Positions 1 to 41,138 of a stretch of DNA of 41,138 nt are shown in pieces. The stretch's first letter is position 1; each line of letters starts with the position of its first letter. The DNA comes from an archaeon GW2011_AR19 (GTDB lineage: Archaea > Nanobdellota > Nanobdellia > Pacearchaeales > GW2011-AR1). The notes beneath the pieces were generated by a model. That model was not told the DNA's origin, did no database searches, and was given only the letters and a program-made list of their open reading frames with translations. Location of the stretch: NCBI GenBank assembly GCA_000806015.1, contig JWKY01000004.1:1-41138 (forward strand), written 5' to 3'. Both the position numbers and the translations under genes were made by a program.

Positions 1-2
1 TT

Positions 3-338
3 GTAAATAATGCAGGAACTCTTGAGTTTAATGAAACAAAATTAAATAATACAATATCTTCTGAAGGAGTTAGATTGGGATTTAATTCAACTTACAATGA
101 AACTTATACAACATGGAGTTATAACCAAACAACTCCTGCAAATACTTACACAGATTCAAAAGTTGGAACAGCTGATTTACATTTACACAATGCATCAAAT
201 ATAACTGCAGGAACATTTGGAGCAGGAAACTATAATATGAGCGCTAATTTAACTTTCAATTCAGATAATCAGGGAATAAAAATGGGAAATGCACTGATGT
301 ATTGGGACGGAACTAAACTTGTAATAAAAGTTTCATAA
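3..338 (+). CDS. Surface protein, C-terminal fragment (5' end outside window)
   Basis: The frame is open from the left edge, so this is the C-terminal 111 residues of a longer protein; the TTG at 75 is only an internal codon. The visible part is rich in Asn, Thr and Gly and holds many N-x-S/T sequons (NST, NET, NQT, NAS, NIT, NMS, NLT), as in glycosylated archaeal surface proteins. The end, with a short beta-rich stretch around GNALMYWDGTKL, resembles the tip of a fibre- or adhesin-like protein. Its TAA overlaps the next ATG (TAATG), so it is probably translationally coupled to the next secreted gene. Family not recognised. Confidence 0.75.
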   Translation, partial: VNNAGTLEFNETKLNNTISSEGVRLGFNSTYNETYTTWSYNQTTPANTYTDSKVGTADLHLHNASNITAGTFGAGNYNMSANLTFNSDNQGIKMGNALMYWDGTKLVIKVS

Positions 339-1138
339 TGAAAATCTCAAAAAATTTAGTTATTGGAATATTGATTGTATTAGTTATAATTCCATTAGTA
401 ATGGCAACCTTATCAACTTTAATCCCCCACACTACAAATAATCCCTCAGGGAGCGGATATGTAACCGAAGGGACTTATACAATTGGAACTTATACTGCCT
501 TAACAGAAACTTGTATCGGGGAAGTTAATTCAAGTAATGGTGTTTGGTGTTTAGAAAATGAAGGAACAAATGCAAGAGACGCTTATTTTAAAACAAACTT
601 CACAATGCCGACAGGTACAATAAATTCAGTTTTCATCACAGGAGAAGGAAAGAGTACATCAACATCAGCAGGAACTTGCACCCTTGGATTATTTAATTAT
701 ACTTCTGGTGCTTGGATAACAAAAAATTCAAGCTCTTGCACAAGCACAGCAGATGTCACTTTAACTTATAATATTTCAAGTTCAGCAGAAAAAACTAATT
801 TTATTAATGGTAGTATTGTTCAAGCAATGTTTGTCATATTCTCAACTGCCGTTACTGATGATTTGGATTTGGATTATCTTGGAGCACAAGTTGATTATAC
901 TCCTCCCCTTGATACTTGCACATACTCTAGCGGAAACTGGGCATTGAATTGTGCAGATAATTGCATTTTTACAGGAACACAAACAATTGCAGGCAAGAAT
1001 AATATTACAATAACTGGAACAGGTAGTTTAACTTTTAATAATGGAGGAAAATGGAGTTTTACGGGAACAAGCCAATATATCACTATAGCATCAGGTTGTA
1101 CACTTAACATCAATACTGGAGGAGGCTGGAATTATTAA
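338..1138 (+). CDS. Secreted or surface-anchored protein, unknown family
   Basis: A 266-residue protein with an N-terminal signal peptide or anchor (Lys-containing start, hydrophobic residues about 7-23). The rest is Thr/Ser/Gly/Asn-rich, beta-type sequence with several sequons and Cys pairs. The last 70 residues (GTQTIAGKNN.., GTGSLTFNNGG..) look like short beta-solenoid turns. It starts inside the stop codon of the preceding surface gene and is followed by the next gene without a gap, so the three form one operon of exported proteins. An extracellular structural or adhesive role is an inference; no catalytic motif is visible. Confidence 0.75.
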   Translation: MKISKNLVIGILIVLVIIPLVMATLSTLIPHTTNNPSGSGYVTEGTYTIGTYTALTETCIGEVNSSNGVWCLENEGTNARDAYFKTNFTMPTGTINSVFITGEGKSTSTSAGTCTLGLFNYTSGAWITKNSSSCTSTADVTLTYNISSSAEKTNFINGSIVQAMFVIFSTAVTDDLDLDYLGAQVDYTPPLDTCTYSSGNWALNCADNCIFTGTQTIAGKNNITITGTGSLTFNNGGKWSFTGTSQYITIASGCTLNINTGGGWNY

Positions 1139-2755
1139 ATGATATTGAAAATAAAAAAAAACATAATTCTCTTTATTTTTATAGTTTTCATTTCAATAAA
1201 TTTTCTTAATAGCGTTTTTGCATTAACTGCTAGCTCTGGAAATTATTCAGTCAACATGTTTGGAACAGGAATGGCAACAGCAAGCCCTTCATCATCTAAT
1301 TACAACTCAACTGTTTTATCAGAAGCCAAGGGAACAACAAGAAATGCTGAATCAAGTTCATTAACCGGAAATATTGGTTTTTTTGAAAATACTATTTATT
1401 ATAAAACAGTAAGCATAACTTCTTATTCAATCTCTCCAGCATCTGCTGTTGTTGGTTCAACAATAGGGGTGTATATTTCGGCTTTGAACTATCAATCAGT
1501 ATGGGCAAAGATAACCTCTCCAAACTCTCAAGAACAAACCTTAACTCTTACTAATGGACAAACTGTTAATTATGTTCCAAGCCCTTCTGTTGTAGGAACA
1601 TATCAAGTAATACTTTATGCAAATAGTTCAACAGGAGCAATTACAAGTGTTGTAAGTTCTTTTGAATTAACAGCACAATCAACAACCCCTCCTTCTGGCG
1701 GTGGAGGCACTACTACAATAATTGAAAAATGCACATATAATTGGGATTGCACTCCATGGAGCGTTTGTTCAGATGGAAAGCAAACAAGAGAATGTAAAAA
1801 TATAGGAACATGTGAAGGAAATGAAAGCAAACCAATAAAAGAAATGAAATGTTCTGAATCTTTATTTGATATTGCCTTAGAATTAAAAAATATAGAGCTT
1901 ACTAAAAACAGCACTTTAAAATTTAGTATAGATTTGATAGAAAAAATAGGAACAGGGAAAATTGATGTGCATATTAAATATTCAATTATGAACAAAGAAG
2001 GTTATGAAATTTTCAGTCAGATTGAAACAAAAGCCACACAAAGTAATCTAAGTTATCAAAAAGAAATAGAAGAAATCAAATTAATAGACGGAGAATATAT
2101 TTTAAGAGTAGATATTCTTTATGGTAATTTGCAAAGGGCTTTCGCTGAGCAAAAAATTAAGATAATGAATGGGAAAATAAAAACAAGCGAATCTGTATCA
2201 AATATTCAAAAGATAATAGAATTTCTAAAAGCTAATTATCTTATTATTATTTTGATTATTATAGCTTTAATTTTTATATTATACATAAAAAGAAGTATAT
2301 CAAAAGAAGTAAAATTCAAAATAGTTCCTTCAGAGAAAAAACCAAGACCTTTTGAAAATATTAAAATAATTGAAGGAGAGAAATATTTAGAAATCAAACC
2401 AAGAGAAATTGAACCTATTAAAATCGAGAGAGAAATTCCTATTGAAAGCAAAAAAGATATGAACTTAAAAACACTGGTTTTCAGAACCCTTGGGGACGAG
2501 CATAAAAAATATCCCCAAAATAGTATTTTAGGTTTAATGAATAAGAATGTTTATTCTGAAAGTGGGCATTATCTCGGGAAAGTAAATGATATTATTCTAG
2601 GTGAAAATAGAATTGACAGCTTAAAAATTAAATTAGACAAAAAACATAAGTTTAAGGCGGGGGGAATAGTTATTGATTATAAACAAGTTAAGAGCGTTAA
2701 TGAAATAGTAATTATTGATGATAGAGTTTCTGAATATCTAGAAAAAATAGCTTAA
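1139..2755 (+). CDS. Membrane-anchored surface protein with TSP1-like module and cytoplasmic PRC-barrel
   Basis: 538 residues. A signal peptide (about 1-29) is followed by a beta-sandwich-like region, a Ser/Gly-rich linker, and a Cys/Trp-rich module (about 199-235; pattern C..NWDC..W..CSDG.Q.R.C) resembling a thrombospondin type 1 repeat. A second extracellular domain reaches one strong membrane helix at about 363-383. Inside the cell a charged linker leads to a PRC-barrel-like domain (about 458-535; SESGHYLGKVNDIILGEN). The order implies an outside adhesion part linked to an inside adaptor. PRC-barrels occur in archaeal cell-division (CdpB) and RNA-related proteins, so contact with a cytoplasmic partner is plausible but unproven. 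ATG follows the previous TAA directly. Confidence 0.8.
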   Translation: MILKIKKNIILFIFIVFISINFLNSVFALTASSGNYSVNMFGTGMATASPSSSNYNSTVLSEAKGTTRNAESSSLTGNIGFFENTIYYKTVSITSYSISPASAVVGSTIGVYISALNYQSVWAKITSPNSQEQTLTLTNGQTVNYVPSPSVVGTYQVILYANSSTGAITSVVSSFELTAQSTTPPSGGGGTTTIIEKCTYNWDCTPWSVCSDGKQTRECKNIGTCEGNESKPIKEMKCSESLFDIALELKNIELTKNSTLKFSIDLIEKIGTGKIDVHIKYSIMNKEGYEIFSQIETKATQSNLSYQKEIEEIKLIDGEYILRVDILYGNLQRAFAEQKIKIMNGKIKTSESVSNIQKIIEFLKANYLIIILIIIALIFILYIKRSISKEVKFKIVPSEKKPRPFENIKIIEGEKYLEIKPREIEPIKIEREIPIESKKDMNLKTLVFRTLGDEHKKYPQNSILGLMNKNVYSESGHYLGKVNDIILGENRIDSLKIKLDKKHKFKAGGIVIDYKQVKSVNEIVIIDDRVSEYLEKIA

Positions 2756-2770
2756 GGATTCAAAGCCTTA

Positions 2771-3043
2771 TTATAATGTTAAAAGAATATCAACTAATCC
2801 TTTCATTGCTTCTGATACTTTTAATTTTTCTTTTTCTTTTGTGACATCAGTAGAGACTTCAATTTCTACCCGATGATAAGTTGGGGGGTTTCCATTAACA
2901 GCGCCAATCTCTTTAATATATAATAAAGAAAGATTCTTGTCCCCATCATCTGTTTTAATAGAACTATATTTCATAAAATGTTCAACTAATCGATTATATC
3001 TTTGATTATCTATTTCTTGTATCATGATTTTTGTTTTTTTCAT
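2771..3043 (-). CDS. Hypothetical protein (90 aa)
   Basis: A small soluble protein of mixed alpha/beta character that I do not recognise. A box A-like stretch (attatttaaat, about 3063-3073) lies about 26 nt before the ATG, consistent with its own leaderless promoter. It is convergent with the surface-protein operon ending at 2755 and lies downstream of enolase on the same strand. No signal peptide, membrane segment or metal-binding motif is visible. The independent promoter and a normal codon pattern support it as a real gene. Confidence 0.6.
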   Translation of the reverse strand: MKKTKIMIQEIDNQRYNRLVEHFMKYSSIKTDDGDKNLSLLYIKEIGAVNGNPPTYHRVEIEVSTDVTKEKEKLKVSEAMKGLVDILLTL

Positions 3044-3077
3044 AATTATAAAATGTTTTCAAATTATTTAAATATTT

Positions 3078-3227
3078 TTATACTGCAGTTTTTAGAATAA
3101 TTTTAAAGAATCTTACCTTTTTCCAAGTATTAAAATTTCCACCACTAAAACTGTCTTTTATAAGCATGATAGTTTTATTTTTATTAGAAATCATTTGCAT
3201 AAATTCTTTTGAATATTTATCTTTCAT
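3078..3227 (-). CDS. Small ORF (49 aa) translationally coupled to enolase
   Basis: Translated by hand: a 49-residue frame whose ATG overlaps the enolase stop codon (ATGA at 3224-3227), the usual geometry of coupled archaeal genes. The product is basic (N-terminal MKDKYSKEF, C-terminal KIILKTAV) with no recognisable domain. The overlap supports real translation, but the short length and lack of a known family leave open a chance frame. The alternative is that 3044-3223 is simply the enolase 3' untranslated region. Confidence 0.4.
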   Translation of the reverse strand: MKDKYSKEFMQMISNKNKTIMLIKDSFSGGNFNTWKKVRFFKIILKTAV

Positions 3228-4384
3228 TTCAAACTTTTTTCAATTTCAATCAACCTATTTATTTTTGAAAGCCTTTCCTTCCCGGTAATTCCGCATTTAA
3301 AAAAATCAGCTTGAAATCCAAAAGCCAAATCCGCAAGGATATTTTCTTCTGTTTCTCCGCTTCTATGGGAAAAAACGATTTTGATATTATTTTTCCTGGC
3401 TAATTCACAAACTCTTTTAACTTCAATTAAAGAGCCGTTTTGATTTGGTTTTACAATAACAGCGTTAATGCTTTTTAGATTAATTGCTTTTTCCAAAAGT
3501 TTGGTATTTGTAACAGTTAAATCATCTCCAACAATTAAGGAGTCCGGAAATTTTTTTAATAATTTTGCAAAACTTTCAAAATCCTCTTCTTCAAAAGGGT
3601 CTTCAATATAAAACAATCCAAAATTTTTTATAAGATTTGAAATATAATCAAACTGCTCTTCCCTAATTCTGTCTAATTTTGGATTTTCATAATAATATTT
3701 TTTTCTTTTAAAAAAACTTGAAGCAGCAACATCAACTCCAAGAGAAATTTCTAATTTCTTTAACGCATCAAAAACTTCTTTTTCATTTAAACTTGTGCTC
3801 CACGCATCCTCATCATTTTTTTCTCCTTTAAATTTATCGTCTTTATTTTTTAAAAGAAATTTTATTTCTTCCTTCAATTTCTTGTTTTTTTCCAAATTTT
3901 CTTTTACACTTTTCATGTTTGGAATTAATAAAAATTCCTGAAAATCCGGTTTTTTATTATTAACTAATTTAGAATGTCCTCCTCCGCCAATGCAATTCCC
4001 GACTAATCTGGGAAATATTTTTGCGTTTGGATTAATTAATTCCCAAATTTCTTTTTTCATTTCCTTTGCTATTGCTTTTAGCGCAGCGGATTCAAGCGCA
4101 AATAAAGTATTTGCGCCAATATGCCCCTCAACAATATCTTCTATTCTTTTTAAATCATCAAATCCCTCTAATATTTCTTCAGAGAAATAATCAGAAAATT
4201 TCTTGATTGTTTTTATATCTTCTTCAAGGGATTTTCTGTACGGCTTTGCTTCGTGTCTGCCAGTTGATTTTCCCTGAGGAGCAGAGGCAGAAAAATTTCC
4301 AAAATCTGTTTTAATAAAAACTTGTATTGTTTTTTCCCCGCGGGAATTTAAAATTGATTTTGCATCAACCCCTTTAATTATCAT
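3224..4384 (-). CDS. eno: Enolase (phosphopyruvate hydratase)
   Basis: Interconverts 2-phosphoglycerate and phosphoenolpyruvate in glycolysis and gluconeogenesis. At 386 residues it is shorter than the usual 410-430. All key positions are visible: His137, Glu150 (DFQEF), Glu192 (in NDEDAW, where most enolases have GDEGG), metal ligands Asp218, Glu261 (IEDPF) and Asp287 (VGDDLTVTN), Lys312 (VKPNQ), the SHRSGET loop at 339-345 and Lys363 (KCG). The active-site loop reads APQGKSTG instead of the common PSGASTG but keeps the metal-binding Ser40. Likely an active, divergent DPANN enolase. PEP synthase at 31074-33467 would use or supply its product. Confidence 0.9.
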   Translation of the reverse strand: MIIKGVDAKSILNSRGEKTIQVFIKTDFGNFSASAPQGKSTGRHEAKPYRKSLEEDIKTIKKFSDYFSEEILEGFDDLKRIEDIVEGHIGANTLFALESAALKAIAKEMKKEIWELINPNAKIFPRLVGNCIGGGGHSKLVNNKKPDFQEFLLIPNMKSVKENLEKNKKLKEEIKFLLKNKDDKFKGEKNDEDAWSTSLNEKEVFDALKKLEISLGVDVAASSFFKRKKYYYENPKLDRIREEQFDYISNLIKNFGLFYIEDPFEEEDFESFAKLLKKFPDSLIVGDDLTVTNTKLLEKAINLKSINAVIVKPNQNGSLIEVKRVCELARKNNIKIVFSHRSGETEENILADLAFGFQADFFKCGITGKERLSKINRLIEIEKSLK

Positions 4385-4687
4385 TTATTAAAAAAAGAAT
4401 TTTAGTTTATAAAATTTTGTTTTATTTAATTAAATTAAAAAGAAAATATTTTTAAGGATTTTTTACAGAATTGAATTTTATTAGAATTTGAGAAAAGATT
4501 TCAAAGTAAAAAACTTGCTTCGCAAATATTAATTGAATTTTTCCAGACTTATGTCACGGAAAAATTTGAGACGAAAAGTTACCATTAACAGAATTATAAA
4601 GAATTAAAAAGAGGTTATTAGCTAAAATCTCAACTAAGTTCCTCTTTTCGCCAATTGCTTTCTCTATTATTGTTACCCTAAAATATC

Positions 4688-4739
4688 TTATCTCTACATA
4701 TCTATAAATATCTCGATTATGTGATAAATGTAGGGATAA
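4688..4739. repeat. 12-bp inverted repeat, 28-nt loop
   Basis: The left arm TTATCTCTACAT (4688-4699) pairs with the right arm ATGTAGGGATAA (4728-4739) with one T-G position. The loop is AT-rich. It lies in a long noncoding region, so it could be a transcript-end hairpin for rpo6, a protein-binding palindrome or part of a small RNA. No coding frame covers it. Confidence 0.5.
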
Positions 4740-4820
4740 AGGAAATTAGATTTTGGAGAATTTATTTTCTATTTTGTTTTGATAATTTTATCTCGTGAAT
4801 TTGCCCGCCTTTCTACTCGC

Positions 4821-4909
4821 GACCTCGCACGGCTTATTTTTATTTTTTAGTTACTGCCTATCACGAAGTCGCTCGGCTCGGATTTATTTATAATATTGCC
4901 CTAAACAGC
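4821..4909. repeat. GC-rich palindromic dispersed element (copy A) with flanking motif
   Basis: Two conserved GC-rich blocks, GACCTCGCACGG (4821-4832) and CACGAAGTCGCTCGG (4862-4876), enclose an AT-rich middle. The block ends pair as GCGACYTCG against CGARGTCGC, a 9-bp stem with one G-U wobble on the minus strand. The same 56-nt unit recurs at 36836-36891 with 45 of 56 positions identical by hand alignment. The flank aatattgccctaaacagc (4892-4909) recurs at 14623-14640 (16/18). This is a repeated, probably mobile or formerly mobile, miniature element. Confidence 0.7.
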
Positions 4910-5008
4910 TTAATTAAATTAGATGATTAACCTTAACATTTAAACTATTCGGAAGATGATAATCTCCTCAATAAATCTCGCGAAGCGACAATCTTTTATA
5001 AGAAAAAA

Positions 5009-5386
5009 TTATTCTTCATCCCCACTGCCCTCTTCACTTTCATCTATTTCATCCTCCGGAATAGCGAGCTCCATTATCTCGCCTCCTTTTGCAATTTCTT
5101 CTTCCTCTTTTATCTCTAATCTTTCCTTTTCTTCATCCGTTGTTTTTGATTCTTTCCTAATTATTTTTAATTCACCTTTTTTACTTGGAAAAGGTTTATG
5201 AATAGAAATGGGAAGAATTTTAGAATTTAATTCAATTTCCGCAATTTTTAAAGCATTATAATTTATTTTTTCCAGATCTTCCTCTTTAATTTTAATCAGC
5301 AACGGCGCATTCATTGCTATTTGCAATGCTCTTGCTCCCAAAATTCTTGTCATTTCATATTTTGAATATTCTTCTTGTTTTATCAT
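5009..5386 (-). CDS. rpo6: DNA-directed RNA polymerase subunit Rpo6 (RpoK/omega homologue)
   Basis: A small subunit that stabilises assembly of archaeal RNA polymerase. The conserved core is residues 5-70: EYSKYEMTRILGARALQIAMNAP, then LNSKILPISIHKPFP, matching the Rpb6/RpoK/omega signature. At 125 residues it is longer than typical archaeal RpoK because of a charged tail (about 75-125) that ends strongly acidic, recalling the acidic tail on the other side of eukaryotic Rpb6. It starts inside the rrp42 stop (ATGA overlap), so it is the last gene of the proteasome/exosome operon. Identification is secure; a role for the tail is not shown. Confidence 0.88.
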   Translation of the reverse strand: MIKQEEYSKYEMTRILGARALQIAMNAPLLIKIKEEDLEKINYNALKIAEIELNSKILPISIHKPFPSKKGELKIIRKESKTTDEEKERLEIKEEEEIAKGGEIMELAIPEDEIDESEEGSGDEE

Positions 5387-6195
5387 TTAGATTTTAAAAA
5401 TTTTTCAATCTTTTTAAATAATTCTTTCCAAGTTTTATCTGCTATATCGATGGCTTCAAATATCTCTTCATCTTTCAAGGGAAAGATATTCCCTTTTTGC
5501 ATGGATGAAATTATGCCGTCTGAAATCCCTATTGTTAATCTTGTTTCGCTGGCATCCTCTTCTTCTTTTACAGGGTCCACAATTAATTTATTTCCTATTT
5601 TATGAATTGTTATAGGTATTGGATTTACATCTGTTAAAGGAATTTCTTTATCGTGCTGGTCATGCAAAACTTTTTCTTCTTTTTCATTATATTTCGGCAG
5701 TTTAGCCAGCTTCAGCGCAACCAACGCACCAATTCCTGCAGCATCCAATAAATTTCCGTCATCGTTAATGGAATAAATATCAATAAAAATTGCCCAGACT
5801 TTTTCTCCTTCCTTAATAACGAGTTTTTTAAAATCGATTACCCCGCTTTCCCTGATTCCTCTGTCAATAATTCTTCCAAGTTCAATTGTATCAAATTTTG
5901 GAGGTCCAAGTTCAAATCTTGAAGAACTTAAAGGGAGCAATTCAGCGGTAACCATTAAATTTCCCTTGTCTGGAGAGTCTGGATAGGGTTCAGCAACATC
6001 TGCTTTAATGCCAACAATAACTTCTGTTTTTCCAAGTTTTACTCTTACAGAACCTTCTGCTTTATTTGAAACATCTTTTTCAATAATTAAATCCCTGAAT
6101 TCGTCGGTCTTTCTTCCGTCAAATCTTTTATTGATTTTTAAATACTCATTTATCTTTTTTATTGTTACGTCCGGGGTTGTATTTATATTTTTCAT
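5383..6195 (-). CDS. rrp42: Exosome complex subunit Rrp42
   Basis: The non-catalytic RNase PH-like subunit that pairs with Rrp41 in the hexameric ring of the archaeal RNA exosome (3'-5' RNA decay and tailing). At 270 residues it has the usual length. Family features include the start KRFDGRKTDEFR, the EGSVRVKLGKTEVIVG strand pair, the GPPKFDTIELGRIIDRGIRESG stretch typical of Rrp42, and DAAGIGALVALK. Its start overlaps the rrp41 stop by 4 nt and its stop overlaps rpo6, so translation is coupled through the operon. Confidence 0.95.
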   Translation of the reverse strand: MKNINTTPDVTIKKINEYLKINKRFDGRKTDEFRDLIIEKDVSNKAEGSVRVKLGKTEVIVGIKADVAEPYPDSPDKGNLMVTAELLPLSSSRFELGPPKFDTIELGRIIDRGIRESGVIDFKKLVIKEGEKVWAIFIDIYSINDDGNLLDAAGIGALVALKLAKLPKYNEKEEKVLHDQHDKEIPLTDVNPIPITIHKIGNKLIVDPVKEEEDASETRLTIGISDGIISSMQKGNIFPLKDEEIFEAIDIADKTWKELFKKIEKFLKSK

Positions 6196-6893
6196 TCTAG
6201 ATTAACAGACTCCTTTAATGCTTTTTTTTGAACTTCATAAATTTCTTTGCTTGATTTTCTTGCCATCTCAATTGCTTTTTTTAATTGTTTTGAATTTATT
6301 TTTCCATCCAACTGCAAATGAGTTATCTCTCCGGAAGAAGTCATTGAAATGGGAATATCTGTTGAGCCTTCGCCTTCTTTAAAATCTTCCTCTGCTTTAT
6401 TTACATCGATAACTATTGTTTTGTCAAGCTTGCCTGCAGCGATGCTCAAAATTAAATCTCTCATTGGAATTCCTGCGTGCGCTAAAGCCATTGAAGCGGC
6501 ATTTATTCCTGCGCAACGAGTTCCGGCATCTGCCTGAATAATATTTATATGAACATCAATTACAGTATTTGGAAATCTATCGAGGTCTAATACAGGCTCT
6601 AAAGACCATTCAATGATTTTTGAAATTTCAGTGCTTCTTCTTGATGGACCAGGTCTTATTCTTTCTGAAACTGAAAAACTATTCATATTATATGTGCATC
6701 TTAAAACTCCTCTCTTAGGATCTTGTTTATGCTGAGGATGCATTTTTTTTGGACCATAAACAGCAGCAATAGCAATTGTATTTCCTGATTGATACATTGC
6801 GCTTCCGTCGGCATTTGGGATAATTCCCACTTTTGCTTTCATTTCTCTTAATTCATCTTCTTTTCTTCCGTCCGGTCTTTTAAATTCTGTCAT
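6192..6893 (-). CDS. rrp41: Exosome complex exonuclease Rrp41
   Basis: The catalytic, phosphate-dependent 3'-5' exoribonuclease subunit of the archaeal exosome. RNase PH fold features are FKRPDGRKEDELRE at the start, the RIRPGPSRRSTEIS phosphate/RNA-binding stretch, QADAGTRCAGINAAS, and the catalytic Asp region (STDIPIS). I chose the ATG at 6893: it follows the rrp4 stop by one base and matches the family start (MTEFKRPDGR). The longer start at 6926 would overlap rrp4 by 32 nt and add an odd basic leader. It lies between rrp4 and rrp42, as in the conserved archaeal exosome superoperon. Confidence 0.95.
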   Translation of the reverse strand: MTEFKRPDGRKEDELREMKAKVGIIPNADGSAMYQSGNTIAIAAVYGPKKMHPQHKQDPKRGVLRCTYNMNSFSVSERIRPGPSRRSTEISKIIEWSLEPVLDLDRFPNTVIDVHINIIQADAGTRCAGINAASMALAHAGIPMRDLILSIAAGKLDKTIVIDVNKAEEDFKEGEGSTDIPISMTSSGEITHLQLDGKINSKQLKKAIEMARKSSKEIYEVQKKALKESVNLE

Positions 6894-6894
6894 T

Positions 6895-7560
6895 TTATTT
6901 TTTCTCCCCCTTAAAAAATTTTTCAACTTCTTCCGTCAAACCTTCAATAAAAGATTTTTCAACAATAAATATGATTGCTTTTTTTGCAAGCAGTTCATTT
7001 TCAATTTTATCGCCCTTTATCCAGATAAATCCATTTTGACCGACGGTAATATTGCATCCGGTTTCATCTTTAATTATTTTTATCATGCTTCCTTCTTTTC
7101 CAATAACCCTTGGAACTTTATTTGGATTTATTTTAAAAATTATTCCTTCTTCAATTTTTCCCAACCCTCTCTCTTTGATTGTCACGTCAATACTTCTTCC
7201 TTTTATTGAATAAATTTTTACAACTACCATGTCGCCTATATCCATGACTTCATCTAATGCTCCCTTATCAACAAATCTTGGGACTTCCATCAAAGACAAA
7301 AAAGCGTTTTCAGCATTTCCAAAATCCATTACCCAGCCATTATGGGTCAGCATTTCAACTCTTCCGATTATAACGTTTCCTCTTCTTGGTTCATATCCTC
7401 CTGACAAGGGAATTACTTTTACAAGTTTGTTTATTTCTTCTGCTAATCCGAACATAGTTGCAACAATTTCATTGCCTCTCTTTTCTGTTCCTTTTCCGGG
7501 CAGATAGTCTTCACCAGTTACAATTGCTTCCCCAGGAATTACTACTTTTCGTTCTGTCAT
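6895..7560 (-). CDS. rrp4: Exosome RNA-binding subunit Rrp4
   Basis: The cap subunit of the archaeal exosome that guides RNA into the Rrp41/Rrp42 ring. Domains visible in its 221 residues are an N-terminal beta part (VVIPGEAIVTGEDYLPGKGT), an S1 domain (about 60-135, GNVIIGRVEMLTHNGWVMDFG) and a KH domain (about 140-200, with VPRVIGKEGSMIKIIK, the GxxG loop being GKEG). It starts one base after the preceding small gene stops and ends one base before rrp41. Identity and position agree with the conserved operon. Confidence 0.95.
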   Translation of the reverse strand: MTERKVVIPGEAIVTGEDYLPGKGTEKRGNEIVATMFGLAEEINKLVKVIPLSGGYEPRRGNVIIGRVEMLTHNGWVMDFGNAENAFLSLMEVPRFVDKGALDEVMDIGDMVVVKIYSIKGRSIDVTIKERGLGKIEEGIIFKINPNKVPRVIGKEGSMIKIIKDETGCNITVGQNGFIWIKGDKIENELLAKKAIIFIVEKSFIEGLTEEVEKFFKGEKK

Positions 7561-7561
7561 T

Positions 7562-7852
7562 TTAATTATTAATTATTTCTTCTAATTTAAATCCTTTTGA
7601 TTTAATCTCATTGATTGTTTTATTTATAAGTCTTTTAGTGCCGATTAAAGTGAGATTATTTGTTATTTCTTTATTTCTATTTATTTCTTTTTCATCTATA
7701 AAATCAAGAATTACGACCATGTTATTCATACTATAAATTTGACTATTTATTCCGAGCCGTGCTAGATAAGTTCCATATTTAGCTATAAAATTACTATGAA
7801 CATAACTAAATTCTTTTCCTTCAACAGATATATTATAATTTCTCATTATCAT
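7562..7852 (-). CDS. Hypothetical protein between SBDS and rrp4
   Basis: A 96-residue protein I cannot assign. It has beta-type segments at the N-terminus (NYNISVEGKEFSYVHSNF) and a helical, Lys/Glu-rich C-terminal half. It is spaced one base from both SBDS and rrp4, so it is transcribed and translated with the exosome operon, which suggests an RNA- or ribosome-linked role. It shows no zinc ribbon, so it is not one of the zinc-ribbon proteins seen in other archaeal exosome operons. The internal Met3 is an alternative start. Confidence 0.65.
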   Translation of the reverse strand: MIMRNYNISVEGKEFSYVHSNFIAKYGTYLARLGINSQIYSMNNMVVILDFIDEKEINRNKEITNNLTLIGTKRLINKTINEIKSKGFKLEEIINN

Positions 7853-7853
7853 T

Positions 7854-8525
7854 TTATTCTTTAATCTCCTCTGTCAAAGCACTTCCGTGCGTTATTGAAT
7901 TTAATTTATCATAAAAATCCATCACGATTCCGGAAGGAACACTAACAACAACTCTCAAACTTCCGTCGTCAAGCCAGCTTTCTTCTTTTTTATATTGCGC
8001 AACAACTCCATAAGCTTTTCCTGTATGCATTGCCGGAATAGTTATTTTAACGCTTTTCATTTCAAGTCTTATTGGGAGAATCTTGCTTATTTCCTGAATG
8101 ATTTCATTAATCTGATTTTCAACCGGGACATTTTTAATATTTACATGCGCCTGCTCAAGGGCGTTTTTTATTCTTTCGCTTGGATGGGGTTTTCCCGTTC
8201 TTGAGTCAATAGAATTTACAGCTAAAAAATCAACAATTTGATTGTATCTTTTTTCTTGTTCAGCATTTCTTTGTTTTTGTGTAACTAAAATTTCTCCTTT
8301 CTTAACAATCTCCTGAACAATTTTATTTGTTTCTGTTGTTCCAAAAGCTTCATTTAAATCAGAACTTGGGGCTCTCTCAGCTTTTCTGACATCTCTAAAT
8401 ATAATGTCTCCTTCAGCTTCAATAGAACCAATTTCCCCTTTCTTGAATTTTAAAGCATCTTCCATATTAACTAAAATTTCAAAATGTTTTCCTGCTTTTT
8501 TTATTCGCGCTGTTGTTTGTGTCAT
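7854..8525 (-). CDS. sbds: Ribosome maturation protein SBDS/Sdo1
   Basis: The archaeal homologue of the Shwachman-Bodian-Diamond protein, which promotes release of initiation factor 6 from the large ribosomal subunit. At 223 residues it has the three-domain family length: an N-terminal FYSH domain (about 1-85, with HFEILVNMEDALKFKKGE), a helical middle (about 95-160, HPSERIKNALEQAHVNI) and a C-terminal ferredoxin-like domain. Its start shares a base with the psmA stop (TAATG). The psmA-SBDS-rrp4 order is conserved in many archaea. Confidence 0.95.
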   Translation of the reverse strand: MTQTTARIKKAGKHFEILVNMEDALKFKKGEIGSIEAEGDIIFRDVRKAERAPSSDLNEAFGTTETNKIVQEIVKKGEILVTQKQRNAEQEKRYNQIVDFLAVNSIDSRTGKPHPSERIKNALEQAHVNIKNVPVENQINEIIQEISKILPIRLEMKSVKITIPAMHTGKAYGVVAQYKKEESWLDDGSLRVVVSVPSGIVMDFYDKLNSITHGSALTEEIKE

Positions 8526-9244
8526 TATATTTCCTTAATTTTTTCCCCTTCTACTCTTTCAATTTTTTTATTTTCAGAATTAATATAAACAAGTTCAAAT
8601 TTGCTTAAAGAAAATTTATTTCCTTTTATTTCTTTGAAAATATCCAATGCTAATTTTATTCCTTCTTTAATTTTTAGATTTTGCTTGTATTTTTCCCTTA
8701 ATTTTTCCTTGATTTTGTCGTCGTTCTCGCCGATAGCATTAGCATGATATGAAAAATAATTTCCTGTAATGTCGCTTACAAATAATTCCGGCTTTTTTCC
8801 GTTAATGCCTGCTGTCATCATAGAAACTCCGAAAGGCCTTGCTCCGCCGTATTGGGTGAATTGCTGTTTCATGTTTGCAATTTCCTTAACAACTGATTCT
8901 GTTTCAATCGGCGAGTCATAAGTTATTCTATGCTGCTGCGCCAAAAGCTGGGCGCGTTCAATTAATACTCTTGCATCAGAAACAATTCCCGCAACACTTA
9001 CAACAACATGAGAATCAATTTCATGAATTTTGTTCGCAGACTCTTTAACAATTAGAAGGTCTTCAATTCGTTTATCAGCTAATATGAAAACTCCGTCTGA
9101 ACAAACCATTCCAATACTTGCGCTTCCGAGTCTGACAGTTTTTTCCGCATATTCCACCTGAAGTAAATGTCCGTCGGGAGAGAACATAGTTGCAGTTCTG
9201 TCATAACCCATTGCTTGATGCTGCATATCTAAAGGCATATCCAT
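8525..9244 (-). CDS. psmA: Proteasome subunit alpha
   Basis: Forms the outer rings of the archaeal 20S proteasome, gating substrate entry and docking regulators. The signature is clear: MGYDRTATMFSPDGHLLQVEYAEK at about 12-35, the strongly conserved alpha-subunit N-terminus that forms the gate, then GSASIGMVCSDGVFILADKR. At 239 residues it is family-typical. It heads the minus-strand operon with SBDS and the exosome. Met1, Met3 and Met7 are all possible starts; the upstream box A favours the first. The catalytic beta subunit is not in the window. Confidence 0.95.
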   Translation of the reverse strand: MDMPLDMQHQAMGYDRTATMFSPDGHLLQVEYAEKTVRLGSASIGMVCSDGVFILADKRIEDLLIVKESANKIHEIDSHVVVSVAGIVSDARVLIERAQLLAQQHRITYDSPIETESVVKEIANMKQQFTQYGGARPFGVSMMTAGINGKKPELFVSDITGNYFSYHANAIGENDDKIKEKLREKYKQNLKIKEGIKLALDIFKEIKGNKFSLSKFELVYINSENKKIERVEGEKIKEI

Positions 9245-9256
9245 TTTACTTATTAG

Positions 9257-9266
9257 AGAATTTTAT
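9257..9266 (-). promoter_or_regulatory. Box A promoter of the psmA-exosome operon
   Basis: On the minus strand the stretch ATTATAAAAT lies about 20 nt before the psmA ATG. Archaeal TATA boxes sit about 25 nt before transcription start, so the mRNA would be nearly leaderless. A second TATA-like sequence (plus-strand gatttataaatg, about 9317-9328) lies further up and could be an alternative. Confidence 0.5.
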
Positions 9267-9426
9267 AATGTTTATCTAATTTTATTTTCTCTGTCTAAAA
9301 AAAGAAATTTTGAAGATTTATAAATGTTTTCTTTCACTTGAATTCCCCTAAAAGCGATTGAAAACTTCGTGTTTTATTATGCTCATTTGCAATAATCTTT
9401 ATAAATTTCATAATGCATCTTTAATT

Positions 9427-10065
9427 ATGGGAACAAAACTTAGTTTAGGTTATGATATAATAAGCGGTCCTTGGGGAAATACAGAAATAAAAACAAAAAT
9501 TAATGGAAAGCCGGAAAAACTGCCTTTTGAATACGGATATTTTAAAGAATCTTCAATGGAAGTTTTGAGTGTTTTGGGAAAAAATTATAATGTTAGTAAA
9601 TACAAAGATATAGAAACAAATGAAAATTCAACATTTGAGTTTAAAAAACATTTACTAAATTATGGGTTTTCTGTTCGTGAAGCAAATTTGCCGGGAATAA
9701 CTATTCATGATTCTATCTACAAATATGTAAATTTATCTTTTTTACCCAAACTAACTTTAATTAAGAAAGATTTAGAAGGAAAAATTAAAGGTCTCATTAG
9801 AAAATATATAGTTACAACGTACATAAAACACGGACCAATTATGGGCGGTTTTAGATTTAATGGAGATGATGGAATAGGACCCAGATCATCCTCTGAAGAA
9901 ACAATAACTAAAAATTATTTTGAAGAAAGAAAAATTAAAAAAGATGAATTGAAAGAAAGGCAACTTGAACAAATAATTGATTATGTTCAAATAATTTTAG
10001 ACAATCCAAAATTTTCTTTAAAAGATCTTGAAAAATTAAGTTATAACGAAAGTGTTGCTGTTTGA
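9427..10065 (+). CDS. Hypothetical protein (212 aa), leaderless
   Basis: I do not recognise the family. The ATG at 9427 is preferred over an upstream one at 9358 because a TATA element (tttataaattt, about 9399-9409) lies about 23 nt before it and the upstream 23 codons look noncoding. The product has a beta-rich N-terminal part, a Gly-rich turn (GPIMGGFRFNGDDGIGP, near residue 140) and a helical, Lys/Glu-rich C-terminus. It has no signal peptide or membrane helix. It is divergent from psmA and upstream of VapBC. Confidence 0.65.
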   Translation: MGTKLSLGYDIISGPWGNTEIKTKINGKPEKLPFEYGYFKESSMEVLSVLGKNYNVSKYKDIETNENSTFEFKKHLLNYGFSVREANLPGITIHDSIYKYVNLSFLPKLTLIKKDLEGKIKGLIRKYIVTTYIKHGPIMGGFRFNGDDGIGPRSSSEETITKNYFEERKIKKDELKERQLEQIIDYVQIILDNPKFSLKDLEKLSYNESVAV

Positions 10066-10092
10066 CAATTCTAAAATTCATACTTGAAGGTA

Positions 10093-10108
10093 GGAAAAGG
10101 TTTAAATA
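10093..10108 (+). promoter_or_regulatory. BRE/TATA promoter of vapBC
   Basis: The sequence gaaaaggtttaaatac carries a purine-rich BRE followed by TTTAAATA, centred about 27 nt upstream of the antitoxin ATG at 10131, consistent with leaderless transcription. Nearly the same BRE/TATA combination precedes the DGR-like target gene and the noncoding region at 40641-40657. Confidence 0.65.
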
Positions 10109-10130
10109 CTATGTATGACTAATTTAGATT

Positions 10131-10388
10131 ATGATAATTAAACGGGAAATTGGAGAAAAAGGGCAGGTAGTTATTCCGAAAGATATACGGGATATTTTGA
10201 ATTTGAGAAAAGGAGAAAAAGTAGTTTTTGAAATTAAAGATAAAGAAGTGTCAATAAAATCAGAGCAAAATCCAGAAGAATTTTTAAGAGATTTTTTGAA
10301 TGTGCCAGGAAAGAAAAAGAAGGGTTCTGTTAAAGAAATTAAAAAAATTTTAGAGGAACAATATGAAGAAAGAATATCTAGACTCTAG
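10131..10388 (+). CDS. vapB: AbrB/SpoVT-type antitoxin (VapB)
   Basis: An 85-residue antitoxin. The swapped-hairpin AbrB domain is residues 1-45 (REIGEKGQVVIPKDIRDILNLRKGEKVVF), which binds DNA and autoregulates. The Lys-rich C-terminal helix (about 55-85) would wrap around the toxin. It overlaps the PIN-domain gene by 26 nt, a typical VapBC layout with coupled translation. The leaderless promoter is just upstream. Confidence 0.9.
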   Translation: MIIKREIGEKGQVVIPKDIRDILNLRKGEKVVFEIKDKEVSIKSEQNPEEFLRDFLNVPGKKKKGSVKEIKKILEEQYEERISRL

Positions 10389-10767
10389 CGTTTTTATTTA
10401 CCCTCTTTTGTATGCAGATAAAAAAGCGCAGTTATCTGAAAAAATTCTTTTTGATTTAGCCAAAGGAGAATTTCAGGGTTTTACATCAGCTCTTACATGG
10501 GACGAAATAGTTCATGTCTTGAAAAAGAAGAAAGGAAAAGATGTCGCAATAAGCGAGGGAAAGAAATTTCTTAAATTTCCAAATTTAAAATTTATTAATT
10601 CGGATTTTTTTGTAATAGCTAATGCTCAAAAAATAATGGAAAATAATAATGTTGGTCCGCGGGATGCAATTCATATTTCAAGCGCATTAAGTCAAGGAAT
10701 TAATGAAATTATTTCTTTAGACAAAGATTTTGACAAAGTAAAAGAGATAAAAAGAATTGAGTTTTAA
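10363..10767 (+). CDS. vapC: PIN-domain ribonuclease toxin (VapC)
   Basis: A 134-residue PIN-domain endoribonuclease, usually cleaving tRNA or rRNA with Mg2+ or Mn2+. The acidic active-site residues are in place: Asp in YLDSSVF (residue 6), Glu in TWDEIVH (about 47), Asp in GPRDAIH (about 98) and Asp in SLDKDFD (about 117). The start overlaps the end of the antitoxin. With vapB this is a complete type II toxin-antitoxin pair. Confidence 0.9.
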   Translation: MKKEYLDSSVFIYPLLYADKKAQLSEKILFDLAKGEFQGFTSALTWDEIVHVLKKKKGKDVAISEGKKFLKFPNLKFINSDFFVIANAQKIMENNNVGPRDAIHISSALSQGINEIISLDKDFDKVKEIKRIEF

Positions 10768-10817
10768 TTAAAAGATTATTTAACATTTAACCCCCTTAAT
10801 CGTCCCGCTAACTCTTT

Positions 10818-10841
10818 AACTCGACCATGCTTGGGCGAGTT
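10818..10841. terminator. Hairpin between convergent vapC and rnp2
   Basis: AACTCG (10818-10823) pairs with CGAGTT (10836-10841), with an inner CC/GG pair and a short loop, followed on the plus strand by a T-containing stretch. It sits between the 3' ends of the convergent vapC and rnp2 genes and may act as a two-way transcript end. Its GC content and the word CTCG recall the dispersed elements, so it might be a decayed copy. Confidence 0.4.
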
Positions 10842-10855
10842 TGTCAAAAATTTTC

Positions 10856-11140
10856 CTAATTTTTGTTCGTCTTTAAACCTTTTAGTGTTCCACTTACCAT
10901 TTTAATGCTCATTTTTTCAGGCCAAACGCAAAGTGAAGCTCTTACATGATTTAAACTCTCGCGATTCACAGAAATCACAGCAGAATCTTTATCCGATTTA
11001 ATAAAACTCAAAGAAGTTTTTGACATTCCAAAAACTCCAATAAAATCTTTAATTGCTTTTGGAATATTTTCTTTTAAATTTTTTCCGCTGACTAAAAAAT
11101 ATCTTTTTCTTTCACGCATTGAGGGCTTTAGGGGTTTCAT
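10856..11140 (-). CDS. rnp2: Ribonuclease P protein component 2 (Pop5 family)
   Basis: A protein subunit of archaeal RNase P, which removes 5' leaders from pre-tRNA and binds Rnp3 (Rpp30). The Pop5 signatures are KPSMRERKRYFLV at the start, then SVNRESLNHVRASLCV in the middle and the closing SGTLKGLK. At 94 residues it is slightly shorter than typical (about 110-140). The partner Rnp3 is encoded at 22105-22563. The ATG overlaps the stop of a 17-codon leaderless ORF; Met8 is a less likely start. Confidence 0.85.
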   Translation of the reverse strand: MKPLKPSMRERKRYFLVSGKNLKENIPKAIKDFIGVFGMSKTSLSFIKSDKDSAVISVNRESLNHVRASLCVWPEKMSIKMVSGTLKGLKTNKN

Positions 11141-11190
11141 TTGAACTCTTCTGGAAGACGAATTAATGGAAATCTTTGATTTGCTTTCAT
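11137..11190 (-). CDS. 17-codon leaderless upstream ORF coupled to rnp2
   Basis: A box A (TTTAAAAAC, minus strand, about 11211-11219) lies about 25 nt before the ATG at 11190, so transcripts should start at this ATG. The frame encodes MKANQRFPLIRLPEEFK and its TGA overlaps the rnp2 ATG (ATGA). The geometry suggests ribosomes begin here and re-initiate at rnp2. It may be only a translational feeder rather than a functional peptide; no similar leader is known to me. Confidence 0.35.
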   Translation of the reverse strand: MKANQRFPLIRLPEEFK

Positions 11191-11249
11191 AATTTTAATA
11201 TTAAAAAGAAGTTTTTAAATTATATCTTAAAAAAATTTATTTGCATTTT

Positions 11250-11609
11250 TTAATTCTTTTTTATAGCATATTTTTTTGCTCTTTGCATATCATTATTTTC
11301 TTTATCTTCTTTGTAGTATATTTCTATAATTAAGACCTCATTTATTGAGGGGTTATAAGTATAAATTACCCTTATCCCGCTATTTCCTCCACGATTGAGC
11401 GCCTTGCATCTAAATTTTCTTGCTTTATATACTGGATAAAATTCTTCACCTATTCCCTGTAACCTAACAATTCCAGATAATCTTGTTGGTTCAACAGAAA
11501 CAGCTTGTTTGAAAGTCTCAAAATCGTTTTCTAATCCAATTCTCCTTAATACACGGAAATCTTTATCTAATTCATCGACAGAAATAACTTTAGCAGGCAA
11601 CATCTTCAT
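11250..11609 (-). CDS. Putative toxin of a Panacea (PanAT) pair, RelE/HigB-like
   Basis: A 119-residue basic protein with the compact alpha/beta pattern of a RelE-type toxin: a helical start, then RLSGIVRLQGIGEEFYPVYKARKFRCKAL, then strands GIRVIYTYNP and VLIIEIYYKEDKEN. It directly follows the Panacea-domain gene with a 20-nt overlap. Panacea (DUF4065) is known to neutralise many unrelated toxins, so the neighbour is the toxin by position. Met3 (11603) is an alternative start. RelE-type fold assignment is moderate, from pattern only. Confidence 0.7.
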   Translation of the reverse strand: MKMLPAKVISVDELDKDFRVLRRIGLENDFETFKQAVSVEPTRLSGIVRLQGIGEEFYPVYKARKFRCKALNRGGNSGIRVIYTYNPSINEVLIIEIYYKEDKENNDMQRAKKYAIKKN

Positions 11610-12129
11610 TTCTAACAGAAAAAATTGGGTTTCTATAGAATACTAATTCATAATTGATAATGTTTTTTTCTTTTGTGGCTTTCCAAGGCATGTCTTCATG
11701 AGAATAACTGCTAATTTGATTAGCATTCATTTCACCTAATTTGTTTATTGCTTTGTCTATTACTTTGATCTCCTCTCCATTTAATAAATTAAGGCAGGGT
11801 TCAGTAGTTGAAGAAAATTTCATTTGTTTCTTTCCAAAAAAACTTCCATCGCTTATCTTTATTTTTTTTTCTTTTTCCAAATGTTTTATTGCAATATCGA
11901 AATGTTTTGGGGCTGGACCATTTGGCAGTTTATAATATAATTCTCCTGTAATAGATTCTTCATTTATTTCATAAAAATCAAAATCTGAAAAGTATAACAT
12001 TTTATATAACACGGTTTTTCCAACATTATCTAATGAACCTTTTTTAGAGATTATATAATGTAAAACTTGCTCAAATTTTTTTTCATTAAAAGTGTTTAAA
12101 GAATTAACTATAATACACTCTTTTTCCAT
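11590..12129 (-). CDS. panA: Panacea-domain antitoxin (DUF4065, SocA/GepA-like)
   Basis: The Panacea domain covers most of the protein: KTVLYKMLYFSDFDFYEINEESITGELYYKLPNGP is followed by a helical core and the closing SYSHEDMPWK, all hallmark motifs. I chose the ATG at 12129 (protein begins MEKECIIVN) over the upstream one at 12201. A TATA-like TTTAAA lies about 24 nt before it, and the extra 24 residues are not family-like. It is divergent from RNase J and overlaps the following toxin gene. Confidence 0.85.
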   Translation of the reverse strand: MEKECIIVNSLNTFNEKKFEQVLHYIISKKGSLDNVGKTVLYKMLYFSDFDFYEINEESITGELYYKLPNGPAPKHFDIAIKHLEKEKKIKISDGSFFGKKQMKFSSTTEPCLNLLNGEEIKVIDKAINKLGEMNANQISSYSHEDMPWKATKEKNIINYELVFYRNPIFSVRNEDVAC

Positions 12130-12268
12130 TAATTCAAATAGTTTATTGAGTTTAAATAATTTTAGTTTTATAACTAAACACTCCGTAATTGCATGCAACA
12201 AATTCTTTTTTAAAACTTTTTAAACTCCTTCTTCCTTTAATTTTTATAAAAAAAGGTAAAAAACAAAT

Positions 12269-13615
12269 ATGGAAATTTGCACAATCGGCGGTTATGAAGA
12301 AGTTGGAAAAAATATGACTGCTGTAAAAGTTGGCGACGATGTAATTATTTTTGACGCGGGAATTTATCTGCCTCCATTAATAGAATTGCAGGAGCAGGAA
12401 TCTTTTATTCGTTATAACGAACATATGCTAAGAAAACTAAAAGTTATTCCGGATGATTTAGTTCTTGATAAATTGGGATGGACAGATAAAGTAAGAGCAA
12501 TTATTATCGGACATGCTCACTTAGACCATGTTGGAGGGGTCCCTTATTTAGCGCACAGATATCCAAAAGCAGAAATTATTGCAACGCCTTTTACAATGGA
12601 AATTTTGAATTCAATTTATGAAGATGAAAAATTAGTTTTAAGAAACAAACAAAGAACTATTAAAGCAAATTCCAGATTAAAATTAAAAACCCCTAACGGA
12701 GAATTAGATTTAGAATTTATTAATACGACTCACTCAACAATCCAATGTGTTTTTGTAGTCTGGCATTCAAAAGAAGGCGGTGTTTTTTATGCGCTTGATT
12801 TTAAATTTGACAAACATCCAATTATCGGAGAGCCTCCAAACTATTCAAGATTAAAAGAATTAGGAAGAAAAAAACAAATAAAATGTCTTATTGTTGATTC
12901 TCTTTATGCAGATACAGATAGAAGGACGGCAAGTGAAAGAATTGCCAGAGACCTTTTGGAGGACGCGCTTTCTGTAATTCGCGACAGAAATTCAGCGCTT
13001 TTCATAACAACTTTCTCCTCGCATATTGCAAGATTAAAAAGCATTGTTGAATTTGGAAAAAAAACAGGAAGGCAGATAGTTTTTATGGGAAGAAGTTTAA
13101 TGAAATATCTTAACGCAGCAAAAAAAGTCGGAGAGTGTCCGTTTTATCATCAGATTAGATTAATGAAATATAGAAAGCAAATAAATTCTTTTTTAAAAAA
13201 AGTTGAAGATGAAAGAGGAAAATATTTAATTGTCTGCACCGGACATCAGGGTGAAAAAGGCGCGATTTTAGACAGGATAATAAATGATGAAACGCCCTTC
13301 AAATTTCGCGCCGGAGATAATGTGATTTTTTCTTCAAGCGTAATTCCCGTTTCTCAAAATATTAATGCCCGTGAAAAAATGGATAAAAAATTAAGAGCTA
13401 AAGGGGCCAGAATACAAACCGACATTCATGTTTCAGGACATGGCGGCCGCGAAGATTTAAGAGATTTAGTGGGGATGTTAGAACCTAAAAATATAATCCC
13501 GGCTCATGGTTCATTAGAACAGGAAATTCCGATGGTTGAATTAGCAAATGAAATGGGTTATAAATCTCAAGAGAGTGTTCATTTATCATCGAATGGAAAA
13601 GTTGTGAAGATATGA
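12269..13615 (+). CDS. rnj: Archaeal RNase J (beta-CASP metallo-ribonuclease)
   Basis: A 448-residue beta-CASP/metallo-beta-lactamase nuclease, matching the aRNase J family with 5'-3' exoribonuclease activity. Zinc ligands are visible in GHAHLDHVGG (His82, His84, Asp86, His87), a further His near 154 (TTHST) and Asp near 177 (YALDFKFD). The beta-CASP motifs follow: IVDSLYADTD, then HVSGHGG and PAHGS near 419. A TATA-like element (tttttataaaa, about 12240-12250) gives a near-leaderless start. With the exosome operon and RNase P proteins, the window holds much of the cell's RNA-processing machinery. Confidence 0.92.
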   Translation: MEICTIGGYEEVGKNMTAVKVGDDVIIFDAGIYLPPLIELQEQESFIRYNEHMLRKLKVIPDDLVLDKLGWTDKVRAIIIGHAHLDHVGGVPYLAHRYPKAEIIATPFTMEILNSIYEDEKLVLRNKQRTIKANSRLKLKTPNGELDLEFINTTHSTIQCVFVVWHSKEGGVFYALDFKFDKHPIIGEPPNYSRLKELGRKKQIKCLIVDSLYADTDRRTASERIARDLLEDALSVIRDRNSALFITTFSSHIARLKSIVEFGKKTGRQIVFMGRSLMKYLNAAKKVGECPFYHQIRLMKYRKQINSFLKKVEDERGKYLIVCTGHQGEKGAILDRIINDETPFKFRAGDNVIFSSSVIPVSQNINAREKMDKKLRAKGARIQTDIHVSGHGGREDLRDLVGMLEPKNIIPAHGSLEQEIPMVELANEMGYKSQESVHLSSNGKVVKI

Positions 13616-13675
13616 TTGGCTTTATTAAATTTCCAATATAAAATGATTTTTAAACTAACTATTATTTAATTGATA

Positions 13676-14014
13676 ATGGTTAATCAAGAAATTTTAGGGG
13701 GTTTAAGATTAGTATTAAACCGGGGAGAATCTTTAGAAAAAGCTATGCTTTCATTTTATAATGCAGGTTATAAAAAAGAAGAAATAGAAGAGGCTGCGAA
13801 ATTTCTTCAAAACCCTGAACAAATTCAGAATACTCAACAATCTGAAACTCCAAACACAGCAATAAAACCTCGTTCTAAAAAAGTTTCAGATTACAATACT
13901 GAAAATCCTAAATCAAATCTAATAAAAAAGACAGGAAAATGGCTATTAACTGCAATAATTATTGCCGCTATTATTTTTGTCGGGCTTTTAATTGCGTTTT
14001 TAGTTACAACATAA
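13676..14014 (+). CDS. Small membrane protein with N-terminal helical domain
   Basis: A 112-residue protein: a helical region at 1-45 (EILGGLRLVLNRGESLEKAMLSFYNAGYKKEEIEEAAKFL, which reads like a small UBA- or helix-turn-helix-like bundle), a polar Gln/Ser/Asn linker, and one strong C-terminal membrane helix (about 90-110). The topology suggests a cytoplasmic domain tethered by a tail anchor. ATG at 13676 is favoured over TTG at 13670 because box A (tttttaaac) lies about 25 nt before it. Function unknown. Confidence 0.65.
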   Translation: MVNQEILGGLRLVLNRGESLEKAMLSFYNAGYKKEEIEEAAKFLQNPEQIQNTQQSETPNTAIKPRSKKVSDYNTENPKSNLIKKTGKWLLTAIIIAAIIFVGLLIAFLVTT

Positions 14015-14032
14015 TTTAAACATAAATTAAAA

Positions 14033-14575
14033 ATGCCCCCAATATATCAACCAGCAGAGGATTCTTATTTGTTGTCTAAAGTTTTAGGAAAAGAAATTCC
14101 TGAATTGCTTAAAAAAAATCAGCATTTGCAATTTTTGGAAATTGGCTCTGGCTCCGGGATTCTTTTAGAAACTGCAAAAAGATTAGGAATTAAAAGAGAG
14201 CATATTTTTGGAGCAGACATAAATCAGAAAGCTGTTGAACATTGCAGGAGTTTGGATTTTAATTGCATTTATTCAGATTTATTTGAAAATGTTCAGGGAA
14301 AATATGCTTTAATTATTTTTAATCCTCCGTATTTGCCTAAAAATTCTTCAGAGCCCACAGATTCTCAATTAGCGACAACAGGCGGGCTTCAAGGAAGCGG
14401 GATTATTAATGAATTTTTAAAACAAGCAGAAAATTATTTAGAAAAAAATGGGAAAATTTTCTTGCTGACTTCTTCATTAACAAAGGGAATTAAATGGCGG
14501 GAATTTAAGAAAAAGAAGTTAGGAAATGAAAAATTATTTTTTGAAGAACTTTATGTTTGGGAATTGGGAAAATAA
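14033..14575 (+). CDS. HemK/Mtq2-like release-factor glutamine methyltransferase
   Basis: A 180-residue class I SAM-dependent methyltransferase of the HemK family. Motifs include the start YQPAEDSYLL, the SAM-binding FLEIGSGSGIL, acidic GADIN and the substrate motif NPPYLP. The short form without an N-terminal substrate domain matches archaeal/eukaryotic Mtq2, which methylates the GGQ glutamine of release factor aRF1. Related short proteins may modify other substrates, so the target is inferred. It starts 18 nt after the small membrane protein. Confidence 0.88.
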   Translation: MPPIYQPAEDSYLLSKVLGKEIPELLKKNQHLQFLEIGSGSGILLETAKRLGIKREHIFGADINQKAVEHCRSLDFNCIYSDLFENVQGKYALIIFNPPYLPKNSSEPTDSQLATTGGLQGSGIINEFLKQAENYLEKNGKIFLLTSSLTKGIKWREFKKKKLGNEKLFFEELYVWELGK

Positions 14576-14590
14576 TTTTTTTATGTGAAA

Positions 14591-14640
14591 TTGCTCGTCG
14601 CGAGGCGACTCGGATTGATGGCAATATTACCCTAAACAAC
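14591..14640. repeat. Dispersed palindromic element, shortened copy C
   Basis: Contains a small GC-rich palindrome (GTCGC-gag-GCGAC, about 14597-14609), then ctcggatt and aatattaccctaaacaac (14623-14640). The last block matches 4892-4909 in 16 of 18 positions and the spacing from the CTCGGATT word is almost the same. The full 56-nt unit is not present, so this is a partial or variant copy. It lies in a 151-nt gap between convergent genes with no other content visible. Confidence 0.55.
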
Positions 14641-14726
14641 TTTTATTAATATTGATAAATTAATCTTGCTTTTGGAACTGGTCTATACAAATTCACAAGT
14701 TTTGTTTCTAATTTTCCATTTATCAT

Positions 14727-15320
14727 TTATTCTTCCTGAGAAACCCATTTATCAAGCTCTTTAACATAAACTTTCATTTTATCACCTTGATTATATTTGT
14801 CGTCGTTATTTACATCTTCCCAAACCCTTACCGGATTTTTATCTGCTCCTTCATAAGTATAATGAACTTTACTTCTTTTTTTGATATTTTGTCCTGGAGA
14901 AGAATCTTCTATTCTTTCAATTTCTGTCAGTCTTCCTAATGAATCATATTGGAATTCGTTAATTATTAAATAATCAACAAGTTTGTCAGTTAGTTTTCTG
15001 TTTAAAATGTTCTTTGGTTCTTTTGGGTCAGTCGGTCTTCCAAGGTCTTTTTCTTTAAAGCTGTATTTTGTTTCAGTTTCTAATAAAACTTTTCCATCTT
15101 TTTTTTGTGAATTTTTTTCAATTATATATTCTTTTTTTTCTAAAACTTTTTCTTTATTATAAATTTCTTCAATAACTGAGGAAGTCTCACTATAAAAAAT
15201 TGTATCGTTTGCATTATTCTCAATTGAAACCTTATCTTGGGCGATTGTGTAATTCAATCCACTAAAACTCAATCCCAAAACAGGCGCTAAAATCTTTAAG
15301 AGATTTTTCATCTCTTTCAA
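14727..15320 (-). CDS. Secreted hypothetical protein with possible Ca-binding loop
   Basis: About 197 residues. A signal peptide (about 1-27, LLKILAPVLGLSFSGLNYTIA) is followed by a hydrophilic, strand-rich body. FQYDSLGRLTEIERIED near 123-139 resembles a YD-type repeat, and DVNNDDKYNQGD (169-180) has the Asp/Asn spacing of an EF-hand or dockerin loop. ATG at 15311 (Met4) is an equally good start. The gene at 24559-24969 has the same general plan. Exact function unknown. Confidence 0.6.
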   Translation of the reverse strand: MKEMKNLLKILAPVLGLSFSGLNYTIAQDKVSIENNANDTIFYSETSSVIEEIYNKEKVLEKKEYIIEKNSQKKDGKVLLETETKYSFKEKDLGRPTDPKEPKNILNRKLTDKLVDYLIINEFQYDSLGRLTEIERIEDSSPGQNIKKRSKVHYTYEGADKNPVRVWEDVNNDDKYNQGDKMKVYVKELDKWVSQEE

Positions 15321-15441
15321 AGCTCTTTTGCCTATTTAAATATTTCTATATGTTATAATTATATAATTGCAACAACATAACTAAATGAAATGGGGTTCAG
15401 GTTTAAGATAATTTTATAAAACCCCTTTCTATATTTCCTTT

Positions 15442-15924
15442 ATGGCTGAAAAATCTAAATTAGCAAAATTAAAAGAAGATTATTCTAAACTTCAGAAAAA
15501 ATATGGGTTGCCTGATTTTGACAAATTAAATGAAGACTTTGGAATAGAGAAAACAGCGCAAACAGAAACTGATTTTTTAATCAAAGAGATTAGGGAAAGT
15601 ATCGGAGAAACTCTTGAAAACTTTTTAAGGTTTGTTGAAGCAATTTTAAATCCTGTGAATGTTCCAATGTTTTTATTTCCGATTATAAAATCTTTAAACA
15701 CTGAAGAAAAAAACAAATTATCTGAAATTTACAAAAAGCTCTCAAAATTAGAAATTGATGCGCTGAAATTAATTAATTATTCTGAAAAAAAAGAAGCAGA
15801 ATTTATTAAAAATTCGTATGCCCTTTGGCAGGAAATCAAAAAAGATTTTGTAAAAATTATTGAAGGTGTTGAAAAAAAAATAGAGATTAAGTCTGAAAAA
15901 TCTGAAAGGGGATATTTTGGGTGA
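15442..15924 (+). CDS. Hypothetical helical protein
   Basis: A 160-residue, highly charged, mostly helical protein with no signal peptide. The start LAKLKEDYSKLQKKYGLPDFDKLNEDFGIEK and the middle NPVNVPMFLFPIIKSLNTEEKNKLSEIYKKL look like a conserved compact helical domain followed by coiled-coil stretches. A possible TATA (attttataaaa, about 15411-15421) lies about 25 nt before the ATG. Convergent with pheT. Not recognised beyond this; it reads like a conserved DPANN protein. Confidence 0.65.
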   Translation: MAEKSKLAKLKEDYSKLQKKYGLPDFDKLNEDFGIEKTAQTETDFLIKEIRESIGETLENFLRFVEAILNPVNVPMFLFPIIKSLNTEEKNKLSEIYKKLSKLEIDALKLINYSEKKEAEFIKNSYALWQEIKKDFVKIIEGVEKKIEIKSEKSERGYFG

Positions 15925-15939
15925 ATTTATTTTCAATAA

Positions 15940-17622
15940 TTAAACTAACTTCCCAAAAATTCCTTCCAACTCAATTTCAAATAAAGCAACAGGCATTTTT
16001 ATTTTCCAATTTTTAAGAATTTTTGGATGAATCTCGCCGAGATATCCAATTTTCTCATCTCCTAAAATTATCTCTGCAACTCTGCCTTCTATAAAATGCG
16101 CTGGAAACTTTTCAGATTCCTTGAGTGCAGCATTTAATCCAAGCATATTAAAAAGATATAAAATAATTTGTTTCATTTCTGTAAAATTTCCGGGAACTAA
16201 TGCAGCTGAAAGTTTTTCTTTTTCAATTATTTTATTCGCGTTATTTAATTCAAAAACTCTTCCAGCTTCAAAAATTCTCTGTGGATATTCTGAATCTGTA
16301 TTCTCTGAAAGTATTTTTAACAAATAATGCGTCAAATCTTTTCTTAAAATATTATAATCTGTTTTTGATTCTTCAACTTCAATAAATTCTTTGGCTCGGC
16401 TTTCAGACGAGCCAGACCGAACTTGTGAGAGTCTTTCTGGTTTTTCCGAAATCCCCATTTTTTCAAACTGGTCTTTCTTATTTGTTAAATGATAATTGGA
16501 AATTTCAAGCATATTTAATCCGGATAATATTTCTGAAATTTTTTTCTTAATAACTTCTTGCTGGTTTTCCTGCCCAATTGTTGATATTTGAGGCATTTCC
16601 GGAACAAAATTGTCATAACCATAAGCAATTGCAATATCTTCAATTAAATCAACTTCATGCAAAACATCAACTCTCCAAGAAGGGGTTTCAACTTCTTTGT
16701 CTGAATAATTATGCCCCATTTTTTCCAAGAATTTTTTAATTTGTTTTTCGTTTAGCTCTAATCCGAGAAGCTTGTTTGTATTTTCAAGAGAAATTTTTCT
16801 TTTTTCCGTTTTTAAGTCGGGAGTTATTTTTGAACTAACTTTCATCTGATAAATTTCACCTCCAATTTCTGCTAAGCTTGTGACAACTATATTTAAGCAT
16901 TTTTCAAGAATCCATAAATCAAATCCAGAGCATTCAACAAAAACTTCTTTTGTTTCTTCTGTAATTTTTCCGGTTAATTGCGAGTTTATTATCGGAGGCA
17001 TGCTCAAAATGTTTTTGTCAGCATCAATAAAAACAGGAAATTTGGATTTGCCTGCAAGCAAGTGGGCATAATTTCTGCCGGTTGGATGCCTTTGCAAAAT
17101 TTCAAGCCCCGACATTTCTCTTGTTGCTTCAAGAGGGATAAATTTTATTTTATCAGGCTCTAAAGCAGTATATGTAATTGGCAGTTTTATTTTTTCCAGG
17201 GGATAAATTCCTATTGCAAGTTTTTTTCTTTTTCTCCCAACTGTAAAATGAAGTTTTTCCTGAATATCAATTAATTCTTTTATTTTCTCATTATCCAATT
17301 TTAATTTTTTTACAATCGCGCATGCAGTATATGGGCGGACTTCTTTTACAGAAGAATCCACAATCACTTCATAATCTTTTTCTGGTTTTTTCAGTTCATA
17401 TTTTTTCAGTCCTCTAGTTTTTTCCAGAAAATTTAAAAAGCTCCTCTTAAATCCTGAATAAGATAATAAATCCGGTCTGTTTGGATTTACTTCAATTTCT
17501 ATTTCCTCATCTGTAATCTGCTCAACAGTCGTTCCAAACATTGCGATTTTATTTTGCATATTTTCATCTAATTTTCCGATTTCTTTTTCAAAGATTTTTT
17601 TTGGGAATTTTATGTTTGCCAT
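15940..17622 (-). CDS. pheT: Phenylalanine-tRNA ligase beta subunit
   Basis: 560 residues, the archaeal/eukaryotic-type PheRS beta subunit, which binds tRNA and edits mischarged Tyr. Seen in order: an N-terminal region with EIEVNPNRPDLLSYSGFKRS, a B3/B4 editing domain (about 100-260, PTGRNYAHLL), a B5 domain (about 265-340, ending DVLHEVDLIEDIAIAYGYDNF), and the catalytic-like core. Residues about 392-412 (PERLSQVRSGSSESRAKEF) are an apparent in-frame insert between FEKMG and FIEVEE. Unusually, pheS is not adjacent: four other genes lie between. The start is one base after a toxin stop codon. Confidence 0.95.
   Translation of the reverse strand: MANIKFPKKIFEKEIGKLDENMQNKIAMFGTTVEQITDEEIEIEVNPNRPDLLSYSGFKRSFLNFLEKTRGLKKYELKKPEKDYEVIVDSSVKEVRPYTACAIVKKLKLDNEKIKELIDIQEKLHFTVGRKRKKLAIGIYPLEKIKLPITYTALEPDKIKFIPLEATREMSGLEILQRHPTGRNYAHLLAGKSKFPVFIDADKNILSMPPIINSQLTGKITEETKEVFVECSGFDLWILEKCLNIVVTSLAEIGGEIYQMKVSSKITPDLKTEKRKISLENTNKLLGLELNEKQIKKFLEKMGHNYSDKEVETPSWRVDVLHEVDLIEDIAIAYGYDNFVPEMPQISTIGQENQQEVIKKKISEILSGLNMLEISNYHLTNKKDQFEKMGISEKPERLSQVRSGSSESRAKEFIEVEESKTDYNILRKDLTHYLLKILSENTDSEYPQRIFEAGRVFELNNANKIIEKEKLSAALVPGNFTEMKQIILYLFNMLGLNAALKESEKFPAHFIEGRVAEIILGDEKIGYLGEIHPKILKNWKIKMPVALFEIELEGIFGKLV
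16393..16440 (-). repeat. Putative in-frame palindromic insert in pheT
   Basis: GGCTCG (16393-16398) and CGAGCC (16408-16413) form a short stem, followed by a GC-richer stretch including ccgaacttgtgaga. This resembles tcggaacttgcgaaaa next to the element at 36836-36891. The segment encodes about 17-20 extra residues where archaeal PheT normally joins two motifs directly. Similarity to the other copies is weaker than between copies A and B, so membership of the same element family is tentative. Confidence 0.4.
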
Positions 17623-17623
17623 T

Positions 17624-17986
17624 TTAATGTCGATTATAACCGCCTATTCTTTCATACTCTTTATGGGATTCATAAATTTCTAAAACAATTTGTAAAATTT
17701 GATATTCATCCTGAGAAGTATTTGTATAAATTGCCCTTGCTTCTTTTGAGATATCTATGATAAACAAATTTGTTACGCCATATTTTTTTTCAAAATATTT
17801 GTAAATTGGAAGTTTCTTTGAAATTGGCGCGCCTGTTCTTTTTTGTTTCAAAAAGTCAACCGCTTTATTTATTAACCCATATAAAGTTTCATTTGTTTTG
17901 TTTCCTTCCGATAATTCTTTTTCAATTCTGAGCTTTAATTCGAATAATTCTTTGCTTAATTTTGGAACAAACTCTTTACTTATCAT
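17624..17986 (-). CDS. RelE-superfamily toxin
   Basis: 120 residues. An N-terminal helical part (1-50) precedes a RelE-like beta core: LPIYKYFEKKYGVTNLFIIDISKEARAIYTN, ending VLEIYESHKEYERIGGY. The closing HKEYER-GGY pattern is common among RelE/YoeB-type mRNA interferases. It follows its presumed antitoxin gene with no gap and is one base before pheT, so toxin and pheT are probably on the same mRNA. Fold assignment is by pattern. Confidence 0.7.
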   Translation of the reverse strand: MISKEFVPKLSKELFELKLRIEKELSEGNKTNETLYGLINKAVDFLKQKRTGAPISKKLPIYKYFEKKYGVTNLFIIDISKEARAIYTNTSQDEYQILQIVLEIYESHKEYERIGGYNRH

Positions 17987-18262
17987 TTACACAGAAATCG
18001 CTCCCTGAATTAATTCATTTAATTTTTTATTATTTGCAAAAATCCAGATTATTTTGTCTTTGTTAAACATAATTTTATTTGACCTTTCAAGATAATCAAG
18101 AATTAATTTAAAAGTTTGGTATTGCATTTGTTTTGGCAGGTTTTTCCAAAGTTCCATTCTTGTTGGATAGTCTTTGCTTTTTTGTATAGCATCCTCTACC
18201 ATTAGTATTGAATCTAATTGAGGAAAATGCAAAATATTCATTTTTTTATTGTTTTTTATCAT
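17987..18262 (-). CDS. Putative antitoxin, winged-helix-like
   Basis: A 91-residue protein: YPTRMELWKNLPKQMQYQTFKLILDYLERSNKIMFNKDKIIWIFA reads as a helix-turn-helix followed by a wing. It directly precedes the RelE-like gene with no gap. A perfect 8-bp inverted repeat overlaps its start and a TATA box (ATTTAAATAA) lies about 25 nt upstream, which supports the first ATG (18262) as a leaderless start and suggests autoregulation. Met8 (18241) is the alternative. Family not firmly identified. Confidence 0.6.
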   Translation of the reverse strand: MIKNNKKMNILHFPQLDSILMVEDAIQKSKDYPTRMELWKNLPKQMQYQTFKLILDYLERSNKIMFNKDKIIWIFANNKKLNELIQGAISV

Positions 18263-18280
18263 TGTATAGATTTATACAAT
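18261..18280 (-). promoter_or_regulatory. Inverted-repeat operator at the toxin-antitoxin promoter
   Basis: ATTGTATA (18261-18268), a 4-nt spacer and TATACAAT (18273-18280) form a perfect 8-bp inverted repeat covering the expected transcription start. Box A is just upstream (plus 18284-18293). A dimeric antitoxin bound here would block the polymerase, the usual logic of toxin-antitoxin autoregulation. Repression would also affect toxin-pheT read-through. Confidence 0.65.
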
Positions 18281-18303
18281 TAGTTATTTAAATGTTTTGT
18301 TTT

Positions 18304-18693
18304 TCATTTTAAAATCTTTTTAGCTAATTTATTTAATTCATCTTTGCTCATTGGTTTTGCTCTTTCTGGATTTAATTCATTTCCTTCGTTTAACGGAACA
18401 ATATGGATATGGGCGTGGGGAATAAAAAATCCTTCAACAGCAATGCCGACTCTTTTTGGAGCTAATTTATTTTTTAAAAGTTTTGCAAGATGTTTTGCTT
18501 TTAACATTAATTCTGAATATTCATTATCATTTAAATCAAACAAATATTCAGTGTGCTTTTTCGGAATCAGCAAAGTATGCCCAGAATTTATTGGATTCAT
18601 ATCCAAGAATGCAAAATATTTTTCATCTTCAAAAATTTTTACAGCTGGAATTTCTCCTTTTACGATTTTGCAGAATATGCAGTTTGTTTTCAT
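18304..18693 (-). CDS. HIT-family nucleotide hydrolase
   Basis: A 129-residue histidine-triad protein, a nucleotidyl hydrolase/transferase acting on adenylylated or dinucleotide substrates. Features are CIFCKIVKGEIP at the N-terminus (Cys pair, possible metal site), FLDMNPINSGHTLLIPKKH in the middle and the HAHIHIVP triad near the C-terminus. It begins one base after the BRO-domain gene stops. Function on a specific substrate is not evident. Confidence 0.92.
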   Translation of the reverse strand: MKTNCIFCKIVKGEIPAVKIFEDEKYFAFLDMNPINSGHTLLIPKKHTEYLFDLNDNEYSELMLKAKHLAKLLKNKLAPKRVGIAVEGFFIPHAHIHIVPLNEGNELNPERAKPMSKDELNKLAKKILK

Positions 18694-18694
18694 T

Positions 18695-19558
18695 TTAATT
18701 TGCCACCCCCATTACTCTCTTTTTTTTCTTTTTCTTTTCTAATCCATTAAGATAATTTTCCTCAGAAACAACTGATCTTCCTATTTTTTGTTCTGCCTCT
18801 TTTCTTGCATTGCCGGCGACTTCTCCGCCTTGTCTTGCAGCGACTTTATTTTCTTCTATTCCCTGAGCATCTTTATTTTTAGTTATTTCTGTAGTAACTT
18901 TTTCTCCAAGCATTGTAAAAATTAATTCTAAATCATCCATATGGTCTCTTAAATTTTCTCTATTAAGTTTCTTTAATTTTTTGTATTCTTCAATTGTTTT
19001 CCCAAAGGCTGCTTTGCTTATTTCATTTGTTAAAATAGCATATTCAATTTCCTTTTTTATCCCCCTATTTTTCCACTCATCCGTTAGATTTTGTCTTATT
19101 GCAATTCCCCTTAATCTCTTGTCAATCCAATCTTTAGAATATCCTTTTTGTTCATATAATTGCTTCATTCTTTCCTGAGTTAATTCGGGATTTTCAATTT
19201 CCTGGATTCTTTCATAACCGACTTTTGCAAGCCAGCGTTTAAATGGTTCAGCTTTCTTTGAAGGAATTGATTGTATTATTCTGAATATGCCTTCTGTATC
19301 CGCGCAAGCTGTTTCATATTCTTTTCCATCTCCTGACTTTAATTTCAGTTGTCGACAAAATGTCGATAACTCAACTCCGCTTCCTTCCCTATCCCTTTGT
19401 TTGAGCCTATACCAATAATCTTTAGCATCAACGCTGTCTGTTAAAACCTCTATAATATCAACAACAGAAAAAAACCATTTATCATTAACAAGTTTTTTTC
19501 TTATTGCTCTTCCGTTAAATATTGCTATGTGTGTTGGCTCTGAATTAGTTGATGTCAT
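18695..19558 (-). CDS. BRO-N / DinD-like DNA damage-inducible family protein
   Basis: 287 residues. The N-terminal BRO-N domain (about 10-125) shows AIFNGRAIRKKLVNDKWFFSVVDIIEVLTDS and the typical YWYRLKQR. The middle continues the DinD-like region (KGYSKDWIDKRLRGIAIRQNLTDEWKNRG), with KTIEEYKKLKKLNRENLRDHM, as in DinD proteins. The C-terminus ends in a Lys-rich tail. Related bacterial DinD interacts with RecA; the role in archaea is unknown. BRO proteins are often virus- or mobile-element linked. It lies 21 nt after pheS and reads into HIT. Confidence 0.85.
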   Translation of the reverse strand: MTSTNSEPTHIAIFNGRAIRKKLVNDKWFFSVVDIIEVLTDSVDAKDYWYRLKQRDREGSGVELSTFCRQLKLKSGDGKEYETACADTEGIFRIIQSIPSKKAEPFKRWLAKVGYERIQEIENPELTQERMKQLYEQKGYSKDWIDKRLRGIAIRQNLTDEWKNRGIKKEIEYAILTNEISKAAFGKTIEEYKKLKKLNRENLRDHMDDLELIFTMLGEKVTTEITKNKDAQGIEENKVAARQGGEVAGNARKEAEQKIGRSVVSEENYLNGLEKKKKKKRVMGVAN

Positions 19559-19579
19559 TTTAAATTATTATTTTCTTTA

Positions 19580-21124
19580 TCATTTCATCCACCATTTTAT
19601 TTTTCTTAATTGTGTAATATCATTTTTATACAGCTCTCTTAAGTCTTTTATTCCATAATAATTCATTAGTGTTCTGTCTAATCCTGGACCCCATGCTAAA
19701 ACAGGAATGTTTTCTCCTAAAAGGGGGATTACAACTTCTGGTCTGAAAATTCCGGCACCCCCAAGCTCCAGCCATTCTTTTTTTTCTAAATGCCAAACAT
19801 CTATTTCAACTGACGGTTCTGTATACGGAAAATATGCAGGTCTGAATCTGATTTTTTCAAATCCCATTTTTTTGAAAAATTCTTTTAAATATCCAAGCAA
19901 GTGTCTGAAGTTTGCATTTTTATCAATGACGATTCCTTCTGTCTGATTAAATTCAAATCCGTGTTTCCAATCAACCGTTTCATTTCTAAAACATTTTCCA
20001 ACGGCGAAAAATTTCGCAGGCAATTCCGAAATTTTTAAATTAGCAAGTGTCTGCGCCGACAAGCAGGTTGTATGCGTCCTTAAAACAAGTTTTTTTGCTT
20101 TTTCTTCATCCCATTTATATTTCCATCCAGAACTTCCTGCAACGCCTGTTTCGTGCGCTTCTCTGACTGCCTTGACTAATTTTTTATTCTCCGGCAGTTC
20201 AAGATTTTTATCAATAAAAAAAGTATCCTGCATTTCCCGAACAGGATGGTCTTGCGCAGTAAATAAAGCATCAAAATTCCAAAAAGAATTTTGAATATAA
20301 TCTCCGCTCATTTCTTGAAAACCCATTTCTGTCCAGACTTTTCTTGCGTAATCGCATGCCTGATTAACAAAATGCCTTTTTCCTCCGGCAATTGAAGGAA
20401 CAGGGCTCGTTATGTCGTATCTCCTGAATTTTTTTCCCCTCCAGGAATCGTCGCGAATCATCTCTGGGGTAATTTGCTCAAGCATTCCACCATCTTTTAT
20501 TTTTAATTTCATTAATTTTTTTCCAAGCTCAGTGATTTGCACTTCAATTAAACTTTCTTCTTTAATTTCTAAAATATTTTTCCTATTTTCCAATAATTTT
20601 AATGCAAATCTTTGCTCATCTGTCAAAGAATCGTATTCCAAAGGCAGAGAATCTAAAAAAATCTCTTCTAACATTTTTTTTGTTGTTTCAAATTTATCTG
20701 CACTCAAAATTAATTTTTCTTTTTTTAATTCAATCATAGCTTTTTTCTTTAATACTCCAATTGCTGCCTTGAATTCATTTTCTGTTAGAGAAGCCTGCTT
20801 TTGCGCGTCCTGAAGCGCTGCAATTCTCTTTTCATTAAGCAAATTAAGAAGCCTTCTTTCAGGAAGCCCTTTTTTTTTATACAGCGCGCCATTCACTCCG
20901 ATTTCGATTATTTTTTTCTTTTTATAAGAAAGTTTTACAATTTCTTTATTCTGAAGATATTCCAACGCTCTTAATACAGAAACCTTGTCCAAATTTGTTT
21001 TTTTGCAGATATCTACAATCTGCTCTTCAAGATACGGCAAAATTTTCAACTCATGCGGATTTAAAGATTCTGCAACTCTCTCTATTTTTTTACTTGTGCC
21101 CTTTTGGGTATCGCCATTTTCCAT
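19580..21124 (-). CDS. pheS: Phenylalanine-tRNA ligase alpha subunit
   Basis: 514 residues, the catalytic class II subunit of PheRS. The N-terminal third holds winged-helix-like repeats (about 20-200, LNPHELKILPYLEEQIVDICKKTNLDKVSVLRALEYL), as in archaeal and eukaryotic PheS. The catalytic domain carries HPVREMQDTFF, LRTHTTCLSAQTL (motif 2 region), FRNETVDWKHGFEFNQTEGIV and motif 3 GPGLDRTLMNYYGI. It is the first gene of a minus-strand run ending with pheT. Identification is secure. Confidence 0.96.
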   Translation of the reverse strand: MENGDTQKGTSKKIERVAESLNPHELKILPYLEEQIVDICKKTNLDKVSVLRALEYLQNKEIVKLSYKKKKIIEIGVNGALYKKKGLPERRLLNLLNEKRIAALQDAQKQASLTENEFKAAIGVLKKKAMIELKKEKLILSADKFETTKKMLEEIFLDSLPLEYDSLTDEQRFALKLLENRKNILEIKEESLIEVQITELGKKLMKLKIKDGGMLEQITPEMIRDDSWRGKKFRRYDITSPVPSIAGGKRHFVNQACDYARKVWTEMGFQEMSGDYIQNSFWNFDALFTAQDHPVREMQDTFFIDKNLELPENKKLVKAVREAHETGVAGSSGWKYKWDEEKAKKLVLRTHTTCLSAQTLANLKISELPAKFFAVGKCFRNETVDWKHGFEFNQTEGIVIDKNANFRHLLGYLKEFFKKMGFEKIRFRPAYFPYTEPSVEIDVWHLEKKEWLELGGAGIFRPEVVIPLLGENIPVLAWGPGLDRTLMNYYGIKDLRELYKNDITQLRKIKWWMK

Positions 21125-21199
21125 TTAAAACATAAGAAGAGCTGGTTTAAAAGTTTTGTTTATGAACTTAAAATTAATTGTTTTTACTTTAGAAATATT

Positions 21200-21982
21200 T
21201 TAAGATAACTTTAGGCCTTTGATTTTTTTCTTCTCAATTAATGTCAGATAAACAAGAGTATAATATGTTGTGTTAATATAAACTGAAAAAAGCATTATTA
21301 CAATTACCCATAAAATAAAAGAGACTATTCCTATAAAAATTCCAAAAGAGATGAACATGATAAATGCTAAGAATAATCCTGCTATTGTTGTTAGGGAAAT
21401 TAAAGGTTTAATGCCTATTTCAAATGTTGCTATTTCGGGAATTGCCTTATAGCTGTCTTTCAATTGCATAACTGCCTGACCAAAATGTCTTTCTGTTATA
21501 ATCATAGACGGAATAACAAGTTTTCCAACTATTCCGGAGATTGTTTCGATAAAACCGGCGCTGATTTTTCCTGCCATGCCTCTTTTTTTTAATCCCGACG
21601 CTAAAATTTTGATAATAATAAAAACAAACACAAATGCAAGAATATCAAAAAAATTACGAAAAGCTCTTTTGAAACCGGATGCAACAGTTGTATTTTTTCC
21701 CTGAACAACTTCATGAACCATCCAGCTTTGAGCAGATGCATAAAATGTAGTTATAAAATAATTAAAAAATAGAAATACAATTCCCCAAAAATAAATTCCT
21801 GCATTAGCGCCAGGCTCTTTAATTGAACCTGCAAAAAAAGCAAGGATAAAAATAATTATCAACGCAACCACGCTAACAAACATTAAAATTGGAATAGCAA
21901 TCAAGCTCTTATCTTTTTTAATAAGTCCAAGACTAAATTTGAAAATGTCCCATGAATTTTTTAATCTCTCAATAAAACCCAT
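21200..21982 (-). CDS. DUF6159-type multi-pass membrane protein
   Basis: 260 residues with about six hydrophobic segments (roughly 27-50, 63-82, 110-128, 150-165, 190-215 and 217-245). The cytoplasmic N-terminal start IERLKNSWDIFKFSLGLIKKDKSLIAIPIL and the loop RAFRNFFDI match the uncharacterised DUF6159 pattern seen widely in archaea and bacteria. Function unknown. It has its own gene space between pheS and rnp3. Confidence 0.8.
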   Translation of the reverse strand: MGFIERLKNSWDIFKFSLGLIKKDKSLIAIPILMFVSVVALIIIFILAFFAGSIKEPGANAGIYFWGIVFLFFNYFITTFYASAQSWMVHEVVQGKNTTVASGFKRAFRNFFDILAFVFVFIIIKILASGLKKRGMAGKISAGFIETISGIVGKLVIPSMIITERHFGQAVMQLKDSYKAIPEIATFEIGIKPLISLTTIAGLFLAFIMFISFGIFIGIVSFILWVIVIMLFSVYINTTYYTLVYLTLIEKKKIKGLKLS

Positions 21983-22104
21983 TTATTAACGAGCAGAAAA
22001 TAGTTTAAAAAAGTGTCTACAAATACTTGCTCATTCTGTTTGCAAAGATAACTGGGTTGGGCGGGCAACATCGCGAGAGAAATAAAAAAATCAAAACATC
22101 CATT

Positions 22105-22563
22105 TTAGATAGTTTTAGTCATCCAAGTCGGCATTCCAAGAACCGCTCCAAGAGATTTTAAATCATAAATATCTCTTTGGTTTTCAGGATTTTGAATAAT
22201 AAATTTCATTTTCAATTTATTTTTATTGCACAATTTTATATTTTGTTTTAACCTTGCAAGAATTTTTGGCTTTTCATACTGGCTGGCTTGAATTATTTCA
22301 TCAAAATTTATTCCTATTGCAACATTTTTCTCCTTTGCAATCTTTGCCAAAACTTGATTAAATCCAGAATCTCTTTGTTTTTGAAAATCTTTTTTTCCTG
22401 CTAAATTAATTAATAAAATATTTATTTTTTCCTTTTCTAAAATTTTTCTGTTTAATTCATCATTATCTGAAGAAAAAATTATTATTTTATCCTGAGCTTC
22501 CCTAATTAATTTGCGGGCTTTTTCAAAAATGGATTCTTTGATTATAATTTGTTCTGACATCAA
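22105..22563 (-). CDS. rnp3: Ribonuclease P protein component 3 (Rpp30 family)
   Basis: A TIM-barrel/PHP-like protein subunit of RNase P that pairs with Rnp2. Recognisable stretches are the RDSGFNQVLAKIAKEKNVAIGINFDEII core, the KPKILARLKQNIKLCNKNKLKMKFIIQNP strand-helix region and the closing DLKSLGAVLGM. At 152 residues it is shorter than most archaeal Rnp3 (about 200-230); the N-terminal barrel part is reduced. Rnp2 lies at 10856-11140. Confidence 0.82.
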   Translation of the reverse strand: MMSEQIIIKESIFEKARKLIREAQDKIIIFSSDNDELNRKILEKEKINILLINLAGKKDFQKQRDSGFNQVLAKIAKEKNVAIGINFDEIIQASQYEKPKILARLKQNIKLCNKNKLKMKFIIQNPENQRDIYDLKSLGAVLGMPTWMTKTI

Positions 22564-22595
22564 GCATTATAGAAAAACCAATTTATAAAATTACT

Positions 22596-23282
22596 CTAAT
22601 CACTAATCTTCGTCCCAATAAACTTTTTTCCATTTAATAAATTATCAAGTTCTCTTGGAGATTCTATAATATAAGTTGTTGTTTTGTTTTTTAAAATCAT
22701 TTTTGCTGCAGTCTGGTCCAATACAAAATGCTGGCCTGGATGAAATTTTATTTTATTTGCTAGTGCATTAAAATCTTTCCAGGAAATTCTTGGAATAAAT
22801 TTTGCATCTTTGTGTTCTTTTGGATTTTTATCATGCAATCCCTTGACATTTGTCAAATTAATAAATTCAGCTCTGAATTGTTTTGAAATTTCTGCTGCAG
22901 TTGAATCAGATGTCTGGTCTGGCTTATATTCTAATGCTCCGCAGAAAATGATGTCCATTTTTTTAATGTAATCTTTTACTGCCTGCATTGTATGAGGAAT
23001 TCCCTGCTCGGGGTCGATCCCAAAAAAATAATTCATAAATCTTGCATTTGTTCTTGTTGCTGAAATTCCTGAAAGCGATTGAAATCTTAGATTTAAATTT
23101 TCGCCTTTTATTGCAGAGATATATTTTCTTGCAAGACTTCCGCCTCCGCAAACAATTATGAATTTATAATTTTTTTTATTTTTAAAAATTATTTTTTTAA
23201 ATTCTTTAAGATATTTTACATTTACATTATCGGGAATTATCTGGCTTCCTCCGAGACTTAGGACAATCACCTTTTTTTTCAT
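22596..23282 (-). CDS. pyrH: Uridylate kinase (archaeal type)
   Basis: 228 residues of the amino-acid-kinase fold that phosphorylates UMP to UDP. Motifs are SLGGSQIIP at the start (ATP binding), VCGGGSLAR (UMP/phosphate loop), DQTSDSTAAEISK and TNVKGLHDKNP, as in archaeal PyrH rather than bacterial PyrH. It follows rnp3's start region with a short gap on the same strand. Pyrimidine nucleotide metabolism. Confidence 0.92.
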   Translation of the reverse strand: MKKKVIVLSLGGSQIIPDNVNVKYLKEFKKIIFKNKKNYKFIIVCGGGSLARKYISAIKGENLNLRFQSLSGISATRTNARFMNYFFGIDPEQGIPHTMQAVKDYIKKMDIIFCGALEYKPDQTSDSTAAEISKQFRAEFINLTNVKGLHDKNPKEHKDAKFIPRISWKDFNALANKIKFHPGQHFVLDQTAAKMILKNKTTTYIIESPRELDNLLNGKKFIGTKISD

Positions 23283-23332
23283 GCATATTACATTACAACT
23301 AATCTTATAAAATTATCTGAAGATTGTTTTTA

Positions 23333-23665
23333 ATGGTTAAATTAATGAAAGTGCCTAAATCTATTTTTAGACAAACAGGGGATGAAAAAATTCACGTTGA
23401 AAATTTAATGGAGAAATTCTTTGTTAATACAAAGAAGTATGTTCAAAGTAAATTAAAGGGAGACGAGGATCATTATTTTAAAATAAAATCTGCTAGTTTT
23501 TCATATGGTTCAAGACAAGTTAATTCTGACAATATAGTTACTTATGTTGAATTCAGGGAAAGATATATTATTGCGGGAATATTTGAAACAAGAACTGCTT
23601 TTAACGATTTGCAGTTTACTTTTTTTAGGGATTTAAGTTGTCTGGAAAAACCTATTTCACAGTAA
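23333..23665 (+). CDS. Hypothetical protein (110 aa)
   Basis: A soluble protein of mixed secondary structure, not recognised. ATG at 23333 is preferred because TATA (cttataaaatt, about 23303-23313) lies about 25 nt upstream; the TTG at 23324 would be too early. It begins with a Lys-rich helix (DEKIHVENLMEKFFVNTKKYVQ) and ends in strands (YVEFRERYIIAGIFETR). It is divergent from pyrH and its 3' end overlaps the convergent MazF-fusion gene by 14 nt. Confidence 0.6.
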   Translation: MVKLMKVPKSIFRQTGDEKIHVENLMEKFFVNTKKYVQSKLKGDEDHYFKIKSASFSYGSRQVNSDNIVTYVEFRERYIIAGIFETRTAFNDLQFTFFRDLSCLEKPISQ

Positions 23666-24254
23666 ATAATTCTCTATCTTTAACATCAAAAACATCCAGC
23701 CGAACTCCTGCATCTAACCATCCATGAGCATAATTTAATGCTCCGAAACAATTTACAAAATCTTTTTTTGATTGAAAATGTTTTGCATCTGAAAGATAAT
23801 TTTCAACCATTTCAATAATTTCTTTTGCATAATTTTCTTTTCCTTTAATTATATTTTTTTTTGCTTTTTTCAGCGCTTCAGAAGTTATTTTAAAATATTT
23901 TTCAAGTTTTTCGCGGGTTATATTTGTTTTTTTGTCAAATAGATAGTTTTCCAGAATAAAATCAATTTCCTCAGATTCTTCATCAGACAATTCACCAAGT
24001 TTCCGAGATAGTTTATTTTTATCAATTGCTCTTATTTGAAATATTAATGCTGTTGATGTCTTTACTAAATTATTTTGTTTATTAGGATTTATTCTTAAAG
24101 TAAATTTGTATTTTGACGCTTTTTCTTTAGAAGTAAAAGGGATTATGGTTGTTATATTTAAGTTTTGATTGATTATTATTGCAGGTCTGATGCCTGATTG
24201 TTCCTGCCCAGATTGCTCTGGAATTTTAACCAGCCAAATTTCATTTTTTTTCAT
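23652..24254 (-). CDS. MazF/PemK-like toxin fused to DUF357
   Basis: 200 residues in one open frame. Residues 1-105 fit a MazF/PemK endoribonuclease: NEIWLVKIPEQSGQEQSGIRPAIIIN, then TTIIPFTSK and TSTALIFQIRAIDKNKLSRKLGELSDEE. Residues about 110-200 fit DUF357, normally a small stand-alone archaeal helical protein: ITREKLEKYFKITSEALKKAK, then DFVNCFGALNYAHGWLDAGVRL. It overlaps its antitoxin gene by 4 nt (ATGA). The fusion is unusual: toxin activity may be directed or restrained by the DUF357 part, or a toxin gene has become joined to a housekeeping gene. Confidence 0.8.
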   Translation of the reverse strand: MKKNEIWLVKIPEQSGQEQSGIRPAIIINQNLNITTIIPFTSKEKASKYKFTLRINPNKQNNLVKTSTALIFQIRAIDKNKLSRKLGELSDEESEEIDFILENYLFDKKTNITREKLEKYFKITSEALKKAKKNIIKGKENYAKEIIEMVENYLSDAKHFQSKKDFVNCFGALNYAHGWLDAGVRLDVFDVKDRELFTVK

Positions 24255-24442
24255 AGAACTTTCTCAAAATTTTCTAAAGCTTCATCACTTAATTTATCCC
24301 ACGATTCAAATTCTCTTTTTAATTCCGCTTCTTCTAAATACGATTTAATTGCAGAAACTATGACCAATTCTTTATTCATGTTCAATTGTTTTGAAGCTTT
24401 TTCTATTAATTTAATTGTTTCTAGGGATAATTGCTTTTCCAT
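24251..24442 (-). CDS. Small antitoxin (ribbon-helix-helix-like)
   Basis: 63 residues with a short strand-helix-helix pattern (QLSLETIKLIEKASKQLNMNKELVIVSAIKSYLEE), then an acidic C-terminal helix typical of toxin-binding tails. Its TGA overlaps the ATG of the MazF-like gene. Function as the antitoxin is inferred from position, size and fold pattern. Confidence 0.7.
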   Translation of the reverse strand: MEKQLSLETIKLIEKASKQLNMNKELVIVSAIKSYLEEAELKREFESWDKLSDEALENFEKVL

Positions 24443-24558
24443 ATTTATTTTATGTTCCCATAGTTTATCTTTTTTGTTATCTTATTTGCCATTTGTTTTG
24501 AGTAATAATAAAAAACCAAATGTTTATAAACCCATTTACCATCAAAAATAATTTAAAA

Positions 24559-24969
24559 ATGAAAAAATTAACAAAAATTTTGATAAAGACAGGTATTGGA
24601 ATTTTCGGCTTGATGAATTCTTTTAATGCTAATGGGCAGATAACCTCGGCGCAAGGAGCAACTCCTGATTTAAAAATCAACTCATTTTATTCATATTTCT
24701 TTAATTATGATTCTATAAAGGTTAATTTATCAGACAGAAATAAAGATAAAAAAATTGATAAAATAGATTATATATGCTATCTTCCAAAAGGCGAAATAAT
24801 AAGCGGACAATCACAAGATAATAATTTTGACGAATCTTTTGAAACTGGAAAATACAGGTCTTTTAACAAAAACGGCATTTTAGAAAGTGTTGGAGATTTT
24901 TCTCTCAATTTCCTTTCTAAAGCAGTAAAAAATTATTCAGAAGGCGTTCATAAGTTTTATAAAAATTAA
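24559..24969 (+). CDS. Small secreted protein with possible Ca-binding loop
   Basis: 136 residues from ATG 24559 (an upstream ATG at 24520 would put 13 extra residues before the signal peptide). The signal peptide is about 1-25 (MKKLTKILIKTGIGIFGLMN). Near 59-70 the stretch DRNKDKKIDKID has the Asp/Asn spacing of an EF-hand/dockerin calcium loop. A TATA-like tgtttataaac (24519-24529) lies about 35 nt upstream. Plan and size resemble the secreted gene at 14727-15320. Confidence 0.55.
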   Translation: MKKLTKILIKTGIGIFGLMNSFNANGQITSAQGATPDLKINSFYSYFFNYDSIKVNLSDRNKDKKIDKIDYICYLPKGEIISGQSQDNNFDESFETGKYRSFNKNGILESVGDFSLNFLSKAVKNYSEGVHKFYKN

Positions 24970-24981
24970 TTTTATTTGCGA

Positions 24982-27126
24982 TTAGTGTTGATGATTATAT
25001 TCTCCGGATAAAATTAATTCTCTGGCTTCTTGAGCGTTGCGGGGTTGAGGATGTTCTTCTTCATCAGCGTAGATTGTATCACCAGTTAAACTTGTTGAAA
25101 TATATCCATTTTGATTCGTCACGCCACTAAACATTCCGCGTCCGCAAGTGCAGGCATAGAATTTTTTAAAATCAGAAGATGAGCCCAAACAATAAGCATA
25201 ATTGTGAATTCCATCTGGCACCATCTCATTTGCTCCTGCTTTTTTCCAACTTGCGCCGCCATCAAGAGTTTCAACTACATTCTCTGCGTGATGACCGACA
25301 ATTAAATGATTGGCGTCCTTTGGATCAATTAAAACCATTTCGTAATTTGGCATATGTCCAAAATTATACAGCCATCCAATAAACTCTTCAGGCTGATCCT
25401 CTCCATAATTGCGAATGCCGGCAGTAAGTTCTGTCCATGTTTCTCCGCCGTTTCTACTTTGAAAAATTCCTCCATATTTTCCCGATATTTGTTCTTCTAA
25501 AGAAAGTTGCCCGAAAAAAATATTTGAAGATGCAACAATAATCTCTGGATCTGATGGTGACATTGCAAGCCGATAAGTATATTTTAATTTTTCACCACCT
25601 AATGAATTAAAGTGTTTACCTCCGTCGTTGCTCTTAAATACTCCTTCCCCCAACGCTGATGCATATACTGTTTTTGAATCAATCGGATTAAAAATAATAG
25701 AATATACTGCAAAATTTCCAATTCCTTGCACTCTGGTCCAAGTTTCTCCATCATCATATGATTCCCAAAGCCCCTCTCCCGACGGAGTTTCAGCGGTTTC
25801 TGTTCCTATGCCGACAAGAATATGATTTGAATCAGCAGGGTCTATTGTAATTGATTTTATAATTGAATCTTTATTTCCAGGTTTTGTTTTTTCTAATATT
25901 TTTATGCCTTGCTCATCAACTATCCCGACAGAAAATAAATCTCCCCCAAGATACACCTTGGAAAAATCATGAGGATCAGGTTGTAGAGTGATCACGCTAA
26001 AATCAGTTGCTAAATGTTTGTATCCCTTGCCGCCATTTTTTGACCAATAAAAACCTTGCCGGTCCCATGTTACAACATATATTTCGTTCTCATCTTTTGG
26101 ATTAACATACACTTCCCGCGTTGCTACTGAAATAAGTCCTTGATTAAATTCTTCAAAGGTATTGCCATTATCCGACGACACATATACACCATTGCCTCCC
26201 ACACCCACATATATTTTTGAATCAAAACTTACAATTTCTCCAATCCACGCCGGAGGAAGATTCTCCGATGCTGTCTCACGAAATAAATTGCCATCGCTGG
26301 ATATCCAAATTTTTGGATCAGGATTCCATGTCGCTGCGTAAAAATAGTTTTCATCAGTTCCAATTCCAGTAACTTGTTCAAGCCCATCCACTTTTTCCCA
26401 CGATAATTCATTTGGAGCCAGTTTATACAACTCGCCCCCCATACGAGCATTAAATTGCAGTTCAGTGCCAAGAAGGTAAAGATTATTTTTGAAATTCACA
26501 AACCGAGCAGTCTTTAGATTTTCAAGACCATCATTGAAAGGCGTCCAACTTTTTCCTTTGTCTGATGAGACTAAAACACCATCATTGTGCGTGGCAAGAT
26601 ATATTTTTGAATTATAGAAATAAATGTGATTGAAATCATAATACTTATCAAAAACAAAACGTTTCTCCCAGTGTTCTCCTCCATCTTTGGAAACAATAAG
26701 TATGCTGTTTTCATCATTAGTAAATCCAGGCACATACAATATTTTTGGATTTTCTGGATCTAAGACCAGAGTATGTGAGTGAAAAATATCGGCTTTAATA
26801 TCTCTGGTTATAGGATCCCTTAAGCCCTGCCAGCTATTTCCTTTATTAGTTGTTCTTGCTAAACCAGCAATCATTTCTGGGACATATGCAGTATTTACAT
26901 CGGCGGGATTAGTTACAATATCAAACGCCCTGTTCTCTGGAATGCCGCGCCCAATTGCAATTTGTTTCCAAGAATTATCTAACTGAAGTTCATAAATTCC
27001 ACCAGAATACAACGAGGCCCAAATAGTTCCAGCGTGAGGAATCATTCTGATTACCGTTCCTCCTACTGGTCCGAGCGTTTGTGTCCAACCAACTGAGTCT
27101 TGATCCGGAGGAAGATTAAATGCCAA
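24982..27126 (-). CDS. BNR/Asp-box beta-propeller protein lacking a visible signal peptide
   Basis: 714 residues made of repeated beta-propeller blades with Asp-box motifs (SKDGGEHWE, SSDNGNTFE, SYDDGETWTR, SNDGGKHF, SRNGGETWTE), as in sortilin/sialidase-like exported proteins. The only usual start is TTG at 27126. The same frame continues open 28 codons upstream to a TAA, and those codons (INSKNNSQNK.. ..QNQQAQEEN) read like the linker after a lipoprotein signal. GC content is visibly higher than its neighbours, which suggests transfer and loss of the 5' end, or a non-canonical start. Confidence 0.75.
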   Translation of the reverse strand: MAFNLPPDQDSVGWTQTLGPVGGTVIRMIPHAGTIWASLYSGGIYELQLDNSWKQIAIGRGIPENRAFDIVTNPADVNTAYVPEMIAGLARTTNKGNSWQGLRDPITRDIKADIFHSHTLVLDPENPKILYVPGFTNDENSILIVSKDGGEHWEKRFVFDKYYDFNHIYFYNSKIYLATHNDGVLVSSDKGKSWTPFNDGLENLKTARFVNFKNNLYLLGTELQFNARMGGELYKLAPNELSWEKVDGLEQVTGIGTDENYFYAATWNPDPKIWISSDGNLFRETASENLPPAWIGEIVSFDSKIYVGVGGNGVYVSSDNGNTFEEFNQGLISVATREVYVNPKDENEIYVVTWDRQGFYWSKNGGKGYKHLATDFSVITLQPDPHDFSKVYLGGDLFSVGIVDEQGIKILEKTKPGNKDSIIKSITIDPADSNHILVGIGTETAETPSGEGLWESYDDGETWTRVQGIGNFAVYSIIFNPIDSKTVYASALGEGVFKSNDGGKHFNSLGGEKLKYTYRLAMSPSDPEIIVASSNIFFGQLSLEEQISGKYGGIFQSRNGGETWTELTAGIRNYGEDQPEEFIGWLYNFGHMPNYEMVLIDPKDANHLIVGHHAENVVETLDGGASWKKAGANEMVPDGIHNYAYCLGSSSDFKKFYACTCGRGMFSGVTNQNGYISTSLTGDTIYADEEEHPQPRNAQEARELILSGEYNHQH

Positions 27127-27232
27127 ATCATTTTCTTCCTGCGCTTGCTGATTTTGTGACGGAATTTCATCAGTAATTTTATTTTGAGAATTGTTCTTTG
27201 AATTTATTGTTTAAAAACTTTTTAAAATAATT

Positions 27233-27856
27233 TTAATAAATCCTCTTCGCTGGAGATTGAGCAGGAGGAATTTTTTTAATTATAAATCTTGAACCATGTT
27301 CTTCTGAAATTATTGCAGATAGTTCATATTGTCCAAACACAATTTTTACAGCCCCTTCACCTGCCGGAATTTTTGATTTTTTAGAAAAAGTTTGAATAAT
27401 CTCACTTATTTCTTGTTCTGTTAAAATTATATTTGTGGGCTTTGTTCCCATTCCTCCTCTAACAATTAGCGCTTTATCTGGTCCATTAGATTCAATAACT
27501 TTCACATTATTGTCTGCTAACAAGGGATTTAATTCTCCTAAATCTAATTGTGTTTCAGTTACGGCATAGGGTCTTAGATGCGCAAATTGCGGGGGCAATC
27601 GTGTTTCCGGGATTCTTAAAATTGGCTGGGACTTTTGTTTTGGAATTTCAAAAGATTTTGTTAAAGGTTGAAAATAAATTTCTTTTTTAATCTCTTCAGG
27701 AATTCTTTGTTTTACTTTTTCTACAAAATCGTGGCTTTTTGTTTTAGGCAATTCTTGCTTGATTAAAAATTCCATCGGATTTTTTGAAATAATTAATCTT
27801 TTTGTAAAATCCAAAAGCACAAGTGTTTTTAATTCAACTGAAGAATTTTCCAGCAT
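27233..27856 (-). CDS. Stand-alone N-terminal domain of a TadA/VirB11-like secretion ATPase
   Basis: 207 residues. The second half matches the N-domain of type IV pilus/secretion ATPases: LGELNPLLADNNVKVIESNGPDKALIVR, then LTEQEISEIIQTFSKKSKIPAGEGAVK and GSRFIIKK. The RecA-like ATPase domain with Walker A is absent. The N-terminal third is helical and Lys/Pro-rich. It is the last of three closely packed genes (28209 to 27233). It may work as an adaptor, or be a cut-down ATPase; neither is known. Confidence 0.65.
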   Translation of the reverse strand: MLENSSVELKTLVLLDFTKRLIISKNPMEFLIKQELPKTKSHDFVEKVKQRIPEEIKKEIYFQPLTKSFEIPKQKSQPILRIPETRLPPQFAHLRPYAVTETQLDLGELNPLLADNNVKVIESNGPDKALIVRGGMGTKPTNIILTEQEISEIIQTFSKKSKIPAGEGAVKIVFGQYELSAIISEEHGSRFIIKKIPPAQSPAKRIY

Positions 27857-27859
27857 TTT

Positions 27860-27997
27860 TTAAAATCCCTTAAATGGAGATTTTTGATATTCTCCTTTTG
27901 TTGTTGGAGAAATTCCGTGAGCAGGGGCTGGAGATTGTCTAAATTGAGGAGGCATTGCCGGTTGAATTGCTTTTTCAGATTCTCCGCCTTCACTCAT
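27860..27997 (-). CDS. Small Pro/Gln-rich ORF (45 aa)
   Basis: Hand-translated: begins MSEGGESEKAIQP and ends KGEYQKSPFKGF. It starts 5 nt after the upstream gene stops and ends 3 nt before the next ATG, which is convincing operon spacing for a real small gene. The composition is disordered (Pro, Gln, Ser). Probably a flexible partner of the flanking coiled-coil and ATPase-N-domain proteins. Confidence 0.65.
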   Translation of the reverse strand: MSEGGESEKAIQPAMPPQFRQSPAPAHGISPTTKGEYQKSPFKGF

Positions 27998-28002
27998 TAA
28001 AG

Positions 28003-28209
28003 CTAATCCTCTTGCTCAAATAATTCCAAAAGTTTTGAAATTTGAGACGAGAGTTCATCAAATTTAACAGACAAATTAGTCATTACTTTTTGAAGAGAGA
28101 CAAAATTTTCTACAAGTATTTTTTCAACAGATTTTTTTTGTTCAGATTCTTTAAAAGAAATATTTGAAGCCACTCTTTCTTTTGAGCCTTTTATCACCCT
28201 TTTTGCCAT
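28003..28209 (-). CDS. Small coiled-coil protein
   Basis: 68 residues, mostly one long heptad-bearing helix (KSVEKILVENFVSLQKVMTNLSVKFDELSSQISKLLELFE), basic N-terminus and acidic tip. First of the three-gene set with the 45-aa ORF and the secretion-ATPase-like N-domain. Likely an oligomer. No family name known to me. Confidence 0.7.
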   Translation of the reverse strand: MAKRVIKGSKERVASNISFKESEQKKSVEKILVENFVSLQKVMTNLSVKFDELSSQISKLLELFEQED

Positions 28210-28266
28210 GAAAATTAGAGGTTTTTTTTGTTTAAAAACTTTGCCTGTAAAAGTTTTTAGCTAAAA

Positions 28267-28328
28267 ATTGTTAAATTTTTTGTCTATAAAATTTTGTGTT
28301 TGAGAACATTGTTAAATTTTTTGTTTAT
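28267..28328. repeat. 21-nt direct repeat in a promoter region
   Basis: The 21-nt unit (positions 28267-28287) recurs at 28308-28328 with one difference (gtctat against gtttat). It lies in the 137-nt gap between the HEPN gene's 3' end and the coiled-coil gene's start. May be a regulatory site or slippage product. Confidence 0.5.
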
Positions 28329-28346
28329 GGATTTATTTTGGGGATT

Positions 28347-28829
28347 TTAATAAATCTCCAAAAAATCTTTTGCTTTTTTAAAATATGAATCCCTGTCTTT
28401 GAAAGTTAATCCAGTTATAAAATTTAAAATTTCTGCATTAAAATCTTCTGCGCTGATTAAAGCGTCCAAGACTTCTTTTTCAGAAACTGCAAAATTGGGA
28501 TAATACTGCTTATCTTTTCTTTCAAATTTGGCCTTTTTTATAACTTCATTGTCAATATCAAATATTCTTTTTAATAAGAATATTGATGCATTATGATTTT
28601 CAGACTTCACTCCAATTAAATAAAATAGAGCGAGAACAGAATAATACATACTAAAATAAGAAAGAGCAATTGCATCAGCATATTGCCCGTTAGTTGAAAG
28701 AATTTTTGCAGATTTAAGACTATCATCTGATTTCTGTAAATATGAATTCTTTAGATTTTCTGAAGGTTCAACTATCTGCAATATTTTTAATTTTACTAAT
28801 TTTCGCAAATTAATCGTTTGTTTTTTCAT
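28347..28829 (-). CDS. HEPN-domain protein (toxin-like partner of MNT)
   Basis: About 160 residues from Met5 (28829; the earlier start at 28841 overlaps the MNT gene by 32 nt). HEPN features: LQKSDDSLKSAKILSTNGQYADAIALSYFSMYYSVLALF and GVKSENHNASIFLLKRIF. The usual catalytic Arg of the RxxxxH motif is not seen; Lys-Ser-Glu-Asn-His is in its place, so nuclease activity is uncertain. It overlaps the nucleotidyltransferase gene, the classic HEPN/MNT pair. Confidence 0.82.
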   Translation of the reverse strand: MKKQTINLRKLVKLKILQIVEPSENLKNSYLQKSDDSLKSAKILSTNGQYADAIALSYFSMYYSVLALFYLIGVKSENHNASIFLLKRIFDIDNEVIKKAKFERKDKQYYPNFAVSEKEVLDALISAEDFNAEILNFITGLTFKDRDSYFKKAKDFLEIY

Positions 28830-29367
28830 AATACTTTTCAAAATCTTTTATTATGACATGATTGTCAATTATTTCTTTAATCAGCAAAGAATCTCTATTA
28901 AACTTTCCTATTTTTACACTAATCTTTGAATTTAGATTTTCCAATTCTTTTTTCAAACCCAAATTTTCTGTTTCTACATATAAATCAATATCGCTTTTAT
29001 TATGAGCAGTATTTTTCGCATAGCTTCCAAATAATAATGCAAGTCCTATCTTTTTATTTTTAATTATTTCATCAAATATTTTTCTAAGGATTGGATATTC
29101 TGAAATTATTTTTGTTTGCTTATAGATTTCATATTCCAAAATCTTGCTTCTGGATTCTATATTTTTTTTGAGGGAAAAAACTTTATTCTTGCCAAAGTAT
29201 TCAAAATCAAGAATCTTGTTTTTTACAAGATCTTCTGCGGCTCTTTTGACCGTCATGTGATTCTTTTCAAGAACTCTGGATAATTCTCTTATATGCCTCT
29301 CTTTTTTCATCAAACAACCCAAAATTTCTAAACTTATATTGTAATTATTATGTTCCATATATAACAT
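28810..29367 (-). CDS. Winged-helix plus MNT-type nucleotidyltransferase
   Basis: 185 residues. Residues 1-65 form a winged helix (ILGCLMKKERHIRELSRVLEKNHMTVKRAAEDL). Residues about 90-175 are a minimal nucleotidyltransferase with the GS-x10-DxD motif LFGSYAKNTAHNKSDIDLYVE. MNT antitoxins inactivate HEPN toxins by AMP addition, so this is the probable antitoxin with its own DNA-binding domain. A TATA-like cttTATAAAtag (about 29382-29393) precedes it; Met4 is an alternative start. Confidence 0.85.
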   Translation of the reverse strand: MLYMEHNNYNISLEILGCLMKKERHIRELSRVLEKNHMTVKRAAEDLVKNKILDFEYFGKNKVFSLKKNIESRSKILEYEIYKQTKIISEYPILRKIFDEIIKNKKIGLALLFGSYAKNTAHNKSDIDLYVETENLGLKKELENLNSKISVKIGKFNRDSLLIKEIIDNHVIIKDFEKYYEKTND

Positions 29368-29404
29368 ATTTGTTACAACTATTTATAAAGATTACGCTTT
29401 AATT

Positions 29405-29668
29405 TCATATGATGTCTTTAACCTCTTTTAGTATTTTTTTGCCTGAAGCAGAAATTTTGTAAAATTTAAAAACTCTATCTTCTGGATTTCTACAGATAAT
29501 TAATTTTTTCTCTAATAATTCGTTAATGGTTCTTGAAGTGTGTGATTTATACATCTTTGTAATTTTCATTATTTCTGGCTGGCTTTTTTCTTTTTCAGCT
29601 AATAATTTTAAAATTTCAAGTCTTCGTTTGCTTCTTGCAATAAAACTAATAATCTTGGGATTACTCAT
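29405..29668 (-). CDS. Winged-helix transcription regulator (ArsR/MarR-like)
   Basis: 87 residues, a single winged helix: RRLEILKLLAEKEKSQPEIMKITKMYKSHTSRTINELLEKKLIICR, then wing residues FKFYKISASGKKIL. No sensor domain is visible. It is divergent from a secreted-protein gene, and three GAG(G)TWACC-type repeats lie in the shared 116-nt gap, which makes that gene and itself the likely targets. Confidence 0.8.
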   Translation of the reverse strand: MSNPKIISFIARSKRRLEILKLLAEKEKSQPEIMKITKMYKSHTSRTINELLEKKLIICRNPEDRVFKFYKISASGKKILKEVKDII

Positions 29669-29677
29669 CTGACAAAC

Positions 29678-29720
29678 GAGTAACCATTTCTTTTATTTTG
29701 AGGTTACCTTTTGAGTTACC
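29678..29720 (+). promoter_or_regulatory. Triple GAG(G)TWACC repeats, likely operator
   Basis: GAGTAACC (29678-29685), GAGGTTACC (29700-29708) and GAGTTACC (29713-29720) lie on the same strand between the winged-helix regulator and the secreted-protein gene. The last two are 13 nt apart. Just after the last copy a box A (tatttttaaag) starts the plus-strand promoter. Repeated sites next to a small HTH gene suggest autoregulation and control of 29785-30507. Confidence 0.55.
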
Positions 29721-29784
29721 AAATATTTTTAAAGCTTAAAATCTTGTTTTTATAGAATGAGTATACAGATGTAAGGAGGTAAAA

Positions 29785-30507
29785 ATGAAAAACAAAAATT
29801 TAATTTTAGGGATTTTTATTTTAGGAATTGTGTTTATGAGTTCTTTTGCTTTTGCAGGAATTACTGGATATGTTTTAAGAGGACAAGCTCTCTCATCAGA
29901 CGGCGTAAGTGCAACTTTAAAATCGGTTGATAGATTTGGAACTGTTACTGTTGCTGTAGAAGATACAAAAACAGGGATTGTAGAAACTGTTCAAGTAAAA
30001 GAAGGAGGAACTGCGATAACTTCAAGAGGAGATGTGGTTACGGCTCGTGATTTCCGACGAAAAAGTCTTTTTAGAAAAGAAGCTGCAGAGATTAATGTTC
30101 AATCCCCAGTTGCTGGAATTGCAGCAGGATCCGGAATATCGACAGGACATACACATTTGAGTGATTTTAAGTATATTACAAAAACATTAAATGCCCAGTA
30201 TTTTTCAAATGGCGTTCTTGGGTCAAATATTCCTCAGAATGTTTTTGATGGTATAATCAATTGCGTTTCTGAGATGGGAACATCTGAGGTTATTGCTTTA
30301 AGTGGAGGCTACAAGATAACATGGAATGATCCTTTTAATGGGAAAGGCGAGGTTATCACTCAAGAAAATGGCCAGGTGTATAATACTGAAAAAGCTTATG
30401 CAGTTAGTGTTGTTGATCCTCGTGCAGACGATTTAGCATCTGTAGAGATGGTTACCCTCTGCGCTCGTGTAGAACCAACATTGCATCAATTTAGCCAAGA
30501 CTATTAA
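29785..30507 (+). CDS. Secreted protein, unknown family
   Basis: 240 residues with a clear signal peptide (about 1-24, LILGIFILGIVFMSSFAFA). The mature part begins with beta-type repeats (ATLKSVDRFGTVTVAVEDTKTG) and carries a charged patch (RDFRRKSLFRKEAAE) and a C-terminal region with two Cys. A strong Shine-Dalgarno (AAGGAGGT, 29773-29780) lies 4 nt before the ATG, unlike the leaderless genes around it, and suggests high translation. Likely controlled by the neighbouring winged-helix protein. No homologue known to me. Confidence 0.75.
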   Translation: MKNKNLILGIFILGIVFMSSFAFAGITGYVLRGQALSSDGVSATLKSVDRFGTVTVAVEDTKTGIVETVQVKEGGTAITSRGDVVTARDFRRKSLFRKEAAEINVQSPVAGIAAGSGISTGHTHLSDFKYITKTLNAQYFSNGVLGSNIPQNVFDGIINCVSEMGTSEVIALSGGYKITWNDPFNGKGEVITQENGQVYNTEKAYAVSVVDPRADDLASVEMVTLCARVEPTLHQFSQDY

Positions 30508-30594
30508 CTTTAATTTATTTTATTTTCTTTCTTTTTTTATTTTTTCTAATAGAAATGTTTAAAAAATCAAGAAACATAATATTATTAATTTAAA

Positions 30595-30834
30595 ATGCAC
30601 GAAAAATTAGGAATTAATATTGTGATTAGAACAGAGAAAATGAATGGAAAGAGTGTTTTCATAGTTAATAATGAAGAAGTGGGGGTAGCTGATTTTGGAG
30701 ATACTTTAGAAGACGCTATAGAAAATTTTAAAAAATCTTTGGCTCTTTATTTAGAAGTATATCCTGAAAAGAAAGACCTTTTTATTAAAGAAGAAACCCA
30801 AACGCCTTTAATGGTGTCAAGAATTTTAATCTAA
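30595..30834 (+). CDS. HicB-like antitoxin (convergent to hicA)
   Basis: 79 residues resembling a degraded RNase H fold HicB: GINIVIRTEKMNGKSVFIVNNEEVGVADFGDTLEDAIENFKKSLALYLE. The typical start of strand-strand-Gly plus a DTLEDA helix is present, but no C-terminal DNA-binding domain. It lies tail-to-tail with the HicA-like gene and overlaps its 3' end by 9 nt; ordinary HicAB pairs are co-directional. Confidence 0.6.
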   Translation: MHEKLGINIVIRTEKMNGKSVFIVNNEEVGVADFGDTLEDAIENFKKSLALYLEVYPEKKDLFIKEETQTPLMVSRILI

Positions 30835-31050
30835 ATATTCTTCAAATTCTTTTTTGTTTATATCTAGCTGTCTCATGATATTATTATAAATCCATACTGC
30901 TAAAATCTCCCTGTGCGTCGGCACATTTGTTGATTTATTATTTTTGGGATTTTCTACAATAACTCCATGGTCTGTGTTCCTTATTATTTTACATCCAAAT
31001 TTTTCTAATGCCTTCACCACTTTTCTTGCTTTTAGATTTCTACGATTCAT
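30826..31050 (-). CDS. HicA-like mRNA interferase toxin
   Basis: 74 residues with the dsRBD-like HicA pattern: KARKVVKALEKFGCKIIRNTDHGVIVEN, then STNVPTHREILAVWIYNNIMRQLDINKKEFEEYL. The active-site His sits in NTDHG and the VPTH motif is present. Convergent and 3'-overlapping with the HicB-like gene. The PEP synthase gene lies upstream on the same strand. Confidence 0.75.
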   Translation of the reverse strand: MNRRNLKARKVVKALEKFGCKIIRNTDHGVIVENPKNNKSTNVPTHREILAVWIYNNIMRQLDINKKEFEEYLD

Positions 31051-31073
31051 TTTATTATACGCATTTTTCTTTT

Positions 31074-33467
31074 TTATTCAGGATGCCCTCTAAGATACTC
31101 TTGTTTTTCTCTTTCAATTTCCTTTAAGTCTTTTTCAAGTTGTTCTCCCGTTGTTGGCTGATACTTCCTCGGCAATTCGCCTTTTTTTCCTAAAGTTTCA
31201 TCCTCTATTTTTTTTACATAATCTGAAATTTCTTTTGCAGCATCTGCATTTACACTTATGCTGTCAATTCCTTTTTCAACAAGAAATTTCACCATTTCTT
31301 TTTTGCTTCCTGCCTGACCGCAGATGCTTGTTTCAACTTTATGTTTTTTGCAGACTCTTATAACATAATCTAATTGCCTTAAAACTGCAGGATGCATTTC
31401 ATCATATAAATGCTGAACTTGCTCATTTCCTCTGTCAATCGCAAGAATATATTGTGTTAAATCATTTGTTCCAAAACTTATAAAATTAATTTTCTCTTCG
31501 CACAAATCATTTATTATCTGCACTGAAGCAGGAGTCTCAACCATTACTCCTAATTTTGTATCTGAAAAATTAATTTCTCTCAAAACTTGTTTAACCTGCT
31601 TTACTTCTCCGACGGAAATTACCTGAGGAAGCAATAATCCAATTTTTACTTTTTGCTGACTGACTCTCTGAAGAGCTTTTAATTCAGCTTTTAATATTTC
31701 CGGATTTTTAACGCTGAATCTTATTCCATGCATTCCCAACATTGGATTTGCTTCAATTTCTTTTGGAGCGCCGTCTAAATTCTTGAATTCGTCGCTCCTT
31801 ATATCAGAAGTTCTCACCCAAATTTCTTCAAAATATTTTCCTATTTCATTAACTCCCTTAAAGATAATTTCTTCATAATCTTTTATTTTATTTTTCTGCA
31901 AAAAATAATTTGGGTGTTTCCCCGATTCTGCAATTATTCCTTCCATTCTCGTTAATCCAACTGTTTTTATTCCTGTTTTTGCTGCTCTCTGGGCAAAGGT
32001 CGGCAAATCAACAAGCACTTTAATTTTTGTTCTTGTTTGAGCAGTTACGGGCAGAATTTCTTTTTGTTTTGTTTCAGAAATTTTTCCCTTATAAACTTTG
32101 CCGGAATAAGCGTCCATAGTGATAATGTCTCCTTCTTTTAATTTAGCAGTTGCCTCTCTTGTTCCGACGATGCACGGAATTCCCATTTCTCTTGACACAA
32201 TTGCAGCATGCGCTGTCAAACCGCCCTCATCAGTAATTATTCCTGCAGATTTTTGCATAGTAACCACCATATCGGGATTAGTCATCTCTGTAACCAGAAT
32301 ATCTCCTCCTTTTATTTTCTGCAAATCTTTTATTTCTCTGACAATTTTAATTTCTCCAACTGCAATTCCGGGAGAGGCAGCAAGACCGGTTAAAATAATC
32401 TCGCCTTTCAATTCTTCATGCTCTTCTTTCCTGACTCTTTTTTCCAGCGTCGTAATTGGTCTGGTCTGGACAATAAATATTTTAGAATCTTCAATTGCAA
32501 ATTCTATGTCCTGAGGTTTATTGTAATGTTCTTCTAATTTTAATGCGTACTCTGCCAGCATTTTTATTTCATAAGTTGTTAAAACCTGCTCTTTTGATTT
32601 TTCTTCTTTTAATTTAATTATTACATTCTCTCCTGAAGAATTCCTGGTCATTACAATTTTTTTCTCTGATATTTTTTTATCAATAATTTCTAATTCTTTT
32701 GATACCTCATATTTATCAGGCGTTATTCTTCCGGAAACAATCCCCTCGCCCAATCCAAAAACAGCTTCCATAACAACATTCTCGTTTTTGTAATTTGGGT
32801 CTTTTGAAAAGATCACTCCGGACTTGTCTGAATTAATCATTTTCTGAACAACTACTGCTAAGCTCGCTTGCTCATGCTTAAACCCCTTTTTTATCCTGTA
32901 ATAAGTTGCCCTTGAGGTAAAAAGCGACGCAAAACATTTTTTTACTTTTTCTATCAGATCTTCATTTCCTTTTATATTCAAATAAGTATCCTGCTGTCCT
33001 GCAAAACTTGCTTCTGCTAAATCTTCTGTTGTTGCGCTTGAACGAATAGCCACGAAAACAGACTCCGAAATTGCTTCCAAAATCTCCAATGCCCCGCTTT
33101 CTTCAATATCATAATCTGTGACGCTAAGAGTTTCATAAGCTTCTATAATTTCTTTTTTCATCTCTTCCGGGAATTCAGAATTAACAATCAATTCTCTAAT
33201 TTGTTTTGTTGATTCATCTAATTGTTTTGTATCTTCATAATCTATTTTAGATAAAATATTTTTAATTTTATCGTCTAATTTTGCTTTTTTAATAAAATAA
33301 TCATATGCTTGCGCAGTCACCACAAATCCCGGAGGAACGGGAATTTTTAAATTAAATATTTCAGCAAGATTTGCGCCCTTTCCGCCGGCAACAGCTCCGG
33401 AATCTTTATTTAATTCAGAAAACCATTTTACAAAACCTTCACTAATTTCATCCTCTTTCTTTACCAT
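31074..33467 (-). CDS. ppsA: Phosphoenolpyruvate synthase
   Basis: 797 residues, converting pyruvate and ATP to PEP, AMP and phosphate (gluconeogenesis; reversible in some archaea). Domains: N-terminal ATP-grasp (about 1-335; GGKGANLAEI, IRSSATTEDLAEASFAGQQDT, QTRPIT), a swivelling phospho-His domain (about 350-460; GGLTAHAAIVSREMGIPCIVGT with the catalytic His) and a PEP-binding TIM barrel (about 475-770; GLTRMEG, MLGMHGIRF, FISFGTNDLTQ, and the catalytic Cys in SICGQAGS). Usual length. Together with enolase it indicates central carbon flux near PEP. Confidence 0.96.
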   Translation of the reverse strand: MVKKEDEISEGFVKWFSELNKDSGAVAGGKGANLAEIFNLKIPVPPGFVVTAQAYDYFIKKAKLDDKIKNILSKIDYEDTKQLDESTKQIRELIVNSEFPEEMKKEIIEAYETLSVTDYDIEESGALEILEAISESVFVAIRSSATTEDLAEASFAGQQDTYLNIKGNEDLIEKVKKCFASLFTSRATYYRIKKGFKHEQASLAVVVQKMINSDKSGVIFSKDPNYKNENVVMEAVFGLGEGIVSGRITPDKYEVSKELEIIDKKISEKKIVMTRNSSGENVIIKLKEEKSKEQVLTTYEIKMLAEYALKLEEHYNKPQDIEFAIEDSKIFIVQTRPITTLEKRVRKEEHEELKGEIILTGLAASPGIAVGEIKIVREIKDLQKIKGGDILVTEMTNPDMVVTMQKSAGIITDEGGLTAHAAIVSREMGIPCIVGTREATAKLKEGDIITMDAYSGKVYKGKISETKQKEILPVTAQTRTKIKVLVDLPTFAQRAAKTGIKTVGLTRMEGIIAESGKHPNYFLQKNKIKDYEEIIFKGVNEIGKYFEEIWVRTSDIRSDEFKNLDGAPKEIEANPMLGMHGIRFSVKNPEILKAELKALQRVSQQKVKIGLLLPQVISVGEVKQVKQVLREINFSDTKLGVMVETPASVQIINDLCEEKINFISFGTNDLTQYILAIDRGNEQVQHLYDEMHPAVLRQLDYVIRVCKKHKVETSICGQAGSKKEMVKFLVEKGIDSISVNADAAKEISDYVKKIEDETLGKKGELPRKYQPTTGEQLEKDLKEIEREKQEYLRGHPE

Positions 33468-33529
33468 TCATATAAACAATAAAAAGAATTAATAAATGTT
33501 TTTATTCATGAAATTTCATTTTTGAGAAA

Positions 33530-33706
33530 ATGATTAAATTATTCAAGAATAACTTTTTTGATTTTTATTTCCCTTGTAAAAAACCTAAAATATATAAACA
33601 AAAAGAAGTTGAATATTTTATGTGGATTGCAAACACTAACTCAAAAGCAATCAAACTATATAAAAAGCTTAAAATACTTTCAAGTAAAGAGAATAAAATA
33701 AAATGA
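33530..33706 (+). CDS. Small ORF (58 aa) overlapping the hisS start
   Basis: Hand-translated: begins MIKLFKNNFFDFYFP and ends SSKENKIK; basic, with no known domain. Its TGA overlaps the hisS ATG (ATGA), which favours coupling. Against it, a good TATA (tatataaac, about 33591-33599) lies inside the frame and would start hisS mRNA near 33620, leaving only the in-frame Met31 onward (28 codons). Either a real small gene or a leader. Confidence 0.4.
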   Translation: MIKLFKNNFFDFYFPCKKPKIYKQKEVEYFMWIANTNSKAIKLYKKLKILSSKENKIK

Positions 33707-34902
33707 CGACAGAACCAGTTAAAGGATTTAAAGATTATATCGGCGACGAAGCAAAAAAAAGAGCAGAAATAAAAAAAATCTTAGTTGAAACTTTTGAAAA
33801 ATACGGATTTGAGCCTGCTGAAACTCCTGTAATTGAGGCAGAAGAATTTGTCAGGGGCGAGAATGCAAATGACGAAGCAGTTTCAGACATTTACAAACTT
33901 GAAGACAAGGGAAAAAGAAAACTTGCTTTAAGATATGAGTTTACATTTCAATTAAAAAGATTAATGCAAAATAAAAAACTTCCATACAAAAGATATCAGC
34001 TTGGGGAAGTTTTTAGAGACGAGCCTGTTTCTTCCAACAGATTCAGGCAATTTGTTCAAAGCGATGTTGATATTATTGGCTCAACAATTAAAGACGACGC
34101 TGAAATTTTGGCTTTAACTTCAGAAGTTTTGAATAAATTAGGAATTAAATTTAAAATTTATATCGGAAATCGGGCATTATTAAATGAAATTCTTGAAGAG
34201 CTCGGGATTAAATCAGCTCAAAACCAAATTTTAAGAGAAATTGACAAATTAGACAAACTTCCTGAAACAGAAATTAAATCTAATTTAAAAAAATATAAAG
34301 CAGAAAATTTTGTGAATATTTTAAAAAAACCCGAAAAATATTTTGAAAAATATAAAAATTATAAAGACGTCTCTGAATTAAAAAAATTCTGCAAATATTA
34401 TAGAATTGATTTTGTTTTCCAGCCGTCGCTGGTTAGAGGATTAAGTTATTATAACAAAAATGTATTTGAGATTAAAACACATGAGTCAAAATCAAATTCA
34501 GAAAAAATCCAAATTAAGGAAACAATTGTCGGCGGGGGAAGTTATATTTTTAATGGAATTCAAAGCACAGGAATTTCTTTTGGATTAGACAGATTAAGTT
34601 CATTAGCTAAAATAGATTATGAAAAAGAAAAATATCTTATTATTTCTCTTGATAAAGATAAAGAAGCAATAACTCTTGCAAACGAACTAAGAGAAAAAAA
34701 TAAAATAGTTAATTTGTTTTACGGAAAACCTTCAAAAGCTTTGGAATATGCAAATTCATATAAATTTTCCAAAGTGATTTTCGTCGGAGAAAAGGAAATT
34801 AAAAGCAAGAAATTTATGGTTAAAGATATGGAAACAGGGAAAGAAAAACAGGAAGTTTTTCATTCGTCCTTCAAAAACGCAGAACGAAAGAAAGCGCGTT
34901 AA
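33703..34902 (+). CDS. hisS: Histidine-tRNA ligase
   Basis: 399 residues, class II synthetase. Motif-like regions: KGFKDYIGDEAKKRAEIKKIL at the start, YQLGEVFRDEPVSSNRFRQF (motif 2), FVQSDVDIIG, a His-binding RGLSYYNKNVFEI stretch and motif 3 GISFGLDRL. A short C-terminal anticodon-binding domain (about 305-395) is present. It is slightly shorter than bacterial HisS; the final HSSFKNAERKKAR looks like a basic tail. Its ATG sits inside the stop of the small upstream ORF. Confidence 0.94.
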   Translation: MTTEPVKGFKDYIGDEAKKRAEIKKILVETFEKYGFEPAETPVIEAEEFVRGENANDEAVSDIYKLEDKGKRKLALRYEFTFQLKRLMQNKKLPYKRYQLGEVFRDEPVSSNRFRQFVQSDVDIIGSTIKDDAEILALTSEVLNKLGIKFKIYIGNRALLNEILEELGIKSAQNQILREIDKLDKLPETEIKSNLKKYKAENFVNILKKPEKYFEKYKNYKDVSELKKFCKYYRIDFVFQPSLVRGLSYYNKNVFEIKTHESKSNSEKIQIKETIVGGGSYIFNGIQSTGISFGLDRLSSLAKIDYEKEKYLIISLDKDKEAITLANELREKNKIVNLFYGKPSKALEYANSYKFSKVIFVGEKEIKSKKFMVKDMETGKEKQEVFHSSFKNAERKKAR

Positions 34903-34911
34903 AGATTTAAA

Positions 34912-35532
34912 ATGTTCAGCCATTTAACAAAAGAGGAAATAAAACTTTTCAAAAAATTAAACTCCCCTAAAAAAATTCAAGATTATTTAAATACGCTCAA
35001 AATAAATTTTGAAGAAAAAGAGGATACTTGTTTTTCACCGAGAAAAGTTTTGAAAGAGCAAAAATGCCACTGCATTGAGGGAGCTGTTTTAGCTGCAATG
35101 ATTTTAAGATTTCACAGACATAAACCATTAGTAGTTGATTTGACTTCTTCAGAAAAAGACTTTGACCACGTAATAGCCGTATTTAAAAAATACGGGAAAT
35201 GGGGAGCAATATCAAAAACAAACCACCCAGTTCTTAGATATAGAGAACCAGTTTATAATTCAATCAGAGAATTAGTTATGAGTTTTTTTCATGAATATTT
35301 TCTTGACAATGGGAAAAAAACTTTAAGATCTTATACCCATCCAATTAATCTCTCAATCTTTGATAAAAAAGGATGGATGCATTCGCCGGAAGAAATTTGG
35401 TATATCGCTGAACATCTTGCAGAGATTAAACATATTCCAATACTAAATAGAAAACAAATAGCAAACTTAAGAAAAGCTGATAAAATTGAAATAGACGTCG
35501 GGAAAATGACGGAGTGGAAAGATAAAAAATAA
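34912..35532 (+). CDS. Transglutaminase-like protein
   Basis: 206 residues with a Cys-His-type papain-like core: the catalytic Cys lies in CHCIEGAVLAAMILRFH (Cys54), and a His in DFDHVIAVF follows an aspartate-rich strand. Then GKWGAISKTNHPVLRYREPVYNSIREL and SFFHEYFLDNGKKTLRSYTHPINL are hallmark segments of a conserved uncharacterised family. Predicted to act on peptide or amide bonds; substrate unknown. It starts 9 nt after hisS ends. Confidence 0.75.
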   Translation: MFSHLTKEEIKLFKKLNSPKKIQDYLNTLKINFEEKEDTCFSPRKVLKEQKCHCIEGAVLAAMILRFHRHKPLVVDLTSSEKDFDHVIAVFKKYGKWGAISKTNHPVLRYREPVYNSIRELVMSFFHEYFLDNGKKTLRSYTHPINLSIFDKKGWMHSPEEIWYIAEHLAEIKHIPILNRKQIANLRKADKIEIDVGKMTEWKDKK

Positions 35533-35573
35533 AAATAATTCCTGCTTGGATAGAGCCGAATTAACCTCAATCA

Positions 35574-36713
35574 TCAAGGAATAATTTCAGGTCCAAAATA
35601 TTTTTCATATTCAAAATCTTTTTCTGAAATAATTTCAGAATTAATCAGCTTTTTTATTTTAGGGATTCTTTTTTTTATTCCTTCAATTAAATTAATTATT
35701 GTTTTGCAGATTAATTTTTGACCTTCAGCCGGCCAGAGTTTTGCATAATGTGAATATAAGCATCTGCCTCCGCAAATTTCATAATAATTGCATTTATTAC
35801 ATGGTTCACCAGCACAATGAATTTGCTTTAAATTTTTAATATCTGTATTTAAATCTCCGCAATAAAAATTTTTTACGCTGTTTATTATCGGACAGGCAGA
35901 AATTTTTCCGGTTGTTGTGATAGTATAGTTTGCATAACCTGCTCCGCAGGGCAATTTAGATTTTTTATTATTATAAAGCGTGTCAAAAATTCCTATAAAC
36001 GGATAAATTTTTAACACTTTGCCATTTTTCTCCAGAGGAGATCCCTTTGGGTTCATTTTTTCAACCCAGAAATCAAGCAATTTATTTATTGAATTGTTAT
36101 ATTCTTCTGCGAATTTTGTAAAATTTTTTAAATTAAAATCATTTTTGTAAAATCCCGCATCTAATTGCCAGTGAATTGAATCAAAAATTCCCTCTTTAAT
36201 TAATTTAATTATGTGTTTTGTTTGCTCATAAATATCTGGAAAAGAAATTGTCATTCTTGCGACGATTTCCCCAGTGTATCCTCTTTCTCGTATGTTTTTT
36301 ATGTTGTTTATTATTGCATCATAAATCCCGTTTCCGCGGTTGTGCTCAGTTCTTTTTTTGTCCCCATCTATTGAAATCAACATTTTGTCTATTTTATGAA
36401 GATATTTTTCAGGAATATTTTTCAAAAATAATCCATTTGATTGAATGTGAAATTTTGCATTGATATTATCCATTAAAAGTTTTATTTTATCTAATTTCAT
36501 AAGAGGCTCCCCGCCATAAAAAATTAAAACAGGATTTTCATCTTTTTTTAAAAAATTTTTTATTTTTTCTATATCAACAACAGAATCCCATGGAGCATCT
36601 AAATCATAATCCCATTTTTTGTCCAAACCATTATCAAATTCATTCATTGATTTTTCATAGCAGTATTTGCATTTAAGATTGCATATTTCTGTTAAAATAA
36701 TATGAAAGTGCAT
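35574..36713 (-). CDS. Radical SAM/SPASM enzyme (AF0577-like)
   Basis: 379 residues. The [4Fe-4S] radical SAM motif is CNLKCKYCYE (Cys11, Cys15, Cys18), followed by FYGGEPLM. The C-terminal third has a Cys cluster typical of a SPASM domain (LPCGAGYANYTITTTGKISACPII, GEPCNKCNYYEICGGRCLY). The closest family pattern I know is a putative archaeal peptide-modifying rSAM group. It starts inside the stop codon of the glutaminase gene, so is co-translated with it; no obvious small peptide substrate is visible nearby. Confidence 0.85.
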   Translation of the reverse strand: MHFHIILTEICNLKCKYCYEKSMNEFDNGLDKKWDYDLDAPWDSVVDIEKIKNFLKKDENPVLIFYGGEPLMKLDKIKLLMDNINAKFHIQSNGLFLKNIPEKYLHKIDKMLISIDGDKKRTEHNRGNGIYDAIINNIKNIRERGYTGEIVARMTISFPDIYEQTKHIIKLIKEGIFDSIHWQLDAGFYKNDFNLKNFTKFAEEYNNSINKLLDFWVEKMNPKGSPLEKNGKVLKIYPFIGIFDTLYNNKKSKLPCGAGYANYTITTTGKISACPIINSVKNFYCGDLNTDIKNLKQIHCAGEPCNKCNYYEICGGRCLYSHYAKLWPAEGQKLICKTIINLIEGIKKRIPKIKKLINSEIISEKDFEYEKYFGPEIIP

Positions 36714-37369
36714 TATCCTTCTTTGCAGAAATAATTTATAAGTTCTTTGTTTCTAACTTCCGGGTGAAATAAAACTCCGTAAATTGGTTTTATCTTGTGT
36801 TTTATTGCCTGAGGAATTTTAAACTCTTTACTCCCGACCTCGCACGGGTTATTATATAATTTAAATTTCTCCCTACCACGAAGTCGCTCGGAACTTGCGA
36901 AAACTTCAAACTCGTTATTAATAACTGCGTAATTGTGCAGCAGATAAACCTCTTTTAGCGACGGCTCAAAATTTAAAAATTTTTTCTCAAATTGAATTTT
37001 TATCTGTCCTATTTCTTTGTTTTCAACAAGAACCCCTCCAAAAATCAGTGAAAGAATCTGCATTCCTCCGCAAATTCCAAGAATTGGCTTCTCCCCGAGG
37101 GATGACGCTGCTGCGCCTTTTAATTTTGGAAGTTTTATCCATTTAAAATAATCTAAATTTTCCAGATATTCATTGTCTTTTAAAGAAGTTCCGCAAATAA
37201 TTATTTTTTCTAATTTTTTATTCAGGAGTTCTTTGTCTGTGATTTTTTTATAATAAATTGTTTGATATTCAATTTTTTCTTTTCTTAAGATGTCTTCAAT
37301 TGGTTTTACAAATTCCAAATAATGCAATCTTTCTTCGCAGATGTTAATTATTAAAATCATTTTATTCAA
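36713..37369 (-). CDS. Class I glutamine amidotransferase with in-frame element insert
   Basis: 218 residues. The triad Cys100 (GICGGMQ), His202 and Glu204 (LFHPEV) marks a class I glutaminase that releases ammonia from glutamine. Residues about 159-181 (ERLRGREKFKLYNN and the following residues) are encoded by a copy of the GC-rich palindromic element; related enzymes join the flanking segments directly. Overlap with the Dph6-like gene upstream and the radical SAM gene downstream suggests it feeds ammonia to one of them. Confidence 0.85.
   Translation of the reverse strand: MNKMILIINICEERLHYLEFVKPIEDILRKEKIEYQTIYYKKITDKELLNKKLEKIIICGTSLKDNEYLENLDYFKWIKLPKLKGAAASSLGEKPILGICGGMQILSLIFGGVLVENKEIGQIKIQFEKKFLNFEPSLKEVYLLHNYAVINNEFEVFASSERLRGREKFKLYNNPCEVGSKEFKIPQAIKHKIKPIYGVLFHPEVRNKELINYFCKEG
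36836..36891 (-). repeat. GC-rich palindromic element inside a CDS (copy B)
   Basis: GACCTCGCACGG (36836-36847) and CACGAAGTCGCTCGG (36877-36891) match copy A at 4821-4876 exactly in both end blocks, with the same 56-nt length and 45 of 56 identical positions overall. The AT-rich middle has diverged while the open frame is kept. It sits within the amidotransferase gene and adds about 20 residues without breaking the frame. Confidence 0.75.
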
Positions 37370-38033
37370 CTTCCAATTCCATTTTCCAGGAATTTTCTCC
37401 GGTTGAAGAAATTCGTTTATTAATAATATTAAATTCTTTTTTAAATAAAGGGCAATTTAATACAAAAGTTTCAAATTCTCCGCCCTCACCGGCAGGATTA
37501 ATTTTATATTTTTGAGAGATTTTTTTCAGTTCGTTAATAAATTCAGAATTTATCTCTTTTCCAAGAAAAGATTCATCTAAAGGGTACGCAGAAACTCCAG
37601 TTAAAATTGTTTTGAATTTATTTTGAATTAATTCAGCGAGGTATTCTTCTTCGTTTTTTTGCCAAAGAGGATTAAAGCACTCTAAATTTAATTTATCGCA
37701 GATTTTTTGTATTCTTGAACTTTGATAAATGCTTTGAATTGCCCCCGTAACTATTCCTTCAATTTTATATTTTTTAATAGCTTTTTGGATTGCTTTTTCT
37801 AAATCTTTTAATTCCTCTTCTTTTTCTCCTTTTGTTTTTTGAATGATTAACGGAATTTCCATAATTTGCGCTTGTTTTTTAACCTGTTTTATTGAAGGAG
37901 TATGGAACATATAAGATTCCGGATTTTTAGAAAAAATTGAAATTAAACAAGTTAACTCATATCCAAATTCTTTTGCAAGCCAGGCTGAATATGTTGAATC
38001 TTTTCCTCCTGAAAATAAAATTCCAAGTTTCAT
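37362..38033 (-). CDS. dph6: Diphthine-ammonia ligase-like PP-loop ATPase (Dph6/DUF71)
   Basis: 223 residues with the PP-loop SGGKDS (8-13) at the N-terminus and the C-terminal signature NPAGEGGEFETFVLNCPLF. Dph6 performs the final amidation of diphthine on elongation factor 2, using ammonium and ATP. The glutaminase gene overlaps its 3' end by 8 nt, suggesting that here ammonia comes from glutamine. DUF71 also has other members, so diphthamide function is likely but not certain. Confidence 0.85.
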   Translation of the reverse strand: MKLGILFSGGKDSTYSAWLAKEFGYELTCLISIFSKNPESYMFHTPSIKQVKKQAQIMEIPLIIQKTKGEKEEELKDLEKAIQKAIKKYKIEGIVTGAIQSIYQSSRIQKICDKLNLECFNPLWQKNEEEYLAELIQNKFKTILTGVSAYPLDESFLGKEINSEFINELKKISQKYKINPAGEGGEFETFVLNCPLFKKEFNIINKRISSTGENSWKMELEVE

Positions 38034-38093
38034 ATTTTTAAATCTATTTGGAAGTATATAAATTTTTAAAAACTAAATCAAAGATAAAGGAAT

Positions 38094-38444
38094 ATGAAAA
38101 CACAATTGTGGATGCTTGATTATGGGTATAAAGTAAGAGTATTGGATGGTAAAAATAAATATAAAATAGGATATATTGTAATGGACTCCAGATTTGGAGA
38201 TGTTGGAATAAACACTGCAAAAAAACCAGATAGAAATTATCAAATACGTGAACACCCTTCAAACTTAGAGATTATTTCTATGGAAAATCCGCATAATATA
38301 AAACCTTTATTTAATAATGATTTATCTAATTTTGATATGGCTAAATTAATGCTCTTGATTCATACTCCAAAAATAGTATTAGAAAACCAGAAATATTTTG
38401 ATAAACAAGAAATAGAATATGCAGAATCATCTATTAAAAATTAA
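38094..38444 (+). CDS. Hypothetical protein (116 aa)
   Basis: A small protein with a strand-rich N-terminus (WMLDYGYKVRVLDGKNKYKIGYIVMDSRFGD) and a helical C-terminal half. Not recognised. A TATA (gtatataaattt, about 38055-38066) lies roughly 33 nt upstream. It is divergent from dph6 and convergent with scpA. Its frame and promoter spacing make it a plausible gene. Confidence 0.6.
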   Translation: MKTQLWMLDYGYKVRVLDGKNKYKIGYIVMDSRFGDVGINTAKKPDRNYQIREHPSNLEIISMENPHNIKPLFNNDLSNFDMAKLMLLIHTPKIVLENQKYFDKQEIEYAESSIKN

Positions 38445-38459
38445 AATGATTTATTTTTT

Positions 38460-39305
38460 TTAATTCTTTTCTATGCTCTCTTTTACATCCCCTTCAATAT
38501 TTTCAACTTCTCTTTTCAATTCTTTAAAAGGATCGCCGTTATGCTCCCAAAAAGTTTTCCTTTCCCAAATATAAATATCTTCAAAATGAGCGTTTTGCTC
38601 AAGCCAAATTTTTTTTTGATGCTCTAAATACAATAAAGGCGCAAAAGAAAAAATTCTCCCGAGTTTTTCCTCTCCGGCTAAACTATCATAATGGATTCTT
38701 TTTTCATTTTTATTTTCTTCAAGAGAATAAATTATTTTTGAGAAAAGCTGTTTTATTTTATCACTTATACTTAATTTTCTTTTTGGAAATGAAAGTCCAA
38801 CTTCCCTTATTGCGTTGCTTTTTACAATTTCTTTTTTGATTCTTCTGTTCTCTGTTATAATCGCTTTGTTCAATGCTTCCATAAGTTCTTTTAAACTGAC
38901 TCTTTTAAAACGCGGCATTGGAGATTTAGGAATTAATTCCGGAATTTGCTCGTCTAATTCAATTCTTTCCAGTTTTTTGCTGTTCAAAAATTCTTTTTTT
39001 CCAAATAAAATTTCATCTATGCTTTTTATATATTCATTAAGCAGAATTTCCGATTTGATTCTCAACAAAAGCGACGCTGCTAAAAGAACTTTGCTTGATA
39101 TAAAAAAATCTGCTTCTTCTAATTTTTGGAGCGTCTCAAGATATTTTTCTGTTAAAATCATTATATCAATATCCCAAGGATTTAATTGTTCTGTATTAAT
39201 TAAATCATAAATAATTTCCTGCCAGCCAATCTCCCGATTAAACAAAATATTATGAACTTGCTCCTGCTTTACATTTGGTTGTATTTGCAATATCTCTTTT
39301 TCCAT
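38460..39305 (-). CDS. scpA: Segregation and condensation protein A
   Basis: 281 residues, the kleisin of the Smc-ScpAB chromosome-organising complex. The N-terminal signature is REIGWQEIIYDLINTEQLNPWDIDIMILTEKYLETL, then LLAASLLLRIKSEILL, and the C-terminal winged helix ends LLYLEHQKKIWLEQNAHFEDI. ScpB is not adjacent. It is divergent from the DGR-like target gene. Confidence 0.92.
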   Translation of the reverse strand: MEKEILQIQPNVKQEQVHNILFNREIGWQEIIYDLINTEQLNPWDIDIMILTEKYLETLQKLEEADFFISSKVLLAASLLLRIKSEILLNEYIKSIDEILFGKKEFLNSKKLERIELDEQIPELIPKSPMPRFKRVSLKELMEALNKAIITENRRIKKEIVKSNAIREVGLSFPKRKLSISDKIKQLFSKIIYSLEENKNEKRIHYDSLAGEEKLGRIFSFAPLLYLEHQKKIWLEQNAHFEDIYIWERKTFWEHNGDPFKELKREVENIEGDVKESIEKN

Positions 39306-39364
39306 AGTTTATAGAAGAAAAACGAGTTTTAAAGAAAGATTATTAATTTTAAAAGAGTAACATG

Positions 39365-39380
39365 GGGAAAGTTTAAATAG
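39365..39380 (+). promoter_or_regulatory. BRE/TATA promoter of the DGR-like target gene
   Basis: The sequence ggggaaagtttaaatag gives a BRE followed by TTTAAATAG (39372-39380), about 25 nt before the ATG at 39401: a strong leaderless promoter. The same BRE/TATA is found before vapB and at 40641-40657. Confidence 0.65.
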
Positions 39381-39400
39381 GGAGGAACTCTTTTATAATT

Positions 39401-40078
39401 ATGAAAATCAAAGAAGGAAAAACATATTTAACAGTTCCCCACGAAGGAGGAGAACTTACTTTTCAACATCCTGCATTTAAAGGAACTTATGGAAATGTTG
39501 CAGAGCAAATTGATAAAGCTGGTTTGAAAAGACCAAATTCTTCAGAAACAGCGTCATTAGTTTATGATGCTTGGCAAACTCCAGATGAAAGATATTCACA
39601 AGAAATAATTTCAATTCTAAAAGATAATTGGTTTTGGGAATTCACAGGAAACTTATATTTACCAAAAAGAGAAGGCGAAGAATTTCACAATGGAGTTCTT
39701 ATTGAACACAATCCTAAAATTGAAAATGGAAAATTAGTTATGAATAAAAATGATTTAATAAAAAGATTAAAAGAAAATGATTCTAATGTAAAATTTGTTC
39801 CATTTGGATATAAAATTGACTCACAAAATTTATCTGAATTTAAAAAAAATCTATATATTCAAGAAAGATATGGTGAAGAAGGAGCTGAAAAAATTGTAAG
39901 AGTTGCAGATAAGTATTCAAATAAACCTCATCTTTGGAGTTTTGATTCTGTTGATGAAGAAAAAGTGCGAATGTCCGCCCTGTACAGGTACTGGAGCTTT
40001 GACGACGGGTTGAATGTCAGTGGCGACGGCTGGTGCGACAACGATCTTGGTCATGCCTTCGGGGTATGTGGGGAATAA
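39401..40078 (+). CDS. Probable DGR target protein with C-terminal variable lectin-like region
   Basis: 225 residues. The N-terminal two thirds (1-185) is AT-rich and ordinary, with FVPFGYKIDSQNLSEFKKN and RYGEEGAEKIVRVADKYSNKP, which reads like CPR/DPANN DGR targets. The C-terminal ~38 residues (SALYRYWSFDDGLNVS.. through AFGVCGE) follow the compact formylglycine/C-lectin ending with fixed Trp198, Gly203 and AFGV 219-222. The variable residues are Ser199, Phe200, Asp201, Asp202, Ser207-Gly210, Cys212-His218. No signal peptide is visible. No template repeat or reverse transcriptase lies in the window. Confidence 0.8.
   Translation: MKIKEGKTYLTVPHEGGELTFQHPAFKGTYGNVAEQIDKAGLKRPNSSETASLVYDAWQTPDERYSQEIISILKDNWFWEFTGNLYLPKREGEEFHNGVLIEHNPKIENGKLVMNKNDLIKRLKENDSNVKFVPFGYKIDSQNLSEFKKNLYIQERYGEEGAEKIVRVADKYSNKPHLWSFDSVDEEKVRMSALYRYWSFDDGLNVSGDGWCDNDLGHAFGVCGE
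39965..40078 (+). other. Putative DGR variable region (VR)
   Basis: A 114-nt segment, much GC-richer than the surrounding AT-rich DNA, with an abrupt left border at about 39965. Fifteen codons in three clusters (199-202, 207-210, 212-218) all end in C or T and are all reachable from AAC or AAT by changing only adenines, for example AGC, TTT, GAC, GGC, TGC, CTT and CAT. Between them are fixed residues such as Trp198, Trp211 and AFGV. That is the signature of adenine-specific mutagenic retrohoming. The matching A-rich template repeat is not in this window. Confidence 0.75.
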
Positions 40079-40080
40079 AA

Positions 40081-40527
40081 ATGAAAAAACATATTATAGA
40101 AGCAATTAAAAATTATAGAAATTTTTTAAGTGACTAAGGCATTCAAGGAAGATTACAAAAAAACTTAATTAAAGGATTAGAAAATATTTTTATTAAGAAG
40201 TCAAAAAATGATTTATTAGATAAACCTTTTGATTATCGTTCTTTGTTTAATGAAAATTCTCATAATCTGGCGGTTAGGATTTCAAATTGCTTAAAAAGAC
40301 AAGAAATTGAAACATATGCTGATTTAGCAAAAAATTGTTATAAATTAACTAAAGAAAAAAAATCCTTAATATGAAAAAATGATGAAAAAGCTTATTTTAG
40401 CTATCTTTCCCATGTGAGAAATCTTGGTGATAAAAGCGCTGATGCAATTATATTGCATTTAAAGTCAATAAATTTCAATTTTAGTGAAGAATATGCCAAG
40501 GAAGTTTTTGAAAAAAGTAAGAAGTAG
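40081..40527 (+). pseudogene. Broken gene with alpha-CTD/HhH-like C-terminus, next to the VR
   Basis: One frame of 148 codons interrupted by TAA at codon 19 (40135-40137) and TGA at codon 98 (40372-40374); otherwise it reads as a normal helical protein to the TAG at 40525. It starts 2 nt after the target gene stops. The stretch LAVRISNCLKRQEIETYADLAKN and the end YLSHVRNLGDKSADAIILHLKSI resemble the RNA-polymerase alpha C-terminal (helix-hairpin-helix) fold. It could be a decayed DGR accessory gene. It does not resemble Avd to me. Confidence 0.65.
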
Positions 40528-40640
40528 TTAATAACTTTTATATGTAGTTTATAACTTTTTAAAAGATACATTTTAAAGTGGTTCTGAGAAATCACTACTA
40601 AAGATTAAGAAACCCTTGTCATTTTAAAAAGGTAACATAA

Positions 40641-40657
40641 ACGAAAGGTTTAAATAG
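40641..40657 (+). promoter_or_regulatory. BRE/TATA promoter in front of a noncoding structured region
   Basis: ACGAAAGG (40641-40648) and TTTAAATAG (40649-40657) are a near-ideal archaeal promoter matching those of vapB and the target gene. Transcription should start near 40678-40682. No ORF follows; a run of hairpins does. Confidence 0.65.
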
Positions 40658-40679
40658 TTCAAATATGTTAATATCTTAT

Positions 40680-41067
40680 CACCTCTTTTTCCCCAGGAGA
40701 AGCTTCAAGTCATCTTTTTAAGCGGCTTGGAGAATCTCCCAGGGTTGTCTTAAAAAGACAACGCTTGAAACGAGAACGATCGTTGAGTGGGTTGTAATAA
40801 AAAAGATATTGATAATTAAAAAAGTCGTGGAGCGCGTTAATTTTTTTTAGAATTAGCTCCCACGCATTATATTCTTAAATTTCTAAATTTGCTGAAAGTT
40901 TTAGGTTTTTAATTTGCATTTTTCCGTAGGAAAAATGAATTTATTTGCTCCGAAATCGTCTCTGACAGATTTCTCCGCCAAGAAAAGAATTATCGCCGTA
41001 AAAATTTTGAAGTTTAACTAATCCCTTGTTTAATAATAATTTGGTGATTGAGTACTTTTAGCACCAA
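40680..41067 (+). ncRNA. Candidate structured noncoding RNA (unassigned)
   Basis: A strong promoter drives a region without an ORF but with consecutive hairpins. Helix 1 (40691-40744): CCC, GGAGA and CTTCAAG pair with CTTGGAG, TCTCC and GGG, with two 2x2 internal loops. Helix 2 (40744-40762): GTTGTCTT/AAGACAAC, loop AAA. Helix 3 (40826-40864): CGTGGAGC/GCTCCCACG. Helix 4 (about 40918-40938): CATTTTTCC/GGAAAAATG. Helix 5 (about 40951-40972): GAAATC/GATTTC. Helix 6 (about 41041-41066): TTGGTG/CACCAA. CTTTTTAAG in the helix-1 loop could also pair with CTTAAAAAG of helix 2. No RNase P, SRP or tRNA signatures are seen. The 3' end is uncertain. Confidence 0.5.
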
Positions 41068-41103
41068 AAAGGCTTATAATTAAGCAAAACTACGACGATA
41101 TTA

Positions 41104-41138
41104 ATGATAAAGGGGTTTGCACGCAAGTATTTTGAAGG
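41104..41138 (+). CDS. Start of an ORF running off the window (unassigned)
   Basis: ATG at 41104 opens a frame (MIKGFARKYFE) to the window edge. A TATA element (ttataatta, 41074-41082) lies about 26 nt upstream, giving leaderless spacing as elsewhere here. With only 11 codons the product cannot be identified. Position after a DGR-like target makes a reverse transcriptase a reasonable guess, but nothing in the sequence shows it. Confidence 0.3.
   Translation, partial: MIKGFARKYFE

Follow-up and report, generated by a model that had tools for sequence, protein, structure and literature searches.

The window analysed here, a stretch of 41,138 nucleotides, comprises the whole of contig C4 in an assembly of 678 kb distributed over 20 contigs and estimated to be 74.5% complete. 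Close to its right end lies an AT-rich gene with a GC-rich 3' end which, judged from its sequence, is a target gene of a diversity-generating retroelement (DGR). The features of this locus are the following:

39372..39379, + strand: TATA-like box (TTTAAATA), about 25 nt before the ATG, recognised by eye from the sequence
39401..40078, + strand: gene of the DGR target (variable) protein, 225 aa, one of three related targets in the genome
39965..40069, + strand: GC-rich variable region (VR), with variable codons at 39979-40053 and constant flanks GTGCGAATGTC... and ...GGGGTATGT

The GC content of positions 39965-40078 is 0.561, against 0.284 in positions 39401-39964 and 0.304 in the whole window. 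When the window was scanned in segments of 114 nt, only 0.02% of them reached this value, namely the block itself and its neighbours, and none was higher. An earlier interpretation made from the letters alone (hereafter the sequence-only reading) had described a GC-rich 114-nt end in an AT-rich gene, which is borne out (56% against 28% in the gene body), the block being the richest 114 nt of the window. The same interpretation had listed a promoter among the features seen; the TATA-like box at 39372-39379 would probably act as a promoter and give rise to a leaderless transcript. Downstream of the target, a plus-strand reading frame at 40081-40528 contains two in-frame stops (TAA and TGA) and has the look of a decayed gene. 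The intergenic segment at 40680-40800, near the contig end, is GC-richer, features inverted repeats and has no match in Rfam; in the window as a whole, neither Rfam families nor tRNAs were detected.

The target protein has no match in Pfam, PHROGs or the PDB and constitutes an orphan family. Single-protein scans of genome contigs and viral contigs with the target returned no relatives, and its AlphaFold model, built with six sequences, has a pLDDT of 42, too poor for a fold search. A C-type-lectin (CLec) fold of the variable domain, as in one class of DGR variable proteins, is neither supported nor contradicted by these results.

In DGRs, an error-prone reverse transcriptase (RT) copies the RNA of a template repeat (TR) and misreads its adenines, after which the cDNA replaces the VR. 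Two paralogs of the target gene occur in the same genome, at C1:131495-132169 and C7:2580-3257, with amino acid identities of 74% and 69%, respectively. Alignment of the three VRs revealed 34 variable columns, seven of which vary between C and T only; once these are set aside, an A is present in 25 of 27 columns, while shuffles give 51%. The presence of an A is by itself a weak test in an AT-rich gene, where 66-69% of the differences in the gene body also involve this base, and for this reason shuffles and the template of a relative were used instead. The template was provided by G023, a genome of the same family with a complete cassette of target gene, TR and RT, whose target protein is 65% identical to the product of 39401-40078 and whose TR has 15 mismatches to its own VR, 15 of 15 at an A of the TR. 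When this TR was aligned with the three VRs of the present genome, the columns with A in the TR were variable in 20 of 29 cases, against 7 of 57 for the others (Fisher p=1.8e-7, C/T-only columns set aside). Since the variable columns of the VRs match the adenines of a homologous TR, and since two paralogs carry differently mutated VRs, the gene is assigned to the DGR targets, with a visible VR, as had been proposed from the sequence.

At 17 codons of the block the encoded residue differs between the three paralogs, and nearly all of these codons can be reached from AAC, AAT, AGG, CAA or GAT by changes of A only. The A-reachable pattern noted earlier, for 15 codons and with AAC and AAT as starting points, is retained. 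The truly fixed residues of the block are Gly208, Trp211 and Ala219-Phe-Gly-Val-Cys; of the positions previously listed as fixed, Trp211 and the AFGV stretch remain, Gly203 varies (Gly/Arg/Arg) and the C7 paralog has Arg in place of Trp198.

No RT was detected in the 678-kb, 74.5%-complete assembly, either with PF00078 or with a lineage-specific profile built on 16 RTs of the lineage, at E<=10. In the same assembly, blastn with the VR and with the inferred TR recovered the three VRs only, with no fourth copy, and an A-tolerant scan around all three target genes found no TR. The genome search which the sequence-only reading had put forward as its check, for an A-rich near-copy of the block and a DGR-type RT, therefore yielded neither, and the active cassette it had inferred is unsupported in the organism's own genome. 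It had also stated that the lack of both elements, together with a lack of A-linked differences, would speak against it: TR and RT are indeed missing from the assembly, whereas A-linked differences are clearly seen. The absence of RT and TR from an assembly of 74.5% completeness is not proof.

The divergence of the VRs offers a further indication. In the columns where the G023 TR has a base other than A, the VRs of the three paralogs differ pairwise at 8-11 of 64 positions, and the gene bodies differ by 17-21%; in the working cassettes of relatives, non-A differences between TR and VR amount to about 0.3 per 70 nt. Because the non-A divergence of the VRs is close to that of the gene bodies, recent rewriting from one shared TR appears not to have taken place.

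Homologs of the target were found in 38 of 138 family genomes, and RTs co-occur with them (24 of the 38, against 26 of the 100 others; p=1.2e-4). Several relatives hold target homologs without an RT (G010, G077, G095, G129, G066, G049, G033 and others, including assemblies of 5-10 contigs), and orphan targets may thus be common in this group. A region of G001, a genome of the same genus (C26:4678-6036; L306, L308), carries a target gene, a PemK/MazF-like ORF (named by eye) and then a C-terminal remnant only of an RT, consisting of its last ~30 residues, a layout which suggests deletion of the RT.

The three target genes were in all likelihood rewritten by RT/TR mutagenesis in the past. Given that the assembly contains neither RT nor TR and that the VRs have drifted, the genes would now be either orphaned or acted on from unassembled sequence. 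The former is on balance favoured over an unseen active cassette, on account of these two observations and of the RT tail which is all that G001 retains. It is still possible, if rather unlikely, that the organism's own DGR is intact and active, with RT and TR located in the missing quarter of the genome and acting in trans on the three targets. The completeness of 74.5% is compatible with such an arrangement, as is the frequent position of relatives' VRs and TRs at contig ends (short matches), and passages of Paul et al. 2015 (PMC4372165) propose that one nanoarchaeal DGR may serve several genes. However, none of the three target genes has the adjacent TR and RT which are usual in relatives, even though contigs C1 and C7 continue past them, and the seven C/T-only columns, along with the 8-11 non-A differences in 64, are unexpected after rewriting from one TR. 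The remnant in the same-genus G001 and the lack of an RT in G095, G049 and G129, genomes with target genes assembled in few contigs, also argue for orphaned targets.

Among the relatives, a TR-VR pair with at most two non-A mismatches in 70 nt accompanies 95 of 153 RT loci, while the same search gave 0 of 153 when C, G or T took the role of A as the variable base. Many RTs of the family are divided into two ORFs by a simple repeat at one site, immediately upstream of motif 4 (GMPLGNLTSQ); where the RT is intact, this site often has the repeat in a shorter or in-frame form. In a set of 155 full-span cellular DGR RTs, with duplicates removed, 105 consist of one ORF and 50 are broken; a repeat occurs in 42 of the broken RTs and, counting any position, in 23 of the one-ORF RTs. 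The breaks concentrate at positions 170-190 of the RT model, a loop between motifs 3 and 4, and at positions 230-248, a loop after the YVDD motif, with the site before motif 4 predominating. These two loops hold 56 repeats in 17.7 kb (3.17 per kb), against 12 in the 140.6 kb of the rest of the RT (0.085 per kb). The repeats are tracts of G8-G13, one C11 and AG repeats of about 5 to 27 units; CGAACG or CGAAGC is usual on the 3' side of the G tract, and ACGCGAGC is often found after the AG tract. The longest repeat seen, with ~27 AG units inside the RT gene, belongs to locus L280 (G076:C1). At L287, L039, L286 and L288 a candidate second switch site is present, where G10-G12 follows motif 5 (model positions 236-240) and the RT is broken there and not before motif 4.

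About 36 separate runs of at least 10 G occur in 126 family genomes, 10 of them inside DGR RT genes, and most of the others are intergenic or at contig ends. Of 371 phylum genomes, 19 contain a G8 tract with motif-4 DNA at most 35 nt downstream (21 loci in total), while the reversed pattern gave 0. Eight of these loci lie outside the order, in eight further families; all are DGR RTs with the tract at model positions 178-185, seven broken and one in frame, and the tract pattern as a whole spans many genera and at least nine families. Of 41 RTs from viral contigs, 40 are intact, with no clustering in the loops. Six tract-plus-motif matches (G and AG versions) in 2.9 million viral contigs were inspected, and none is an RT.

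The RT profile matches the DGR RT structure 8ub7 along its entire length (positions 2-333, E=1.5e-66); at the location of the repeat, the loop of 8ub7 is shorter. This structure is that of the Bordetella phage BPP-1 enzyme; its PDB record reads 'Reverse transcriptase' only. When an intact archaeal RT was modelled with AlphaFold (mean pLDDT 76), the loop encoded by the repeat, residues 181-187, scored below 50. On these models the loop is length-tolerant, and as such a natural place for a repeat.

The broken RTs mostly have a single break, at the repeat, and the frame is shifted both ways (17 and 21 of 38). Among RTs bearing a tract, about a third are in frame at the tract (17 of 53), and 16 of 53 is compatible with one third (p=0.67), a fraction which is only indicative as split RTs had been deliberately fetched. 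The RT tree requires at least 27 changes between tract and no tract and, among tract bearers, at least 14 between G and AG, from which it follows that tracts come and go repeatedly. The closest pairs of tract-bearing RTs are 78-84% identical, for example two paralogs in G126 with 81% identity, one with G8 (out of frame) and one with G9 (in frame); near-identical RTs differing in tract length were searched for among the RTs, with no pair beyond this 78-84% range. Beside the repeat-broken RTs, a TR-VR pair is present at 29 of 42 loci, with 428 mismatches at A and 8 at other bases. The corresponding figures for one-ORF RTs are 679 and 15 without a repeat, and 146 and 0 with one. Mismatches virtually confined to A next to broken RTs imply that the broken cassettes worked recently.

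Two features expected of contingency genes are accordingly found in the RTs of the relatives, namely a repeat within the coding sequence which sets the frame, and broken alleles which are otherwise intact and recently functional. In the mechanism proposed, the relatives' RT gene has a simple-sequence repeat in one of two loops, ahead of motif 4 or following motif 5, and slippage of the repeat would put the RT in or out of frame, rendering hypermutation phase-variable. It is probable that the DGR RT of DPANN (Nanoarchaeota-type) archaea is a contingency gene of this kind, in which G, C or AG slippage in two loops would toggle hypermutation, so that a receptor variant could be locked in and its diversification taken up again later. 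From the sequences we infer that slippage would be reversible in living populations and would turn hypermutation on and off.

A related observation concerns five cassettes of Woesearchaeota, Aenigmatarchaeota and Nanoarchaeota in which the RT is intact and a G8-G13 tract lies between the target gene and the TR (L157:1755, L171:2651, L180:1332, L162:2707 and L151:2698). These tracts are just upstream of a conserved leader (ATGAAATACA...GACAG), and the RT starts 290-520 nt further on. A tract in this gap could set the promoter spacing of the TR-RT transcript and act as a second possible switch.

Homopolymers can promote slippage, and the out-of-frame alleles could in principle yield full-length RT if the transcribing polymerase slipped on the repeat or the ribosome shifted frame there, in which case they would not be switches. 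The broken cassettes do look as recently active as the intact ones. Nevertheless, this explanation is improbable, since the direction of the shift is not conserved (17 against 21, which speaks against a conserved programmed frameshift at the repeat), the G runs can be replaced by AG repeats and in one case by C11, and an in-frame share of roughly one third among tract-bearing RTs, indicative as it is, would be expected of a freely slipping DNA repeat. There is even less to recommend the view that the broken RTs are ordinary pseudogenes or assembly and sequencing errors. Repeats are error-prone for assemblers, but the repeat itself is enriched at one place whether in frame or not, in G, C and AG forms, most broken RTs have their single break at it, A-only TR-VR pairs (428:8) lie next to them, and the phenomenon recurs over many genera and at least nine families. 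As for the target gene, the notion that its 3' block is a GC-rich insertion or an ordinary fast-evolving ligand loop and no VR is hardly credible, as composition alone could reflect a foreign insert but homologs of the block face A-rich TRs with A-only mismatches.

Overall, the best explanation, to which a probability of roughly 0.9 is assigned, is a DGR target gene of a DPANN archaeon, now orphan or served from unassembled sequence, in a lineage where the RT of relatives appears phase-variable by slippage. Archaeal DGR targets are already known, and the gene in the window, taken alone, is nothing unusual among them and is probably orphaned. What is of interest lies in the relatives, where an RT with a reading frame apparently set by a slipping repeat would be new. 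To our knowledge, no targeted diversifier of proteins is faster than DGRs, and by what means cells shield a good variant from them is an open question. If the proposed mechanism is true, a mutator switch would provide a simple answer to the keeping of good variants, making hypermutation a stochastic, heritable on/off state, and it would represent a rare case of repeat-driven phase variation in archaea. No description of a repeat switch in a DGR RT emerged from the literature searched, although an earlier mention in Paul et al. 2017 is possible; in the text searched, neither Paul et al. 2015 (PMC4372165) nor Roux et al. 2021 mentions a frameshift, a homopolymer or a split.

Three known systems are close enough for comparison. 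The Nanoarchaeota DGRs of DUSEL4 (Paul et al. 2015, PMC4372165) also occur in DPANN hosts, with orphan target genes and several targets in a genome; their TR and VR differ specifically at A, and some targets have no RT of their own. They are unlike the RTs presented here in that a frameshift, a split RT or a repeat tract is absent from the passages and term matches of that paper. The DGR RT of Bordetella phage BPP-1 (8ub7) is of the same RT type and shares the [L/I]GxxTSQ form of motif 4; its loop before this motif is shorter, and in the profile alignment the stretch that bears the repeat has no equivalent there. The contingency genes of Neisseria, Campylobacter and Helicobacter (PMC5084427, PMC2823697) likewise have their reading frame determined by the length of G or dinucleotide repeats within the gene. 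Theirs, however, mostly encode surface or restriction-modification functions, whereas here the candidate switched gene would be a targeted mutator, and its hosts are archaea.
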